From Micavibrio sp. (GTDB lineage: Bacteria; Pseudomonadota; Alphaproteobacteria; Micavibrionales; UBA9664): 64,000 nucleotides of DNA. Of the stretch, positions 1 to 64,000 are shown piece after piece. The stretch is taken from NCBI GenBank assembly GCA_002699085.1, contig PAAR01000015.1, positions 1 to 64,000 of the forward strand, given 5' to 3'. Numbering within the stretch: position 1 is the stretch's first letter; each line of letters begins with the position of its first letter. The notes under the pieces are model-generated. The model searched no databases. It saw nothing but the letters and a program-made list of their open reading frames with translations, and had not been told where the DNA came from. The position numbers and the translations under genes are program-made.

Positions 1-325
1 CATTGCCCATTTCAGGGCCTAAAATATAGGCTGCTTGTTGCGGATGTCTGAAACGAGGCAGTTCAATTGAATCTTCGACCAGTTCAACAGCCACTAAGGC
101 GCATTTCTTTGGCAATTGAAATGTCGCTGGGCTGTCATATTCATAAAAAGGTAAATGCGCATAAGATTTGGACGTATCGGATTGTCTAATTTTTTGAATA
201 TTTAACCCAGGCTGCACCGTAAAGAAAAAACTTGCGCCAAAAGAATGAGCCGAACGCATCAATGTACCAAGATTTTGTTCTTTACTAATCCCCTCAACAC
301 CAATACCAAAATAACCGCGCATCAT
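1..325 (-). CDS. TrmH/SpoU-family RNA methyltransferase (partial, C-terminus beyond window)
   Basis: An open frame reads leftwards from an ATG at 325 (a second ATG follows at 322) to the window edge without a stop. The translation begins MMRGYFGIGVEG and contains the SpoU motif 1 pattern NLGTLMRSAHSFGA (about residues 18-31). Near the edge it has YILGPEMGN, resembling motif 2 of SPOUT methylases. These enzymes use SAM to 2'-O-methylate rRNA or tRNA through a knotted fold. The ATG overlaps the aacS stop codon by 4 nt (ATGA), so translational coupling with aacS is likely. The substrate cannot be told from the fragment. Confidence 0.8.
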   Translation of the reverse strand, partial: MMRGYFGIGVEGISKEQNLGTLMRSAHSFGASFFFTVQPGLNIQKIRQSDTSKSYAHLPFYEYDSPATFQLPKKCALVAVELVEDSIELPRFRHPQQAAYILGPEMGN

Positions 326-2304
326 GATTGTAGCTCTGGAATATCTTTATATAATTCTAATGCTTCCGGATTAGCTAAAGCTTCAACATTCTTGACGGGC
401 TTACCGTGAACGACATTTCTTACAGCCAACTCTACCATTTTGTTGCTTTTTGTCCTTGGAATATCAGACACCGCAATAACTTTTTCTGGCACATGGCGTG
501 GCGATGCGCCAATGCGGATACGTGTGCGGATCGTTTTAATCAGCTCTTCCGTTAATGTAACGCCCTCACGCAAACGAACAAATAGGATAACACGCACATC
601 ATCATCCCAATTTTGACCAATAGCGATACTCTCTAACACTTCTTCAATTTGCTCAACTTGACGATAAATCTCTGCTGTACCAATACGCACCCCGCCAGGA
701 TTAAGCGTAGCATCAGAGCGACCGTGGACAATCAGGCCATGGGTTGGTGTTTTCTCGGCCCAATCACCATGCGTCCAAACGCCATCATACCCTTCAAAAT
801 AAGCGCCCTTATAACGTGATCCATCTGGATCATCCCAAAAAGCGACCGGCATTGACGGAAAAACAGATTTGCAAACAACATCGCCTTGCACATTATAGGG
901 TGCTGGTTGGCCGTTTTCATCGAAAACATCAATATCTGTGCCTAAACCCGGCCCTTGTAACTCGCCACGATAAACAGGCGAGATCGGATTACCAATACCA
1001 AAACTCGCCGCAATAATATCGGTGCCGCCATAAAGTGCACATATATGAAGATCTTTTTTGATATCACTTAGAATATAATCGAAGCTTTCATGTACCAAAG
1101 GTGAACCTGTTGAGGTCAATGTTATAAGATGAGATAAATCATGCGTCTTGGCTGGGTTAATACCAGCCTTTTTAACTGCATCAACATATTTCGCCGCTGT
1201 ACCGAATAGACTCATTTTATATTTTTGCGCAAAATCAAACAGCGCATTGCCATCTGGGTAAAAAGGTGACCCATCATAAAGCAATAAAGTTGCCTCACAA
1301 GCCAGCCCAGAAATAAGCCAGTTCCACATCATCCAGCCACAGGTTGTGAAATAGAAAACATGATCGCCTTTCTTCACATCACATTGCAGATGAAATTCCT
1401 TTAGGTGCTGGATCAACGTGCCGCCATGGCCGTGGACGATACATTTTGGTGTGCCTGTTGTGCCTGATGAGAACATAATGAACAGCGGGTGATTAAAGTC
1501 AAATCGTTCAAACTGGATATCTTTGGGCGTATAAGCACTAATAAAATCCGCATACAAAACAGCATTAGAAACTGCTGGTTTTTCAATTGCATAAGGCACA
1601 ATCACCACTTGCTTTAAGCTTGGTATTTTTTCTTGGATAGCTGAAATTTTAGACAAACAATCATGCGTTTTGCCATTATAGTAATAGCCTGCACAGGCAA
1701 TCATTACATCTGGTTCAATTTGACCAAAACGATCGAGCACCCCTTGCACACCAAAATCAGGTGACGCTGACGACCAGATAGCACCAATACTTGCCGTTGC
1801 CAGAGCGGCAATAATTGTTTCAGGCATGTTCGGCATAAGACCGCATACTCGACTGTTCTTTTTAACACCCAGCGCAACCAAACCTTGTGCAAACTGGCTA
1901 ACCTGATCGTATAATTGCTTATAATTAAGGCTGGTCTCAACTTTGTCTTCGCCACGAAACACAATGGCCGTTGCCTCATCTTTTCGGCGAAGCAGATTTT
2001 CTGCATAATTGACTTTACTATCGGGAAAGAAATGGGCGCCCTGCACCATTTTCTGATTTTCTGGCAAAATGATTTGACCCTTATCCCCTATAACACCGCA
2101 ATAATCCCAAACCTCTGACCAAAAATCACGGCTATGTGTATTAGACCATGTCCATAGCGCATGATAATCACTAAAATTTTGCTGATATTTATTTTCTATA
2201 TACGCTTTGAATGCCCAAAGCGTTGAACCTTCTTTGCGCGCTTGTGATGGAGACCATACAGGTGTTTGATTTACAGGGGTCTGTTGTGAGGCTGTCTCCG
2301 CCAT
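322..2304 (-). CDS. aacS: Acetoacetyl-CoA synthetase (acetoacetate-CoA ligase)
   Basis: This 660-residue protein is an adenylate-forming enzyme that activates acetoacetate to acetoacetyl-CoA with ATP, a route for re-using ketone bodies or polyhydroxybutyrate breakdown products. The AMP-binding P-loop SSGTTGTPK lies at about residues 279-287, followed by the family-typical HGHGG and the TTCGWMMWNW stretch. The ALYGGTDI core motif is near residue 425. The C-terminal catalytic-lysine region reads PRTKSNKMVELAV. Length matches the AACS family (about 650-660) and the long N-terminal domain (WTWSNTHSRDFW) is typical. The start has an AAGGAGC ribosome site. The last codons overlap the downstream SpoU methylase gene. 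Acetyl-CoA synthetase is less likely because of the N-terminal pattern. Confidence 0.93.
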   Translation of the reverse strand: MAETASQQTPVNQTPVWSPSQARKEGSTLWAFKAYIENKYQQNFSDYHALWTWSNTHSRDFWSEVWDYCGVIGDKGQIILPENQKMVQGAHFFPDSKVNYAENLLRRKDEATAIVFRGEDKVETSLNYKQLYDQVSQFAQGLVALGVKKNSRVCGLMPNMPETIIAALATASIGAIWSSASPDFGVQGVLDRFGQIEPDVMIACAGYYYNGKTHDCLSKISAIQEKIPSLKQVVIVPYAIEKPAVSNAVLYADFISAYTPKDIQFERFDFNHPLFIMFSSGTTGTPKCIVHGHGGTLIQHLKEFHLQCDVKKGDHVFYFTTCGWMMWNWLISGLACEATLLLYDGSPFYPDGNALFDFAQKYKMSLFGTAAKYVDAVKKAGINPAKTHDLSHLITLTSTGSPLVHESFDYILSDIKKDLHICALYGGTDIIAASFGIGNPISPVYRGELQGPGLGTDIDVFDENGQPAPYNVQGDVVCKSVFPSMPVAFWDDPDGSRYKGAYFEGYDGVWTHGDWAEKTPTHGLIVHGRSDATLNPGGVRIGTAEIYRQVEQIEEVLESIAIGQNWDDDVRVILFVRLREGVTLTEELIKTIRTRIRIGASPRHVPEKVIAVSDIPRTKSNKMVELAVRNVVHGKPVKNVEALANPEALELYKDIPELQS

Positions 2305-2415
2305 AATTGCTCCTTATTCTTAACCTATAATATAGTGACATGTAACCTAGTGATATTAGTCACGAATTCGTCTATAACAGTAATACGTAATAAGTACTCA
2401 AACAAGTGAGACAGC

Positions 2416-2817
2416 ATGAAATCAAAGCTCTTAACATTTTGCACCGCAACATTTTTAGCCTTGTTTAGTTTTATACCGCTAACCCATGCAAGTGATAATC
2501 TGATGGGTGTGATTTTTTACGCTGATTGGTGTGGCTCCTGCAAAATTCTTACACCGCGCATTGACGAAGCGCGTAAAGATAAAAACTTGGACGATATAAA
2601 ATTTGTTGTTTTCGACATGACTGACGGTCCGTCAATTGCCAATACTAAGAAAAAGGCAGAAAGCTTAGGCCTTAATGATCTATTACAAACATATGGTGCT
2701 GTTACAGGTTTTATGGTGATCTACGACCAAGATAAAAAAGAAACAATACAAACAATCACAACCGCCAACACAGCTCCAGAAATCGTCAGTGCGTTTAAAG
2801 CTGCTTCAAAAGAATAG
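2416..2817 (+). CDS. Secreted thioredoxin-fold protein
   Basis: This 133-residue protein starts with a clear signal peptide (about residues 1-25, ending THAS) followed by a thioredoxin active site, FYADWCGSCK, at about residues 34-43. It is expected to work as a periplasmic thiol reductant or oxidoreductase. It sits 6 nt upstream of a DsbD/ScsB-like membrane reductase, so the two are almost certainly co-transcribed, and that neighbour may supply its electrons. The mature part is short (about 108 residues) and has no extra domain. The exact substrate is unknown. Confidence 0.8.
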   Translation: MKSKLLTFCTATFLALFSFIPLTHASDNLMGVIFYADWCGSCKILTPRIDEARKDKNLDDIKFVVFDMTDGPSIANTKKKAESLGLNDLLQTYGAVTGFMVIYDQDKKETIQTITTANTAPEIVSAFKAASKE

Positions 2818-2823
2818 GTATAT

Positions 2824-4941
2824 ATGTTTCGTCAACTTTTAACCTTCCTTTTTATCGTCTTCAGTTTTTCTGCTTTTGCGCAAGATATTTCTCAAGAGAT
2901 AGATACAAGTCCTAAAGTCACGGCTGCGCTTTATGCCACTCAAGATGCTATTGTCCCTGGACAAGACTTTACTCTTCTTATTGAGCACCAAATTATTCCT
3001 GAATGGCATACTTATTGGCGCAACACAGGAGATTCAGGCGCTGCACCTAGGTTCAATTTCACCTTACCTGAAGGGCTTAGCCAAGAAGGCGGTATTTCTT
3101 ACCCTATGCCCGAAGCGATACCTTATGGCCCTCTCGTAAATTTTGGCCATAAAGGTCAAATATTCTATGCTGCTAATTTTAAAGCCGATAAGGCACTCTC
3201 CCTTAATCAAGACGTAACAATCACAGCTAGCCTTGAATGGCTCGTTTGCAAAGAGATTTGCATTCCAGAAACCGCCAATCTTTCTATTACATTACCTGTT
3301 GCGGAACAAGCATCCCCGATAAACCAAGATCTTCTGAACAAAGCACAGACGGCCTTTCCACAAAAAAGATCTTTCGAAACAGCTAGCTTCAAAGACGAGA
3401 ACAACATCTTCAGTGTTAGTTTTTCAGGTGTAAACACAGCGAATACAGCTTACTTCTTTCCTTATGAATGGGGCGTTGTTAAGAATCTGGAAACACAACA
3501 ATTTACAACAAATGACAACGGTGTAACGCTCAATATTCCAAGAGACACACGTGATATAACAGCCTTTGAAGAACTAGATGGTGTTTTAGTTGTTGATGGC
3601 AATGCATACGAAGCAACCGTAACACGAAATCAAGACACACTTATCGCTGAGACTACCCCTTTAGATATTGTCGACGATATGATGCCGAAAACAACGGATA
3701 TAATTGGCGTCGATTTTTCAACCTTTAGCTTTTCAACCATTCTGCTTTTTGCTTTTATCGGGGGCGTTATTTTGAACTTGATGCCTTGTGTTTTCCCGAT
3801 CCTTTCAATGAAGGCATTGAGCCTCGTTCAGCATAGCCACAGCACACGCCTACAATCAATCGGCCTTGGGCTAAGCTATACATTTGGGGTTATCCTAAGC
3901 TTCTTAGCTATTGCAGGTGCCTTGATTGCACTACAATTATCAGGCGCACAAATTGGTTGGGGCTTTCAATTACAAAGCCCGATCATCGTTATTTTACTGG
4001 CCGCATTACTCTTTATCATTGGTCTGAATTTAAGTGGCTTTTTTGAAATAGGTAATAATCTTGGCGGTGTCGGCCATTCTTTCACGACAAAGCAAGGTTA
4101 TACAGGTTCATTCTTTACAGGTGTTTTAGCGACTCTTGTTGCCACACCCTGCACAGCACCTTTCATGGCAACGGCCCTAGGGTTTGCCCTCACACAACCA
4201 CCCGTTCTTTCCTTAAGCATTTTTGCAATGCTTGGGTTTGGCTTAGCCTTCCCTTATCTTCTCCTAACCATTATACCTGCCCTATCGCACCTTTTGCCAA
4301 AACCCGGCACATGGATGGTTAAATTCAAAGAATTTCTAGCGTTCCCCATGTATCTATCAGCAATTTGGCTGGGCTGGGTGTTTATTCAGCAAGCACCTGC
4401 TTTCTCCTTCATTCACTTAGTAATTGGTGCCGTTTTGCTGACTTTTATTATCTGGATGATTAAAGCATGGCCAAAAACACTGGTTTTACGCATCATTTCA
4501 GCTGTTGTACTTATCGCACTTATTACCTGTGCGGGAGGTTTTGCCTTCATGCAAGAAACACCGAAAACCCCGCAACAACAATTGGAACAAAAAAGCAGCT
4601 ATGTTGATTTCACTACTTTAAATCTTGCTAATGCGCTAATGGGTGAGCGTCCTGTATTGGTAAATATGACGGCAGACTGGTGCATTACCTGTAAGGTAAA
4701 TGAACGCTTAGCCCTTTCAACTACAGCCGTTCAGCAGCGTATAAAAGATACAGGTATCATTTATATTAAAGGTGACTGGACTAATCAAAATCCTGAGATC
4801 ACGGCCTACCTTAAAGGATTTGGCCGCAATGGCGTGCCACTTTACGTTTATTATGGCGCAGCTAAAAACGGTGCACGCCCTGAAGCCGTTGTTTTACCAC
4901 AGCTTTTAACCGAAAAAACCCTTTTAGAAACCTTTCAGTAA
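2824..4941 (+). CDS. DsbD/ScsB-like thiol:disulfide interchange protein
   Basis: This 705-residue protein has the three-part layout of DsbD-type transporters, which carry electrons from cytoplasmic thioredoxin across the inner membrane. After a signal peptide (about 1-19) comes a periplasmic domain with a Cys pair in LVCKEICIPE near residue 142. A hydrophobic core of about eight helices follows (about 300-570), with the CcdA-type motifs LNLMPCVFP and ATPCTAPF. The C-terminal thioredoxin domain contains TADWCITCK near residue 618. The long N-terminal domain looks more like ScsB (suppressor of copper sensitivity) than classical DsbD. It follows the secreted thioredoxin gene by 6 nt. A PCu(A)C and DsbA cluster elsewhere in the window suggests linked copper and thiol homeostasis, which is inference. 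Confidence 0.85.
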   Translation: MFRQLLTFLFIVFSFSAFAQDISQEIDTSPKVTAALYATQDAIVPGQDFTLLIEHQIIPEWHTYWRNTGDSGAAPRFNFTLPEGLSQEGGISYPMPEAIPYGPLVNFGHKGQIFYAANFKADKALSLNQDVTITASLEWLVCKEICIPETANLSITLPVAEQASPINQDLLNKAQTAFPQKRSFETASFKDENNIFSVSFSGVNTANTAYFFPYEWGVVKNLETQQFTTNDNGVTLNIPRDTRDITAFEELDGVLVVDGNAYEATVTRNQDTLIAETTPLDIVDDMMPKTTDIIGVDFSTFSFSTILLFAFIGGVILNLMPCVFPILSMKALSLVQHSHSTRLQSIGLGLSYTFGVILSFLAIAGALIALQLSGAQIGWGFQLQSPIIVILLAALLFIIGLNLSGFFEIGNNLGGVGHSFTTKQGYTGSFFTGVLATLVATPCTAPFMATALGFALTQPPVLSLSIFAMLGFGLAFPYLLLTIIPALSHLLPKPGTWMVKFKEFLAFPMYLSAIWLGWVFIQQAPAFSFIHLVIGAVLLTFIIWMIKAWPKTLVLRIISAVVLIALITCAGGFAFMQETPKTPQQQLEQKSSYVDFTTLNLANALMGERPVLVNMTADWCITCKVNERLALSTTAVQQRIKDTGIIYIKGDWTNQNPEITAYLKGFGRNGVPLYVYYGAAKNGARPEAVVLPQLLTEKTLLETFQ

Positions 4942-4970
4942 AAAATTCAAATAAAACTGGGATTTTTTAT

Positions 4971-4990
4971 GCAAAGCAGCTAAGCTTTGC
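4971..4990. repeat. Short inverted repeat after the DsbD-like gene
   Basis: GCAAAGC at 4971-4977 pairs with GCTTTGC at 4984-4990 across a 6-nt loop. It sits between the DsbD-like gene and the sensor kinase gene. There is no T-run after it on the plus strand, so it is not a convincing intrinsic terminator. It may be a weak hairpin or an operator. Confidence 0.35.
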
Positions 4991-5036
4991 TGTGAATCTG
5001 GAAATAAAAAATTTTTGACGTAGGGCATCTCTATTA

Positions 5037-7100
5037 ATGGCAAAAACATCCATTAAAAAAACGACGAAAAATAACAAACTATCAGCAAAAAAACTGTATG
5101 CTGATGATGTTTCACGCTTTGTTATTAATCAAGATGGCCAGATTATTTATGCCAGTGATGCCCTCCTAAGCTTTTTGGACGTAACTTTCGATAGTATTTC
5201 AAATCATCACGCAAACAGTTTTCTGTCCTTTGACTCTGACGAAGCATATTCTGTCACGAATAGCCTGTCACAAGCGACAGCCACTGATGACCCAAAAGAT
5301 TTCAAAAATATTCGTCCTGGGTGTCATACATTGAGTTTCCAAATCAATGGCCGTGAAACCATAAAGAAGGATTTTCAATTTGATTGGCTAGCGACGCCAG
5401 ATGCCGAATCTTACTTAATCGCCTCGACAGATACAATTAGTGATGTGGCTGAAGCCCCCGAGACTTTAACAAAATTAATCTCTCACATCACTTCACTCCA
5501 AGACAACACGCCCAGCAAATCTAAAGCGAAAAAAACGACGAAAGCGACCAAGAAAAAAGTAAGCACTTCCGAACAGAATATCGCGGCTAATCTAAAGCGC
5601 ACTGAGAATATTCTATTTACTGAAATGTCGAATGAATTGCGCTCTGTAATGGAAGAAAACGGCCAATTCATTCGCTTTAATAAAAACTTCGGTCGACTTA
5701 TGGGCTTTCAAGATGACGATCTCATTGGTCGCAACTTCACCGATTTCATTCATGTTGATGATCGAGCGCAAATCCGTAATGCACTTTATTCGATCTCTTC
5801 ACGCAATGCCTCTGTTGCTTTATCACCTGCTGTGCATTTTGAAACACGTATGCTTGGTAAACAAGGCGGCGTTTTCTGGATTGATTGGCAGTTAAAGAAT
5901 TTTGACAATATTGTCTACGCTCTTGGTAAAGACGTTACAGAAATTAAAAACAACGAAAGCATTTTAAAGAAAAAAGAAGCACAGCTTAAAGAAGCACAGG
6001 CTCTCGCCAAAATGGGGCATTGGTACTGGGATATTGAGTGCAACCATATCGAATGGTCAGACGAGATTTACCGTATTTTTAGTAAAGAAGCCAAAGACTT
6101 TACACCAGATATAGACTGTCTCAACAAGCTACTTCATCGCCGTGACACAGGCCGTGTGATACAGGCTTTCCAACGAGCAATCATTGAAAAACGTAATTAC
6201 GATATCGACTTCCGAATCTATAAAGATAATGGTGATATACGATACATAAACTGCGAGGGTCGTTGTGAACTTGATCGCAATGGCGAAGTCATTGCGCTAT
6301 TTGGTATTATGCAAGATGTTACAGAACGTTTGCAGCATGAACGAGCCCTCCAAGAAGCCAAAGATTCTGCTGAATCTGCCTATGCTGCTAAATCAAGATT
6401 CTTGGCAAATATGAGCCATGAACTGCGAACACCACTTAATGCGATCATTGGTTTTTCTGAAATGATGCAGCGACAGCTATTAGGCCCGATCGGCACCGAA
6501 AAATACCTTGATTACCTCACAGGTATTCGTGAATCTGGTGAGCATTTGCTTGATCTGATTACAGATATTTTAGATATGTCACGTATTGAAGCGGGTAAAT
6601 ATGAGCTTGATTTAGAACATATCAACCTATCAAAAACAGTGCGTTTGGCCGCTCATATGATGGAAGGTCGTGCCGTTGATGCGAAAATAAAACTATCTGT
6701 CGCTATTCAAAATGAAGACGAGAACATCTATGTTGACAGACGTGCACTCATGCAAATACTGCTTAACCTCGTCTCAAACGCCATTAAGTTCACAAAAGCC
6801 AAAGGTTCCGTTGATATTAGCGTTTCGGATACGGCAGATGATATGATTGCCATTGCTGTCTCTGATACGGGGATCGGTATTCCAAAACATAAAATTAATG
6901 TCATCACTAAGCCTTTTGAACAGGTAGAGAATGAATATTCTCGCCACCATGATGGCTCTGGTCTCGGCCTAGCCATCACAAAAGACTTAACCGAATTACA
7001 CGGCGGTAAACTATCTATTGAATCAATTGTTGGCGAAGGTACAACCGTTACAATAACGCTGCCAAAAGATACGGGCAAGAAACTAAGAAAACGAAAATAA
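5037..7100 (+). CDS. Cytosolic multi-PAS sensor histidine kinase
   Basis: A 687-residue kinase with no membrane segment. A lysine-rich N-terminus (1-19) precedes a PAS-like domain (about 25-130). A second very lysine-rich linker (158-174, KSKAKKTTKATKKK) is followed by two more PAS domains (about 195-305 and 320-435; the latter contains MGHWYWD, typical of PAS_3). The HisKA domain contains MSHELRTPLNAIIGFSEMM with the phosphorylated His at 461. The HATPase_c domain (about 565-680) has NLVSNAIKF (N box), DTGIGIP (G1) and GSGLGLAI (G2). No receiver domain is fused and no response regulator is adjacent, so it is an orphan kinase. The kinase part resembles PleC/DivJ-type alphaproteobacterial kinases. 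The signal is unknown. It converges on the SDR gene with an 8-nt gap. Confidence 0.88.
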   Translation: MAKTSIKKTTKNNKLSAKKLYADDVSRFVINQDGQIIYASDALLSFLDVTFDSISNHHANSFLSFDSDEAYSVTNSLSQATATDDPKDFKNIRPGCHTLSFQINGRETIKKDFQFDWLATPDAESYLIASTDTISDVAEAPETLTKLISHITSLQDNTPSKSKAKKTTKATKKKVSTSEQNIAANLKRTENILFTEMSNELRSVMEENGQFIRFNKNFGRLMGFQDDDLIGRNFTDFIHVDDRAQIRNALYSISSRNASVALSPAVHFETRMLGKQGGVFWIDWQLKNFDNIVYALGKDVTEIKNNESILKKKEAQLKEAQALAKMGHWYWDIECNHIEWSDEIYRIFSKEAKDFTPDIDCLNKLLHRRDTGRVIQAFQRAIIEKRNYDIDFRIYKDNGDIRYINCEGRCELDRNGEVIALFGIMQDVTERLQHERALQEAKDSAESAYAAKSRFLANMSHELRTPLNAIIGFSEMMQRQLLGPIGTEKYLDYLTGIRESGEHLLDLITDILDMSRIEAGKYELDLEHINLSKTVRLAAHMMEGRAVDAKIKLSVAIQNEDENIYVDRRALMQILLNLVSNAIKFTKAKGSVDISVSDTADDMIAIAVSDTGIGIPKHKINVITKPFEQVENEYSRHHDGSGLGLAITKDLTELHGGKLSIESIVGEGTTVTITLPKDTGKKLRKRK

Positions 7101-7108
7101 ACGCACTT

Positions 7109-8017
7109 TTATAAAAACATCGTATCTATATTTTCTTCCGTCAGGCACGCTTTCAAACCAGCCTTATAATCTGGATAAAGTAATTTAATGCCTAATTCTT
7201 CTTTAATCTTTTTGTTACATACACGCTTATTTTCATCATAAAAACTTTTAGCCATTGGCGGTAAGTTCGCCTCATCATAATCGACTATTTTAGGGGGTTC
7301 TACACCTAAAAGCTCCGCCGCATAGGCAATGACCTCATGGCTAGCGGCTGGATCATCATCGCTAACATTATAAACAGCACCTGGATTTGGCTTATGCATT
7401 GAGGCAATTAAAGTTTGAACAATATCTGCTACATGGACACGATTAAATTTATGGCCATCTTTTAAGATACGCCGTGCGATGCCCGCATTAATGCTATCCA
7501 ATGCTGAGCGACCTGGGCCATAAATCCCTGCCAACCTAAAAATATGCACTGGTAAATCATTTAGTCTCACGAGTTTGCGCCATTGCTCTTCCATTTTTGC
7601 ACGGCGAGAACCCCGTTTACTTGTCGGTTTAATTTCATCGCTTTCAGATACAGTCGCCCCAGATCTGTCACCATACACACTAGTCGCCGATAAAACCCCG
7701 ATCCATTCAATCGTTGGTATTTGTAAGATATCATCTAAATGGGCTTGAAGTACGATATCACCATCATCCTTAGGCGGCACAGAAATAAGTAAATGTGTAA
7801 CACCTTCAAGAACATAAAGCGGATCAATAAGTGGATGTATGTCCTCAAATAAGTATGCTTGATAGCTCTTGTCCTTGAGTTGGGAACGTTTAATAGGGTC
7901 ACGTGTTGTGCCCATAATTTGCCAATTCTGCCCTGAATCAGATTGCAATGTTTTTGCTAAATGCGCTGCCACATAGCCAAAACCAAAACAAAAAAGCTTC
8001 TTCTTTCCAGAATTCAT
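7109..8017 (-). CDS. NAD(P)-dependent SDR-family protein (YeeZ-like)
   Basis: This 302-residue atypical short-chain dehydrogenase/epimerase begins KKLFCFGFGYVAAHLA, a Rossmann nucleotide-binding turn close to the extreme N-terminus. It has SATSVYGDRSG (the Ser/Tyr region) at about residues 110-120 and HIFRLAGIYGPGRSAL near 160-175, typical of the extended or atypical SDR group represented by YeeZ. The reaction is not known for this family. In alphaproteobacteria such a gene often lies beside the FzlA-type GST gene, as here (50 nt upstream on the same strand), which supports a conserved but undefined association. Confidence 0.75.
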   Translation of the reverse strand: MNSGKKKLFCFGFGYVAAHLAKTLQSDSGQNWQIMGTTRDPIKRSQLKDKSYQAYLFEDIHPLIDPLYVLEGVTHLLISVPPKDDGDIVLQAHLDDILQIPTIEWIGVLSATSVYGDRSGATVSESDEIKPTSKRGSRRAKMEEQWRKLVRLNDLPVHIFRLAGIYGPGRSALDSINAGIARRILKDGHKFNRVHVADIVQTLIASMHKPNPGAVYNVSDDDPAASHEVIAYAAELLGVEPPKIVDYDEANLPPMAKSFYDENKRVCNKKIKEELGIKLLYPDYKAGLKACLTEENIDTMFL

Positions 8018-8067
8018 CCTTTAAAAATCTCTGATTTCGTCACAAAAGTCTATGATTATTTAAACGC

Positions 8068-8736
8068 TTAGAAATCAACGTTCTTATACTGAGCCGCAGG
8101 TTCAAAGCCTGGAATATAATCTCTCAACAATGGCTGGAAACTTGCCCGTGATTTGATACGTGCATACCAGATCTTTGTCTGTGGATGTTGATCCCATGGC
8201 ACATCACCAATATAATCAATAGCTGACAAATGTGACGCAGCGGCGATATCCGCCTGTGAGAAATCATTTCCCGCCAGCCATGTGCGTTTTTCTAAAAGAT
8301 AACTAATATAATCCAAGTGATAATGAATATTGGCATGGCCTGCACGAATAGAGGGGCCATGTGGTTCACCTAATTTCAGAAAACGTTTCATCATTTTCTC
8401 ACCAATCAGGTTTTCCGTTACTTCACGATTAAATTTTACATCAAACCAACCAACAAGGCGACGGACTTCTGCCCGTGTTGTCGGATCATTACCTAATAAA
8501 TTAATCTCAGGATAGACCTCTTCGAGATATTCAGAAATAACGCTGCTATTATTAAGCGTCGTGCCATCTTCATCAATCAGCACGGGCACATCTCCCGCAG
8601 GATTCATTGCAAGAAAATCAGTGCGTCTTTCCCAGACTTTTTCGAGCTCAAGCTCGAAATCCAACTTTTTCTCTGTTAAAATCATCCTTACTTTGCGTGA
8701 AAATGGATGTAACCAGAGATGATAAAGTTTCCTCAT
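8068..8736 (-). CDS. fzlA: FzlA-type GST-fold cell-division protein
   Basis: A 222-residue protein with the glutathione S-transferase fold: an N-terminal thioredoxin-like half (HPFSRKVRMILTEKKL, NPAGDVPVLIDEDG) and a helical C-terminal half. The stretches EVRRLVGWFD, LSAIDYIGDVPWDQHP and WYARIKSRASFQPLL, with the tail DYIPGFEPAAQYKNVDF, match what I recall of the alphaproteobacterial FzlA group. In Caulobacter FzlA binds FtsZ and promotes constriction, and its conserved C-terminal tail matters for that. Proximity to an SDR gene and uppP is also typical. I name it fzlA from pattern memory; a true glutathione-conjugating GST is the alternative. Confidence 0.75.
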   Translation of the reverse strand: MRKLYHLWLHPFSRKVRMILTEKKLDFELELEKVWERRTDFLAMNPAGDVPVLIDEDGTTLNNSSVISEYLEEVYPEINLLGNDPTTRAEVRRLVGWFDVKFNREVTENLIGEKMMKRFLKLGEPHGPSIRAGHANIHYHLDYISYLLEKRTWLAGNDFSQADIAAASHLSAIDYIGDVPWDQHPQTKIWYARIKSRASFQPLLRDYIPGFEPAAQYKNVDF

Positions 8737-8782
8737 TAAGTTTAACTAACCCCGTTTTATTTATTGTTTTTATCGAGTTATA

Positions 8783-9874
8783 TTACTCTACAGGATTAAC
8801 AGGACGGGCTGCAAGTTCTATTTTGATTTCTACATTTTCTTTAATGATTTCAGTTGATTGCCAACCCGCTTGGCCGATTTCAAAATCTAGGCGCGACAAG
8901 CTTGTCTCCCCCTTCATCAAAGCATTTCCCTCATCATCAAATTCAATTGAGAATGGTAATTCAATCGGTTTGATCTGACCTTTTAAACTCAATGTCCCTT
9001 GTGCAATAAAATCATGGTCTTGGTCACCTTCTGGATCATATATAATATGCGTAGTTTTAAATTGTGCTTTGCTATAATTGGCCAAAGAGAACCAATTTGG
9101 CCCTGCAATCTCTTCATCACGCTCAAGATAACCCGTATCAAAGCTCGTCATGTCAATCACTATATCAGCGTAGGATTGTTCTAAATTATCTTTATCGAAA
9201 AATATATCACCATCAAAATTTGAGAATTCGCCCCGTACATCAGAAGCATCCCACTGAGCAACAAACACTATCTCACTTCGCTCAGGGATAATTTTCCATT
9301 GTTGTACAGCAGTGTCTTGAGCTTGTGCCGTAAACGGCAAAAAACACAAGAAAACAGGTAACATACGGCGTAATGTATTATCCTTGTCGATAAAATGGTG
9401 CTTTAAAGCACCTAATAAATGCACACTTGCAATCACTATGATAGCCCATGCAATTTTAGAATGGAGCGCATTCAAAAAATGGCCAAGATCTTGGTTTTTA
9501 TCAATCAAATCGGGCAAAACAAACATTCCCCAAACTGACACAGGAAAGCCATTTGCTGATGACATTAACCAGCCTGTAAGTGGCATAATTGCCATTAAGA
9601 TGTAGAGTAATATATGTGAAGTTTTGGCCAATTTTCTTTCCCACTCTTTATGCGGTAAGGGCGCTGGCACCCCCTTATATAAACGCCACCCAAGTCGCAC
9701 AAAGAACAGCGCTAAAATAGTGATACCGATTGATTTATGCCATGCATACAATTTGAGTTTGTCTGGAGAGAAATCAAGATCCGACATATACCAACCAAAA
9801 GGAATCATACCAATAATAAGAACAGCAACAATCCAATGTATCGCTATGGCAGGTTTAGAGTATTTTTTCATCAT
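8783..9874 (-). CDS. Cytochrome b561-YceI fusion protein
   Basis: This 363-residue protein joins two families. Residues 1-165 form a four-helix di-haem cytochrome b561 (CybB type) with candidate haem ligands His13 (AIHWIV), His46 (AWHKSIG), His138 and His152. Residues about 190-360 form a YceI lipocalin-like domain expected to bind isoprenoid or amphiphilic ligands in the periplasm. The joint, from Met171 (MLPVFLCFLPFTAQAQ), looks like a cleavable signal peptide. This suggests that a separate secreted YceI was fused to the cytochrome, or that two products are made. It lies 1 nt after a stand-alone YceI gene, so the pair is one operon. Role inferred: a membrane redox module linked to a periplasmic lipid or quinone carrier. 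Confidence 0.85.
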   Translation of the reverse strand: MMKKYSKPAIAIHWIVAVLIIGMIPFGWYMSDLDFSPDKLKLYAWHKSIGITILALFFVRLGWRLYKGVPAPLPHKEWERKLAKTSHILLYILMAIMPLTGWLMSSANGFPVSVWGMFVLPDLIDKNQDLGHFLNALHSKIAWAIIVIASVHLLGALKHHFIDKDNTLRRMLPVFLCFLPFTAQAQDTAVQQWKIIPERSEIVFVAQWDASDVRGEFSNFDGDIFFDKDNLEQSYADIVIDMTSFDTGYLERDEEIAGPNWFSLANYSKAQFKTTHIIYDPEGDQDHDFIAQGTLSLKGQIKPIELPFSIEFDDEGNALMKGETSLSRLDFEIGQAGWQSTEIIKENVEIKIELAARPVNPVE

Positions 9875-9875
9875 C

Positions 9876-10475
9876 TTAAGGATTCACCACTGTTTCACAG
9901 CCTTCATAGCATTCTGCCTCAACCTCAATACGTATTTCAATATCATCACCAATAGCGGGTAAATATTCTTTGATACCAAAATCAGACCGCTTAATATCAA
10001 GTGTCGCGGTGAAACCTGTTGTATATTTTTTATTAAAAGGGTTTGCGCCCTCTTTATTAAAAACTGTTTTCAACACAACAGGCTTTGTTACGCCCGAAAT
10101 TTTTAAATTACCCTTTATATCAGCTGTATTTTCGCCGGTAACGTCAATAGACGAACTTCTAAATGTGATTGTTGGAAATTGATTAGGTTTTAAGAATGTG
10201 TCACGAACATGCTCATTCCAAACGTCATTACCCATTTCAACACTCGCAGTTTGGATAGTCACATTTACAGAAGACTTAGCCACCTCTGCCCTATTAAAGA
10301 TTATCTCACCATCAAAATCAGTGAAGTTACCATGTGAATGCGAAAAACCTAGATGACCTACATAAAAACCGATTTGCGTATGAGGTTTTTCGAACTTATA
10401 TTGCTCTATTTTTGCTTGCGCCTGTGTCGCTGTGAACATACTTATAAACACTAGCAATACTGTAAAAAATTTCAT
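9876..10475 (-). CDS. YceI-family periplasmic protein
   Basis: This 199-residue protein has a signal peptide (about 1-21, ending TQAQA) and a YceI domain: FEKPHTQIGFYVGHLGFS near the N-terminus, FTDFDGEIIFNR, and IKGNLKISGVTKPVVL in the middle. YceI proteins are periplasmic lipocalin-like carriers of polyisoprenoid-type ligands. The C-terminus carries two cysteines (ECYEGCETV) that could form a disulfide. It is directly upstream of the b561-YceI fusion with a 1-nt gap, giving two YceI domains in one operon. Confidence 0.88.
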   Translation of the reverse strand: MKFFTVLLVFISMFTATQAQAKIEQYKFEKPHTQIGFYVGHLGFSHSHGNFTDFDGEIIFNRAEVAKSSVNVTIQTASVEMGNDVWNEHVRDTFLKPNQFPTITFRSSSIDVTGENTADIKGNLKISGVTKPVVLKTVFNKEGANPFNKKYTTGFTATLDIKRSDFGIKEYLPAIGDDIEIRIEVEAECYEGCETVVNP

Positions 10476-10540
10476 TCTAACCCCTTTATTTATTATGCAT
10501 CTAATATGTTTTAATAGAATACAATGTCAATAGGGCGGCA

Positions 10541-10753
10541 TTATGGCGTTACCACGCCTATCATTTTGCCCAACCAAATTGCACCACAACAAACCACTAT
10601 TGCACATCCCCACGGAATAAGCCCATATTCACGAATACTTTCATCCTTAAGAAGCTGTTCTTTTGTTTTATGCCTAAGCAAATAAGCAATAATGGCTTGG
10701 CCAATTAAAAAGCCAACAACAAAACTAATAATCCCCAAGACATAGACATTCAC
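10541..10753 (-). CDS. Small two-helix membrane protein, unknown function
   Basis: The frame can start at an ATG at 10786, but that would overlap the divergent uppP gene. A GTG at 10753 follows a TAGGAG ribosome site by about 10 nt and removes the overlap, so I chose it (70 residues). Two hydrophobic segments (LGIISFVVGFLIGQAIIAYLL and, near the C-terminus, IPWGCAIVVCCGAIWLG) flank a charged loop (RHKTKEQLLKDESIREYG). I do not recognise the family. It lies back to back with uppP and may share its promoter region. Confidence 0.55.
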   Translation of the reverse strand: MNVYVLGIISFVVGFLIGQAIIAYLLRHKTKEQLLKDESIREYGLIPWGCAIVVCCGAIWLGKMIGVVTP

Positions 10754-10771
10754 CGCTGATATACTCCTAAT

Positions 10772-11581
10772 ATGTTGCTCTATCATATTATAATTTTAGC
10801 TGTAATCCAAGGCCTGACAGAGTTCTTACCCGTCAGCTCAAGTGGCCATTTGGCTCTTGCTCATCATTTTATGGATATGAGCATTCACCTGAATAATGAT
10901 ACGAAGCTATTGCTTGATATTGCCGTCCATATAGGCACATTGTTGGCTGTTCTTTTATATTTCCGAAACGATATATGGCTGATGATTAAAGGATTTTTTG
11001 GAGCAATCAAACATCCTTCAAATGAAGGCTTTATGTTGGTGACGAAAGTATTGCTGGCCAGCCTGCCTGTTATTATTGTTGGCTTTATTATCGCTAAGTT
11101 CTTCCCGGGTATTTTTTACGACAATGTAACACTCATTGGTTGGACAACACTCATTTTTGGTATTGTCCTATGGCTTGCTGATCGCTTTGGTAAGCAAAGT
11201 GAACATATTGAAACAATGAGCCTCGCTAAAGTCTTCTTGATTGGTTTAGCGCAAATCTTGGCACTCATTCCCGGCGTAAGCCGTTCAGGGATTACCATGA
11301 CAGCAGGGCGTGCACTTGGCCTAAATGCCGAACAAGCTGCACGATTCTCCCTTTTACTAGCCATTGTCGCTATTTCAGGTGCCGGAACACTGGCTGGCCT
11401 TGATATCGCCAAACAACAAAATATCAACCTAACCCAAGATATATTTTGGGCGATTGGGCTGTCTTTTATAACAGGTTGGGCTAGTATAGCGCTGATGTTG
11501 AAATGGTTAGAAAAGCACGGCTTTGGTGTCTTTGTTATCTACCGCATTATACTAGGATTAATGCTCATTTTGTTGTTTTAA
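10772..11581 (+). CDS. uppP: Undecaprenyl-diphosphatase
   Basis: This 269-residue BacA-type integral membrane phosphatase converts undecaprenyl diphosphate to the monophosphate, recycling the lipid carrier for peptidoglycan and other surface polymers. Diagnostic motifs are QGLTEFLPVSSSGHLAL at residues 13-29 and PGVSRSGITMTAGRALGL near 167-185, with multiple hydrophobic helices. Length is typical. Its 3' end overlaps the convergent rsmD gene by 24 nt. It is on the opposite strand to its neighbours on both sides. Confidence 0.95.
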   Translation: MLLYHIIILAVIQGLTEFLPVSSSGHLALAHHFMDMSIHLNNDTKLLLDIAVHIGTLLAVLLYFRNDIWLMIKGFFGAIKHPSNEGFMLVTKVLLASLPVIIVGFIIAKFFPGIFYDNVTLIGWTTLIFGIVLWLADRFGKQSEHIETMSLAKVFLIGLAQILALIPGVSRSGITMTAGRALGLNAEQAARFSLLLAIVAISGAGTLAGLDIAKQQNINLTQDIFWAIGLSFITGWASIALMLKWLEKHGFGVFVIYRIILGLMLILLF

Positions 11582-12079
11582 AAAAGTGATTTTTGTATCG
11601 CCGTAAATTTTCTCATCAATAATTTCGACATTCTTTAGTAACACTGCTTTCTCAGTCTCTACAATAAATAACGCATCCTTTTGGTCACTATATTTATCAA
11701 GCGTTGCTTGTGCCAAAGCCATTTCATAAGGTGGGTCTAAGAAGATTAAATCAAAATCTTGTTTAGCTTTATATTTCAATACATCAGAACGGATCAATTG
11801 GCAGCACTCTTCAGCCCTCATTTTATCTACATTTTGACGGACTAGAGAGGTATCAAGATCAACGAACACCGCTGATTTTGCACCACGAGATAAACACTCT
11901 AGCCCCAATGCGCCTGTTCCACAAAATAGATCAAGAACTTGCTTATCCTGCACACCCTCAAAACGATGCTGTAATATATTAAAGATTGCTTGACGTATTT
12001 TATCTGTTGTTGGACGTACTTTATTATCTTTAGGGCTCAACAACGTCAGGCCACGATATTGACCAGCCGTAATCCTCAC
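11558..12079 (-). CDS. rsmD: 16S rRNA (guanine966-N2)-methyltransferase RsmD
   Basis: This 173-residue SAM-dependent methyltransferase modifies G966 of 16S rRNA (E. coli numbering). It shows the RITAGQYRGLTL start, the SAM-binding LDLFCGTGALGLECLSRGA at about residues 45-63 and the catalytic IFLDPPYEM near 112-120. All are typical of RsmD, and the length is slightly shorter than E. coli. The start overlaps the upstream pseudouridine synthase stop by 4 nt, so infC, the pseudouridine synthase and rsmD form one translation-related operon. Confidence 0.92.
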   Translation of the reverse strand: MRITAGQYRGLTLLSPKDNKVRPTTDKIRQAIFNILQHRFEGVQDKQVLDLFCGTGALGLECLSRGAKSAVFVDLDTSLVRQNVDKMRAEECCQLIRSDVLKYKAKQDFDLIFLDPPYEMALAQATLDKYSDQKDALFIVETEKAVLLKNVEIIDEKIYGDTKITFLKQQNEH

Positions 12080-12837
12080 ACAGCACCTGCATTAAAATAA
12101 CTTGGTAATAGCTCATATAAGGCCTTAGCACTATATTCTTTAACGCCTCCTCGCCCAAGGCCGCCCATAACAAAAGGTCCATAAGAGAGCCTTATAAGGC
12201 GATTAACCTCCAAACCGAGGCTCTCCATGATTTTTCTAACTTCACGGTTTTTGCCCTCAGTGATTGATACAGACAACCAGATGTTACCACCCTGCTGCTT
12301 TTCCAATATGGCCGTAACAGGTCCATATTGAACACCAGAAACTGTTAATCCTTCTTTTAGCTTATCTAAACGTTCCTGTGTTACACTTCCATGCGCGCGC
12401 ACACGGTAAACACGTACCATTTTATTATCAGGGTGCTCTAAGTGGCGGGCAAATTCACCATCATTAGTCAGCAGCAACAAACCTTCTGTATTGTAATCCA
12501 ATCGACCAACAGTAATTAATCTCGGCAATTTAGGCTCATATCGATCAAGCACATCGAAGATAGTTTCACGACCACGATCATCACGGTTGGTGGTTAAACA
12601 ACCACTGGGCTTATGAAACAAGAACAGCCGCACAGGGTCTTTCTCCGCAATCGGCTTACCATCAACGACAATCTTATCTTTTGATGTGACCGTAAAGGCT
12701 GGCGTTGTTAGTTTCTGGCCATTAACCACAACACGGCCCTCTTCAATATAACGCTCTGCCTCACGGCGAGAACATATCCCAGCACGCGCAATAACTTTCG
12801 CTATACGTTCAGTTTTATTTGGATCAACAGGCGCCAT
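12076..12837 (-). CDS. RluB/RsuA-family rRNA pseudouridine synthase
   Basis: The enzyme isomerises a uridine in rRNA to pseudouridine. An S4 RNA-binding domain near the N-terminus (IARAGICSRREAERYIEEGRVVVNG) precedes the catalytic domain with GRLDYNTEGLLLLTNDGEFA, where the Asp is the nucleophile. The C-terminal EGKNREVRKIMESLG is typical of the RluB/E/F and RsuA group. The frame extends upstream to 12942 inside infC. I prefer the ATG at 12837 (MAPVDPNKTERIAKV), 19 nt after the infC stop, which gives 253 residues. No strong ribosome site is visible for it, so an upstream start overlapping infC remains possible. Confidence 0.88.
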   Translation of the reverse strand: MAPVDPNKTERIAKVIARAGICSRREAERYIEEGRVVVNGQKLTTPAFTVTSKDKIVVDGKPIAEKDPVRLFLFHKPSGCLTTNRDDRGRETIFDVLDRYEPKLPRLITVGRLDYNTEGLLLLTNDGEFARHLEHPDNKMVRVYRVRAHGSVTQERLDKLKEGLTVSGVQYGPVTAILEKQQGGNIWLSVSITEGKNREVRKIMESLGLEVNRLIRLSYGPFVMGGLGRGGVKEYSAKALYELLPSYFNAGAV

Positions 12838-12856
12838 TGTTAATGACGTTTGTGAT

Positions 12857-13483
12857 TTATTCTGTAGCTGTGTTGGCTTTTTCCGTGTCAGAAGTGGCTT
12901 CTGCTTTGACCGCTGTTTCGATTTTTTTATCATTTTGTGCAACCGCTGTAGGGTCTGGTGCTAAAATCATCATCATTTGACGACCTTCCATTTTAGGATG
13001 GTAATCGACTTTAGACATTGTCTTTAAATCTTCTCTAACACGCTCAAGAACTTGTCGGCCTAAATCAACATGCGCCATTTCACGGCCACGGAACCTCAAC
13101 GTAAATTTGACTTTATCTTCATCTTCCAAGAATTTTTTAGCGGCTTTAAGCTTCACCTGATAATCATGCTCACCAATACCGGGACGCATTTTTAATTCTT
13201 TTAATTCAATAGTTTTTTGCTTTTTACGCGCCTCAGCAGCTTTTTTCTGTGCTTCGTATTTAAACTTACCGTAATCTAATATTTTACAAACTGGAGGTTT
13301 CGCATTTGGTGATATCTCAACAAGGTCTAGACCTGATTCTTGCGCTAATAAAAGCGCTTCCCTCGGTGACATTACCCCGACCATTTCACCATCTGCACCA
13401 ACAACACGTATTTCTGGTGCGCGTATAGATTCATTAACTCTTGTTCCATCGTCTTTTTGTGGTGGTCTCATAGGTCGTTTAAT
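12857..13483 (-). CDS. infC: Translation initiation factor IF-3 (AUU start)
   Basis: IF-3 binds the 30S subunit and checks start-codon pairing. The N-domain ([42 protein letters not shown]), the lysine-rich linker ([17 protein letters not shown]) and the C-domain ([30 protein letters not shown]) are all present. A 25-residue acidic tail is added. An in-frame ATT at 13483 lies 7 nt after AAGGAG, whereas the first ATG (13471) is 19 nt away. I therefore call ATT as the start (208 residues). AUU starts in infC are known to allow autoregulation by IF-3. It heads the infC-pseudouridine synthase-rsmD operon. Confidence 0.9.
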
Positions 13484-13490
13484 AAGTAAT

Positions 13491-13497
13491 CTCCTTA
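13491..13497 (-). promoter_or_regulatory. Ribosome binding site deciding the infC AUU start
   Basis: The reverse complement reads TAAGGAG, then 7 nt, then ATT AAA CGA CCT ATG. The spacing is ideal for ATT and too long (19 nt) for the ATG. Confidence 0.75.
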
Positions 13498-13594
13498 GTT
13501 GTTGCTTAATGACTATAGTATAATAGCCTTACTGAATGATTAATACCTTATTTTTAGGGCATTTCAAGAGGAATTCGTATTATTTGCTCTGAAT

Positions 13595-15010
13595 TCATCT
13601 TTCATTCAGCGAATTTTCTAATGTTTTTGCAAAAGGCTTAATCAAATAGTCCATAACCGTTTTTTTCCCTGTCAAAATATCAACGGAAGCGACCATACCA
13701 GGGATAATCGGCAGAACTTCGCCTTTGCGTTTTAAATTCGTCTCATTTGTTCTAACGCGCACACGATAGAAACTGTTCCCTTCTTTATCTTCTATCGTAT
13801 CAGCAGATATATCGACAAGCTCGCCTTTAAGGCCACCATAAATAGAAAAATCATACGCCGTAATCTTAACAATAGCGGGCTGACCTGGGTATAAAAAGGC
13901 AATATCCTTAGGCCTTACACGTGCCTCAACCAATAATTTATCATCCAAAGGCACGATCTCAATTAAATCCTGACCCGGCTGTACAACACCGCCAACAGTC
14001 GTAATTTTGATATCTTTAATAATCCCATCAACAGGTGATTTAATCTCTGTTCTTTCTTTACGATCCTCTAGGGCTGATAATGTTTTATCAAGTGCTTTAA
14101 CTTGCGCTAATGTTTCTGTCAGCTGCGCTTGTGCATCGGCACGTGCCGTACTCACAGCATCTTGCAATCGGCGTTGTACCTCATTAATTGCCGCATTTGC
14201 TCGCGGCAACGAGCTTTCCAATGAATTGTATTCTGCCTGCATTTCAGACAAGCGCTGATCAATTTTTAGTAATTCCAGTTGCGGTAACGAGCCTTTTGCA
14301 ACAGCTGGTTCAATTTGACGTTTTTCTTGGTTCGCCAGATCAATTTGTTGCTGCATGCCACGAATCCGAGTTTGAATTTCATCGACTTCTGACCGCCGCT
14401 GCCTAAGCTGTGATTCAAGAATACTTTTTTGATCTCGCAACCGACTTAAATTGGCCCGAAACGTACGACGCTCTTCGTCAACACTTTCTGGCGCTTCACG
14501 CAAAACATCTTCAGAAAAACTGATACTACTCTCGCCATTTGCCTCGGCTTGTAGCCGTGCAATCGACGCTCTTAAAGACAGGACTCGACTTTCATTGGAT
14601 TGAAACTCTGATGAAGCGTTGATATCCCGCAACTGCATCAATACCTGCCCTGCTTTAACTTCTTCACCCTCCCATGTTTTTATAGCTTCAATAATACCAC
14701 CCTCAAGGTTTTGTAAAACCTGTATTTCTTTAGAAGGAATAACACGTCCATCGCCTTTCGTGACTTCATCTAATGTGGCAAAATTAGCCCATAATAGAAA
14801 AATGCCGAAAAAAGCAGCGATAGCAAATAATTGCAAATGCTGCACGAACGGCACTTCTTCATAATCCATCAAGATATCTCTACCTTGTGGCTCTCTCGAC
14901 GATTGCTGAGGTGCCTTTTGCGCTTCGGCTTTTTGTTGCACAGCCTCCATAGCGGCCTTAATATCCGCTTCGTTCATCTCAACTGTTTTCTTTGGCTTTT
15001 CATCCGTCAT
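13595..15010 (-). CDS. Type I secretion membrane-fusion protein (HlyD/LapC-like)
   Basis: This 471-residue periplasmic adaptor links the ABC exporter to the outer-membrane channel. A cytoplasmic N-terminus of about 60 residues precedes one transmembrane helix (about 61-80, LFAIAAFFGIFLLWANF). Half of a lipoyl/barrel-sandwich domain follows (GDGRVIPSKEIQVLQNLEGGI), then a long coiled coil (about 130-310) rich in Q, E and R. The second lipoyl half (IKSPVDGIIKDIKITTVGG) and a beta-barrel with a C-terminal HlyD signature region (IIPGMVASVDILTGKKTVMDY) complete it. It is the last gene of the adhesin export locus, 12 nt after the ABC transporter. Confidence 0.9.
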   Translation of the reverse strand: MTDEKPKKTVEMNEADIKAAMEAVQQKAEAQKAPQQSSREPQGRDILMDYEEVPFVQHLQLFAIAAFFGIFLLWANFATLDEVTKGDGRVIPSKEIQVLQNLEGGIIEAIKTWEGEEVKAGQVLMQLRDINASSEFQSNESRVLSLRASIARLQAEANGESSISFSEDVLREAPESVDEERRTFRANLSRLRDQKSILESQLRQRRSEVDEIQTRIRGMQQQIDLANQEKRQIEPAVAKGSLPQLELLKIDQRLSEMQAEYNSLESSLPRANAAINEVQRRLQDAVSTARADAQAQLTETLAQVKALDKTLSALEDRKERTEIKSPVDGIIKDIKITTVGGVVQPGQDLIEIVPLDDKLLVEARVRPKDIAFLYPGQPAIVKITAYDFSIYGGLKGELVDISADTIEDKEGNSFYRVRVRTNETNLKRKGEVLPIIPGMVASVDILTGKKTVMDYLIKPFAKTLENSLNER

Positions 15011-15022
15011 ATCGTACTCGTT

Positions 15023-17272
15023 TTAGCCTTTTTGCTTCGCTTGTAATTTTGCAATCACTTCATCTTTTGGTCCATAAGCCACGATTTTACCACGGTCTAA
15101 CAAAATCAACTTATCGACCAAGGTTAGCATAGCACCTTTATGCGTAATGAGGATTGTTGTGCGACCTTCTGTCACCTTATGAAGTTTCTTACGTAAACGG
15201 TTTTCCGATGCAGGGTCCATTGAGGCTGTCGGCTCGTCTAAAATCAGAATTGGCGGATCATAAAGAAGTGAGCGCGCAATGGCGACAGCTTGTCTCTGAC
15301 CACCTGATAATTGCTCCCCACGCTCCCCAACTGGCGTATCAAGCCCATATTGCGATTCACGTAAAAACTCGGTTACACCTGACAATTCAGCCGCACGCAA
15401 TACCGCTCGATCAGAGGCCATTTCATGCCCCATTGTAATATTCTCACGCACTGAGCCATAAAAAAGCTGCGGGCTTTGTTGTACTGATCCTATATTACGG
15501 CGTAAATCGCCTGGCTCAATCTGGCGAACATCTGTACCGTCCAGTGTTACAACACCACTGCTTGGTTCATATAAATTAAGCAACAAACGTTCTATTGTTG
15601 TTTTACCTGAACCAACAGCCCCAATAATCCCAACATGCTCGCCTGGCTCAATCGTTAAGCTCACTCCATTTAACGCAGGCACCGACTGATCTGGATAATG
15701 AAAGACAACATCTTTAAAATCAACACGCCCTTCCACACGTGGTTGAGCGATGAAATGCTTGTTACGTGGACGTTCAACTTCTTTTGTCATTAATTCGTCG
15801 AGTTGAACAAGCGATTCTTTTGATTGATTAAGACGAGTCATAAGGCCTGCCACTTGCGCCAATGGCGCCATAGCACGGCCATTTAAAATAACGCAGGCAA
15901 TCAATGCCCCCATTGTCACATCGCCTTCAGCGATCAAATATGCCCCAACAATGACCACCACCACTGAAGCAATTTGCTGAACATACGTTGCCCAGTTCAG
16001 AGCAAAATTTGAAATACGGCGAGATTTAACCCCAGTTCGTGAGGCTTTATCGGTTAATTCTTCCCATTTACGTTGTGTATGTCCCTCTGCGGCTTGAACC
16101 TTAATTGTTTCTAAGCCAGAAACTGCCTCATAAAGCAGTGCAGTTTTAAGTGCATTTTCATGCATTGATTGTTTCACAACCTTTTGCAATGGTCCTTGAA
16201 GCATAAACCCTGCGGCAATGACAATAGGCGCTGCGATCAATGGCACAAAGCCGACAGGCCCAGCAATAACAAAGATAATTACAATAAAAAACACAGTGAA
16301 AGGTAGATCAATCAGTGTCGTAATTGTTGCCGAAGTAAAGAAATCACGAATAGACTCAAAATCCTTCATATGGCTCGCCATAATCCCTGCGCTATGAGGA
16401 CGAGCACCCATTTTCATACCCATAATTTGCTCAAAAATAGCAGCTGATATCTTTAAATCAGCCTGACGGCCAGCAACATCTAAAAAAAACGCTCGTAAAT
16501 TTCTCAAGAGAAAATCAAATGTATAGGCAATAGACACGCCGATTGCTAAAACCCATAATGTTTCTTCTGCGTTATTAGGTACAACACGATCATACACATT
16601 CATTGTAAATAGCGGTGAGCCGAGAGCGAATACATTAATCATGATCGCTGCTAAAATAACGTCTCTATATAGTTTCTTATTTTCCCATATTTTTGAGAAA
16701 AACCAATCACGCTTATTATCAATTCTTGCAGGTCCTGCCCGTTCATCTGTTCGTGCCACAGGACGAATATAAAAAGCTTGCCCAGCATACATTTTGTTTA
16801 AAGCGTCTAAACCAACAACTTTTTTCTCAGATTTTGTTTCTGGGAACTGCACCACAAAGCGTGGTTTATCATCACCTTTTTTAGCGCCCTTTTTTGATGG
16901 CGCCATTTGCCACACGATACAACTTTGCGCCCCTTGTAACACTAAAACACAAGGAAAATTAGGCGTTGCAGCAATAGATTCTAATGACTTTTCCGTTAAA
17001 TTTGCTTCTAAATCAGCACGTTCTGCCGCACGCATAAATAAAGTGGGCGTAATGCCCGCTTTTGAGACGGGCATACCTGCAACGAGTGCTTTGACACTTA
17101 CACGTCGCCCGTAAAAACCAGCCAATTGACACAATGACTCAAGTAAAGAATGGTGTTGTGCTACACGGTCAGCTTCTAAAGACCAGCCAGACGGCATGCC
17201 TGTACCTGTGATATCTTCTTCGATATCACTCAATGTATTATCTGTCTTTTTTGTATCTTTTTTAGTCGACAA
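15023..17272 (-). CDS. Type I secretion ABC exporter (LapB-like)
   Basis: This 749-residue exporter is ATPase and permease in one chain. An N-terminal C39-peptidase-like domain (about 35-175) appears catalytically degenerate, as in RTX adhesin exporters, so it probably only docks substrate. The transmembrane domain (about 215-490) is followed by the ATPase: Walker A GAVGSGKTT near residue 545, signature LSGGQRQAVAIAR near 655 and Walker B ILILDEPTASMD. It starts with TTG at 17272, 8 nt after CAGGAG; no ATG is available nearby. It lies between the TolC-like and HlyD-like genes and presumably exports the giant adhesin upstream. Confidence 0.92.
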   Translation of the reverse strand: MSTKKDTKKTDNTLSDIEEDITGTGMPSGWSLEADRVAQHHSLLESLCQLAGFYGRRVSVKALVAGMPVSKAGITPTLFMRAAERADLEANLTEKSLESIAATPNFPCVLVLQGAQSCIVWQMAPSKKGAKKGDDKPRFVVQFPETKSEKKVVGLDALNKMYAGQAFYIRPVARTDERAGPARIDNKRDWFFSKIWENKKLYRDVILAAIMINVFALGSPLFTMNVYDRVVPNNAEETLWVLAIGVSIAYTFDFLLRNLRAFFLDVAGRQADLKISAAIFEQIMGMKMGARPHSAGIMASHMKDFESIRDFFTSATITTLIDLPFTVFFIVIIFVIAGPVGFVPLIAAPIVIAAGFMLQGPLQKVVKQSMHENALKTALLYEAVSGLETIKVQAAEGHTQRKWEELTDKASRTGVKSRRISNFALNWATYVQQIASVVVVIVGAYLIAEGDVTMGALIACVILNGRAMAPLAQVAGLMTRLNQSKESLVQLDELMTKEVERPRNKHFIAQPRVEGRVDFKDVVFHYPDQSVPALNGVSLTIEPGEHVGIIGAVGSGKTTIERLLLNLYEPSSGVVTLDGTDVRQIEPGDLRRNIGSVQQSPQLFYGSVRENITMGHEMASDRAVLRAAELSGVTEFLRESQYGLDTPVGERGEQLSGGQRQAVAIARSLLYDPPILILDEPTASMDPASENRLRKKLHKVTEGRTTILITHKGAMLTLVDKLILLDRGKIVAYGPKDEVIAKLQAKQKG

Positions 17273-17355
17273 GTTATGTACTCCTGAACAGAAATAACGA
17301 TATTTCTGAGGTTAGAGTATAAACCTTTATAAGTAATTAAGAAAGTAGGCGCTGA

Positions 17356-18714
17356 TTAATTCTCAGAGGCAATTTCTGCAAGATCTGCTTCACGTGGTGC
17401 CAAAACATCCATTGAAGCAAGCAAATCACCTTGTAACGCTAGCAATCTATACATTGCGAGCATTTCAAGGAACTCTGAATTAATCATATTACTTTTTGAT
17501 ACGAAGCTTTCATTTTGAGAGTCTAATACATCAAGTAATGTTCTACGACCTAATTCAAACTGATCGCGATATGCACGTGTTACACGCTCATTCGCCACAA
17601 CTTGATCTGCAAACTCACGTGCTTGATCGCCTTCAGCAATCATTGCAGCCCATGTTTGACGCACATCGTCCTCAATCGCACGGGCAGCATTTGCACGTTG
17701 CTCTTTTGCTACCGCTGTACGGTATATAAACTCTTTTTGACGAGCTGTATCAATACCACCTCGATAAAGATTCCAATCCATTGTCACCAAGGCACGAGCC
17801 GATGTATCACGACCTTCAACACCACCAATATCTTCCGAGTTCAGCGCATCTAACTGTAAATTAAATTCTGGGTAGAATACTGACTCAGATTGTTTTAGCT
17901 CAGCTTTTGCAACATCAATATCCGCTTCAAAGATTTTAACTGTAGGACCATCAACGATGGCACGGCGTACTGAATCATCAACATTTGCCGCTAAAGCCTG
18001 TAGAGGCACCGACGCTAACACCAAATTAGAAGGCATTTCCCCTGTTTCCAATTTGTACTGAGATTCTGCATTACGCAAAGATTGTTTCACTTGTGCTTCT
18101 GTTGCACGTGCACGCGCTAAACGTGCTTCAACTTGTGCTAAGTCAGCTTCTGTAGAAATACCAGCACCAACTGCATCACGAGTCTGATTCATAATATCAA
18201 TATGCGCATCAATGTTTTGACGAGCAATTTCAAGAAGTTCACGCTGACGAACAACTTCTAAATAGGCCTCGATAATATCAAGGCCGACAAATTCAGCCGT
18301 TTCATCAACACGGTGTGCTGAAGAACGAACACGCGCCACTTGTCTTTCAACTTCACTCTGTGCATTAAAGCCGTCAAAGAGCATTTGTGTAAGGGTAATA
18401 CCTGTTTGGTAGCGGAATAATGTCTCAGTATCGTCACCAACACCCGCTCTTGTATTTGGATCATCCGTATATTCAACACCTGCATCTGCTGCCGCATCAA
18501 TAGATGGTAAAAATAAACCACGACCTTGGCGAAGCTCTTTTTCCGTTGCTAAACGTGTATTCGCAACAATGCCGTATTCTGGATTATTATAAAGGCCAAA
18601 TTGCATAGCCTCTTTGAGTGTTACTTCTTGCGCTTGAGCAAAACCTGTACTGAACAGCAATGCAAATGACAGGGCTGTTGTTACGTTGAGTGTTTTTCTG
18701 ATAATTGTTAACAC
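17356..18714 (-). CDS. TolC-family outer-membrane channel for type I secretion
   Basis: This 452-residue protein has a signal peptide (about 1-28, ending GFAQA) and the two-repeat alpha-helical layout of TolC/LapE channels: TLKEAMQFGLYNNPEYG at the mature start, AEFVGLDIIEAYLEVVRQRELLE in repeat one, and QFELGRRTLLDVLDSQNE in repeat two. It starts with GTG at 18714, placed 8 nt after GAGG. It follows the adhesin gene by 114 nt, with an intrinsic terminator between them, so it may be expressed by read-through or from its own promoter. Confidence 0.9.
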   Translation of the reverse strand: MLTIIRKTLNVTTALSFALLFSTGFAQAQEVTLKEAMQFGLYNNPEYGIVANTRLATEKELRQGRGLFLPSIDAAADAGVEYTDDPNTRAGVGDDTETLFRYQTGITLTQMLFDGFNAQSEVERQVARVRSSAHRVDETAEFVGLDIIEAYLEVVRQRELLEIARQNIDAHIDIMNQTRDAVGAGISTEADLAQVEARLARARATEAQVKQSLRNAESQYKLETGEMPSNLVLASVPLQALAANVDDSVRRAIVDGPTVKIFEADIDVAKAELKQSESVFYPEFNLQLDALNSEDIGGVEGRDTSARALVTMDWNLYRGGIDTARQKEFIYRTAVAKEQRANAARAIEDDVRQTWAAMIAEGDQAREFADQVVANERVTRAYRDQFELGRRTLLDVLDSQNESFVSKSNMINSEFLEMLAMYRLLALQGDLLASMDVLAPREADLAEIASEN

Positions 18715-18791
18715 GGCAAGATCCTCACTTAATGTAATTCTAAAAATATTGACTATTTATGGGACGATTATGGCCTAAAAGCAAGTAAAAA

Positions 18792-18821
18792 TAAAGCCCA
18801 CAGTTTTCACTATGGGCTTTA
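18792..18821 (-). terminator. Intrinsic terminator of the adhesin gene
   Basis: On the minus strand a 13-bp stem (TAAAGCCCATAGT with ACTGTGGGCTTTA, one T-G pair) is closed by a GAAA tetraloop and followed directly by TTTTTA. It begins 8 nt after the adhesin stop codon. It may reduce transcription into the export genes relative to the adhesin. Confidence 0.85.
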
Positions 18822-18828
18822 AATCTCT

Positions 18829-21800
18829 TTATGCAACGTCTTGTTGTTGCTGCTGGCTAATAATTAGCTGATCTATATCAACACTACCACTATCTGAAAG
18901 ATTGGCGTTGACACCATAATCATGGCTTTGTGAAGAAATGCCTACCCCACCATCTTGATCCGATAGAGAGACAAAACTATCAATAGCGCCTTGAACAGCA
19001 TCAGTTCCCTCAAGAACATCACTGAAATCAACAACATCGCCTTGGCTCAGATCTAAGTCACCCAGATCATTGGCTGAAGACGCTGCAATAACATCAGCTA
19101 ATGCATCTTCTTGAGCTGCTGCCACAGAATCATACACATCTTGGTTCGTTGCTTGATCTACCTCAACAACATTAAACCATGCGTCTACAATGCTACCTTG
19201 TGAACCATCTGCAAAAGTGAATGTAGAACCATGAGAAATGAAACTATCACCATTGAAGTAACCAGTTTGTTCAACACCGTTCAGTGAAATACTAACGATA
19301 CCTACATCTGAAAGGCTAACCATTTCATCCGCTTGAGAAATACCGTCATTATTCGCATCACGCCATACAATTAAGTTAGCAAATTCAGCATCTTGTGCAT
19401 CAATCACACCATCAGCATTCGCATCTAAACGTGCCAATGACTCAAAACCGTTGGCAAAGGCACCGCCTTGATCGCCAAACAACTCCGACCCATCATTAAT
19501 AATGCCGTCATGGTTCCAGTCAAAAGCTAGAAGCGCATCATCTGCACCCACAAAACTTGTGTGCTCTAATGTACCATCTGCATCAAGGTCAAAGTAAACG
19601 CCTGAATTATCAAGATTTACAAGCTCAATACCATCGCCATCTAAGTCAAGAACAAGTGGAGACAATGAAATATCACCGACTGTTAGATTGAAACCAGCTG
19701 TCTGAACAATTGTATTATTCGTAAGCGTAATCTCTTCACCTGACAAATTCGTTTCAACTGTTGTCACAGCCATATGCACTTCCAACGGACCATAACCTGA
19801 AACAAATTGCGCATTCATATATTCAGCCAAAGAACTGAACGTGTATTGAATAACATAACTTGCTGGTGTCGTAGCGCCAGAAGCAAATGTCAATGTTTCA
19901 CCAGGCGGCACTGGTAGATATACCGCAGTACCTGTTGATAATGCGAAGGCTGGTGCCAGACCACCGAATGTCGAACCTGTGAATGTCACAACAATTTGCG
20001 TCACTGTCTCAGAACCATCTACGTCAAGTTGACTTAAACCAACAACATTAGAGAATCTTGGCGTATAGGTTGGTCCAGTGCCAGGGGCAAAGCCCGGGAA
20101 CGTCCCACCATACGCAGAAGATGTCTGCCAGAACACATGTGGCGTTGTTGAACCAATTAAAGTCTGTAGATTGTAATCAATATCCACACCATCTGCGACA
20201 GCATCAACAACCGCTTTACCGTAATCAATACGAACTGGATCCGCACCATCAGGGTCATTTACTGTAACTGTCAATTTAATATTAGACGCATCAGCATCGC
20301 TATTATTTTGAGGTGGACGTACTGTGAAGCTGTTTAATACTACAGATTTTGTTGCGCCAGAGGCTGTAGTTTCATAACCACCATTTACAAATGTCCAACC
20401 CGGTGCATTGACTGACCAGCCTGTAGGAATACCTTCTACACGTAGTGTGAATGTCTCATTACCATCACCACCTTGGAAAGAAGCATTGATCGGTAAGGCA
20501 TGGAACACTGAACCATCTTCATAGAAATATGCGTCGCCAATTGAAGCTGTCACATTTGTTACAGGTGGGTTGACTTGATCCAGTGTAATGTTTAACTGCG
20601 CTGTATCTGTATCGCCATCACCATCACGTAATGTGTAAGTGAAGCTGTCACTACCAGCCGCATTGCTTGAACGTGTGTAAGTATAAGCACCTGTTGCTGC
20701 AATCACTAATGTACCATAAAGGCCATTAATTGTTGCTGTACCAACAGATGGTATATTTACATTTGTCCCGTTAAAGCTAATACGGGTAATGGCTGCATTT
20801 GCATCATCATAGCCAACATCGTCGTTGTTAATAACATTACCTGTTTCAACTGTTTCAGAGGCTGAAAGGTGATCTGTATCATTAACAGCCACAGGACCAT
20901 CATCGAATACGCGAATAACAATAGTATCATCATCCGTGTCGCCATCAGAATCTGTCGCTCTTACGCCAAAACGCAAATCAATAGAATCATTTGGATTTGA
21001 TGTATTCGGGTGGTCAATCTGATCTAATTGAGTAAATGTATACCCGCCATTACCGTTTACATTCAATGTAAAGATTGTGCGGCCACCAGCTGTACCAACG
21101 TATTGACCACCAACGATAGCCACTGAAACAGCCTGACCGTTTGATGTCAAATTAGCAATTGAGCTTGAGAAGATACCGTTTTCATTAAATGAACCTGGTG
21201 TATCATTTCCAAAATCAGCAGTCACAGTGCCTGTAGCAACATGTGTGCCGCTTTCATCGACTGTGCGTGTACCACCTGTGCTTGTAATATCAGGATGATC
21301 ATCATGATCTGTAACATTGATAATAAGATCAGCCGTTGTTGTATCATTATCATAATCACGAATTGTGTATGTGAAATTATCAACTTGCGTAGAATTCACA
21401 TTCGCTGTCGATGTGTATGTATATGATCCATCAGCAGCTAGCACCAATGTACCGTAAGAACCAATGATCGTTGCTGTGCCAACAGATGGAACGGCAACAT
21501 TTGTACCGCCAAACTGAACGTTGATAACGCGCGCTGGCTCATCAAAACCACTTGTATCATTACCAAGAACATTACCTGTAATGTTTTGGAACTCTTGGAC
21601 TGAACGTGTATCATTCACAGCTGTCGGTAGATCATCTTGAACACGAATTGTAATGACACCGTCATCAAAATCACCATCAACATCCGTCACACGAACACCG
21701 AAATCTAGGTTAATAAAGTCCTCGCCAGCATTTGGGTGATCCAATTGATCGAGCAGATTAAATGTATATGATCCATTGCTGTTCACATTTAATGTGAAGA

Positions 21801-24800
21801 TTGTACGGCCACCAGCTGTACCAACATATTGGCCACCAACAAGATTTACCGCAATATTTTCACCTTTAGAGGTCAATAGACCGATTGATGAGAAGAACCC
21901 GCCATTTTCAGTGAATGTCCCTGGTGCATCATCAACTGTTGCGATAACGTTCCCTGTTACTGTACGAACACCCCCTTCATCGGCAATGCCATTACCAGAA
22001 GCTGTTACATTTGTAATCACCGGGATATGATTTGGCGTTACATCAACATTTAACGTTGCCGTATCAGTATCACCATCATTATCACGTAATGTGTAAGTGA
22101 ATTGGTCAGTACCATTGGCTGCATTACCATTATTGATTGGTGTATAGGTGTAAGCACCGTTTGATCCAATAACAAGCGTACCATATGTACCATTAATTGT
22201 GGTTGTACCAACAGCCGCTACAGCATGGTTCGTGCCGTTAAACTGAACATTTGTTACAGTCCCGAAATCATCGAAACCATCATTATCATTTGCAAGTACA
22301 TTACCCGTTGCAGCTGGCGCTGTTTCACGGATTGTCAATGTATCATCTACAGCCACAGGACCATCGTCATATACTTTAACAACCACTGTACCAACAGTAG
22401 AATCGCCATCCACATCTGTCACACGCACACCAAAGCGTAGGTCGAGTGAGTCGTTAGGATCAGATGGGTTTTGGTGATCAATTGGACGCACCAAATTGAA
22501 CGAGAAAGTACCGTTATTATTAACGTTCATTGTGAAGATCGTTAGACCATTTGCCACACCAACATATTGACCACCAACGATTGATACCGTAATCGGATTA
22601 CCATTAGATGTAAGGGCTGTACCAAGAGGCAATGATGTATCAAAATTACCTGATTCAGTGATTGTACCAGGGGCATCACGACCAAAATCAACATTAATTG
22701 TACCGCCTGCTGTATATGTATTTGTCTCATCAACAATGACAGTTGCTGGTGGTGTCAAAATCGGGAAATCATCAATGTCACCAATTTCAGCTGATAATGT
22801 TGCTGTTGAAGTATCACCATCACCATCACGTAATGTATACGTGAACTGGTCAGTACCACCTGTAGTACGCGCAGGATCAACCGTATAGGTATAAGCACCT
22901 GTTGAATTAATAACCAACGTACCAAATGTACCGATAATAGACACATTTCCAGCAGCTGGAATAGCTGTTGTCACACCACCAAATGTGATTTGCGTAATAG
23001 AAGAACCAGCATTGTCATAGCCAACATCATCATTATTAACGACATTACCGTTTACAGAACCCGTCGCACCTGTGTAAACAAAACCATCATTTACAGCGAC
23101 TGGCGCATCATCCGCTACAGAAATTGTTGTTGTGCCTGTAATCGCATCGCCATCAGAATCTGTCGCCACAAAACCAAAACCTAGATTGGCGATATCATTC
23201 GCATTTGCTGGGTTACCATGATCGATTTGATCGAACAAAGTGAATGTATAAGCACCTGTTGCTGGGTTAATTGTCATTGTGAAAATTGTACGAGCCCCAG
23301 CAGTACCTGTAACAGTATTACCTGCTAAAGCTGTTGAAATTGTTTCACCAAAAGATGTCAACACACCACCCAGCAATGAACCTGTTGGTGTAAAGTTACC
23401 ATTAAGATTAATTGTACCTGGGTCATCATTACCGAAATCAACATCAATCTGACCAGTTATAACTTTATTTGTGGCAACAGCCCCCGTTGACTCATCTACC
23501 GATGCATCACCTGGGTTAATTAATTGCGGCACATCATCGGTTACATTGAAACCAATGTTAATTGTGCGTGTTGCATTATTATTTGTTGTATCAAAGTCTA
23601 CATCAGAAGGATTATCATAGACATCTACTGATACCTGTACCGAGAATGCACCAGCCGCAGCACCCGGAAGTGTCGCTTGCAAGCCCGCTAATTGTGCTGG
23701 CGTTAATGTCCATGTATCTGTGCCTGCATCATATGTACCCGCATTCAGCGTTGTGCCTGTTGGGAAGCCTGAAATACGAATTTCAGTTACTGACTCAGAA
23801 CCATCAATATCTGTGGCTACAGCTGTTAAGTTCACATCATAGACATCAGAAGAGCCAACTTGAGTGATCGTACCTGATACATCAGGGGTATCCACAACCG
23901 CATCAACTGTTACAGTCAATGGCAATGTTGATGTCGCTGTTTGAGACAAATCAGCAATTTCAGTCGCAATCGCTGTCACAGAAACCGTAATATCATTATC
24001 AGAATCGTGCGGTGGAGAAAGTACTGGACCACCAAGGAAGTTTTGGCCAGCAGATAATGTAATTTCCCATACACCTGTCGCAGGATTATATGTACCGCCA
24101 GATGTTGACACATCAACACCCCAGCCAGCAGGTATACCTTCAACACGTACTGTTAGATTTTCAGAAGAATCATTATCCACCAATTGTGCATCAATATTTA
24201 AACCGATTGAACCATCTTCAAAAACTTGCTCATCTTGAACATTTAAAATCGGCGCATCTGCAATTGGATTGATCTCTACTTGGAACGGAAGATTAACACG
24301 CAATTCATTATTTGTTAAAGTGATCTCACCATCAGAAGGATTATCATAGACAATCGCTTCAGCATTCATTGTCACTGTACCAGAAAGGTGCAATGGCGGT
24401 GTAAAGGTTAAACCAACCAATTGTGCTGGTGTTAATACATAACCACCTTGTGCCGCATCAAATGTACCAGCCGATAATGTACCGCCCGCAGGGACACCAC
24501 GAATAACGATAATCGCTGTTTCAGAACCATCAGTATCATTCAGGCCAAAATTGATTGTTAAAGGAATCGCTGTATCTTCATCGCCATTTGCATTCACAAT
24601 ATTGAAGTTTGGCGCATCTGCAACCGCATCAACGATCACGTCAAATGTATCCGTTGCCGTTAAAGTTGTCGATGTTGCAATCTCTGTTTGCGTTACTGTC
24701 GCCAACAAATTTGTAATATCAACATCCGAATCCGCTTCTTGTGAGAATGTTGGACCACCAGAGAATGATTGACCTGGCGCTAATGTGATTGTCCATGTAC

Positions 24801-25914
24801 CAGTTCCTGCATTATATGTACCACCAGAAGTTGTCGTATCAACAGTCACAGTTGCTGGAATATTGCTAATAGATACCGTAATTTGTAAACCTGTGTTACC
24901 AGGTGCAGAAGGTGCAGCATTAACAACAACACCAACTGAACCATCTTCAAATACCTGCTGGTCAGGTGCAGAAATACTTGGCGCACCTGGTGCAGCTGCT
25001 GCAAGAGGACCAATTTGCTGAAGATCACGTTCTGGCAAACCAAACTGAAGGGCTGTTGGTCCTAAAGGACCGATTGCATTAATTTGCAAAATATTTACAG
25101 CGTCAACCGCAGAGTCAAAACCACTACCACCAGCAGAAGCAGATGGTGTACCTGCGGCAGGCTCTAAATTAACAAGGTCTTCCCCTGTATCATCCAAAGC
25201 AAGCTCTACACTTTCTTCAATCTCTTCAGCCGTTACAGCCGCCTTAGCCACCGCTTCAGGAGCTTCTTCAACAGCTTGTGCATCACCCGCCGCTGTTTCA
25301 ATTAAATTTAAATCTTCTCCAGTTAAGTCTTCACCAAAAGCATCCGGCTCAACATAAGCAAATTCTGCATCAAGGCCTTCTACAACAGAGCCTTCTAGTG
25401 CTGCTATTAGGTTGTCACCCACATTGAATTCATTACCGTTAATAGAAAAACTTGTCGGCACATCTGCGTTAGCCACAGCGTCGAAATTATTAAATAAGAT
25501 TTGTGAACCATCATTGAATGTCACAAGCACAAAGCCATTACCACGCTGAACATCGGCCACAGTGTCGGCACCATATTCAAGCGCCACGTCCTGTCCTGGC
25601 TCTAAATTAACAATAATCGCTGTGTTGTCGGCTGGTTTAGTAATAGAGTTAATTTGGTCAGCTTGGTTAGTCAGATTGTTAATCTGTTGGATATTAATAG
25701 ACGTTCCATCAGCAAGATTAAAAACTGTATCTGCATCAAGCGCTGTTCCATCAGCATTGGCAAACACAATGTTTTCACCTGATGGCAAGATAATAGAATA
25801 AGTACCGTCTGTGTGGGCGGTTACAGACAAATTACCATTTTGTAATAAATCCTCTAAAGAGAAAGGTAAGTTTGCCGATGCTGCACCAGATTGTTCGCTG
25901 CCAACTACTATCAT
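18829..25914 (-). CDS. Giant LapA-like repeat adhesin (type I secreted)
   Basis: A 2361-residue, very acidic surface protein. The N-terminal about 160 residues look like a retention module. An acidic Ala-rich linker (about 180-260) holds TAAG (207-210) and PAAG (252-255), which match the LapG protease site pattern. Ig/cadherin-like modules span about 310-795. Four tandem modules of about 245-254 residues follow (about 795-1785), each pairing a T1SS-143-like half (VGGQYVGTAGGRTIFTLNV) with a VCBS/cadherin-like half (YGTLVI..GAYTYT..FTYTLRDGDGDT). Near residues 2090-2250 are acidic DxDxDG motifs (LDLDGDGIEL, DWNHDGIINDGSELFG, DANADGVIDAQD), likely calcium-binding. The tail is an Asp/Ser/Leu-rich type I secretion signal. 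No classical GGxGxDxxx RTX nonapeptides are seen. It probably binds surfaces or builds biofilm. Confidence 0.9.
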   Translation of the reverse strand: MIVVGSEQSGAASANLPFSLEDLLQNGNLSVTAHTDGTYSIILPSGENIVFANADGTALDADTVFNLADGTSINIQQINNLTNQADQINSITKPADNTAIIVNLEPGQDVALEYGADTVADVQRGNGFVLVTFNDGSQILFNNFDAVANADVPTSFSINGNEFNVGDNLIAALEGSVVEGLDAEFAYVEPDAFGEDLTGEDLNLIETAAGDAQAVEEAPEAVAKAAVTAEEIEESVELALDDTGEDLVNLEPAAGTPSASAGGSGFDSAVDAVNILQINAIGPLGPTALQFGLPERDLQQIGPLAAAAPGAPSISAPDQQVFEDGSVGVVVNAAPSAPGNTGLQITVSISNIPATVTVDTTTSGGTYNAGTGTWTITLAPGQSFSGGPTFSQEADSDVDITNLLATVTQTEIATSTTLTATDTFDVIVDAVADAPNFNIVNANGDEDTAIPLTINFGLNDTDGSETAIIVIRGVPAGGTLSAGTFDAAQGGYVLTPAQLVGLTFTPPLHLSGTVTMNAEAIVYDNPSDGEITLTNNELRVNLPFQVEINPIADAPILNVQDEQVFEDGSIGLNIDAQLVDNDSSENLTVRVEGIPAGWGVDVSTSGGTYNPATGVWEITLSAGQNFLGGPVLSPPHDSDNDITVSVTAIATEIADLSQTATSTLPLTVTVDAVVDTPDVSGTITQVGSSDVYDVNLTAVATDIDGSESVTEIRISGFPTGTTLNAGTYDAGTDTWTLTPAQLAGLQATLPGAAAGAFSVQVSVDVYDNPSDVDFDTTNNNATRTINIGFNVTDDVPQLINPGDASVDESTGAVATNKVITGQIDVDFGNDDPGTINLNGNFTPTGSLLGGVLTSFGETISTALAGNTVTGTAGARTIFTMTINPATGAYTFTLFDQIDHGNPANANDIANLGFGFVATDSDGDAITGTTTISVADDAPVAVNDGFVYTGATGSVNGNVVNNDDVGYDNAGSSITQITFGGVTTAIPAAGNVSIIGTFGTLVINSTGAYTYTVDPARTTGGTDQFTYTLRDGDGDTSTATLSAEIGDIDDFPILTPPATVIVDETNTYTAGGTINVDFGRDAPGTITESGNFDTSLPLGTALTSNGNPITVSIVGGQYVGVANGLTIFTMNVNNNGTFSFNLVRPIDHQNPSDPNDSLDLRFGVRVTDVDGDSTVGTVVVKVYDDGPVAVDDTLTIRETAPAATGNVLANDNDGFDDFGTVTNVQFNGTNHAVAAVGTTTINGTYGTLVIGSNGAYTYTPINNGNAANGTDQFTYTLRDNDGDTDTATLNVDVTPNHIPVITNVTASGNGIADEGGVRTVTGNVIATVDDAPGTFTENGGFFSSIGLLTSKGENIAVNLVGGQYVGTAGGRTIFTLNVNSNGSYTFNLLDQLDHPNAGEDFINLDFGVRVTDVDGDFDDGVITIRVQDDLPTAVNDTRSVQEFQNITGNVLGNDTSGFDEPARVINVQFGGTNVAVPSVGTATIIGSYGTLVLAADGSYTYTSTANVNSTQVDNFTYTIRDYDNDTTTADLIINVTDHDDHPDITSTGGTRTVDESGTHVATGTVTADFGNDTPGSFNENGIFSSSIANLTSNGQAVSVAIVGGQYVGTAGGRTIFTLNVNGNGGYTFTQLDQIDHPNTSNPNDSIDLRFGVRATDSDGDTDDDTIVIRVFDDGPVAVNDTDHLSASETVETGNVINNDDVGYDDANAAITRISFNGTNVNIPSVGTATINGLYGTLVIAATGAYTYTRSSNAAGSDSFTYTLRDGDGDTDTAQLNITLDQVNPPVTNVTASIGDAYFYEDGSVFHALPINASFQGGDGNETFTLRVEGIPTGWSVNAPGWTFVNGGYETTASGATKSVVLNSFTVRPPQNNSDADASNIKLTVTVNDPDGADPVRIDYGKAVVDAVADGVDIDYNLQTLIGSTTPHVFWQTSSAYGGTFPGFAPGTGPTYTPRFSNVVGLSQLDVDGSETVTQIVVTFTGSTFGGLAPAFALSTGTAVYLPVPPGETLTFASGATTPASYVIQYTFSSLAEYMNAQFVSGYGPLEVHMAVTTVETNLSGEEITLTNNTIVQTAGFNLTVGDISLSPLVLDLDGDGIELVNLDNSGVYFDLDADGTLEHTSFVGADDALLAFDWNHDGIINDGSELFGDQGGAFANGFESLARLDANADGVIDAQDAEFANLIVWRDANNDGISQADEMVSLSDVGIVSISLNGVEQTGYFNGDSFISHGSTFTFADGSQGSIVDAWFNVVEVDQATNQDVYDSVAAAQEDALADVIAASSANDLGDLDLSQGDVVDFSDVLEGTDAVQGAIDSFVSLSDQDGGVGISSQSHDYGVNANLSDSGSVDIDQLIISQQQQQDVA
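20562..23532 (-). repeat. Four tandem adhesin modules of about 740 nt
   Basis: Within the adhesin gene, protein modules start near residues 795, 1049, 1296 and 1539 and end near 1785. Recurrent landmarks are VDES or VDET, NG.FSSS/TS.G, GGQYVGTAGGRTIFTLNVN, DQIDHPN, DFGVRVTDVDGD, DDGPVAVNDT, GNV.NND..GYD, YGTLVI and FTYTLRDGDGDT. Such modules can expand or contract by recombination. Confidence 0.85.
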
Positions 25915-25947
25915 TTAAAATACTCCGTTATTAAAATTACACCTTGG

Positions 25948-25976
25948 TTTATATTATATGTAAAACGTTATGTCAA
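25948..25976 (-). promoter_or_regulatory. Sigma-70-like promoter of the adhesin gene
   Basis: On the minus strand TTGACA (25976-25971) and TATAAA (25953-25948) are separated by exactly 17 nt. They sit about 34-62 nt upstream of the adhesin ATG, whose ribosome site is GGAG with 9-nt spacing. This is a near-perfect housekeeping promoter. Confidence 0.75.
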
Positions 25977-26237
25977 GAAAATTGCACGGGCAACATCCCT
26001 TCATTAAGCCATACAACAAAAAACCTCTTAAAACCCTACGCATAACCAATTATTTTACTAAATTGACACCGTTTGATTAAAAAAGGCTTAAGCACCAAAA
26101 TAATGTAGTTCAGTATGCACAAAAGCCTATCTATAGCAAGGAAATAGGCTTATTATTGAAGAGTTATAATAAATTCTTTGCATTTTTTATTGAAGCACTG
26201 CTACAGTATGTAAAAAAACAGAACACGGATTAGAAAA
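25977..26237. other. AT-rich intergenic region upstream of the adhesin and response regulator
   Basis: Together with 25915-25976, this non-coding gap exceeds 300 nt. It holds the upstream region of the adhesin promoter and, on the other strand, of the single-domain response regulator. An inverted repeat AAGCCTAT (26123-26130) / ATAGGCTT (26144-26151) with a 13-nt loop is visible. No T-run follows, so it could be an operator or a 5'-leader hairpin of the regulator gene. Nothing else is recognisable. Confidence 0.5.
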
Positions 26238-26642
26238 ATGAATATAATTATTGTTGATGATTTATCGCCTATCACGCTTACATATAAAGCCATTCTTCTG
26301 CGCGAGGGCTATGAAGTTGAAGCCTTCACTAAACCGTTAGAAGCGTTAAGTTACATGCAACAAAATCCAGACCAATTTGATTTAGTACTGGCAGATCTTT
26401 ACATGGAAGAGATGAACGGCATTGATATTATGCTGGCGGCCCAAAATATTAACCCAAATGTTAAAACGCTTTGCATCACAGGTGGCGGCGCCTACGATCA
26501 AGACACGAGTCTTATGCAAACAGCCCGCTCAGTCGCCGATACATTGGCCTTCAAACCAATACATTCAGGCCAATTAGTAGGTATGGTTAGCAATCTACTG
26601 AAAACAACACAGCGCCCTGCCGCAAACACACAAACAGCGTAA
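26238..26642 (+). CDS. Single-domain (CheY-like) response regulator
   Basis: This 134-residue protein consists of one receiver domain. The acidic pair is Asp7-Asp8 (IIVDD), the phosphorylation site Asp53 (LVLADLYMEEMNG), the Thr CITGG and the conserved Lys AFKPI. There is no output domain, so it should act by protein contact or phosphotransfer. It is divergent from the adhesin gene, which suggests but does not prove a link to attachment control. Its cognate kinase is not adjacent; the orphan PAS kinase at 5 kb is a candidate only by inference. The ribosome site is weak. Confidence 0.85.
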   Translation: MNIIIVDDLSPITLTYKAILLREGYEVEAFTKPLEALSYMQQNPDQFDLVLADLYMEEMNGIDIMLAAQNINPNVKTLCITGGGAYDQDTSLMQTARSVADTLAFKPIHSGQLVGMVSNLLKTTQRPAANTQTA

Positions 26643-26645
26643 CTA

Positions 26646-28226
26646 TCAAACTGTAAATTTTAATAATTTAACTGTAACCGCTTGTGGCAAAGCCTGAAGC
26701 TTTACCAGAATGTCATCCGACAATACTGTATCAATCGACACCATTGCCAGCGCCTCACCGCCTTCTTGACGCCCCAATCTAAAATCCGCAATATTACAAT
26801 TGGCAGCCCCTAAAATAGTGCCCACACCGCCTACTAGACCTGGTTTATCCTCATTACGGATATATAGCATATAAGGTGCAAGTGCTGCCTCAATAGGTAC
26901 ATTCTCTATGCTGACGAGTCGTGGTTGATTTTGGCCATATAATGTGCCCGTTACGCTGCGCTCTTTATTCTCAGTGACTACTCTCACTGTAATATGGCTT
27001 TGACCATGTGCACTTTTATCTGTCAACGACTCTGTAACTTCAATGCCTTTATCCTTAGCAATCACAGGCGCACTAACGATATTAATGGTATCTGTTGAAG
27101 GACGTAATATTTCTGCAATAATGGTTGAACTTAGAGGTTTCACATTCAACCCCGCAACGTGTCCTGCGTATTCAATAATGATTTTCTTAATCGCCGACTC
27201 AGCAATTTGCCCCGCAAAACTACCTAATTGTGCGGCCAATGAAAGATAGGGCTTTAATCTAGGTGCATCTTCCGCTGAAATTGAGGCCATATTGACTGCG
27301 TTCGTGACAGCACCTTGCAAAAGATAATCAGACATTTGCTCTGCCACTTGTACAGCAACATTGACTTGTGCTTCTTCTGTTGAAGCCCCTAAATGCGGCG
27401 TACAAATAACGTTTGGGTGGCCAAATAAGATATTTTCTTTTGCTGGCTCTTCTTCAAATACATCCAAAGCAGCTGCCGCCACATGACCGCTATCAAGAGC
27501 TTCTTTTAAATCCTTTTCAACAACAATGCCGCCACGGGCGCAATTAACCACACGAACACCTGGCTTCATCTTAGCAAAAGCCTCTTTGTTCAGTAGCCCT
27601 CTCGTTTTATCATTAAGTGGCGTATGCACTGTCACTACATCTGCCCGTGCGTATAACTCATCCAAGCTGCCTTTTTCAACACCAAGCTCTACCGCCTTCT
27701 CATCAGTTAAGAATGGATCAAAGGCAATCACTTTCATTTTTAAACCAATCGCACGGCTGGCAACAATTGCGCCAATATTCCCGCAACCAATAAGCCCAAG
27801 CGTTTTACCTGTGACTTCCATACCCATAAACTTCTTTTTTTCCCAAAGACCTTGATGAGTAGAAGCAGACGCTTGTGGGATTTGTCGAACCATCGCCATC
27901 ATCATGGCAATGGCATGTTCTGCTGCCGTTGTCGCATTACCAAAAGGCGTATTCATCACAATAATACCCGCTTTGGTTGCAGCCGTTAGATCAACATTAT
28001 CAACACCAATGCCTGCACGACCTATAACTTTAAGATTTTTAGCCTTTGCCATTAATTCAGGTGTCACGGTCGTTGAAGAACGAATTGTTAAACCATCATA
28101 ATCACCGATAATTTTACCGAGATCATGTGGTGATAAATTGGTTTTAACATCGACCTCAATACCACGTTGTTTGAAAATCTCTGTCGCCAGAGGTGACATA
28201 TCATCGCTAATTAGAACTTTTGGCAT
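26646..28226 (-). CDS. serA: D-3-phosphoglycerate dehydrogenase
   Basis: This 526-residue long-form enzyme catalyses the first step of serine synthesis, 3-phosphoglycerate to 3-phosphohydroxypyruvate with NAD+. The NAD-binding turn GLIGCGNIG lies at 144-152. Catalytic Arg231 (NCARGGIV), Glu near 260 (VFEEEP) and His278 (TPHLGAST) are present. An intervening ASB domain precedes the C-terminal ACT domain (IRNEDKPGLVGGVGTILGAANCNIADFRLGR), which normally mediates serine feedback. It converges with the response regulator gene with 3 nt between stop codons. The start has AGGGAG. Confidence 0.95.
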   Translation of the reverse strand: MPKVLISDDMSPLATEIFKQRGIEVDVKTNLSPHDLGKIIGDYDGLTIRSSTTVTPELMAKAKNLKVIGRAGIGVDNVDLTAATKAGIIVMNTPFGNATTAAEHAIAMMMAMVRQIPQASASTHQGLWEKKKFMGMEVTGKTLGLIGCGNIGAIVASRAIGLKMKVIAFDPFLTDEKAVELGVEKGSLDELYARADVVTVHTPLNDKTRGLLNKEAFAKMKPGVRVVNCARGGIVVEKDLKEALDSGHVAAAALDVFEEEPAKENILFGHPNVICTPHLGASTEEAQVNVAVQVAEQMSDYLLQGAVTNAVNMASISAEDAPRLKPYLSLAAQLGSFAGQIAESAIKKIIIEYAGHVAGLNVKPLSSTIIAEILRPSTDTINIVSAPVIAKDKGIEVTESLTDKSAHGQSHITVRVVTENKERSVTGTLYGQNQPRLVSIENVPIEAALAPYMLYIRNEDKPGLVGGVGTILGAANCNIADFRLGRQEGGEALAMVSIDTVLSDDILVKLQALPQAVTVKLLKFTV

Positions 28227-28263
28227 TTTTAGACTCCCTATTTTCTCATGCTGCTATGCAATA

Positions 28264-29184
28264 TTAGCGAGCAGGTAAGTCAATGTAATCAATTTTCTTG
28301 ATTAAGCCCCCAGATTTTATCTGATTTCTAAACCACGTATCTTGGCGTTTACCGTATTGGCGTGAATCTATTTGTGTTTTAACAATAGCCTCTTCTAAAG
28401 ATACCTTGCCCTGCAAATGCTGCTGAAAAACATCAAAGCCATGGGCCTTTGTCACACCTGCATGCTCTGGCACATTACCATTTTCGATCTGCGCCATCAG
28501 CACCTTTACCTCCTCAAGAGCCCCTTGCTCTATCATTATATGCACACGCTGATTGATACGCTCATAAAGCCAATCACGTTGTGGTCGCATAATAATCATT
28601 TCAAATTCTAAGCTAGGATCAGGCAGAATATTTGGTTGATCCTGCCAATAAGATAGCGGCTGTCCTGTCACACGAAAAACCTCCACAGCACGACATATAC
28701 GCTGCTTATCTGTTGGCTTTAACTTGGCGGCGATAAGAGGATCACATGCTTGTAATTCCTTGTAAAAAGCTGGTAAGTCAGCATGGCTATCGGCCATTGC
28801 TTTCAAGTGATCCTCTTCGGGAATATCAGGCACTGGCGAAAGACCATTGGTTAACGCTTTCATATAAAAGCCCGTACCACCAACAAGAATAGGCTGGACG
28901 CCCTGTTCGAATGCTTGGTTGATTTCAGTTAATGCCAACTGGCACCAACGTGCCGCATCACAAATTTCTGAAGGTGACAACAGGCCATAGAGCTTATGCG
29001 TTACAGCCGCTCGCTCTTGTGCATCAGGTTGCGCCGATAAAATAGGCACCGCATCATAAATTTGCATGGAATCAGCATTAATAATAACTGCGCCAGCTTT
29101 TTCTTTTTTCGCCATCTCAATAGCCAGAGATGTTTTACCCGAAGCCGTTGGCCCTGCGATTATTTTAACAATGCGTCTCGCCAT
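28264..29184 (-). CDS. miaA: tRNA dimethylallyltransferase
   Basis: This 306-residue enzyme prenylates A37 of tRNAs that read UNN codons. P-loop GPTASGKT is at residues 11-18, followed by INADSMQIYD (substrate-binding Asp). Later motifs are GGTGFYMKAL and the tRNA-recognition region (RICRAVEVFRVTGQPLS). Near the C-terminus is the typical QIDSRQYGKRQDTWFRNQ. The start codon overlaps the upstream DegP-type gene stop by 1 nt (TAATG), so the two genes are co-translated. Confidence 0.95.
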   Translation of the reverse strand: MARRIVKIIAGPTASGKTSLAIEMAKKEKAGAVIINADSMQIYDAVPILSAQPDAQERAAVTHKLYGLLSPSEICDAARWCQLALTEINQAFEQGVQPILVGGTGFYMKALTNGLSPVPDIPEEDHLKAMADSHADLPAFYKELQACDPLIAAKLKPTDKQRICRAVEVFRVTGQPLSYWQDQPNILPDPSLEFEMIIMRPQRDWLYERINQRVHIMIEQGALEEVKVLMAQIENGNVPEHAGVTKAHGFDVFQQHLQGKVSLEEAIVKTQIDSRQYGKRQDTWFRNQIKSGGLIKKIDYIDLPAR

Positions 29185-30662
29185 TATTTCATTTTAGGCT
29201 GTTCTTTTTTATATTTATTTTCCGGTTCAATACGAAGAGCGACAAAGCGAACATCGCCACCACGATTGACCAGCAACAATACTGATCTTTTGCCTGTGAC
29301 ACGTAGATCCCCGAATATCTCAACAACTTGATCGGGCGTATTAACTTTTTGTTGGTTCGCTTCAATAATAACGTCACCTGGTGACAATCCTTTTTCAGAG
29401 GCATTTGTACCACGATTAACATTAGTAATTACAACACCTTCTATTTCTGCTGGGATATTATAAAAACTACGCAGATCAGATGACAAATTAGACAAGGCAA
29501 TACCTTCATTCTCTAATTTCACTTCACCCTTTTGCATCGGTGCTTCGCTTTGCGCATCAAGCAATCCTTCATCTTCAGCCTTCTCAAGCTCTGCTACCGT
29601 GACAGGCAGAGTCATTTTCTTATCATCACGCCAAATAACAATATTAACTGTCTCACCTGCGGCTGTTTCGGCAACGATACGAGGCAAATGACGCATTTCA
29701 TCAATTTCCTTGCCATTAAACTCTAAAATGATATCACCTGCTTGAACGCCTGCTTTTTCAGCTGGCCCTCCCTCAGAAGGACTTGCCACTAAAGCACCTA
29801 TTGCTGTTTCTAAACCTAAGCTTTCAGCAATTTCAGGTGTCACCTCTTGAATACGCACACCTAACCAGCCACGTTTAGTACGGCCATATTGAATAATCTG
29901 GTCGATAACGTTCTTAGCCATATTAGAAGGGATAGCGAAACCAATCCCTACAGACCCACCTGTTGGCGAAAAGATAGCTGTGTTAATACCGACAACATTC
30001 CCGTCTGTATCAAACATCGGACCACCTGAATTACCCTTATTAATAGATGCATCTGTTTGAATATAATCATCATAAGGACCAGAATTAATATCACGAGCAC
30101 GGGCAGAAACAACACCCGCCGATACAGAAGCGCCAAGACCAAATGGATTACCAATAACCAAAATCCATTCACCAATGCGTAATTTATCACTATTGCCAAA
30201 ATTCGCTTGCGTTAACTTATGTTTTGTTGGGTCAACTTTTAAAACAGCCAAATCTGTCTTGTCGTCTGTACCTACAAGCTCGGCATCTAAGGTCACATCA
30301 TCCGCAAAAGTAATGCGAATGTTTTCGCCATCAGCGATGACATGATTATTGGTCACAATATAGCCATTCTTAGCATCAATCACGAAACCTGAGCCCAAAG
30401 TTGATGGAGGAACAGATGGTAATGCCTGTTGACGCTTATCCAAAAATTCTTCAAAAAAATCTTCAAAAGGTGATCCATCTGGCAAATCCGGTAAATCGGG
30501 TAACACATTCTTTTGATCGAACTTTTGAGAGATAGAAATATTGACGACCGTTGGCAGCAATTTTTCGGATAGATCTGCAAAGCCTTCTGGCGCCAATTTC
30601 GCTGATGCTGTAAATGGCATAAAACCGATTAAGATAAAAAGACCAATGAATAAGCGTTTCAT
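29184..30662 (-). CDS. degP: Periplasmic serine endoprotease, DegP/HtrA family
   Basis: This envelope protease/chaperone degrades misfolded periplasmic proteins. I chose the ATG at 30662 (492 residues), which has a TAGGA site and begins a clean signal peptide (MKRLFIGLFILIGFMPFTASA). A start 12 codons upstream is possible. The catalytic triad is His107 (NNHVIA), Asp137 (KTDLAVLKVD) and Ser212 (NKGNSGGPMF). Two PDZ domains follow (about 255-350 and 390-475). A proline/acidic loop (about 50-85) corresponds to the LA loop. It is followed by miaA with 1-nt overlap. Confidence 0.93.
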   Translation of the reverse strand: MKRLFIGLFILIGFMPFTASAKLAPEGFADLSEKLLPTVVNISISQKFDQKNVLPDLPDLPDGSPFEDFFEEFLDKRQQALPSVPPSTLGSGFVIDAKNGYIVTNNHVIADGENIRITFADDVTLDAELVGTDDKTDLAVLKVDPTKHKLTQANFGNSDKLRIGEWILVIGNPFGLGASVSAGVVSARARDINSGPYDDYIQTDASINKGNSGGPMFDTDGNVVGINTAIFSPTGGSVGIGFAIPSNMAKNVIDQIIQYGRTKRGWLGVRIQEVTPEIAESLGLETAIGALVASPSEGGPAEKAGVQAGDIILEFNGKEIDEMRHLPRIVAETAAGETVNIVIWRDDKKMTLPVTVAELEKAEDEGLLDAQSEAPMQKGEVKLENEGIALSNLSSDLRSFYNIPAEIEGVVITNVNRGTNASEKGLSPGDVIIEANQQKVNTPDQVVEIFGDLRVTGKRSVLLLVNRGGDVRFVALRIEPENKYKKEQPKMK

Positions 30663-30734
30663 GTATTTTTTCCTATTTTTATATGATGATTTTTTCATGA
30701 TGCCTTACGAATATGACGATGCTGTGGCAAAGCG

Positions 30735-31607
30735 TCAATCGCTATTATATTTTTCAAAAAAATTCGTCATGTCCTTCAAAACTGGCTTTTTATCTTTGAA
30801 ATACCATGAAAGAGCCGCAACAATATCAATATGATCCATATCCTCATAATATTTATACGTGATATTTGCGTCTTTTTCTTTGCCCGCCTCCATAAGCTTT
30901 TCAACATTGCGCTTATAAACAATTTTATCCTGTAACCCATATAATAAAAGCATTGGTGGCGTATCTCCATCAACGAATGTTGACACCTTCATTGCCGCAT
31001 AGTCATTTTCCCGTACCTTAGAAAAAATGTCCTTTATATCGGGTTCTTGAGGAATAAAATCATAAGGACCCGCCAAGCCGACAAAGGCTTTAATAATTGA
31101 GGGTGAAAGCCCTTCTTTATTCAGAAATTCTTTATTTGAGACCAGCATTGCGCCAATATGCGCACCTGATGAATGACCGCTTACAAAAAGTTTATCAGGA
31201 TCACCGCCATATTGGCCAATATTACGATAGACCCACGCCAATGCTTTAGCTGCATCATCTTGATAGGTAGGATATTTCACATTTGGATATTTACGGTAAT
31301 CGGGGATAACAACGATAAAACCTTCTTTGGCCAATGTTGTTGCCACAAAACGATATTTTTCTTTGCTACCTCCTGACCAACGCCCCCCATAGTAAAAAAC
31401 CACGACAGGCATTTTTTTAAAATGTGCCTTATTTTTGTCATTTGGTATCGTTATCATTAATGATAAGTTGTTTTTTGGATCAAAAACAATTTTATTAATT
31501 TCAGATCCATTATAAAACCTAGCAGGCAAATTGACCGCCTGCCATTTAACGAATGAGCAGGCTGACACCAAAAAAGACATCAGAATTATTAAATACCCTC
31601 TTATCAT
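30735..31607 (-). CDS. Alpha/beta-hydrolase (carboxylesterase-like) lipoprotein
   Basis: This 290-residue protein starts with a lipoprotein signal (about 1-16, LMSFLVSAC, lipobox Cys at 17), so it is probably membrane-anchored. The esterase fold shows an oxyanion region VVFYYGGRWSGGSKEKY (a variant of HGGG with Tyr), the nucleophile elbow GHSSGAH, an Asp region LLLYGLQDKIV and a C-terminal DMDHIDIV with the candidate His. It resembles the BD-FAE / hormone-sensitive-lipase group. Substrate unknown. It is divergent from the RND efflux pair (86 nt between starts). Confidence 0.8.
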   Translation of the reverse strand: MIRGYLIILMSFLVSACSFVKWQAVNLPARFYNGSEINKIVFDPKNNLSLMITIPNDKNKAHFKKMPVVVFYYGGRWSGGSKEKYRFVATTLAKEGFIVVIPDYRKYPNVKYPTYQDDAAKALAWVYRNIGQYGGDPDKLFVSGHSSGAHIGAMLVSNKEFLNKEGLSPSIIKAFVGLAGPYDFIPQEPDIKDIFSKVRENDYAAMKVSTFVDGDTPPMLLLYGLQDKIVYKRNVEKLMEAGKEKDANITYKYYEDMDHIDIVAALSWYFKDKKPVLKDMTNFFEKYNSD

Positions 31608-31693
31608 TTACTTTCATATAAGCCAAATTAATCAGCAGGCAATAAGTAACACATGAGGCCTAACAAGCGAATGAAACAAAAAAGGAAATCTAT

Positions 31694-32758
31694 ATGACTA
31701 AACGCATATTCTTATTATCGCTATTTCTACTCCCCTTTTCCGCATTTGCTCAGATGCCTCAGCCACAAGCAACACCTGTCATTATAGAGACCGCAACAAT
31801 ACAAAACATTGCTGACCGCATTGAGGCCCTCGGCACATTACGTGCCACTGAAACCGTTGATATTACTGCCACAGTAACCGACACTGTCACAGACATTAAC
31901 TTTGAAGGCGGACAACGTGTTGAAAAGGATGCTGTGTTGGTTGAAATGACCAGTGGTGAAGAACAGGCTATGCTTGATGAAGCGCAATCCAATCTTTTGG
32001 AAGCCAAAAAGCAATTAGACCGAGCCCGTCCCTTGGTTGAACAAGGTGCAGCGTCACAATCAATTTTAGACCAGCGTCGTCGTGATACAAACATTGCCAA
32101 AGCACGTCTCGAGGCTGTTCAATCACAATTAAAAGATCGCATTATTTTAGCCCCCTTTGATGGCATTGTCGGCATTCGCTATATCAGTAAAGGGGCACTT
32201 ATTACCCTTGGTACATTGATTACAACATTAAATGATGATTCAGAAATGAAACTTGATTTTATGGTACCTTCAGTGTTCTTACCGAGCCTCAAAGAAGGTT
32301 TAGAGATTGAAGCCACAACAAAAGCTTATCCTGACCAAGTATTTAAAGGTGTGATTGATAATATTGATAATAAAATTGACCCTGTCACCCGAGCGATTGC
32401 CGTTCGTGCCGTCATACCTAATGACAATAAACTACTGAAACAAGGTTTATTAATGCAAGTTGATCTTTTTAAAAATGCTCGTCAAGCTTTGGTTATTCCT
32501 GAAGAAGCGATTTTAGCTGATGGTAACAAGAAATTTGTCTTTGTCGCCGCACAATCAAAGGAAGCGGGAAATCAACTCATTGCTCAAAAAAGAGAAATTG
32601 AAATAGGCACACGTCAAAGAGGTAGCGTTGAAATTCTACAAGGTTTGAACGAAGGCGATCAAATTATTACTCATGGTGCCGATAAACTACGTGCAGGCAT
32701 GCCGATCACCAAAGACGAAAATGCCAGCTATTTGAACCATATAGAGGACAATAACTAA
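31694..32758 (+). CDS. RND efflux periplasmic adaptor
   Basis: This 354-residue HlyD/AcrA-type membrane-fusion protein has a signal peptide (about 1-19, FSAFAQ), a lipoyl half (VTDINFEGGQRVEKDAVLVEM), a short helical hairpin (about 92-145) and a second lipoyl half (ILAPFDGIVGIRYISKGALI). A beta-barrel and a membrane-proximal domain (QIITHGADKLRAGMPI) follow. No lipobox is present. It is 1 nt upstream of the RND pump, so they form one unit. The layout resembles MdtA/MexE-type adaptors; substrate specificity cannot be read. Confidence 0.9.
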   Translation: MTKRIFLLSLFLLPFSAFAQMPQPQATPVIIETATIQNIADRIEALGTLRATETVDITATVTDTVTDINFEGGQRVEKDAVLVEMTSGEEQAMLDEAQSNLLEAKKQLDRARPLVEQGAASQSILDQRRRDTNIAKARLEAVQSQLKDRIILAPFDGIVGIRYISKGALITLGTLITTLNDDSEMKLDFMVPSVFLPSLKEGLEIEATTKAYPDQVFKGVIDNIDNKIDPVTRAIAVRAVIPNDNKLLKQGLLMQVDLFKNARQALVIPEEAILADGNKKFVFVAAQSKEAGNQLIAQKREIEIGTRQRGSVEILQGLNEGDQIITHGADKLRAGMPITKDENASYLNHIEDNN

Positions 32759-32759
32759 A

Positions 32760-35700
32760 ATGCTGTTATCGGATATTTCTGTCAAAAGGCCAGTTTTTGC
32801 GTCAGTTATGTCGCTTTTGCTCGTCGTTTTCGGCATGGTTGCATTTGACCGTCTCTCGTTACGGGAATATCCAGATATTGATCCGCCAATTGTCTCAATT
32901 CAGACGAGCTACCCAGGAGCGGCTGCAAATGTTGTTGAAACCCGTTTAACAGAAATTATAGAAGACCGTATTGCAGGTGTTGAAGGCATTAAGTCGATCC
33001 AATCGTCTTCCCAAGATGGCCAGAGCAATGTCACTATTGAGTTCAGCACCGATATGGATATTGATTCAGCCGCCAATGATATTCGTGATCGTGTCAGTAG
33101 TATCCTTGATGATTTACCAGAAGAAGCAGATCCGCCTGAAATTCAAAAAGTCGATGCCAATGAAGATGTTATCTTATGGATGAATCTTGTTGGTAAAGAC
33201 ATGACCGTCCCTGAATTAACTGATTATGCCGATCGTTACCTTGTCGATCGCTTCTCTGTTTTAGACGGTGTAGCCCGTGTGCGCATTGGTGGCGAACAAC
33301 TTTATGCCATGCGTGTTTGGCTTGACCGCAAAGAATTGGCAGCACGTAATCTGACGGTCAATGATGTTGAAGAAGCCTTACGTGCTGAAAACGTTGAACT
33401 CCCAGCAGGCAGCATTGAAAGCAGCACACGCCAATTTACAATTCGTACCCAGCGCTCTTTTAAAAGTCCTGAAGATTTTGCCAAGCTTGTTCTTGCACAA
33501 GGTAAAGAAACCGATGGTACCAGCTATTTGATACGTTTAGGCGATGTCGCCCGCGTTGAGCTTGGCACTATTGAAGACCGTACATTCTTTCGCGGCAATG
33601 GTATCCCTCAAGTCGGTGTAGGCATTATACGCCAATCGACCGCAAATACGATCGAAGTATCCCAAGCCGCTAAAGAAGAAATGAAGCGAGTAAATGCTAA
33701 CTTACCTGAGGGCATGTCATTAGAAGAAAGTTATGATACCTCTGTTTTTGTTCAAGGTGCCATTAACGAAGTATATTCCACCTTATTCATCGCCATCGCT
33801 TTGGTTATTTTCGTCATCTATATTTTCCTAGGGTCAGTGCGTGCAACGATTGTACCAGCGATTACAGTACCCATCTCGCTCATTGCCACATTTATTGTTC
33901 TATTAATGTTTGGTTTTTCAATTAACCTGTTAACGCTACTCGCCCTCGTACTCGCCATTGGTTTGGTCGTTGATGATGCCATCGTTGTGTTAGAAAATAT
34001 CGTGCGGCGTATTCAAGATTTAGGTGAGCCGCCACTATTAGCGGCCTATCGTGGTACACGACAAGTTGGCTTTGCCGTTATTGCAACCACAGCCGTATTA
34101 ATTGCTGTTTTTGTACCTATCTCGTTCTTACAAGGCGATATAGGACGTCTTTTTAGAGAATTTGCGCTAACTATGGCCGCTGCTGTTGCTTTTTCCTCTT
34201 TTGTGGCTTTAACCGTATCACCCATGCTTGCCTCTAAGCTTTTAAAAAGAGAAGAAAAAGGCAATAGACTCATCGCTTTTATAGATAACAGCTTCCGTAA
34301 GATGCGCCATGGTTATAGCCGTATATTACCGAGCTTTATTCGTCACCCCGCCATTGTCGTGATAGCCTTCATTATTATGCTGATTGGATCTGTTTTTGCC
34401 TTTAAAAACATCCCGTCTGAATACACGCCAAATGAAGATCGTGGCGCTTTCTTTATTCTAGTCAACGGCCCAGAAGGTGCCAGCTACGACTATATGCTTG
34501 ATTATATGAATGAAATCGAACGCCGTTTAATGCCTTATACTGAAAGCCAGGATGGTAAGAACCCTGAAGTAACAAGACTATTGATACGTGCGCCACGCAG
34601 CTTCGGAACGATCGCTAGTTTCAATTCTGGTATTGCTATTATTGTTCTTGATAAATGGGGCAAAAGACGCAGTGGTTTCACAATTATGAATGAAATCAGA
34701 GAAAAACTTTCTGATCTTCCTGGTGTCCGTGCATTCCCCATCATGCGCCAAGGCTTTAGCAGCAATGTTGGTAAGCCAGTCCAATTTGTTATCGGTGGCG
34801 GCACCTATGAAGATTTAGCTAAATGGCGTGATATTTTACTAGAAAAAATTAACGAAAATAATCCAGGACTTGTTGGTATTGATTGGGATTATAAAGAGAC
34901 AAAGCCACAGATAGAAGTCATCGTCGATTATGATCGTGCCGCCAAACTTGGCGTGCAAGGTGAAACCATTGGCCGTACATTAGAAACTATGCTTGGTTCA
35001 CGCCGTGTCACCACCTTTATTCAGAATGGCGAAGAATATGATGTTGTAGTCGAAGGTGAACGTGATACGCAACGTACACCAACCGATATGGCTAATATCT
35101 ATATTCGCTCAGATCGCTCTGGTGAGCTTATTCCTTTATCTAACCTAGTTAGCTTAAAGGAAATTGCTGATTCTAACTCACTGAACCGCTATAATCGTGT
35201 GCGCTCTATTACGATTGAAGCGAATTTAGCCGATGGCTATTCTCTAGGTGATGCACTCACTTATCTTGAAAAAACAACTCGTGAGTACCTGCCCCCAGAG
35301 GTTATTATTGATTATAAAGGCCTATCTCAAGACCTGAAATTCTCTGGCGATAGTATTGTTTTTATTTTCTTACTCGGTATCTTCGTAACATTCCTCGTAC
35401 TTGCCGCACAATTTGAGAGCTGGATACACCCGCTGGTGATTATGTTTTCTGTACCGCTGGCTATTTCAGGCGCTCTCTTTGCGCTTTATTTCACGGGCAA
35501 TACACTTAACTTATACTCGCAAATCGGCCTTGTAATGCTGGTTGGTTTGGCGGCTAAGAATGGTATTTTAATCGTTGAATTTGCTAATCAATTACGGGAT
35601 GAGGGAAAACATTTTTACCGTGCACTTTTAGAATCATCGGCACTAAGATTACGCCCTATTGTGATGACCAGTATTACAACCGCCGCAGGTTCTATACCAC

Positions 35701-35888
35701 TTATCCTCTCATCGGGGGCAGGATCAGAAACGCGCATCGTCATTGGTATTGTGATTATGGCTGGGGTTCTAGCATCAACCTTTTTTACAATTTTCGTGAT
35801 CCCTGTGGCTTATAGCTTGCTCGCTAAACATACAGGCTCGCCAATGGATGTCACAAAAGAGCTGGAAAAACAAAATAAGACGCATTAA
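32760..35888 (+). CDS. RND-family efflux pump permease
   Basis: This 1042-residue inner-membrane pump has the AcrB layout: TM1 at residues 10-30, a periplasmic porter domain, TM2-6 (about 335-500), a second porter domain and TM8-12 (about 860-1025). The proton-relay Asp pair is at 405-406 in TM4 (GLVVDDAIVVLENI). The second-half signature GLAAKNGILIVEFANQLR is present. Sequence style (DISVKRPVFASVMSLLLVVFG) is that of HAE-1 multidrug pumps. No outer-membrane channel gene is adjacent, so it may borrow a TolC encoded elsewhere. Its stop abuts the convergent AsmA-like gene with no spacer. Confidence 0.93.
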   Translation: MLLSDISVKRPVFASVMSLLLVVFGMVAFDRLSLREYPDIDPPIVSIQTSYPGAAANVVETRLTEIIEDRIAGVEGIKSIQSSSQDGQSNVTIEFSTDMDIDSAANDIRDRVSSILDDLPEEADPPEIQKVDANEDVILWMNLVGKDMTVPELTDYADRYLVDRFSVLDGVARVRIGGEQLYAMRVWLDRKELAARNLTVNDVEEALRAENVELPAGSIESSTRQFTIRTQRSFKSPEDFAKLVLAQGKETDGTSYLIRLGDVARVELGTIEDRTFFRGNGIPQVGVGIIRQSTANTIEVSQAAKEEMKRVNANLPEGMSLEESYDTSVFVQGAINEVYSTLFIAIALVIFVIYIFLGSVRATIVPAITVPISLIATFIVLLMFGFSINLLTLLALVLAIGLVVDDAIVVLENIVRRIQDLGEPPLLAAYRGTRQVGFAVIATTAVLIAVFVPISFLQGDIGRLFREFALTMAAAVAFSSFVALTVSPMLASKLLKREEKGNRLIAFIDNSFRKMRHGYSRILPSFIRHPAIVVIAFIIMLIGSVFAFKNIPSEYTPNEDRGAFFILVNGPEGASYDYMLDYMNEIERRLMPYTESQDGKNPEVTRLLIRAPRSFGTIASFNSGIAIIVLDKWGKRRSGFTIMNEIREKLSDLPGVRAFPIMRQGFSSNVGKPVQFVIGGGTYEDLAKWRDILLEKINENNPGLVGIDWDYKETKPQIEVIVDYDRAAKLGVQGETIGRTLETMLGSRRVTTFIQNGEEYDVVVEGERDTQRTPTDMANIYIRSDRSGELIPLSNLVSLKEIADSNSLNRYNRVRSITIEANLADGYSLGDALTYLEKTTREYLPPEVIIDYKGLSQDLKFSGDSIVFIFLLGIFVTFLVLAAQFESWIHPLVIMFSVPLAISGALFALYFTGNTLNLYSQIGLVMLVGLAAKNGILIVEFANQLRDEGKHFYRALLESSALRLRPIVMTSITTAAGSIPLILSSGAGSETRIVIGIVIMAGVLASTFFTIFVIPVAYSLLAKHTGSPMDVTKELEKQNKTH

Positions 35889-37544
35889 TTACTGCGCGCA
35901 AACGTCATCACCATCCAGCTTAACTTGCGCTAACGATAATGCCCAGAAAGCTGGATTAACAGCGCCTAATGCCATTGTCCCTAGTTTTTTTAATGCGCTT
36001 GTTTTATTCACATTCACTCTCAAATCAGCGATTGGCCCACTGACATTCATATCCGTGGCAATTGACCCAATGGTAATGCCTTTTGGTTTTGGCTTTAGGA
36101 TGATCTCCATATGGTCTTTAGGCCAATTATATGTACCAACACCGCCTAAAGTTAAGCGTTTCACATCAAGCAATAATGGCTTAAACGTCATAACACCCTC
36201 TGCCACATCACCTTTTACGATTGCACAATTCAATTTTGAGACCGTGCCGCCCTCTTTTTCAAAACTCGGCAAAAAGCTATTGAGTAGACCACCACCCCAT
36301 AGATTCAACAATGTCGCATCAAACTGCCCATTTTCTGCCCTCAGATTCACAGAGCCTGTGGCGGTTTGTTTGAAGTGATCGAAATCACCACCCTTAGCCT
36401 TTAAGTTTACATCAAGTTTAGCCTTACCATCTGGCCGCGCTTCTATCTTTTGGCTTTTAGAAGATGCCCGCATCAATAAATCATAATTAAAGCCAGGCCA
36501 TTTAGCGATCAGCTTAGAATTCTGTGTTGCCTCAGCACCCATTATGAAATCAATAGTTAATGGAGCATCTGCTACATAAACATCCTCTGATTTTACCTCC
36601 AAAATACCGTCTTTTCGCTTCACAAAGGCTCTAAAACGACCAATATCGGTACCCTTCATAATGAGTTCATCAACATCTACCTTAATATAAATGGGTGTTG
36701 TTTTACTTGTTCTTGTTTGTTTAAATAGGGCTGAGATTGTATCTGATAACTGTAAAGCCGTCTTTTGCACTAATGCAATATCTGAAAAAGAAATAGAATC
36801 TGTCTCAATCTTGGCTTGATAATTACGATTACGTTCACGGAACTTAACTTCTATTTCGTGCTGGCTCGGCAAAAATATATTTACAGTTGCCGCACGTCGA
36901 CGCCGTGACACTTCCCCTCTAATATCTTGGTCCTCAGCACCCTTAACTACAAAACTTTGTAAATCCGTGAAACCATCCCCAAAAACACCATTGATGACCA
37001 TTTTACCGAGGGTAATTTTAACCTCTTCACCCTTTGATAATTCTATTGCCTTAGCGCCATCTTGTTTCTTTGACACTTTCACCGGTACAGTACCAATACG
37101 CCCAACAATCAGAAAAGTCTTGCCTGTTTTGCTCAAACCCATTGTGTCAATAACCATAGGTTGGGTAATCACACTAGTATCAAGGGTAACATTTGTCGCC
37201 TCTAGTGTCGTAAATTTTTTCTTACCAATAAGTAAATCCCATGGATTAAACGCTACGGTTGCTTCTGGTACTTTCCAATGTGTTTTCTTTTTATTGTCAG
37301 GACGTGGCTCATAGACTTCCCAATCTTTGGCATTTAACGTGACCTTAGCAGGCGCAATTGACACATGCAGTTCACCCAAACTTTTCATCTGCTTCTGAAA
37401 AACAACAGACAAGGCAGCATTTTGGAAACCTCGTTCATTCTTAAAGAGATAAATACTTATAGTCACTGCGCACAGCAAAGCTATAGAGACGGTGACTACC
37501 GTTATAATTATCCATTTTATATATTTCTTTATTCTTTGTTTCAT
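35889..37544 (-). CDS. AsmA-like envelope protein
   Basis: This 551-residue protein has one N-terminal transmembrane helix (about 10-32, WIIITVVTVSIALLCAVTISIYLF) and a large periplasmic part rich in beta strands. The C-terminal region (LRAENGQFDATLLNLWGGGL, then LTLGGVGTYNWPKDHMEIILKPKPKG) matches the AsmA C-terminal pattern. AsmA-like proteins are thought to bridge or transport phospholipids between membranes. It is the last gene of the lipid A/two-component operon, 43 nt after the sensor kinase. It converges with the RND pump. Confidence 0.82.
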   Translation of the reverse strand: MKQRIKKYIKWIIITVVTVSIALLCAVTISIYLFKNERGFQNAALSVVFQKQMKSLGELHVSIAPAKVTLNAKDWEVYEPRPDNKKKTHWKVPEATVAFNPWDLLIGKKKFTTLEATNVTLDTSVITQPMVIDTMGLSKTGKTFLIVGRIGTVPVKVSKKQDGAKAIELSKGEEVKITLGKMVINGVFGDGFTDLQSFVVKGAEDQDIRGEVSRRRRAATVNIFLPSQHEIEVKFRERNRNYQAKIETDSISFSDIALVQKTALQLSDTISALFKQTRTSKTTPIYIKVDVDELIMKGTDIGRFRAFVKRKDGILEVKSEDVYVADAPLTIDFIMGAEATQNSKLIAKWPGFNYDLLMRASSKSQKIEARPDGKAKLDVNLKAKGGDFDHFKQTATGSVNLRAENGQFDATLLNLWGGGLLNSFLPSFEKEGGTVSKLNCAIVKGDVAEGVMTFKPLLLDVKRLTLGGVGTYNWPKDHMEIILKPKPKGITIGSIATDMNVSGPIADLRVNVNKTSALKKLGTMALGAVNPAFWALSLAQVKLDGDDVCAQ

Positions 37545-37587
37545 GTCCGCACTATACCTATATTATACAAGTTTAAAAGGCAGGTAA

Positions 37588-38928
37588 TTAAACAAGCTGC
37601 CATTCTAGTATGACTTTCAACCCATGAGGTCGGTTGTCTTCTAGTGATATAGATATATCGTGCTGATCGACCACCCACTTTACGATAGACAGTCCCAAAC
37701 CACTCCCTGTCTGTCCTGTCTTATCGGCACGAACGAAACGTTCAAAAACTCTTTTTTTATCACGATCAGAAAGACCCTGACCTGTATCATTAATTTCCAT
37801 ACGGCCTTTGCTCGTTAATATAACTTCAACAGAGCCATTTTGATTTGTGTATTTAAGCGCATTATCCAATATATTTTTTATTAAAATGGTGACCGCCATA
37901 TCATTAGCAAAGATCCAAACATCTGACGCAATGCTTTTCGTTAATGTAATGTCCTTGTTTTTAGCTATTATCTGATACTCTTGGAGGCAATCATCAAGAC
38001 AAACCGAAAGATTGAATGTTTCCTTTTGAATGTCACCGCTTTGTAGACGAGCCAGTGACAATAGCTGCTCTACCAAATGCGTTGTACGGTCAATAGAATC
38101 TTGTAAATTCTCTAGCCCCTCAATATAGCTCTTATCTTTAATATGAGCCGATTTTTTCATCAATACTTGTGTTTGTGTTTTCATTGCAGCTAGGGGTGTA
38201 CGCAATTCATGGGCGGCATGATCGGTGAATTCTCGTTCGCGTTTAAAACTTTCGTTCAAACGGGTAAATAAATTATTCATTGCTACCACCAGTGGCGCAA
38301 TTTCCTTTGGTAATGACTGGCTGCGTATAGGCGATAAATCACCGCTATTACGCTGATCAACATCCGCTGATATTTTAATCATAGGCTTTAATGTTTTACG
38401 GACACCTACCCCCACAATGAATAGAATTGCAGGTATAAAAAAGATGCCCGGCACAATCAATGCGCCCATTAACTGTATAATAAGCTCATAACGAGCATCA
38501 TAACGCTCTGAGATTTCTATTCTCATTTTATGTTGGGCATTCTCTAATACAAACACTTGCCATTTCTGGCCATTAATACGCTGAGATGAAAAGCCAAGCG
38601 GTGCTGTCATATCCTTAAAATCTTTTGCACTTGATGAAAAACTGACAAGTTGACCATTATTCCAAATACGAAAACCTAATTTTGCCTCATATTCATGCTG
38701 AATACGCTCATCATCCATTTCAAAATGAGGAGCACCTTCTTCGATTAGCTCTTCTTTAGTTAACTGCATAAGAACTTTGGCTGAATGCACCATCTGCGCA
38801 TTATAAATTTCATCAATTTCTTGCCATGAATAAAAATAGCCAATAAGCAATGTAATCACACTCGCAAGCAATAAAGGAAGACTGATCCACAGTATAAGGC
38901 GGCGTCTTAATGAATAATCCATTTTCAT
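37588..38928 (-). CDS. Membrane sensor histidine kinase (PmrB/QseC-like)
   Basis: This 446-residue kinase has TM1 (about 11-32), a periplasmic sensor of about 115 residues, TM2 (about 150-176), a HAMP-like linker and HisKA with His240 (HAAHELRTPLAAMKTQTQ). The HATPase domain carries NILDNALKYT, INDTGQGLSD and GSGLGLSIV. It belongs to the QseC/PmrB/TctE type. It overlaps the response regulator by 4 nt. The sensor region contains acidic residues (EELIEEG, EMDDERI) that could bind cations, as in PmrB/PhoQ, which is inference only. Confidence 0.9.
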   Translation of the reverse strand: MKMDYSLRRRLILWISLPLLLASVITLLIGYFYSWQEIDEIYNAQMVHSAKVLMQLTKEELIEEGAPHFEMDDERIQHEYEAKLGFRIWNNGQLVSFSSSAKDFKDMTAPLGFSSQRINGQKWQVFVLENAQHKMRIEISERYDARYELIIQLMGALIVPGIFFIPAILFIVGVGVRKTLKPMIKISADVDQRNSGDLSPIRSQSLPKEIAPLVVAMNNLFTRLNESFKREREFTDHAAHELRTPLAAMKTQTQVLMKKSAHIKDKSYIEGLENLQDSIDRTTHLVEQLLSLARLQSGDIQKETFNLSVCLDDCLQEYQIIAKNKDITLTKSIASDVWIFANDMAVTILIKNILDNALKYTNQNGSVEVILTSKGRMEINDTGQGLSDRDKKRVFERFVRADKTGQTGSGLGLSIVKWVVDQHDISISLEDNRPHGLKVILEWQLV

Positions 38929-39581
38929 TTCACCACCATATAACCAACACCACGTATTGTCTTGATAAAATCAGCGCCCAATTTTCGTCTAAGCGACGAA
39001 ATATAAACTTCAATCGTATTGCTTTCTATATCCTCAGAAGACCAATCATAGATATTCTGCATAATCCTTTCTTTACTAACCGCTCGATCAATATTGCGAA
39101 TTAAACAATCAAAAACAGCCCGCTCTCTTGCCGTCAAAATAATACCAGCATCGCCTTTTTGTAGGTGTCCCGTTGAGGTCTCATAAATAATATCTCTATG
39201 CGTGATGGTAGGATTACTATAGCCATGACTACGTCTTAACAAAGCGGTACAGCGCGCCAATAACTCGTCTAAATCAAATGGTTTGACCAAATAATCATCA
39301 GCGCCCTTATTTAGTCCTTCAACTCGGTGATAGACAGCGTCTCTTGCTGTTAATAAAAGCACCGCTATCTCTTTTTTATTTTGACGTAGATTTTCTAAGA
39401 ATTCTAAACCCGATTTTCCAGGCAAGCCTACATCAAGAACAATCATACTATAATCAGTAACAGCGATTGCCTCTTCAGCCTCTTCAGCACTCATCACCCA
39501 ATCAACAGCAAATTGGTCTCTTAAACCTTGTGCAGTAGCTGTGCCTAAGTTTTTATCATCTTCGACCAGTAATAATCTCAT
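38925..39581 (-). CDS. OmpR/PmrA-type response regulator
   Basis: This 218-residue regulator has an N-terminal receiver (acidic VEDD at 6-9, phospho-site Asp50 in IVLDVGLPGKSG, Lys in DDYLVKPFDLDELLAR) and a C-terminal winged-helix DNA-binding domain (LTARERAVFDCLIRN, NTIEVYISSLRRKLGADFIKTIRGVGYMV). It is closest in style to PmrA/QseB/BasR. Its position between lipid A glycosylation genes and its kinase suggests autoregulation of the operon. Confidence 0.93.
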   Translation of the reverse strand: MRLLLVEDDKNLGTATAQGLRDQFAVDWVMSAEEAEEAIAVTDYSMIVLDVGLPGKSGLEFLENLRQNKKEIAVLLLTARDAVYHRVEGLNKGADDYLVKPFDLDELLARCTALLRRSHGYSNPTITHRDIIYETSTGHLQKGDAGIILTARERAVFDCLIRNIDRAVSKERIMQNIYDWSSEDIESNTIEVYISSLRRKLGADFIKTIRGVGYMVVK

Positions 39582-39617
39582 AGCAACAACCTTAGCACAG
39601 ATTATTTTTTATCATTA

Positions 39618-40991
39618 TCATTTTGTAATGATTGCCAAATCCTTTGATCTGTAAGGTATAGATAAATGAACCCGATATCCATCCAGCATTTCAAGCGCCG
39701 CATAACGCATAATAATATAGCCATTAGGATGTTCATCGAGCCACACCGAAACTTTATTATACTCTATCACATCAATATGTTTTTCAATACGTCCTAGAAA
39801 ACCAAACTCACCTTGATACTTATTAATATACGCATAATCAGCATCTTTATGGCTCTGATAAAAATCAATAATAGGATTTAGATCGTAATTTTTAAAGATT
39901 GTTTGACTAGCGACACCCTGACCAACAATAACAACTAAAATCATAGTTAAACTGGTCATCAAGATTTTTTTTGCGTTGCCTGTATAGATAAATTGCCCGA
40001 TAAAAATCAATAGAAATGGCATTAAAGGCACTAGATAATGTGGTTGCTTACCTGAAATAAAACTAAAGCAAATAAACGCTGGAACCACACAAGAAAGTAA
40101 AAATCTTGATGGAGGCGTTAACACGGATGTTTTCAAAACACCTTTCCAAAAACTTGGAAAAAAGAGCCATGGTAATGAAAATGCCGGTAAAAACATCAAG
40201 TAAAAATAAATAGGACGGGCATGTGAGGATGAAAAATTGCCCTCAATGCGTCCCACTGTTTGTTCCCATAACAACCAATATAAGAAATGCCCATCAGCTT
40301 CTTGTATTAAAGGGATTAACCATAAGCTTACCACGACAAGTCCAACAGCTAGTATAACGCCCAGTGCTTTGAAATATTGTGTCTTGGTCAACACTAAAGT
40401 TTCTATTTTCCAAAACGGCTGCAAGAGAATAGGTATAAAAACATACAGCAACAAAACAGGCCCCTTCGTCAGCACACCTAAACCCACACATAATCCACAC
40501 AAAATAATCGGCCAGATTTTAGTGGGGGTTTGGCAATACCGTAGAAATAAATATAAAGCGCCCAAAACAAAAGCAGCGACGATTGTGTCAAACATCATCA
40601 ATGTGCTGTAAACTATGAATGAAACAGCCCCTAATACCATCCAAGGCATAATCTTAGCAAAGTCTTTGCGTGCGGGATAAAGCAATGCGGTGAGCTTCTC
40701 AGTGAGCACTAAAACTGCAGCTGCGCCGATAAAAATAGGAATCATTGCAGCCCAACGACTAACTCCGAAAACATGCCAGACAGCATTGATAGCCCAAAAC
40801 AATAAAGGCGGTTTATGATGGTAAGGCTCAAAATTAAGACTAAGCATTGCTATTGTTTTACGGAAAAACATCTCCCACGCCACAGTTAAATAGCGTGTTT
40901 CATCGATAGGCAATACAGGCCTAAAAATATACGCCGCCACAAATAATGCTAACAATATAAAAAGGTATGAAAATCGATTATTCTTGGTCAT
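39618..40991 (-). CDS. ArnT-like lipid-linked glycosyltransferase (GT39/83)
   Basis: This 457-residue polytopic membrane protein carries the N-terminal catalytic motif of ArnT/PMT enzymes: LPIDETRYLTVAWEMF at about 28-43 and the EPYHHKPPLLFW loop near 57-68. About 11-12 hydrophobic helices end in a short soluble C-terminal domain (about 375-457). ArnT-type enzymes move a sugar from undecaprenyl phosphate to lipid A or another envelope acceptor. It is about 90 residues shorter than E. coli ArnT. It overlaps the LAB_N gene by 14 nt and follows a GT2 enzyme that could make the lipid-linked donor. The sugar (for example aminoarabinose, mannose or galacturonate) cannot be told. Confidence 0.85.
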   Translation of the reverse strand: MTKNNRFSYLFILLALFVAAYIFRPVLPIDETRYLTVAWEMFFRKTIAMLSLNFEPYHHKPPLLFWAINAVWHVFGVSRWAAMIPIFIGAAAVLVLTEKLTALLYPARKDFAKIMPWMVLGAVSFIVYSTLMMFDTIVAAFVLGALYLFLRYCQTPTKIWPIILCGLCVGLGVLTKGPVLLLYVFIPILLQPFWKIETLVLTKTQYFKALGVILAVGLVVVSLWLIPLIQEADGHFLYWLLWEQTVGRIEGNFSSSHARPIYFYLMFLPAFSLPWLFFPSFWKGVLKTSVLTPPSRFLLSCVVPAFICFSFISGKQPHYLVPLMPFLLIFIGQFIYTGNAKKILMTSLTMILVVIVGQGVASQTIFKNYDLNPIIDFYQSHKDADYAYINKYQGEFGFLGRIEKHIDVIEYNKVSVWLDEHPNGYIIMRYAALEMLDGYRVHLSIPYRSKDLAIITK

Positions 40992-41250
40992 TTTTTGATT
41001 TCTTTAGGAAATAAATATTACGGCAATATACAAAAAGGCCGATGCTTTGGCCCAAAATAAAGACAGGGTCTTGTCTATGAATAGAATACGTCAAAAGCAC
41101 AATACCGCCGGCAAGACTAAAATACCAAAAAATATCTGGCATCACGCTTTTTTTTGCCTTTTCTGATGCCAACCACTGCACGACAAAGCGCATAAAAAAC
41201 AAAGACTGGCCAACCAAACCAATAACCAGCCATACGGTACTGATATTCAT
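40978..41250 (-). CDS. Lipid A biosynthesis N-terminal domain (LAB_N) membrane protein
   Basis: This 90-residue protein has three predicted membrane helices and the LAB_N pattern: RFVVQWLASEKAKKSVMPD, IFWYFSLAGGIVLLTYSIHR and QSIGLFVYCRNIYFLKK. LAB_N is the stand-alone version of the domain found at the N-terminus of some LpxB proteins. It is regularly found between a GT2 and an ArnT-like gene, as here. Its precise role is not established; it may help lipid-linked sugar flipping or transfer. The ribosome site GGAG is well placed. Confidence 0.88.
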   Translation of the reverse strand: MNISTVWLVIGLVGQSLFFMRFVVQWLASEKAKKSVMPDIFWYFSLAGGIVLLTYSIHRQDPVFILGQSIGLFVYCRNIYFLKKSKNDQE

Positions 41251-41274
41251 ACATCTACTCCAATGTGATTGAAA

Positions 41275-42000
41275 TTATAATTGCTCTTGTGTTGTGAAAC
41301 CTTTAGGAAGCCCTCTATTAAGCAACCATTTTACACCGATTAGATCAACAATACCAACCCATACGCGATTCCAAAAACCATATTTTGATTTTCCAGCAAC
41401 ACGTGCTCTATGCGATACATCCACCTCTACAACATGCACATGGTCTCGGATCAACAAAGCTGGTAAAAAGCGGTGCATATGGTTGAAATAGGGTAACCGT
41501 AAATAATCCTCACGTCTAATAAGTTTTAAAGAACAACCTGTGTCTGAAATATGATCTTTTAAAAACCATGATCTAATACCATTAGCCCATCGAGAAGAAA
41601 GTTTCCTCATCATTGTATCTTGCCGCTTGTGACGACGCCCAACCACCATCACTTTTGGGTAGCTTTTACTACTCTGCTGATACTCTTCATATAATTGTAT
41701 GATATCTTGCGGATCATTCTGGCGGTCACCATCCATTAAGACCACAACACTGTTGCCAGCCGCACGCACACCGCTCATAAAAGCAGCTGACTGTCCTGCC
41801 CTAATAGGGTGTCTCACAACACGCAGCGCAGGAACAGTTTTCTGCATCTCTTTCAAAATAGAAGCTGTCTTATCGGTGCTCGCATCGTCAATATAGATAA
41901 TTTCACTAATCGGTGTATGCGCCGCTACAGCCACCAATTCTTCAATAAGTGGTTGGATATTTTCTTCTTCATTGAAGACTGGGATTACAATTGAAATCAT
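41275..42000 (-). CDS. GT2 glycosyltransferase (dolichyl-phosphate-mannose synthase / ArnC-like)
   Basis: A 241-residue GT-A fold enzyme. I start it at the ATG at 42000, with GAGGT 7 nt upstream, rather than 12 codons earlier. It has ISIVIPVFNEEENIQPLIEEL, the DDASTDKTA motif, the DxD-type VVLMDGDRQNDPQD, and the acceptor region GRRHKRQDTMMRKLSSR. DTGCSLKLIRR is characteristic of polyprenyl-phosphate sugar transferases. No C-terminal membrane anchor is seen, unlike ArnC. It probably transfers a sugar from a nucleotide to undecaprenyl phosphate for the ArnT-like enzyme. It is the first gene of the six-gene operon. Confidence 0.88.
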   Translation of the reverse strand: MISIVIPVFNEEENIQPLIEELVAVAAHTPISEIIYIDDASTDKTASILKEMQKTVPALRVVRHPIRAGQSAAFMSGVRAAGNSVVVLMDGDRQNDPQDIIQLYEEYQQSSKSYPKVMVVGRRHKRQDTMMRKLSSRWANGIRSWFLKDHISDTGCSLKLIRREDYLRLPYFNHMHRFLPALLIRDHVHVVEVDVSHRARVAGKSKYGFWNRVWVGIVDLIGVKWLLNRGLPKGFTTQEQL

Positions 42001-42122
42001 TATTTTTACCTCTATGACGTCATTGTCTATTACCAAGCTGAAGCGAAACTGAATATAACAAAAAAACTTGATTATTTTTTCTGCGACCTCATCTTATTAA
42101 GGAGATAACAGAGGAAAAAATA

Positions 42123-42677
42123 ATGGCATTACTTGAAACACCGCATGTAAAAACAGATCAACCAGCGCCAGATTTCACTCTTAAAAATATTGATGACAAA
42201 CAGATAAGTCTCACTGATGTTAAAGGTAAGAACGGTACGGTTATTGCCTTTATCTGCAATCATTGTCCTTATGTCTTAGGCATGATTGACCGTTTCGTAG
42301 AAACCGCTAACAAGCTATCAAAGCAAGGTATTAATACCGTTGCTATCATGCCCAATGATACAAAAAGCTATCCCGCCGATTCCTATGATAAAATGCAGGC
42401 CTTTGCAAAAGAACATGCTTTTACCTTTCCTTATCTTATTGATGAAACCCAAGAGGTTGCCAAAGCCTATAGCGCAGTCTGCACACCTGATATTTTTGGT
42501 TTAGATAAAGATCTCAATATCCAATATAGAGGACGTCTCGACAGTGCAGGCCGTAATAAACGTGATGAAAACACCGTTAATGAGCTGCTTGAAGCCATGC
42601 AAGATATTGCTAAAAACGGCTCAACGGACGCCCAACAATTTCCCTCTATGGGCTGCTCAATTAAATGGAAAGAATAG
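42123..42677 (+). CDS. Thioredoxin-fold redoxin (AhpC/TSA-like)
   Basis: This 184-residue protein has a TlpA/redoxin-like fold (PAPDFTLKNIDDKQISLTDV near the start). The active-site equivalent FICNHCPYVLGMIDRF holds a C-N-H-C pair at about 41-44, and AYSAVCTPDIFGLD adds a third Cys. This pattern is common in a family often annotated thioredoxin family protein. No signal peptide is visible, so it is likely cytoplasmic. It is divergent from the GT2 operon with a good GAGG ribosome site. Confidence 0.85.
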   Translation: MALLETPHVKTDQPAPDFTLKNIDDKQISLTDVKGKNGTVIAFICNHCPYVLGMIDRFVETANKLSKQGINTVAIMPNDTKSYPADSYDKMQAFAKEHAFTFPYLIDETQEVAKAYSAVCTPDIFGLDKDLNIQYRGRLDSAGRNKRDENTVNELLEAMQDIAKNGSTDAQQFPSMGCSIKWKE

Positions 42678-42690
42678 CTATAAAAAAGCA

Positions 42691-42710
42691 AGCAGGCCCG
42701 AAAGCCCGCT
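42691..42710 (-). terminator. Probable intrinsic terminator
   Basis: On the minus strand AGCGGGC pairs with GCCTGCT (one G-T) over a 6-nt loop and is followed by TGCTTTTTT. It lies 130 nt beyond the stop of the minus-strand 173-residue gene and just after the redoxin stop, and may serve both. Confidence 0.45.
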
Positions 42711-42841
42711 ATGAGAGTTTAAAACTAAACAACTTATTATTATAATTTTTATTATTCTTGCTCAGTCAAAATTGACTATAATTTTATTTCTCGTTTTTGT
42801 AAGTATGTTACCGTTTGTAACGGTGATATATGTAACCCTAA

Positions 42842-43363
42842 TCACCAAATATCCATGATAAAAAGGCGTAAGCTAAAAAATGCGACACAGATTAACAAAA
42901 CAAAACTACACCCTGCCAGAAAGGCAATTTTGTGCTGTTTAATCACGGACAAAACATGCGGTGTTTGAACCCCATGACTTATAGGCAATGGCTTTATAGG
43001 TGTTTCTTTAGCGGCTTTATTATAGGAAAAAACCACGCGATAGCTGCCTTTAGGCATTTCAATAAGCACAGGATCTTTTGCGCCTGCACTTAAATAATAA
43101 AGCCTTAAAGCTTTCCGCAAACGAGAGGCTTCTACTCTTACAGAAGCATCCGTATCTGGATTAAAATCGGTTGGTTTATTAAAAACATCAATACCTAAAG
43201 AATACCCTTTAATATCATCCTGCTCACCCTTTAAGGTCTTTTTCACTACATAGGATATAAAACCCGACATACGTGCCGACCCTTTAAGCTCAGCACTATT
43301 TAATAATCGCTTGAGCTGGATTCTAATTTCATTATCGCTAGGTATATAGGGATCACTATACAT
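42842..43363 (-). CDS. Membrane-anchored winged-helix-like domain protein (cyclase/TPR-associated N-terminal domain)
   Basis: This 173-residue protein has a domain (about 8-115) resembling the N-terminal domain of large alphaproteobacterial adenylate-cyclase/TPR proteins: YVVKKTLKGEQDDIKGYSLGIDVFNK, DFNPDTDASVRVEASRLRKALRLYY and PVLIEMPKGSYRVVF. This module resembles a CadC/OmpR-type winged helix. It ends in one transmembrane helix (about 145-168, IAFLAGCSFVLLICVAFF) and five residues. The usual large C-terminal sensory or TPR part is absent, so this is a minimal stand-alone version. It may be a membrane-tethered DNA-binding protein or a remnant. Confidence 0.7.
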   Translation of the reverse strand: MYSDPYIPSDNEIRIQLKRLLNSAELKGSARMSGFISYVVKKTLKGEQDDIKGYSLGIDVFNKPTDFNPDTDASVRVEASRLRKALRLYYLSAGAKDPVLIEMPKGSYRVVFSYNKAAKETPIKPLPISHGVQTPHVLSVIKQHKIAFLAGCSFVLLICVAFFSLRLFIMDIW

Positions 43364-43537
43364 ATATTCATCCTAAGCTGTGCGCACCCACCACTTAACG
43401 AAGACTTTATCTGTATTTTTATTGAAACATCTATTTAAAGCGATAGATTTACGCTAACAGTTTTATGTCCTAACAAACGAGATCATACGCCAAAAAATAT
43501 TTCTTGGCAATTAAGGAAATAAACCAATGAAATTGTA

Positions 43538-43867
43538 CTATCCTTTTTTAACAAACATGGATTTAAGCGCCATAGCGCCAAAGCCTGGGATCTTGCAATC
43601 AATATCATGGTCACCGTCAACAAGGCGGATATTTTTTACTTTCGTACCAACTTTTAAGACTTGAGAAGAGCCTTTTAGCTTTAGATCTTTAATAACAGTA
43701 ACCGTATCGCCGTCATGTAAATCTTGGCCATTCGCATCTTTAATTGTTTTTTGTGTTACTATCGTATCCGCGGCAGACCAGACATTGCCACATTCAGGGC
43801 AATTATACATGGCATCAACTTCATAAGTATATGCAGAGTCACAGCTTGGACAGGCAGGTAAAGTCAT
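43538..43867 (-). CDS. phnA: PhnA-type zinc-ribbon protein
   Basis: This 109-residue protein has an N-terminal zinc ribbon ([24 protein letters not shown], two CxxC pairs) and a compact C-terminal SH3-like domain ([44 protein letters not shown]), the layout of PhnA/YjdM. Despite the name, a role in phosphonate use is not established for most members. The frame extends to 43912 near the tRNA gene, but the ATG at 43867 has AAGGAC 6 nt upstream and begins the conserved MTLPACPSC. Confidence 0.88.
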
Positions 43868-43898
43868 GGCAAAGTCCTTATGTTTTGAAAGAGAAAAT

Positions 43899-43972
43899 GG
43901 TGCCGGATGCAAGATTCGAACTCGCGACCTTTCGATTACAAATCGACTGCACTACCACTGTGCTAATCCGGC
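43899..43972 (-). tRNA. tRNA-Thr (anticodon TGT)
   Basis: The reverse complement folds as a cloverleaf. Acceptor GCCGGAT/ATCCGGC, D stem GCAC/GTGC with loop AGTGGTA, anticodon loop TTTGTAA with TGT at 34-36, T arm GCGAG-TTCGAAT-CTTGC, discriminator A and an encoded CCA. The outermost anticodon-stem pair (G-A) is mismatched. It lies between phnA and accC on the same strand. Confidence 0.93.
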
Positions 43973-44006
43973 CTCATAAAGTGAGAAACCTTTTATATAA
44001 ATTTCT

Positions 44007-45347
44007 TTACCGCTCGGCAAGCTTTTTCTCGAGCCAATGAATATTATATTCACCTGAAATAAATTCAGGCTCCTGAATGATCCAATGATGTAGTGGTAAG
44101 GTGGTTTCAATACCCTCGATCACTGTCTCTTCAATTGCCCGTTTTAGACGACGAATACATTCTTCACGATTACGACCATGGACAATCAATTTACCGACCA
44201 TAGAATCATAATGAGGCGGGATAGAATATCCTTCATAAATAGCACTATCCATACGCACACCTAGACCACCTGGTGCATGATAACGAGTGATTTTACCTGG
44301 TGATGGCATAAAAGTTTCTGGATTTTCCGCATTAATACGTACTTCAATCGCATGGCCACGAAAACGGATACGATCCTTATTAAGCGTTAATGTTTCACCT
44401 GCGGCGACACGAATTTGCTCAGCGATCAAATCAATCCCCGTAATCATCTCTGTTACAGGATGTTCAACCTGAATACGCGTATTCATTTCCATGAAATAAA
44501 ACTTACCTTTTTCATACAAAAATTCGATCGTTCCAGCGCCAACATAGCCCATTTTACGCACTGTATCCGCTGCTAAAGAGCCAATAAAATCACGTTCTTC
44601 TGGTTTTAAAACAGGCGACGGGCCCTCTTCAATAACCTTTTGATGGCGACGTTGAATAGAACAATCACGCTCGCCTAAATGAATACCATTGCCATGCTTA
44701 TCACCGAAAACCTGAATCTCAATATGACGAGGCGTTGTTAGGTATTTCTCCATGTAAACACGGTCATCACCAAAATTGGCCGCAGCCTCACGACGTGCTG
44801 TACGATATGCCTCTTCAAGATTTGCTTCTTCATGGACAACCTTCATACCTCGTCCACCGCCGCCTGAAACAGCTTTGATGATAATCGGATACTCAATCTC
44901 ATCAGCTGTAGCTTTAGCCTCATCATAGCTTTCTAAAACACCATCAGACCCTGGTACAACAGGCACACCGAGTTTAATCATGGTTTCTTTAGCCACCGCC
45001 TTATCACCCATCATATCAATGTGCTCAGCCTTAGGACCGATCATTGTAAAGCCATGCTCTTCAACCATACGCACAAATTGAGCATTTTCTGATAAGAACC
45101 CATAACCTGGGTGGATTGCGTCCGCCCCTGTTACCGCTGCCGCCGAAATAATGGATGGGATATTTAAATAGCTGTCTTTTGCTGGACCAGGGCCGATACA
45201 GACAGACTCATCGGCCAAACGTACTGCCATCGAATTCGCATCAGCGGTTGAATGCACAACAACAGATTTGATACCCAATTCACGGCAGGCTCTGTGAATA
45301 CGTAAGGCAATTTCGCCACGATTTGCGATAAGAACTTTTTTGAACAT
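44007..45347 (-). CDS. accC: Acetyl-CoA carboxylase, biotin carboxylase subunit
   Basis: This 446-residue ATP-grasp enzyme carboxylates biotin on AccB, the first half-reaction of fatty acid synthesis. It shows [24 protein letters not shown] at the N-terminus, [13 protein letters not shown], the glycine-rich lid [31 protein letters not shown] and the metal and bicarbonate region [26 protein letters not shown]. Length is standard. It follows accB by 3 nt. Confidence 0.97.
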
Positions 45348-45350
45348 TTT

Positions 45351-45800
45351 CTACTCTATAACCACTAATGGTTCGCCAAACTCAACAGGCTGGCCATCTT
45401 CAACAAGAATATGCGCCACCGTTCCCGCTTTTTCAGCTTTAATTGGATTCATTACTTTCATCGCCTCAATAATCATCAGCGTTTGTCCAACTTTCACAGA
45501 TTTACCAACTTCGATAAAAGAAGGTGCATTTGGCTCAGGTTGCAAATAAGCCGTGCCTACCATTGGTGATTTCACCGCATTCGCATGCATATCTGTAGCA
45601 GGTGCGCCTGTATTCTGAACCGCTGCTGGTGCAGGTGCTGGAGCCGCCACAGGAGATGCTGCTGGAGCCGCCGCATAAGAAACAGAACCGCCTTTTGTTA
45701 CACGGATCGCTTGATCGCCTTCAATAATTTCAATTTCTGTTAAACCCGTCTCATTGATAATTTCAGACAATTGACGAATTGCTTTTTCATTAACCTTCAT
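45351..45800 (-). CDS. accB: Acetyl-CoA carboxylase, biotin carboxyl carrier protein
   Basis: This 149-residue carrier has an N-terminal helical region, an Ala/Pro-rich linker (about 42-70) and the biotinyl domain. The biotinylated Lys is at 115 in EAMKVMNP. The domain includes the thumb segment ([18 protein letters not shown]). It is co-transcribed with accC. In many alphaproteobacteria aroQ precedes accB; here the upstream gene is a copper chaperone instead. Confidence 0.96.
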
Positions 45801-45888
45801 ATTAGCTCTCTTACCGTTATATTCATTTTTGTTATTTTAAACGCGACCTTCTTTTTATTCATTTTTCAGCCAAAAGGCAAATCCTCTT

Positions 45889-46398
45889 TTAATGCATATG
45901 CTCATGCGTTGCCGTATCTGGGTTTTGAGGCTCGTTTATCTCTTTAGTTTCAGTATTTTTTGAAAGAGATTTTATCATTGCCTCCACTTCAACAGCGCCT
46001 GCTTTTTCAAAATTCAGGGTAATTGGGTAATGATGTTCGGCTACAAATGGCTCTTTCAAACCAAAGACCATTAAATGATAACTCATCGGACGAAATTCCA
46101 CTGTGCTTTGGGCTGGTATCTCAACAAATGGTACTTGGCGCATCATCATCACACCATTGTCATCGGTGATATGTGTATGGATTTCCACACGTTCAGCCAC
46201 ATTCTCAGGCAACGCAGCGCTTACAAGGCTGTCCGCCTCATCACCTGTATTCTCAATAGTCAGAAAAAAACCGCCTGATGTCGCATTACCAATAGTTTCA
46301 AATCCATAGGCATTTGAAACAGCTATTGTTTGCGCCTGCACTATGACCGGAAAAGACAATAAAAAGGCAAAACATAGGCTGGCTAATAAACGATACAT
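45889..46398 (-). CDS. Periplasmic copper chaperone PCu(A)C
   Basis: This 169-residue protein has a signal peptide (about 1-22, VIVQAQ) and a cupredoxin-like PCu(A)C domain: SNAYGFETIGNATSGGFFLTI, VEIHTHITDDNGVMMMRQV and YHLMVFGLKEPF, giving the Met/His copper site. The C-terminal tail is polar and ends THEHMH, an extra possible copper-binding site. PCu(A)C proteins deliver Cu(I) to the CuA centre of cytochrome oxidase or buffer copper. It sits 30 nt after the Cys-less DsbA-like gene, in the same minus-strand cluster as accBC. Confidence 0.9.
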   Translation of the reverse strand: MYRLLASLCFAFLLSFPVIVQAQTIAVSNAYGFETIGNATSGGFFLTIENTGDEADSLVSAALPENVAERVEIHTHITDDNGVMMMRQVPFVEIPAQSTVEFRPMSYHLMVFGLKEPFVAEHHYPITLNFEKAGAVEVEAMIKSLSKNTETKEINEPQNPDTATHEHMH

Positions 46399-46428
46399 AG
46401 ATATCTCCTTTAAAAAATTGATAATAAA

Positions 46429-47022
46429 TTATTGCGCCCGAGCAAGTTTTTCGACTTTATCATTAATTTCACGCACCGAAAGCGCATCGTGATTAATAAC
46501 TTCATCACCTATAACAAGTGCAGGTGGAACACTAACACGGGCCGTCCAGGCCAAGAATTTATTCCACTTTAAAATCATATCTGTTTTACGCGAATACATA
46601 TGGTCTAAAATATATTGACCGTTAACATTAAGGCCAGACAGGATCACTTCTGGGCGCTGTTCAAGATCAGTCAATTCCATACGCATAAAGCGATTATAAA
46701 AAGCTTCATACAGGTTCAAATCTCTAGCGACTATCGCCATACGAGCCAATACTTCACTTTGCTTATATTGTGGCAACGGGCGAATAACGATGTTTACATT
46801 TCGATTTTGCGCCCGCAATTGAAGCAATTGACCATACATGCGACGAGAACCGGCATTTAAGAAATCATAATAATGTACAATCGTCACTGGCGCATCGGAT
46901 AAACCTAAGCGCTCTTGCTCTGTGCTAATTTTAGCAATAGAAAGTCCCGCATATTGGACGCCCATTAATGCACCAAAGCCTAGCACAACAATAAAGCCGA
47001 CAAATAAAAGCAATCCTCTCAT
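46429..47022 (-). CDS. DsbA-like thioredoxin-fold protein lacking the CxxC motif
   Basis: This 197-residue protein has an N-terminal membrane anchor or signal (about 1-25) and a DsbA-type thioredoxin fold (SDAPVTIVHYYDFLNAGSRRMYGQL). At the position of the active site, where the neighbouring DsbA has CGYC, this protein has N-A-G-S (56-59), so disulfide chemistry is not expected. The cis-Pro region (VSVPPALVIGDEVI) and following fold are retained. The start is ambiguous by two codons; the ATG at 47022 has GGGAG at better spacing than 47028. It is 33 nt after the intact DsbA gene, suggesting a duplicated, repurposed chaperone-like partner. Confidence 0.78.
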   Translation of the reverse strand: MRGLLLFVGFIVVLGFGALMGVQYAGLSIAKISTEQERLGLSDAPVTIVHYYDFLNAGSRRMYGQLLQLRAQNRNVNIVIRPLPQYKQSEVLARMAIVARDLNLYEAFYNRFMRMELTDLEQRPEVILSGLNVNGQYILDHMYSRKTDMILKWNKFLAWTARVSVPPALVIGDEVINHDALSVREINDKVEKLARAQ

Positions 47023-47061
47023 AGCCATTCTCCCACTAAATAATCACCCTCAATAAAACGC

Positions 47062-47874
47062 TTACTCCTGTTTTTCTTCTGTGCGGGCTTGTTCAATGAC
47101 ATCTTCCAAGCCCTGTCTTCCAACATACCCTCTAATCAGTTGATCGCCAACGATAAAAGAAGGCGTACCGCGAATACCGAATTTTTCCATATAAGCTAAA
47201 TTGACGTCAATTTGCGCATCAATTTCAGGTTTGTCCTTATCTGCTTTAAGTTTCTCCACATCTAAACCCGCCTGCTCTGCTAGAGACGCCAAACTACCTT
47301 CATCAAACTGACCCTTATGCGCCATTAATAGCTTATGAAAGTCAAAATATTTACCTTGTGGCTTTGAGGCCAAAGACCATTTTGCTGCTTCACGTGATGA
47401 AGGGCTCAAAATTGGCACCTCTTTAAAAACGACACGCACGTCCTTGTCATTATCTACGATACTGGCAACGTCATCGACTGCTTTTTTACAATAGCCACAA
47501 TTATAATCAAAAAACTCAATAACTGTTACACTGGCATCAGGATTACCCGCCTGTGGAGACATAGGATTTTTTAATAAATAATCGTTTTCTTTATTAATAG
47601 CTTCTTGTGCAATTCTATCCTGCTCTTGCTGCTCTTTCATCCGTTGATTATCAATAGACTGCAATACGATATCCCCATGGCTAAGAATATATGCACGGAT
47701 CACTTCTTCAAGGTTGGTTTGCTGCATGAAGTCCTGTGTCAAAGCTTGCTCAGCTGGTGTTTCCGCCATTGATGTAACAGGCGCCTTTTCTTGCGCTGTA
47801 CACAAAGAGACTGTGCCAAGAAGAGCCACAGTTGCTACACCCGCAATAATCATTTGTTTCGTTGAAAGTTTCAT
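47062..47874 (-). CDS. DsbA-family thiol:disulfide oxidoreductase
   Basis: This 270-residue periplasmic protein has a signal peptide (about 1-27) and an N-terminal helical extension (about 45-100) typical of alphaproteobacterial DsbA/ScsC-like enzymes. The active site is C126-G-Y-C129 (EFFDYNCGYCKKAV) and the cis-Pro loop is FGIRGTPSFIVG. It could be an oxidase or isomerase. The helical N-terminus, which can oligomerise in ScsC/BdbD relatives, and the DsbD/ScsB-like transporter at 2.8 kb suggest it may be kept reduced. The ATG at 47874 is preferred over an upstream TTG. Confidence 0.9.
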   Translation of the reverse strand: MKLSTKQMIIAGVATVALLGTVSLCTAQEKAPVTSMAETPAEQALTQDFMQQTNLEEVIRAYILSHGDIVLQSIDNQRMKEQQEQDRIAQEAINKENDYLLKNPMSPQAGNPDASVTVIEFFDYNCGYCKKAVDDVASIVDNDKDVRVVFKEVPILSPSSREAAKWSLASKPQGKYFDFHKLLMAHKGQFDEGSLASLAEQAGLDVEKLKADKDKPEIDAQIDVNLAYMEKFGIRGTPSFIVGDQLIRGYVGRQGLEDVIEQARTEEKQE

Positions 47875-47941
47875 AGTCCTAACCTTTCTTATTTTCAATT
47901 AATAACACTACCCTATTCGAAGGATACTTCAATAGAAGCCT

Positions 47942-49294
47942 TTATCCATCCTTCTTTTCTTGCCGCTGCTTAATAACAAGCAACAAATCTTGCGCTTTCA
48001 GATAATCAGGAGAGTCTTGCTTAATATCACGAGATGCTGCCTCTACCTGTCTTCGTGCATAATCATAATCTCCTCGTAGCAATCCTTCTTCAGCTAAATA
48101 TAGCTTAGCCAGTCCGTCTTGGCCAACACGGCCATAAGCCGTTGCCAACAGCCTGTAAACACTACTTGTTTTATCATCTAAGTTAAGCGCTTGTTTCAAA
48201 TATTTTATCGCTTGATAAGCTGAACTATTTGTACGGTCTTTTTCAAGCCAGACATGCGCCAAACCAGTCTTAATAAGCGCACTCGGCTTCTCTAAATTTT
48301 GATCTGCTTGATTGAAATATTTTATGGCTTCGTTAATGTCACCTGAATCCCGATATACTTGACCTAATAATTCCGCAAAATAAGGGTTTTTAGGCTCTTG
48401 TTTTAACAAACCTTCCAAAGCAAGCTTTGCTTCATCAAAATTACTCTGGCGATAAGCCGCAATGGCCCGTGCATAATCTGCAGCAATGCTTTTATCATTC
48501 TCTTTATATATATATTTGACACGATCCGGCGTGATAAACCCAATCAATTTCGCCTTCATTCGAGCGTGCTGCTCCTGCCATGCCGCTGGCAACTCTTTAT
48601 CAACATAAGGGGATGCATCAATACGCGCTGATACACTTTCAATACGATTTGTTGTTAACGGGTGTGTTCGGACATATTCAACCTGCTGCCCTGCTGGCAA
48701 TAATTCCTGATCTTCCAGCTTCACCAAAAAACTTCTAAAACCTTGGGGATTAAGATGTGCATCTTGCATAAAACTGAGCGCCGCCTGATCCGCACTCGAT
48801 TCCTGAACACGACTATGAGATAAGAAATGATTAGCCCCCATTGCTTGACCTGCCGTAATTGCTGCCCCAGCGGCTTGACCACTGCCTGATGCAATCGCCG
48901 CCCCTAAGCCGATTAATGTTGTCGCCAAAGCTTGGATGCCTGCTTGATTAGCGGCCTCACGCCCACGAATTAAATGCCCACCTGTTATGTGACCTAATTC
49001 ATGTGAAAAAACACCTATCACTTCACCAACATTATCTGTTTCCGTTAATAAGCCAGTATGAAAGAAAACATTACTGCCACCAGCAACATAGGCATTCAAC
49101 GTTGAGTCATTTACTAAAATAATATCCACACTATGATCTGTTAACCCTGCCGCCCGCAAAATTGGTGAAAACCACTCATGCATATAGCGTTCTATCTCAA
49201 CATCACGAATGAGACTAAGACGCTGCTGCGCTTGTGCAACGCTTGGCAAGAGGCCTATGAATAAAAACAACGCAATAATAGCTTTTTGCATCAT
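47942..49294 (-). CDS. M48-family zinc metalloprotease with TPR repeats (BepA-like)
   Basis: This 450-residue periplasmic protein has a signal peptide (about 1-22), an M48 peptidase domain with HELGH at 98-102 and a downstream ESSADQAA (third zinc ligand). Four or so TPR motifs fill the C-terminal half (about 270-440). This is the architecture of BepA/YfgC, which assembles or degrades LptD and BAM substrates at the outer membrane. It is the first gene of the M48-DsbA-DsbA-like-PCu(A)C-accBC series, consistent with LptD needing disulfides. Confidence 0.92.
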   Translation of the reverse strand: MMQKAIIALFLFIGLLPSVAQAQQRLSLIRDVEIERYMHEWFSPILRAAGLTDHSVDIILVNDSTLNAYVAGGSNVFFHTGLLTETDNVGEVIGVFSHELGHITGGHLIRGREAANQAGIQALATTLIGLGAAIASGSGQAAGAAITAGQAMGANHFLSHSRVQESSADQAALSFMQDAHLNPQGFRSFLVKLEDQELLPAGQQVEYVRTHPLTTNRIESVSARIDASPYVDKELPAAWQEQHARMKAKLIGFITPDRVKYIYKENDKSIAADYARAIAAYRQSNFDEAKLALEGLLKQEPKNPYFAELLGQVYRDSGDINEAIKYFNQADQNLEKPSALIKTGLAHVWLEKDRTNSSAYQAIKYLKQALNLDDKTSSVYRLLATAYGRVGQDGLAKLYLAEEGLLRGDYDYARRQVEAASRDIKQDSPDYLKAQDLLLVIKQRQEKKDG

Positions 49295-49335
49295 ATATAT
49301 ATACCATGCATTTTAGGTAAAAATAAGGCACGACA

Positions 49336-49995
49336 ATGGTAGAACGTAATAAATTCACAAAAGTTAAAACAGCGCAGGGGCGTAAAAACTCCTCGACACG
49401 CTGGTTACAAAGGCAATTAAACGACCCTTACGTCAAACAAGCGAAAGCAGATGGGTACCGCTCACGTGCCGCCTATAAGCTCATTGAGATGGAGAAAAAG
49501 CTTAAACTCATCAAAAAGGGCATGCTCGTTGTTGATTTAGGCGCAGCCCCCGGTGGCTGGACACAAGTCGCTGTTGAAAGTGGTGCTCGGGTTGTCGGCA
49601 TTGATTTGCTCGAAATTCCTGAAATTCCAGGGGCTGACCTTATTCAAATGGATTTTATGGCTGATGAAGCCCCAGAAAAGCTGATTGAAATGATGGGCGG
49701 CGAAAAAGCTGATGTTGTGTTATCTGACTTATCGCCCTATACAACAGGCCATCAGAAAACAGACCATATTCGTATTATGGGTCTCGTTGAGTTAGCTTAT
49801 GATTTTGCAGCGCAAGTGCTCAAACCAAATGGTCATTTCTTAGCCAAAGTATTTCAAGGCGGCACACAGGGTGAGGTTTTAGATATGCTGAAAAAAGATT
49901 TTAAAACCGTCAAACATATGAAGCCACCAGCCAGCCGAAAAGAAAGCCCTGAGCAATACGTTGTCGCACAAGGTTTTCGCGGCGCACAAAATTAA
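49336..49995 (+). CDS. rlmE: 23S rRNA (uridine2552-2'-O)-methyltransferase
   Basis: This 219-residue FtsJ/RrmJ enzyme methylates the ribose of U2552 in 23S rRNA at a late step of 50S assembly. Recognisable parts are DGYRSRAAYKLIEM, the SAM-binding VDLGAAPGGWTQVAVESGARV, SDLSPYTTGHQKTDH with the catalytic Asp, and AKVFQGG with the catalytic Lys. The alphaproteobacterial N-terminal extension (KTAQGRKNSSTRWLQRQLNDPYV) is present. It is divergent from the M48 gene. Confidence 0.95.
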   Translation: MVERNKFTKVKTAQGRKNSSTRWLQRQLNDPYVKQAKADGYRSRAAYKLIEMEKKLKLIKKGMLVVDLGAAPGGWTQVAVESGARVVGIDLLEIPEIPGADLIQMDFMADEAPEKLIEMMGGEKADVVLSDLSPYTTGHQKTDHIRIMGLVELAYDFAAQVLKPNGHFLAKVFQGGTQGEVLDMLKKDFKTVKHMKPPASRKESPEQYVVAQGFRGAQN

Positions 49996-50062
49996 GCGTT
50001 GACTCCCTCGATTTAGGCTTTAAAGATGGATGTAATTCCACCTGAACAGGGAGTTTACAGAT

Positions 50063-51232
50063 ATGGCAAGACCCGAAGGGCACTTACGTGTCATGATGAG
50101 CGCACGCGTGCTTCTAAACCTAGAAGAAGCGGACGTTATTTTTAAAACAGCATATGAAAAAACCTATGCTGAAACCCGTGATAAAACACAAGCACATACG
50201 GATGCTGTCACAGCGTATATAGCCTATGTTTGCCCTAAAGAAGGCAGCAAAGACTATGACCCTGAAACAGGTGGCCGACGCTTTGAGAAAGGCCCGCTTT
50301 TTGATCTCGCTGAAGCCCTTATCGCTTTAAATGCTGTTTCAAAAGAATCACTTATTGAGTTAATCATCAGTGCTAAAGATGAAAACCAATCTGGCGATGT
50401 TATTTTTAGAAATATTGATCTATTAGGGAGCGCCGCTTTCCGAAATGCTGGTGTACAAAGGCTGACGACCGCAGGACGCGATTTAAGCGAAGCAATTCAT
50501 ACCGTTTATGACACTGATTTATTGTTTAGCCGTAATGATAAAGATGTTCAGACAGCTACTGATTTAGGTATCGCCGCCACAACGATTTACTATACACCGA
50601 CAGGTTTCGAGTACAAAGAGCCCAATGAAAACAAGCAAGTTAAATTGTTCTTTGACGGAGATGCCGTCGCCTTCGGTTCAAGTTCTGAAGTAAAGTATCG
50701 TAAAAATGGTCTTGATGCCTATACACAATCTGAATTTGAAGATTTTATGAAAGATATTGAGCCAGGCCCTTTCTCCGCTGTCTTAGCAAAAATATCAGCC
50801 CTCAATGAACGCTTCCCTAAAGATAAGCAGCCATTCGAGCTATCACTTATCACTGCACGAGGCGGTCCTTCGCATTCTCGTGCCTTGGCCGTGTTGAAAA
50901 AGCTCGGCATTAAAGTGAATGGGATAACCTTAGGGCGAGCAGGCGCAGATAAGGGTAAGGTTTTAGAAGCCTTCAAACCAGCTCTATATTTAGACGATCA
51001 ATTCACGCATCTAAGCCACGGTGCTCAATTTTGTCCAGTAGGTCTCGTACACTACCCAACTGGCAGCCCTATGCATGAATTTCTACAAGGTGCTAACATC
51101 CCGCCAGAAATAGCTAAAATGCGTCAAGCTGAGAAACCAGAAGCTCAAGAAGAATTTAGTAAGGTTGCCGCTAAACCCGCCTCAAAACGTACAAGAAAAC
51201 CTAAATCAGCAATGGAAACAGGACCAGCCTAG
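50063..51232 (+). CDS. 5'-nucleotidase, cytosolic cN-I family
   Basis: This 389-residue protein matches the 5-nucleotidase family PF06189: RVLLNLEEADVIF at the start, RNIDLLGSAAFRNAGVQRLTTAGRD with the next segment, FFDGDAVAFGSSSEV (HAD-type Asp motif), and ITARGGPSHSRALAVLKKLGIKVNG. These enzymes dephosphorylate nucleoside monophosphates such as AMP. The tail (about 355-389) is Lys/Ala-rich (KPASKRTRKPKSA) and probably disordered. The ribosome site AGGGAG is well placed. Its stop overlaps the convergent coiled-coil gene by 4 nt. Its position near guaB fits nucleotide metabolism. Confidence 0.85.
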   Translation: MARPEGHLRVMMSARVLLNLEEADVIFKTAYEKTYAETRDKTQAHTDAVTAYIAYVCPKEGSKDYDPETGGRRFEKGPLFDLAEALIALNAVSKESLIELIISAKDENQSGDVIFRNIDLLGSAAFRNAGVQRLTTAGRDLSEAIHTVYDTDLLFSRNDKDVQTATDLGIAATTIYYTPTGFEYKEPNENKQVKLFFDGDAVAFGSSSEVKYRKNGLDAYTQSEFEDFMKDIEPGPFSAVLAKISALNERFPKDKQPFELSLITARGGPSHSRALAVLKKLGIKVNGITLGRAGADKGKVLEAFKPALYLDDQFTHLSHGAQFCPVGLVHYPTGSPMHEFLQGANIPPEIAKMRQAEKPEAQEEFSKVAAKPASKRTRKPKSAMETGPA

Positions 51233-52035
51233 CCTAGTCTGGGCTTTAGGTTAGGGTCTTCTATTTTAACATTGGCTACATGTACAAGAACTAAATGCGT
51301 TTCCCATTTAGAGGTCATTGCATTAATTCTTTTTAAACGCCGCTGAACAACTAATTCAGAGTGAATTTTTTTACCGTTAGGAAAACGTTTAATATTGGAA
51401 TTAATATCTTGGTCAATGCCCCACAACAATTCTCTTAAGAAATTTTGGTTAAGTGCCCTTAAATAAGGCGTGTTACGCCAAATCCCTTCTTGATCTTCGA
51501 ATGCCTCATTAGGCTCTAACCCTACAAGCATTTTAAAATCTTCTTCAGTGATATCTGTTCTTTTAAATGTATGATATTTCAAATGGTCATTCTGAAAAGT
51601 TGCGGATAATGCGCTCCCTCTTTTTTCTTTAGTTGTTAGTGTAGCGCTTTCATAATTATAAGAAGCCTGTGAAGCACGTGACTGTAGTTCTTTTATTATC
51701 TTTCGAGCAATCTTCTTTTGATTATTTTTATGCATAGTAGCGACTTCTGCGTCTTTACGTTGCTGAACATTAATAGCGGCTTGAGCCTCACGCTTTTGTT
51801 TTTCTTCAGCACGTCTTTTTTCATTTGTAATACGCTTTTTAGCTCTATTTTCTTTAGCGATGGCTTTGTGCCGATCTCTATAATCTTGCTCAAAGCTCCA
51901 TGAAGCCACGTGCTGAAATCGGCTATTTATAGCACTGCCAAAAGCGGACATATGCTTGTTAAACTCAGCACTAATCCGACGCGGCAAAGACCACACCGAA
52001 GCACCAAATCGAAAGACTTTACTTAAATTATTCAT
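51229..52035 (-). CDS. Uncharacterised basic coiled-coil protein
   Basis: I do not recognise this 268-residue protein. The ATG at 52035 (MNNLSKVFRFGASVW) follows AGGGA; an alternative GTG lies 27 codons upstream. Residues about 50-120 form a very basic, charged helix (KENRAKKRITNEKRRAEEKQKREAQ and following) likely to be a coiled coil or RNA-binding arm. The C-terminal half is globular, with a LRELLWGIDQDIN segment and a final VQRRLKRINAMTSKWETHLVLVHVANVKI. No signal peptide or clear membrane helix. It is divergent from guaB. Confidence 0.6.
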   Translation of the reverse strand: MNNLSKVFRFGASVWSLPRRISAEFNKHMSAFGSAINSRFQHVASWSFEQDYRDRHKAIAKENRAKKRITNEKRRAEEKQKREAQAAINVQQRKDAEVATMHKNNQKKIARKIIKELQSRASQASYNYESATLTTKEKRGSALSATFQNDHLKYHTFKRTDITEEDFKMLVGLEPNEAFEDQEGIWRNTPYLRALNQNFLRELLWGIDQDINSNIKRFPNGKKIHSELVVQRRLKRINAMTSKWETHLVLVHVANVKIEDPNLKPRLG

Positions 52036-52108
52036 TTTTATTTTCCCTGTTTCTTTCCATATATAGGAAAGAAAACACAATGAGTCAAATAATGGTTCCT
52101 TAACCTGA

Positions 52109-53644
<1,536 letters not shown>

Positions 53645-53713
53645 ATATTATTTTTTATTTGCCGCATGGCCAAAGCATCCATTTTCTAGCGTCGCCATGC
53701 AGGACTGAGTCAA

Positions 53714-53762
53714 TAGCATAAATATCAAATTGAGGCCTTAAAGCCTCAGCCTTACTATGCTA
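53714..53762. repeat. Nested inverted repeats between guaB and the methyltransferase gene
   Basis: An outer pair TAGCATA (53714-53720) / TATGCTA (53756-53762) encloses an inner near-palindrome TGAGGC (53731-53736) / GCCTCA (53743-53748). It lies between convergent genes and could act as a weak bidirectional terminator, although T-runs are short (AATTTGATATTT on the minus strand). Confidence 0.45.
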
Positions 53763-53811
53763 GACCCTATAATATACGTTGGCGAAAGAAATAAATAGAC
53801 ACGAGAAAGCT

Positions 53812-54720
53812 TTAAGAAGCGGTTTTCAAAACACACAACTTAATGGGATTGTTTTTTTCTTCATAAATTGAGACAACATCAAAACCAGCCTCATTTGCTA
53901 TTTTTATATTATCTTCCAATGACAATTTAATTGAGTTATTGAAACAAAAACGGTCCCCAACTCGAATAGTAAAACTTTCATTATTTATAAAAAACTTTTG
54001 GGCTTCTTTTGCGATAAAAATATGTTCAAGCGTCGATGTCTCTTGGTTCCAATGAACATCAAATAAAAACTTTTCAGGATCAATATTAGTCAAGCAATCT
54101 CGCTGTAACCGCTTTAGCATATTTATAGCCAAAGCCGTCTGTCCTGCATATGCCCTCTCAATTGATCCTTTATCTTGGTTTGAATCAAAGGTTGTAACCA
54201 AGTACCCTTGGTTAATTTGTCTTCTAAGACTTACAAGCTTTTCTTTTATCACATTAAGTAATTTACCCCGATTTTCGGCACTTTCCTGATTGAACAATGT
54301 TAATCCAAACATAACCATTAAAGGTATATCACTAGATCTGTAAGTGATTGCACCCTTATAAAAATCAGCCTTATATTTCCTTAACCTTATATGAGGCAAA
54401 GATTTTTGTATGCTACTCTCGGCGTTATCCAAATGTTCCTGTGATATATCAACGGCTATATATCCCTTAGTTTCACCTAATAATTTTAAAAAAGGCACAG
54501 TTTTATTTTGTATAGCAAAATCTGTTCCTGGCCCTAATTCTATAACAGTAGCCACCCCACTCAGTTTCTGACTTATTTCTGGAGCATATTGCTGAATAAT
54601 TTTTATCTCGTCGTTTAACACATAGTATTCTTGGCTTTGATTGAGAAAATCCAACCATATTTTTACCCCATCTAAAGGATCGCCTTCAAACATAGGATCA
54701 AGATACTCAAAAGCTCCCAT
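53812..54720 (-). CDS. EgtD-like (Methyltransf_33) SAM-dependent methyltransferase
   Basis: This protein of about 302 residues resembles histidine-specific methyltransferases (EgtD, PF10017): YLDPMFEGDPLDGVKIWLD and SQEYYVLNDEIKII resemble the N-terminal domain, then ATVIELGPGTDFAI and YIAVDISQEHL form the SAM site. Later come FGLTLFNQESAENRGKLL and LVTTFDSNQDKGSIERAY. EgtD makes hercynine for ergothioneine, but no egtB-like gene is nearby and the sequence is divergent, so the substrate is open. The ATG at 54720 follows AGGGG; a TTG at 54837 would overlap the upstream regulator gene by 38 nt. It is AT-rich and paired with an XRE-type gene, and lies close to ahcY, which removes the SAH it would make. 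Confidence 0.75.
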   Translation of the reverse strand: MGAFEYLDPMFEGDPLDGVKIWLDFLNQSQEYYVLNDEIKIIQQYAPEISQKLSGVATVIELGPGTDFAIQNKTVPFLKLLGETKGYIAVDISQEHLDNAESSIQKSLPHIRLRKYKADFYKGAITYRSSDIPLMVMFGLTLFNQESAENRGKLLNVIKEKLVSLRRQINQGYLVTTFDSNQDKGSIERAYAGQTALAINMLKRLQRDCLTNIDPEKFLFDVHWNQETSTLEHIFIAKEAQKFFINNESFTIRVGDRFCFNNSIKLSLEDNIKIANEAGFDVVSIYEEKNNPIKLCVLKTAS

Positions 54721-54799
54721 ATGACCCCTACTTTTTTTCGAAAATAATAAAATTGCCGCAGCGGAAAGAGCTTCTGAAAATGAATTGTCTTGAGATATA

Positions 54800-55444
54800 T
54801 TAAAGTGCGATAGGCTCAATAGCTCGCTCCCATTCAAAATTAAATTTCTGCCTGTGATAATCTGCTAAAATTTGATCTTTAGTAACATATACAACAACAT
54901 TTTCTGCTTGGAATATAATGGTTGCCACTTTCTTTCCGTATATATAGTAAGTAATAGCATCAAAACGGTCCGCACTAGACCATTTATAAATGGCATATTT
55001 GCTCGCCACAAAATTTGAATCGCCTTCTTTAACCAATATTTTAAACTGATAATTAGTTAGAGATGACATTCGCTGCATATGTGCATCTGCTTCATCACCT
55101 TGCCATTTTAAAAATAAAGATTCATCGACATTATTAACGCATATCTCACCGCCTACTACTGATATCGTAGCGTATACATCTCTAATAAAATCAACAAAAC
55201 CTTTCTGACCAGAATAAACTTGTGTGTGGCCTGATATAGGTTGGATCCCGCCCTCTTCGGTAAATTCGTAATTCTTAGCTTCCATGTAGGCAATTATTTT
55301 TTCAGCTGTTTTAAGCGTAACTCCAGCCTCTTCTAACTCAATCATTTTGAGCAGTGGAACAGAAATACCACAATTGTTCGAAAACTCACTCTGGTTTTCG
55401 CGCGTAATAGCTCTGGCTGCTCTTATTTGCGCCGCATTGATCAT
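54800..55444 (-). CDS. XRE-type transcriptional regulator with C-terminal sensor-like domain
   Basis: This 214-residue protein starts with a helix-turn-helix (INAAQIRAARAITRENQSEFSNNCGISVPLLKMIE) of the XRE type. The remaining 140 residues form a separate domain ending in YYIYGKKVATIIFQAENVVVYVTKDQILADYHRQKFNFEWERA. That ending recalls the degenerate phospholipase-D/TrmB-like ligand domain found at the end of several HTH regulators (pattern memory only). A GGGGGG ribosome site precedes the ATG. It is immediately upstream of the EgtD-like methyltransferase, and its 3' end may overlap it, so the two probably form one operon under autoregulation. Confidence 0.7.
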   Translation of the reverse strand: MINAAQIRAARAITRENQSEFSNNCGISVPLLKMIELEEAGVTLKTAEKIIAYMEAKNYEFTEEGGIQPISGHTQVYSGQKGFVDFIRDVYATISVVGGEICVNNVDESLFLKWQGDEADAHMQRMSSLTNYQFKILVKEGDSNFVASKYAIYKWSSADRFDAITYYIYGKKVATIIFQAENVVVYVTKDQILADYHRQKFNFEWERAIEPIAL

Positions 55445-55642
55445 TTATTTTATTTCCCCCCTTTAACTATCAGCGATAATAGCATATAAAGAACGCTTTT
55501 TAAAATTAAAAATATATTAAAAACAATTTTTGAGATTAAAAAAGTATAAAAAAACAAACAAAATGTATAATTTTAACGATTTATTAACTTATTTAACATA
55601 ATTTAAGACAATCGAAATTGAAATTTTGCTGGAGGCAGAAAA

Positions 55643-56020
55643 ATGAAACAGTTAAAAGAAATCAGAAAAATGAATAATATCATTGCTTTGGGCGACCCAC
55701 GCACCATTACCGAAGCTTCAAGCCAGCTAAATGACAAAGAAAGTGACCTACAATATTTCGATGTTAAATTCTGGGTTGATGAATGCCACACACAACGAGA
55801 ACAGGTTGAAGACATCATTTCACAAATTCGCCAGACAAAAGAAAGCCAGCCTATCCGTAAGCGTATTTCAGTCCTAGCCCTCCGCCAAGAACTTGCGCTC
55901 AGCTGGAAACGCTATAAACAATGCCACAAGCGTACGACAAAACTATACAATCAATATATGACTCAAATTGACAAACCACACCGATACAATCAGGACATAT
56001 CCGTCAGCATTGCGGCTTAA
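55643..56020 (+). CDS. Small uncharacterised helical protein
   Basis: A 125-residue protein with a strong GGAGG ribosome site 8 nt before the ATG. It is mostly charged and helical (WVDECHTQREQVEDIISQIRQ, ALRQELALSWKRYKQCHKRT) with no signal peptide or membrane segment. No family recognised. It stands alone after a very AT-rich 200-nt spacer shared with the divergent XRE gene, and a hairpin terminator follows it. Possibly a small cytoplasmic regulator. Confidence 0.6.
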   Translation: MKQLKEIRKMNNIIALGDPRTITEASSQLNDKESDLQYFDVKFWVDECHTQREQVEDIISQIRQTKESQPIRKRISVLALRQELALSWKRYKQCHKRTTKLYNQYMTQIDKPHRYNQDISVSIAA

Positions 56021-56036
56021 ATATCCCAGAATAAAA

Positions 56037-56060
56037 AAAGAGGCCGAAATCGGCCTCTTT
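56037..56060 (-). terminator. Intrinsic terminator downstream of ahcY
   Basis: A 10-bp stem AAAGAGGCCG / CGGCCTCTTT with a 4-nt loop is followed on the minus strand by a run of Ts (CTCTTTTTTTATT). It is 22 nt past the ahcY stop codon. On the plus strand it also lies just after the 125-residue gene and may stop that transcript too. Confidence 0.85.
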
Positions 56061-56082
56061 AAAATTCTTTAAATTGCGCTTA

Positions 56083-57396
56083 TTAATATCTATACGCATC
56101 CGATTTAAACGGACCGTCGACCTCAACACCGATGTAATCAGCCTGATCTTTGGTCAGCTTCGTCAACACAGCGCCTAATTTTTCAAGGTGAAGCGCCGCT
56201 ACTTTCTCATCTAAATGCTTCGGTAGAACATATACTTTACCAGATTCATACTGGTCAGTATTCTGCCATAGCTCAATTTGCGCCAATGTCTGATTTGTGA
56301 AAGACGCTGACATCACGAATGAAGGGTGACCTGTACCACAACCAAGATTTACCAAGCGACCTTCCGCCAACATAATAATACGCTTGCCATCTGGAAATTC
56401 AATTTCATCGACTTGTGGTTTTACATTATGCCATTTCATATTACGCAACGGCTCAATCTGAATCTCATTGTCAAAGTGACCAATATTACAAACAATCGCA
56501 CGGTCTTTCATCGCACGCATATGATCTACTGTAATAATGTCTTTGTTACCTGTTGTCGTCACAAAGATATCAGCTACAGGTGCTTTATTTTCCATTGTAT
56601 TGACTTCAAAACCGTCCATTGCGGCTTGTAACGCACAGATTGGATCAACCTCTGTTACCGTCACACGGACACCTTGTGAGGCCAAAGATTCCGCAGAGCC
56701 TTTACCTACATCACCATAACCACATACAACGGCTGTTTTACCCGCCAACATCACATCTGTTGCACGGCGAATACCGTCCACCAATGACTCACGGCAACCA
56801 TATTTATTGTCGAATTTGGATTTAGTCACTGAGTCATTGACGTTGATCGCTGGTGTTTTCAATGTGCCTTTTTTAGCCATTTCATTGAGACGAAGAACCC
56901 CCGTCGTTGTTTCTTCAGAAATACCTTTCACAGCTTCTAATAGTTCTGGGTATTCATTGTGCATCAACAATGTTAAGTCACCACCATCATCCAAGATCAT
57001 ATTCGGTGTCCAGCCATCTGGGCCCTTAATCGTTGCATGAATACAATCCCAAAATTCTTTCTCATTCATACCTTTCCAAGCAAAAACTGGAATACCTGCT
57101 GCGGCGATCGCTGCTGCGGCTTGATCTTGAGTTGAGAAAATATTACATGAAGACCAACGAACCGTAGCCCCTAAAGCTGTTAATGTTTCAATCAATACAG
57201 CCGTTTGAATTGTCATGTGAAGACAACCTGCAATACGTGCGCCTTTCAGAGGTTGAGATGGGCCAAATTCTTCACGAATGGCCATAAGTCCTGGCATTTC
57301 TGTTTCAGCAATAGTGATTTCTTTACGGCCCCAATCAGCCAATTTGATATCTGCTACTTTATAGTCATTTTCAACTGTCTTAGGTTGAGCTGTCAT
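56083..57396 (-). CDS. ahcY: Adenosylhomocysteinase (SAH hydrolase)
   Basis: This 437-residue enzyme splits S-adenosylhomocysteine to adenosine and homocysteine using bound NAD, relieving product inhibition of methyltransferases. Seen: [21 protein letters not shown], the NAD turn [49 protein letters not shown] and the C-terminal [21 protein letters not shown] typical of bacterial enzymes. No SAH riboswitch pattern is visible in the 119-nt upstream region. Confidence 0.97.
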
Positions 57397-57515
57397 GATC
57401 CGTTTTTCTCCGCAATTTTAAGTTATATTAGGCATTTCTTTACCAATCGGGCGTATAGTGGCTTCTTGTAGGGGATAAAGCAAGATTTTTTTGCGGGTAA
57501 TATGTTGGGGGAAAC

Positions 57516-57986
57516 ATGAGGCAAAACACAGGATTTAACGCTGGAGCAGAGAAGCTAGACTTCTCCTATTCTGCTGTAGACTTAAAGACACAAAAAACCT
57601 ACACCATATGCAAAAAAGGCGAGCCAGTCGTTGATTACATTGCATTTTCCCTCGAAGGCTTAGAAACACGCCTTGACGCATTATGTCACATTATGAGTGG
57701 CAAAGATTTTTCAAAAAAACACAGCCTGACAGGGACAACGCTATTCTGTCTTGGCAATAATTTGGGCATAACTTTTTCTTGTTTGGGCGAAGAAGGCACT
57801 AGTAAACCAGTCGGTAAACTTTGCTTTATTGAACAAAAAGATTTCGACTCGTTCAAAAAAAATTATTTAGGCATCTATTGCCAAACACTTTCTCAACCAG
57901 ACCCAGCGACATATCGGAGTAAAAAGCTTTATCCCGTTCGCACTAAGTCGGTAAAAGCAAATGCTCACCCAGAAGTGCGTGTATAA
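57516..57986 (+). CDS. Uncharacterised protein, 156 residues
   Basis: A GGGGG ribosome site precedes the ATG. The protein has no signal peptide or membrane helix. It begins with FSYSAVDLKTQKTYTICKKGEPVVDYIAF, contains six cysteines and ends in a basic tail (RSKKLYPVRTKSVKANAHPEVRV). No family recognised. It is divergent from ahcY and followed 115 nt later by another unrecognised protein on the same strand, with which it may form a unit. Confidence 0.55.
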   Translation: MRQNTGFNAGAEKLDFSYSAVDLKTQKTYTICKKGEPVVDYIAFSLEGLETRLDALCHIMSGKDFSKKHSLTGTTLFCLGNNLGITFSCLGEEGTSKPVGKLCFIEQKDFDSFKKNYLGIYCQTLSQPDPATYRSKKLYPVRTKSVKANAHPEVRV

Positions 57987-58101
57987 GCCCCTGACATTCC
58001 ATAATTTTTATTGACTCATCTCTTGTTCATTTATTACGGTAAAAGAAACAGGGACGATCACAAATAATAAAAAACAATAAAAAATCTGGGAGATTTAGAA
58101 T

Positions 58102-58818
58102 ATGGGCGCTTCAGCAGTACGGAAACCAAAACATCAACTAAGTTGTGACCCTTTAGACGCAGGCTTTTTGGATCCCCAGAAAGCCTTCCAACGTGCTAAA
58201 AAACAATCTGAGAAATATGATAAAAAATTGCGTAATAAAATAGGTCGTCGCATTCGCCGTGCCGACCGAGCAGCGCTACGCGATGAAGTAAATGATCGTA
58301 TACGCCAAATGTCTGTCTATGAACGCATCGCTTTTCGAAATGAATTAGCAGAATATTTACAAGAAGGCTCCGCACTTATCGCGGGTCAATTGAGCAAAAC
58401 ATGTCTCACAAATCAGAAAAATATAAAAGACTACAAACCATATATGTCCGTCTTAGAAAACAGACTATTAAATACGTCACCCGTCATGACGTTGTGTTTT
58501 TTTCCAGAAAATTTTTCACAAGGCTCTAACCATAGCCTAGATCAAGCCTTAGACGACTTCATTGAAAAATTAAATTATTACTGCAATCAAGAAATAGTTG
58601 GTAAAAATAGCACGGTCTTTAGCACGTGTCGTATCGAAAATGGTGAATGGATATTTGAAGTATATGGAGAAGACTTCAACGAAGGTTTTATATATAGCCT
58701 TCCCTATGCTCATAGAATAACGGCACTAGATAAGAATGGAAATTTTATTGATATGGATGATGGCCACAGCCTAACCTTAGATAAAACATGGAATCTAGGA
58801 AGACTCAAAATCGCCTAA
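58102..58818 (+). CDS. Uncharacterised protein, 238 residues
   Basis: GGGAG lies 10 nt before the ATG. Residues about 28-90 are strongly basic and helical (KKLRNKIGRRIRRADRAALRDEVNDRIRQ), suggesting nucleic-acid or membrane-surface contact. The rest is a mixed globular domain ending FIYSLPYAHRITALDKNGNFIDMDDGHSLTLDKTW. No signal peptide, no membrane helix and no family recognised. It precedes the ornithine decarboxylase leader. Confidence 0.55.
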   Translation: MGASAVRKPKHQLSCDPLDAGFLDPQKAFQRAKKQSEKYDKKLRNKIGRRIRRADRAALRDEVNDRIRQMSVYERIAFRNELAEYLQEGSALIAGQLSKTCLTNQKNIKDYKPYMSVLENRLLNTSPVMTLCFFPENFSQGSNHSLDQALDDFIEKLNYYCNQEIVGKNSTVFSTCRIENGEWIFEVYGEDFNEGFIYSLPYAHRITALDKNGNFIDMDDGHSLTLDKTWNLGRLKIA

Positions 58819-58863
58819 AAATATTACTTTACATTGAAATAAAATTATACCATAGTCCGATCC

Positions 58864-58995
58864 ATATCGCACGTGTCTCTGGCCCCATAAAGGTTATGCA
58901 ACGGCGCTAACTTTAACAGACTTGGCACAGTTTAGGCCACTTTTGAGGTTACGCATGTTCATGTTTTTTATTGGATGGGGCCATAATCCCATCTA
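58864..58995 (+). promoter_or_regulatory. Structured 5' leader of the ornithine decarboxylase gene (speF-like RNA candidate)
   Basis: The leader holds a 9-nt segment TGGCCCCAT (58880-58888) exactly complementary to ATGGGGCCA (58975-58983). The second segment can instead form a local hairpin TGGATGGG / CCCATCTA (58972-58979 with 58988-58995). The two pairings exclude each other. TGGCC can also pair with GGCCA at 58935-58939. The hairpin ends 9 nt before the ribosome site. A speF RNA element upstream of alphaproteobacterial ODC genes is known (Rfam), and this segment, with its ATCGCACG..CTCTGG..ATGCAACGGCG core, reminds me of it, but I could not align it. Confidence 0.5.
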
Positions 58996-59015
58996 TTTTG
59001 TATAAGGTTTAAGCG

Positions 59016-60221
59016 TTGGGTTACAACCCTTCGCGCTCAGGTTTTATTGCCGGCGTTCGCAGCAGCTCAACCCCTGAGAGCCACTATGTACCCGTTTATC
59101 CATCTAATATTAAGAGGGATGCGGCTCTTCGTGCGCTTGCACCAGAACTACCCTGCTACGTTAAATTCCCTAAAGTGGTCTATAACAAAGCATTGAGCTT
59201 TAAGCGCCATTTTGCCGGCACAACCATGTATGCCGTTAAATGCAATACAGATCCGCTTTTCTTGCGACAGATTTACCGTGCGGGCATTCGTGACTTTGAT
59301 GTCGCCTCAATTAAAGAGATCGCTTTAATTCACGACTTGTTCCCTGATGCAAAAATGCACTTCATGCACACAATCAAACCGATTGAAGCCATCCGCCGTG
59401 CGTATTTCGATTACGGTATTCGTGATTTCTCGCTAGACTACATGGAAGAGCTAGAAAAAATCCTTGAAGCAACAGATCATGCAAATGACTTGTCCTTATT
59501 CGTGCGCTTTGCACCGCCAAAGAACGGCTCCGCTTCAATCGATTTCTCTTCTAAATTTGGTTGTAGCGCAGAAGAGGCAGTGACGCTGTTACAATCCGCC
59601 AGACCTGTATCACAAAAACTTGGCTTAGCCTTCCATGTCGGCACACAAACAACAGATATGTCGGCCTATACCAGAGCGCTTAATCTGACTCAGCAGATTA
59701 TAGCAGAGGCAGGCATATCTGTTGATGCCCTTGATATTGGTGGTGGCTTTGCCGTTGATTACCCTGATTCAACAGCCCCTCAGATGGAAAATAGCCTACT
59801 CAACCTTAATAAACTTATTCGTGACATGGGTCTTGAGCATTTAGAGCTTTACGCTGAACCAGGACGTGTGATGGTTGCTGAAGGTGCTTTTCTCGTGGTG
59901 CGTGTTGAGCAACGCAAAGACAATTTGCTGTATATCAATGACGGTACTTATGGCGGCCTGTTTGATGCTGGCAAAGCCTTAGGACAGCAATTTGCAGTAC
60001 GCCATATTCCAGCGCAACCTGCAATTACACAACAACATGATACAGCCTTTAAACTTGCGGGACCAACCTGCGATTCACTGGATATGATGGACGGTCCGTT
60101 TCTGTTACCAAACACAATAAAAACGGGTGACTGGATCGAAATCAGAAACTTGGGTGCGTACAGCCAAGTGCTGCGCACCCCTTTTAACGGTTTTGATGAG
60201 CATCAAACTTTAGAGATGTAG
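59016..60221 (+). CDS. Ornithine/lysine decarboxylase, PLP fold type III
   Basis: This 401-residue enzyme decarboxylates ornithine (or lysine) to putrescine (or cadaverine). The PLP lysine is Lys75 (MYAVKCNTDP), followed by FDVASIKEIALI, the phosphate-binding IGGGFAVDYP, EPGRVMVAEGAF and the catalytic-Cys segment AGPTCDSLDMM. No ATG is usable: a TAA stop lies 2 codons upstream and the first internal ATG falls inside the PLP motif. The start is therefore TTG at 59016, 8 nt after AAGG. A structured leader of about 150 nt precedes it. Substrate choice between ornithine and lysine is not resolved. Confidence 0.92.
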   Translation: MGYNPSRSGFIAGVRSSSTPESHYVPVYPSNIKRDAALRALAPELPCYVKFPKVVYNKALSFKRHFAGTTMYAVKCNTDPLFLRQIYRAGIRDFDVASIKEIALIHDLFPDAKMHFMHTIKPIEAIRRAYFDYGIRDFSLDYMEELEKILEATDHANDLSLFVRFAPPKNGSASIDFSSKFGCSAEEAVTLLQSARPVSQKLGLAFHVGTQTTDMSAYTRALNLTQQIIAEAGISVDALDIGGGFAVDYPDSTAPQMENSLLNLNKLIRDMGLEHLELYAEPGRVMVAEGAFLVVRVEQRKDNLLYINDGTYGGLFDAGKALGQQFAVRHIPAQPAITQQHDTAFKLAGPTCDSLDMMDGPFLLPNTIKTGDWIEIRNLGAYSQVLRTPFNGFDEHQTLEM

Positions 60222-60289
60222 TACCAATCTTTCTTGACGTTTACGCTAAAGTGACGTATTCAAATAAGCACAAGAGCTATTCTCTTTAA

Positions 60290-60363
60290 GCGGGTGTAGC
60301 TTAATGGTAAAGCACCTGCCTTCCAAGCAGGCTACGAGGGTTCGATTCCCTTCACCCGCTCCA
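60290..60363 (+). tRNA. tRNA-Gly (anticodon TCC)
   Basis: A complete cloverleaf: acceptor GCGGGTG/CACCCGC, D arm GCTT-AATGGTA-AAGC, anticodon arm CCTGC-CTTCCAA-GCAGG with TCC, T arm GAGGG-TTCGATT-CCCTT, discriminator T and an encoded CCA. Confidence 0.97.
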
Positions 60364-60381
60364 TTTATTGTAAAGGTATCT

Positions 60382-61377
60382 ATGTCCCAATTCCCAACCC
60401 ATCGCATGCGACGCCTAAGATCAAAACAATGGCTGCGTGATATGGTTCAAGAACATCGCCTTTCAGTGAAAGACCTTATCTATCCGCTATTTTTACAAGA
60501 AGGCACAAATACAGACACACCAATTAAAAGCTTGCCGGGTGTTTCACGCCTAACCCCAGATCTGGCGGCAAACACAGCTAAACAAGCGCAAGATATGGGC
60601 ATTCCAGCACTATTATTGTTTGGTATTATTCCTGATGAGCAAAAGGATGAGATTGGCTCCCCTGCGTTTGATCCTAATAATATTGTCTGCCAAGGGATTA
60701 AAGCGATTAAAGAGGCTGCCCCTGATATCGGTATTATTGGCGATCTTTGTTTTTGTGAATATACCGATCACGGCCATTGTGGTCCTCTCACAGAACATGG
60801 CGATGTTGATAATGACGCAACCATTGAAAATCTGGGCAAGCAAGCCGTTAATCTGGCTCAAGCCGGTGCGGATATTATCGCCCCATCGGATATGATGGAT
60901 GGCCGTGTCGCCGCTATTCGTGCTGCACTCGATGCAGCAGGTTTCCAGCATGTTCCAGTGATGTCTTATGCGGCGAAATTTGCCTCTAGCTTTTATGGCC
61001 CGTTTCGTGAAGCGGCCGGTTGTGCGTTGGGTGCGTATCCGCACGCACTAAAAGATCGTAAAACATACCAGATGAACCCGACCAATACACAAGAAGCTTT
61101 ACGTGAAGTTGAGGCGGATATTGCCGAGGGTGCAGATATGTTGATCGTCAAACCTGGCTTGCCTTATCTCGATATCGTCTATCAAGTGAAACAAAATTAT
61201 GGCCTACCGACCTTTGCCTATCATGTCTCTGGTGAATACGCGATGCTCAAGGCAGCAGCAGCCAATGGCTGGATTGATGAAAGCTTGACGATGATGGAAA
61301 CCATGCTCTCATTCAAACGGGCAGGCTGTGACGGCATCATCACCTATGCCGCCATGGATCTTGCGCAGAAACTTTAA
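60382..61377 (+). CDS. hemB: Delta-aminolevulinic acid dehydratase (porphobilinogen synthase)
   Basis: This 331-residue enzyme joins two 5-aminolevulinate molecules into porphobilinogen for haem. The Schiff-base lysines are Lys199 (MSYAAKFASSFYGPF) and Lys257 (LIVKPGLPYLD). The metal site has Cys123, Cys125 and Cys133 (LCFCEYTDHGHCG), the zinc-type pattern, unlike the Mg-type Asp version of many rhizobial relatives. A longer frame begins inside the tRNA-Gly gene, but the ATG at 60382, 18 nt after the tRNA end and preceded by AAAGG, gives the conserved N-terminus. Confidence 0.96.
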   Translation: MSQFPTHRMRRLRSKQWLRDMVQEHRLSVKDLIYPLFLQEGTNTDTPIKSLPGVSRLTPDLAANTAKQAQDMGIPALLLFGIIPDEQKDEIGSPAFDPNNIVCQGIKAIKEAAPDIGIIGDLCFCEYTDHGHCGPLTEHGDVDNDATIENLGKQAVNLAQAGADIIAPSDMMDGRVAAIRAALDAAGFQHVPVMSYAAKFASSFYGPFREAAGCALGAYPHALKDRKTYQMNPTNTQEALREVEADIAEGADMLIVKPGLPYLDIVYQVKQNYGLPTFAYHVSGEYAMLKAAAANGWIDESLTMMETMLSFKRAGCDGIITYAAMDLAQKL

Positions 61378-61481
61378 AGTCTCAACTTTAATCAAATTGT
61401 ATCTAGTTCTAAGCAAGTTTTAATCTTTGGTCTTTAGACTTAAAGATGGGAACACATATTTAGACATAGGGGCAATTACGC

Positions 61482-62381
61482 ATGCTTAAGCTGATAAATC
61501 ACGATTCAGAGCAATATTTCATTGACCATTTAAAAGCACTGCAGAGTGAAAAAGACAAAGATTGGATGCGCCTGAGTATTAATTTCAAACGTGATGATCT
61601 ATTCCGCCAAATGACAGGCTCGCCCTTAACGGCCAAAAGACGCATTACACAGATCAATGAAACACATCTAGCGATCTGGTCAGCATTACAACAAAAACTC
61701 CATGAGCATCCACATGCGTCGCTTTATCTATTTGGCGATAAAGACATCATGTTGCTTATCCAAATGAATATGGATGATCCATGCTATGAGTGGTTACAAA
61801 ACTATATTGGCCATTTACACACAGAGCATGAAGATATTCTTCAGACACGCCTTATGCCACTTAATACAGCAGATGTAGAAACTATAGAAGATCTAAGCAC
61901 ATATAATTTATCTCTCAAAGAATGGCAGATGTTTGAAACACTGAGTGACACATTAAAACGCCGCACAATCAGCAGACTCCGTGACTTACGTGAGAAGCCT
62001 GTCGTATTAGTCGTTGAAGACGATCAATATGTTGCTTATCAAATTGAGAGCTTCTTAAAGGACATTGCGGGTGTTATTTTCGTTAAAACCGCCGAAGAAG
62101 CTGTCAAAACCTATATTGATATGGCTCCAGAATGTGTGTTACTTGATATTCATTTACCAGGGCGCAATGGATTTGATGCGCTTCATTGTATCAAAAAAAT
62201 TGATAATGATGCCAATGTGGTCGTCTTAACAGGCGATAAAGTAGGCCGTCACGTAGAGCGTGCTCACGATATGGGGGCGATGAGTTTCATGGAAAAACCA
62301 TTGGCACGTGATTATTTAGTTTCCGTGGTTCAAAGCATGCCGCTTTACCGGAAGACTCATGCCTCACATAAACGGGGCTAA
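61482..62381 (+). CDS. Protein with an N-terminal unknown domain and a C-terminal receiver domain
   Basis: This 299-residue protein ends with a receiver domain (about 173-290): acidic EDD at 179-181, phospho-site Asp222 (CVLLDIHLPGRNG), Thr in VVVLTGD and Lys in MEKPLA. The N-terminal 165 residues are helical and not recognised; they may be an output or regulatory domain, with the order reversed from ordinary response regulators. AGGGG precedes the ATG. The last 18 nt overlap the convergent large unknown gene. No kinase is adjacent. Confidence 0.8.
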   Translation: MLKLINHDSEQYFIDHLKALQSEKDKDWMRLSINFKRDDLFRQMTGSPLTAKRRITQINETHLAIWSALQQKLHEHPHASLYLFGDKDIMLLIQMNMDDPCYEWLQNYIGHLHTEHEDILQTRLMPLNTADVETIEDLSTYNLSLKEWQMFETLSDTLKRRTISRLRDLREKPVVLVVEDDQYVAYQIESFLKDIAGVIFVKTAEEAVKTYIDMAPECVLLDIHLPGRNGFDALHCIKKIDNDANVVVLTGDKVGRHVERAHDMGAMSFMEKPLARDYLVSVVQSMPLYRKTHASHKRG

Positions 62382-64000
62382 GAGCGAACGCTGTTTAGAC
62401 GATCTCTGCTCTGTTTCGCCTAAGACAGATATTCTTTGAAGAGATTCGAGATCGCCTTTGTATATACCTTTCACAACAAGCACTGCTAAAGTATTTTTGA
62501 GCATAGAAAACTTCATATCTCTTTCTGCACCATATGGACATGAACGCCACATTTTACCAAAGTCCTCACTACATGTAGGTATTTCTTGCTTTTGTAAAGC
62601 CGTAGAAGAATTAAAATGTCTATATGCTTCGGTCAGCAGCTCCATTAAGCTATTACTATTATCAACGACCTCTGCGCTAATGTCTGTACCTTTACGATCT
62701 AAAACCTCTTTCACATCACACACAAAAATATCCGATTGGCCAACATTACATAGCGTTGTATAAATGCCGCTTGACGTTACATATAGAACTTGGGCAGATG
62801 AAGAGCCGTCCAGAATGTCTTTTTGATCTAAATTCTTAGTGAAAAGCCCCAAATCAGCTCTAAGTTTTTGGGCAATAGTCATACCTTGTTTGTCAGCTAT
62901 AAAAGGTAGTGCTGCATATGAAAACTCAATAAATCTTTTTGCAAATGAACGTGTTGTTTTTCCCATTGGCATTAAACGTTCCGAGAGCCATAACATACTT
63001 CTTGCAGGGTCTTGAGAGTTTCTTATAACACCGACCAATAGTTTCGGCATAATTGCCTCTATATTACGGTCTAAACCCAACACAAAATTTCTTTGCATCA
63101 ATAACTTATCTAGCCATGCAATTTGGGCATCTGCATCTGGTAATGTACCAATATAGCTCAACAAAGAATCTATAAAAACTGAAGCATGTTGATCAATTAC
63201 TTGCCCCATTACTTTTGATTCCAATATAGCACTAAAAGCACCATCACGTTTTTCATCGCTCTCAATAGAAAGTATTGTATCAAAAGTAATAGCCAGCAAT
63301 TTCTCTAAATCAGATTTCTGATATCCATAAGTTTCGTTATTAACTTTTCTCGATAACGCTAATTTTTTTACAAGCCACAGACTCATAAAATCTTTCATAA
63401 ACGCTTGGTCGTGATTATAGGTGTTGGAATAGACATGCGTAAGCAGCTTATTTAGGACAATAATACCCATTCCAGACTTATAGATAGTTTTAGATACGCC
63501 GTAATTAGACCATAACATATTGCTATAGTATTTACTGGCTGTTTCTGGTTTAAGGCCTGATAAAAAACCGATATACGCAGGAACAATATCAACCACATTA
63601 TTACTTGTATCATTTTTATCTACTAAGCGCTGAAACGCCTTAACACCATGCATTTTATCAAATAGTGCTTCCCGATCATCTTTTTCCGGAAACAATATGG
63701 GTGCTCGTTCAAAAAGCTGAATAAGAAAATCATTACTGACGTCTTTGCTATTTAAATAATAGCCTGCCTTACCCTTTAGTAATAAATCAAAGCCCTCTAA
63801 ACGCTTCTCTTGCGGTAAAAGTGCTAGATAATTCAATAACAATTCTGACATTTTAACTGGGTTAAAATGTTTTATAAGAAATTTAAATGACTTAGCTTTC
63901 AATATATTTTTGAATGCACGCAGAGGCGTCTGTGCAGTTAAAGCCTCTGGCAGAACATGATCGACTAAACTATTGAGATAATTCAGTCCATTTACAAACT
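62364..64000 (-). CDS. Large uncharacterised protein (5' end beyond window)
   Basis: The minus-strand frame stays open to the window edge, without a stop, for at least 545 codons. A TTG at 63902 is not a convincing start because the frame continues upstream (FVNGLNYLNSLVDHVLPEAL just inside the edge). The protein looks all-helical, with repeated Leu-rich segments (LLNYLALLPQEKRLEGFDLLLKGK, SALSFIDSLL-like stretches) and no membrane helix. It ends in a basic tail (EQRSSKQRSLLAPFM). I recognise no family. It overlaps the receiver-domain gene by 18 nt, tail to tail. Confidence 0.65.
   Translation of the reverse strand, partial: FVNGLNYLNSLVDHVLPEALTAQTPLRAFKNILKAKSFKFLIKHFNPVKMSELLLNYLALLPQEKRLEGFDLLLKGKAGYYLNSKDVSNDFLIQLFERAPILFPEKDDREALFDKMHGVKAFQRLVDKNDTSNNVVDIVPAYIGFLSGLKPETASKYYSNMLWSNYGVSKTIYKSGMGIIVLNKLLTHVYSNTYNHDQAFMKDFMSLWLVKKLALSRKVNNETYGYQKSDLEKLLAITFDTILSIESDEKRDGAFSAILESKVMGQVIDQHASVFIDSLLSYIGTLPDADAQIAWLDKLLMQRNFVLGLDRNIEAIMPKLLVGVIRNSQDPARSMLWLSERLMPMGKTTRSFAKRFIEFSYAALPFIADKQGMTIAQKLRADLGLFTKNLDQKDILDGSSSAQVLYVTSSGIYTTLCNVGQSDIFVCDVKEVLDRKGTDISAEVVDNSNSLMELLTEAYRHFNSSTALQKQEIPTCSEDFGKMWRSCPYGAERDMKFSMLKNTLAVLVVKGIYKGDLESLQRISVLGETEQRSSKQRSLLAPFM

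Follow-up and report, generated by a model that had tools for sequence, protein, structure and literature searches.

The 64,000-nucleotide stretch of Micavibrio sp. DNA analyzed here (hereafter the window; contig PAAR01000015.1, assembly GCA_002699085.1) carries, between guaB and ahcY, two adjacent minus-strand genes coding for a helix-turn-helix (HTH) regulator and an EgtD-like methyltransferase. The features of this locus are:

54800-55444 (-), regulator gene, 214 aa, with an XRE-type HTH and a predicted PLD-like C-terminal domain
55235-55444 (-), part of the regulator gene for the DNA-binding domain (residues 1-70), which in relatives stays with the chromosomal site; the residue-70 boundary is transferred from the alleles of two relatives described below
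54800-55234 (-), part of the regulator gene for the PLD-like C-terminal domain (residues 71-214), inferred to be a ligand-recognition domain, which in relatives travels with the enzyme
53812-54837 (-), EgtD-like (PF10017) SAM-dependent methyltransferase, 341 aa from a TTG start at 54837 that overlaps the regulator gene by 38 nt; the start is uncertain, as a second TTG at 54819 (335 aa) has GGGAG just upstream
53812-55234 (-), predicted exchangeable block from regulator codon 71 to the enzyme stop codon, by homology to alleles of relatives
55445-55642, divergent intergenic region, 20.7% GC, presumed promoter/operator of the regulator
55643-56020 (+), divergent gene for a small helical protein (125 aa, YFDVK motif), a possible target gene or a site marker
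53731-53748 (-), terminator-like hairpin downstream of the methyltransferase (TGAGGC...GCCTCA)
56037-56060, bidirectional terminator-like hairpin between the small gene and ahcY

The regulator-methyltransferase pair between guaB and ahcY

The first-pass annotation had described this pair as an HTH protein with a sensor-like C-terminal domain and a divergent histidine-methyltransferase-type enzyme, more AT-rich than its neighbors, lacking egtB, and flanked by nested inverted repeats on one side and an AT-rich divergent promoter region on the other; this observation is confirmed. The methyltransferase matches PF10017 with an e-value of 8e-41 (140.5 bits against a gathering cut-off of 23), and the pairing recurs in other genomes, so that neither of the conditions set beforehand for rejecting the proposal is fulfilled. 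The methyltransferase gene is the most AT-rich of the 46 ORFs of 150 aa or more in the window (34.3% GC against a median of 41%), whereas the HTH gene has 37.1% GC. Inverted repeats do lie on the guaB side; however, these are mainly one terminator-like hairpin along with short repeats that are not clearly beyond chance, and a promoter scan of the locus gave no excess of promoter-like matches. Another AT-rich ORF (51229-52116 (-), 36.8% GC, 295 aa) without a Pfam match lies on the other side of guaB. The annotation missed the divergent helical-protein gene, a second regulator copy elsewhere in the genome and the exchange of enzymes seen in relatives.

Its interpretation, an acquired small-molecule or self-regulated methylation module, is only partly supported. 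An HTH plus EgtD-like methyltransferase module without egtB, with a C-terminal domain of the TrmB type, and its mobility are borne out: the sister species has guaB and ahcY in the same arrangement but with an EamA transporter gene between them, so the pair was gained or lost at this spot. The AT-richness is real, but it is weaker evidence of acquisition than this missing ortholog. However, the methyltransferase is not the defining part, being one of at least eight enzyme classes that occupy the same slot; hence, a self-regulated methylation module is too narrow a description, and we rejected a two-gene methylation module as the unit.

The window regulator has no Pfam match of its own, including to the TrmB winged-HTH domain PF01978, although a relative matches HTH_3. 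An AlphaFold model built from 85 relatives has a mean pLDDT of 96: residues 1-70 are predicted to fold like the restriction-modification controller protein C.Kpn2I (4yba, Z 11.6), and residues 71-210 to adopt the phospholipase-D-like fold of TrmBL2 (5bpd, Z 13.0; 5bpi, E 3.4e-7), NucT (Z 13.1) and relatives. The catalytic HxKx4D (HKD) motif is absent from all 85 members. The protein ends at the PLD-like domain: TrmB (2f5t) aligned only over 110-243, which lies before its sugar-contacting residues Gly320 and Glu326 (PMC4158304). Thus, ligand binding is an inference and not a consequence of the fold.

Searches with PADLOC and PHROGs models gave only weak, generic or unexplained hits (in PADLOC, only generic HTH models, 4.2e-5 at best), and an exact-peptide scan found no viral relative of the methyltransferase; hence, we rejected a phage or defense origin. 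In one genome, a 283-aa gene following a regulator has a weak match to the Thoeris inhibitor Tad4 (5e-4, below cut-off). No model in the libraries searched covers the regulator as a whole.

Pairing of the regulator with diverse enzymes

Full-length relatives of the regulator were found in 120 of 142 genomes of the Micavibrio order, with up to eight per genome, as well as in some other small-genome alphaproteobacteria and a Kordiimonas, but were rare in a phylum-wide sample. The window's own genome has a second copy (67974-68594 of another contig) with an LPG-synthase-like partner; the sister species has the corresponding pair (regulators 41% and enzymes 34% identical) next to a conserved helicase-like gene (60%). 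A profile search further recovered two TrmB-type regulators from the DPANN archaea (Nanoarchaeota and Woesearchaeota) sharing the C-terminal domain at 35-39% identity, suggesting transfer between domains of life or an old shared domain.

To examine this linkage without selecting on the regulator, we started from the enzymes. In the order, 28 of 28 PF10017 genes with sequence upstream have the regulator directly before them on the same strand, the 29th being cut by a contig end; similarly, a separate search for cyclodipeptide synthases (CDPSs) gave 28 loci, all 28 of which have the regulator immediately upstream. Conversely, of 172 unique regulators, 141 are followed within 150 nt by a same-strand ORF of at least 100 aa, 67 of them overlapping or abutting, while about 29 have no obvious partner. 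The partners comprise PF10017 (61), formyltransferase-like (14), GNAT (11, plus 2 larger ones), TPMT-like methyltransferase (11), CDPS (7), LPG-synthase-like (4), another class I methyltransferase (3), an unknown family (2) and 26 others. The unknown family, of about 315 aa and with no Pfam match, sits directly after the regulator in two genomes, and in another genome one regulator is followed by tandem PF10017 methyltransferase genes or fragments (four hits in a row). Pfam searches confirmed representatives, though some only weakly: LPG_synthase_C is below cut-off for several members, and the TPMT label rests on a weak hit, with general methyltransferase models scoring better. Single cases include PALP, SHMT, aminotransferase, 2-hydroxyacid dehydrogenase and ATP-grasp proteins, some of which may be chance neighbors; ORFs were called by a simple longest-ORF rule.

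These are one-step enzymes, mostly of amino-acid or aminoacyl-tRNA chemistry, whose catalytic sites look intact where inspected. Formyltransferase N158, H160 and D196 are invariant, as are S32, E174 and E175 of the CDPSs, which also have a YPG motif, like the XYP subfamily of PF16715 (PMC5816076; this overview does not mention regulators). In EgtD structures, the carboxylate of histidine is held by Tyr206, Ser284 and Tyr56 and its alpha-amine by Asn166 (PMC8593015). A profile alignment places Y230, S302, Y71/Y72 and N183 of the window enzyme at these positions, and the SAM-binding glycines are also kept; however, Glu282, next to the imidazole, corresponds to Asn300 and is not conserved in relatives. 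We therefore predict an alpha-amino-acid N-methyltransferase rather than an ergothioneine enzyme. Consistent with this, the protein fails the EgtD equivalog cut-off (TIGR03438, 112.9 against 290.9 bits), members of this family are only about 20% identical to each other, and no egtB (TIGR03440) was found in the genome, nor any over cut-off in the 142 genomes of the order. Eight of these genomes have proteins of about 720-745 aa matching the EgtB model weakly (about 170 bits), perhaps OvoA-like and separate from the module.

Exchange of the C-terminal domain together with the enzyme

Three chromosomal sites could be recognized by their flanking genes, namely oligopeptidase A, mutM/groEL and a Tad-pilus region, each of which carries several enzyme types; site labels could be given to 68 of the 172 loci. 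An initial tree of full-length regulators suggested clades by enzyme type (12 changes) and thus swapping of whole pairs, but splitting the protein showed that only the C-terminal half follows the enzyme. The HTH-half tree needs 3 changes of site (shuffled mean 30.6) but 47 of enzyme type (shuffled 51.7, minimum 47), whereas the C-terminal-half tree needs 8 changes of enzyme type, the minimum possible for nine types (shuffled 51.8), and 11 of site (shuffled 30.2). These were FastTree trees on 65 and 140 columns, and the result was stable to resampling of columns and to cutting the C-terminal half to the same length. At 80-90% HTH identity, the C-terminal identity is 0.56 for same-enzyme pairs and 0.34 for different-enzyme pairs, and 28 same-site pairs with different enzymes have at least 85% HTH identity but a mean of 32% in the C-terminal half. 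The positions that best separate enzyme types lie in the C-terminal half (0.316 vs 0.039 bits) and peak at residues 102-111 and 164-168, at strand ends of the model. Within the PF10017 alleles, enzyme similarity also follows the C-terminal half rather than the HTH half (partial r 0.31 vs -0.10; 0/500 permutations), though formyltransferase and GNAT alleles did not show such co-divergence in small samples.

The cleanest case is a pair of genomes of the order, G068 and G069, which carry a PF10017 methyltransferase and a GNAT, respectively: they align over 5.75 kb at 94.6% identity up to regulator codon 70, are unalignable through the rest of the regulator and the enzyme, and align again over 5.85 kb at 93.6% starting at the enzyme's stop codon. 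Likewise, three genomes of one genus, G011 (methyltransferase), G013 (formyltransferase) and G012 (CDPS), share 97-98% of the HTH half and 15-33% of the rest, with a conserved terminator right after the enzyme. These observations concern relatives; relatives of the window's own family number only two genomes, and no second allele is known at the window's own site.

Oligopeptidase A (an M3 peptidase), which we considered as a functional partner, is present upstream with every enzyme type at its site and is thus a site marker. Small divergent helical proteins with a [YF]-x-[DA]-[VL]-K motif stand opposite the regulator at many loci, but they belong to several families and are absent at the oligopeptidase A and mutM/groEL sites, arguing against a three-gene module; the window protein, modeled as two long helices (mean pLDDT 78), gave no match to a known fold. 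At the Tad-pilus site, a tRNA-Val gene lies a few hundred bases or more beyond the enzyme in three genomes of one genus.

Inferred function and alternative explanations

The sequence comparisons thus establish a regulator that is co-directional with, and usually within 50 nt of, a single small-molecule enzyme, and the replacement across relatives of the C-terminal domain plus enzyme as a unit behind a conserved DNA-binding domain at fixed sites. What follows is inferred from sequence alone. The simplest account is that the C-terminal domain recognizes something specific to the enzyme: its product, its substrate or the enzyme itself. We prefer product recognition, though we hold it only about as likely as not, because the domain is predicted to be a compact PLD-like fold, the type-determining positions cluster at strand ends, similar C-terminal domains (53-58% identical) pair with unrelated enzyme folds, and all major partners make small molecules in one step. 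In this view, the enzyme would make a small molecule in one step from an amino acid or aminoacyl-tRNA (in the window, an N-methylated alpha-amino acid other than hercynine), and the C-terminal domain of the same allele would bind it and alter DNA binding by the HTH at a site-specific operator, controlling its own operon and perhaps the divergent small gene and others. This would resemble an autoinducer synthase/receptor pair whose pherotype-like alleles define signaling groups, with a product that may leave the cell or may act as an intracellular messenger.

Taken furthest, and more tentatively, this would be a previously undescribed class of chemical communication in the Micavibrio order, most of whose known members are predators, with one regulator family reading signals made by many unrelated enzyme chemistries (N-methyl, N-formyl and N-acyl amino acids, cyclodipeptides) and signaling groups created by exchanging cassettes of sensor domain and synthase. 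If the sensor reading holds, the alleles are a natural series of matched sensor/enzyme pairs in one regulator scaffold covering at least eight chemistries, which would make the question of how receptor and signal specificity change together directly testable and give a parts set for engineered biosensors. It would also bear on the question, raised by the Micavibrio genome paper, of whether these predators sense quorum at all: M. aeruginosavorus has been reported to carry LuxI/LuxR-type quorum-sensing genes of unclear role (PMC3189940), from which the present system is separate. Even if the ligand model is wrong, the exact exchange of a regulator's C-terminal half with a downstream enzyme, leaving the DNA-binding half and flanks about 95% identical, is an unusual mode of regulator evolution that needs an explanation. 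We found no paper joining these enzymes with such a regulator, in a literature search that did not cover most subscription journals and preprints.

Two alternatives explain parts of the pattern, though both appear less likely. In a toxin-antitoxin system, the regulator would be an XRE antitoxin neutralizing its partner through the C-terminal domain, with the enzymes (GNATs, formyltransferases, CDPSs, LPG-synthase-like proteins) being toxins acting on amino acids or aminoacyl-tRNA. The gene order and overlap, the several copies per genome, the many partners that could act on aminoacyl-tRNA and the finding that the two enzyme classes tested never occur without the regulator, while the regulator does occur alone, are in line with this, and a toxin-binding C-terminal domain would fit the cassette exchange equally well. 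However, the C-terminal half is predicted to be a well-folded domain and not a disordered or short toxin-binding tail; EgtD-like, TPMT-like, SHMT, aminotransferase and PALP enzymes are not known toxins; no antitoxin family beyond generic XRE was matched; and the pairing of similar C-terminal halves with unrelated enzyme folds is hard to reconcile with specific protein-protein neutralization. Alternatively, in an inducible detoxification or metabolite-response cassette, the regulator would sense an external amine or amino-acid analog that the enzyme methylates, acetylates or formylates. Regulator-enzyme operons are common for this purpose, amine-modifying enzymes are a shared theme, and enzyme exchange with a related regulator could mean different chemistries on a shared substrate. 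Against this, CDPSs make compounds from aminoacyl-tRNA rather than detoxify, resistance enzymes usually also occur without the regulator, in contrast to the 28 of 28 linkage seen twice, and fixed sites with exact exchange of the C-terminal half plus enzyme are not typical of resistance cassettes.

Ergothioneine or hercynine synthesis is very unlikely: the PF10017 match and the conserved residues contacting the alpha-amine and carboxylate favor it, but it is contradicted by the equivalog score, the absence of egtB and the replacement of Glu282. An assembly artifact or chance neighbors are also very unlikely: although most genomes are MAGs and partner calls used a simple ORF finder, the pattern recurs in scores of independent assemblies, including three single-contig genomes, and at two loci per genome-led enzyme search without exception, and breakpoints fall at the same codon in several pairs.

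Among described systems, the TrmB/TrmBL2 regulators of archaea similarly have an HTH followed by a PLD-like domain, but the DNA-binding domain here is of the XRE/Cro type, the sugar-contacting part is absent, and the regulator is coupled to an enzyme. LuxI/LuxR and other synthase/receptor pairs share the one-gene synthase adjacent to a one-component regulator, orphan regulators and several pairs per genome; however, no LuxR autoinducer-binding domain or LuxI-type synthase was matched by Pfam, and the inferred synthase slot is filled by many unrelated folds. In the ComQXP, agr and comCD loci, the sensor part and the signal-making gene vary together at a fixed locus while the output part is conserved, and strains of different pherotype respond to their own signal (PMC4408185); those are peptide signals with histidine kinases and one synthase family, whereas here there is a one-component regulator with at least eight enzyme classes. 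Finally, XRE antitoxins and controller proteins (C.Kpn2I, HipB) share the HTH domain but not the additional PLD-like domain, and the partners found here are not kinases, nucleases or restriction enzymes.
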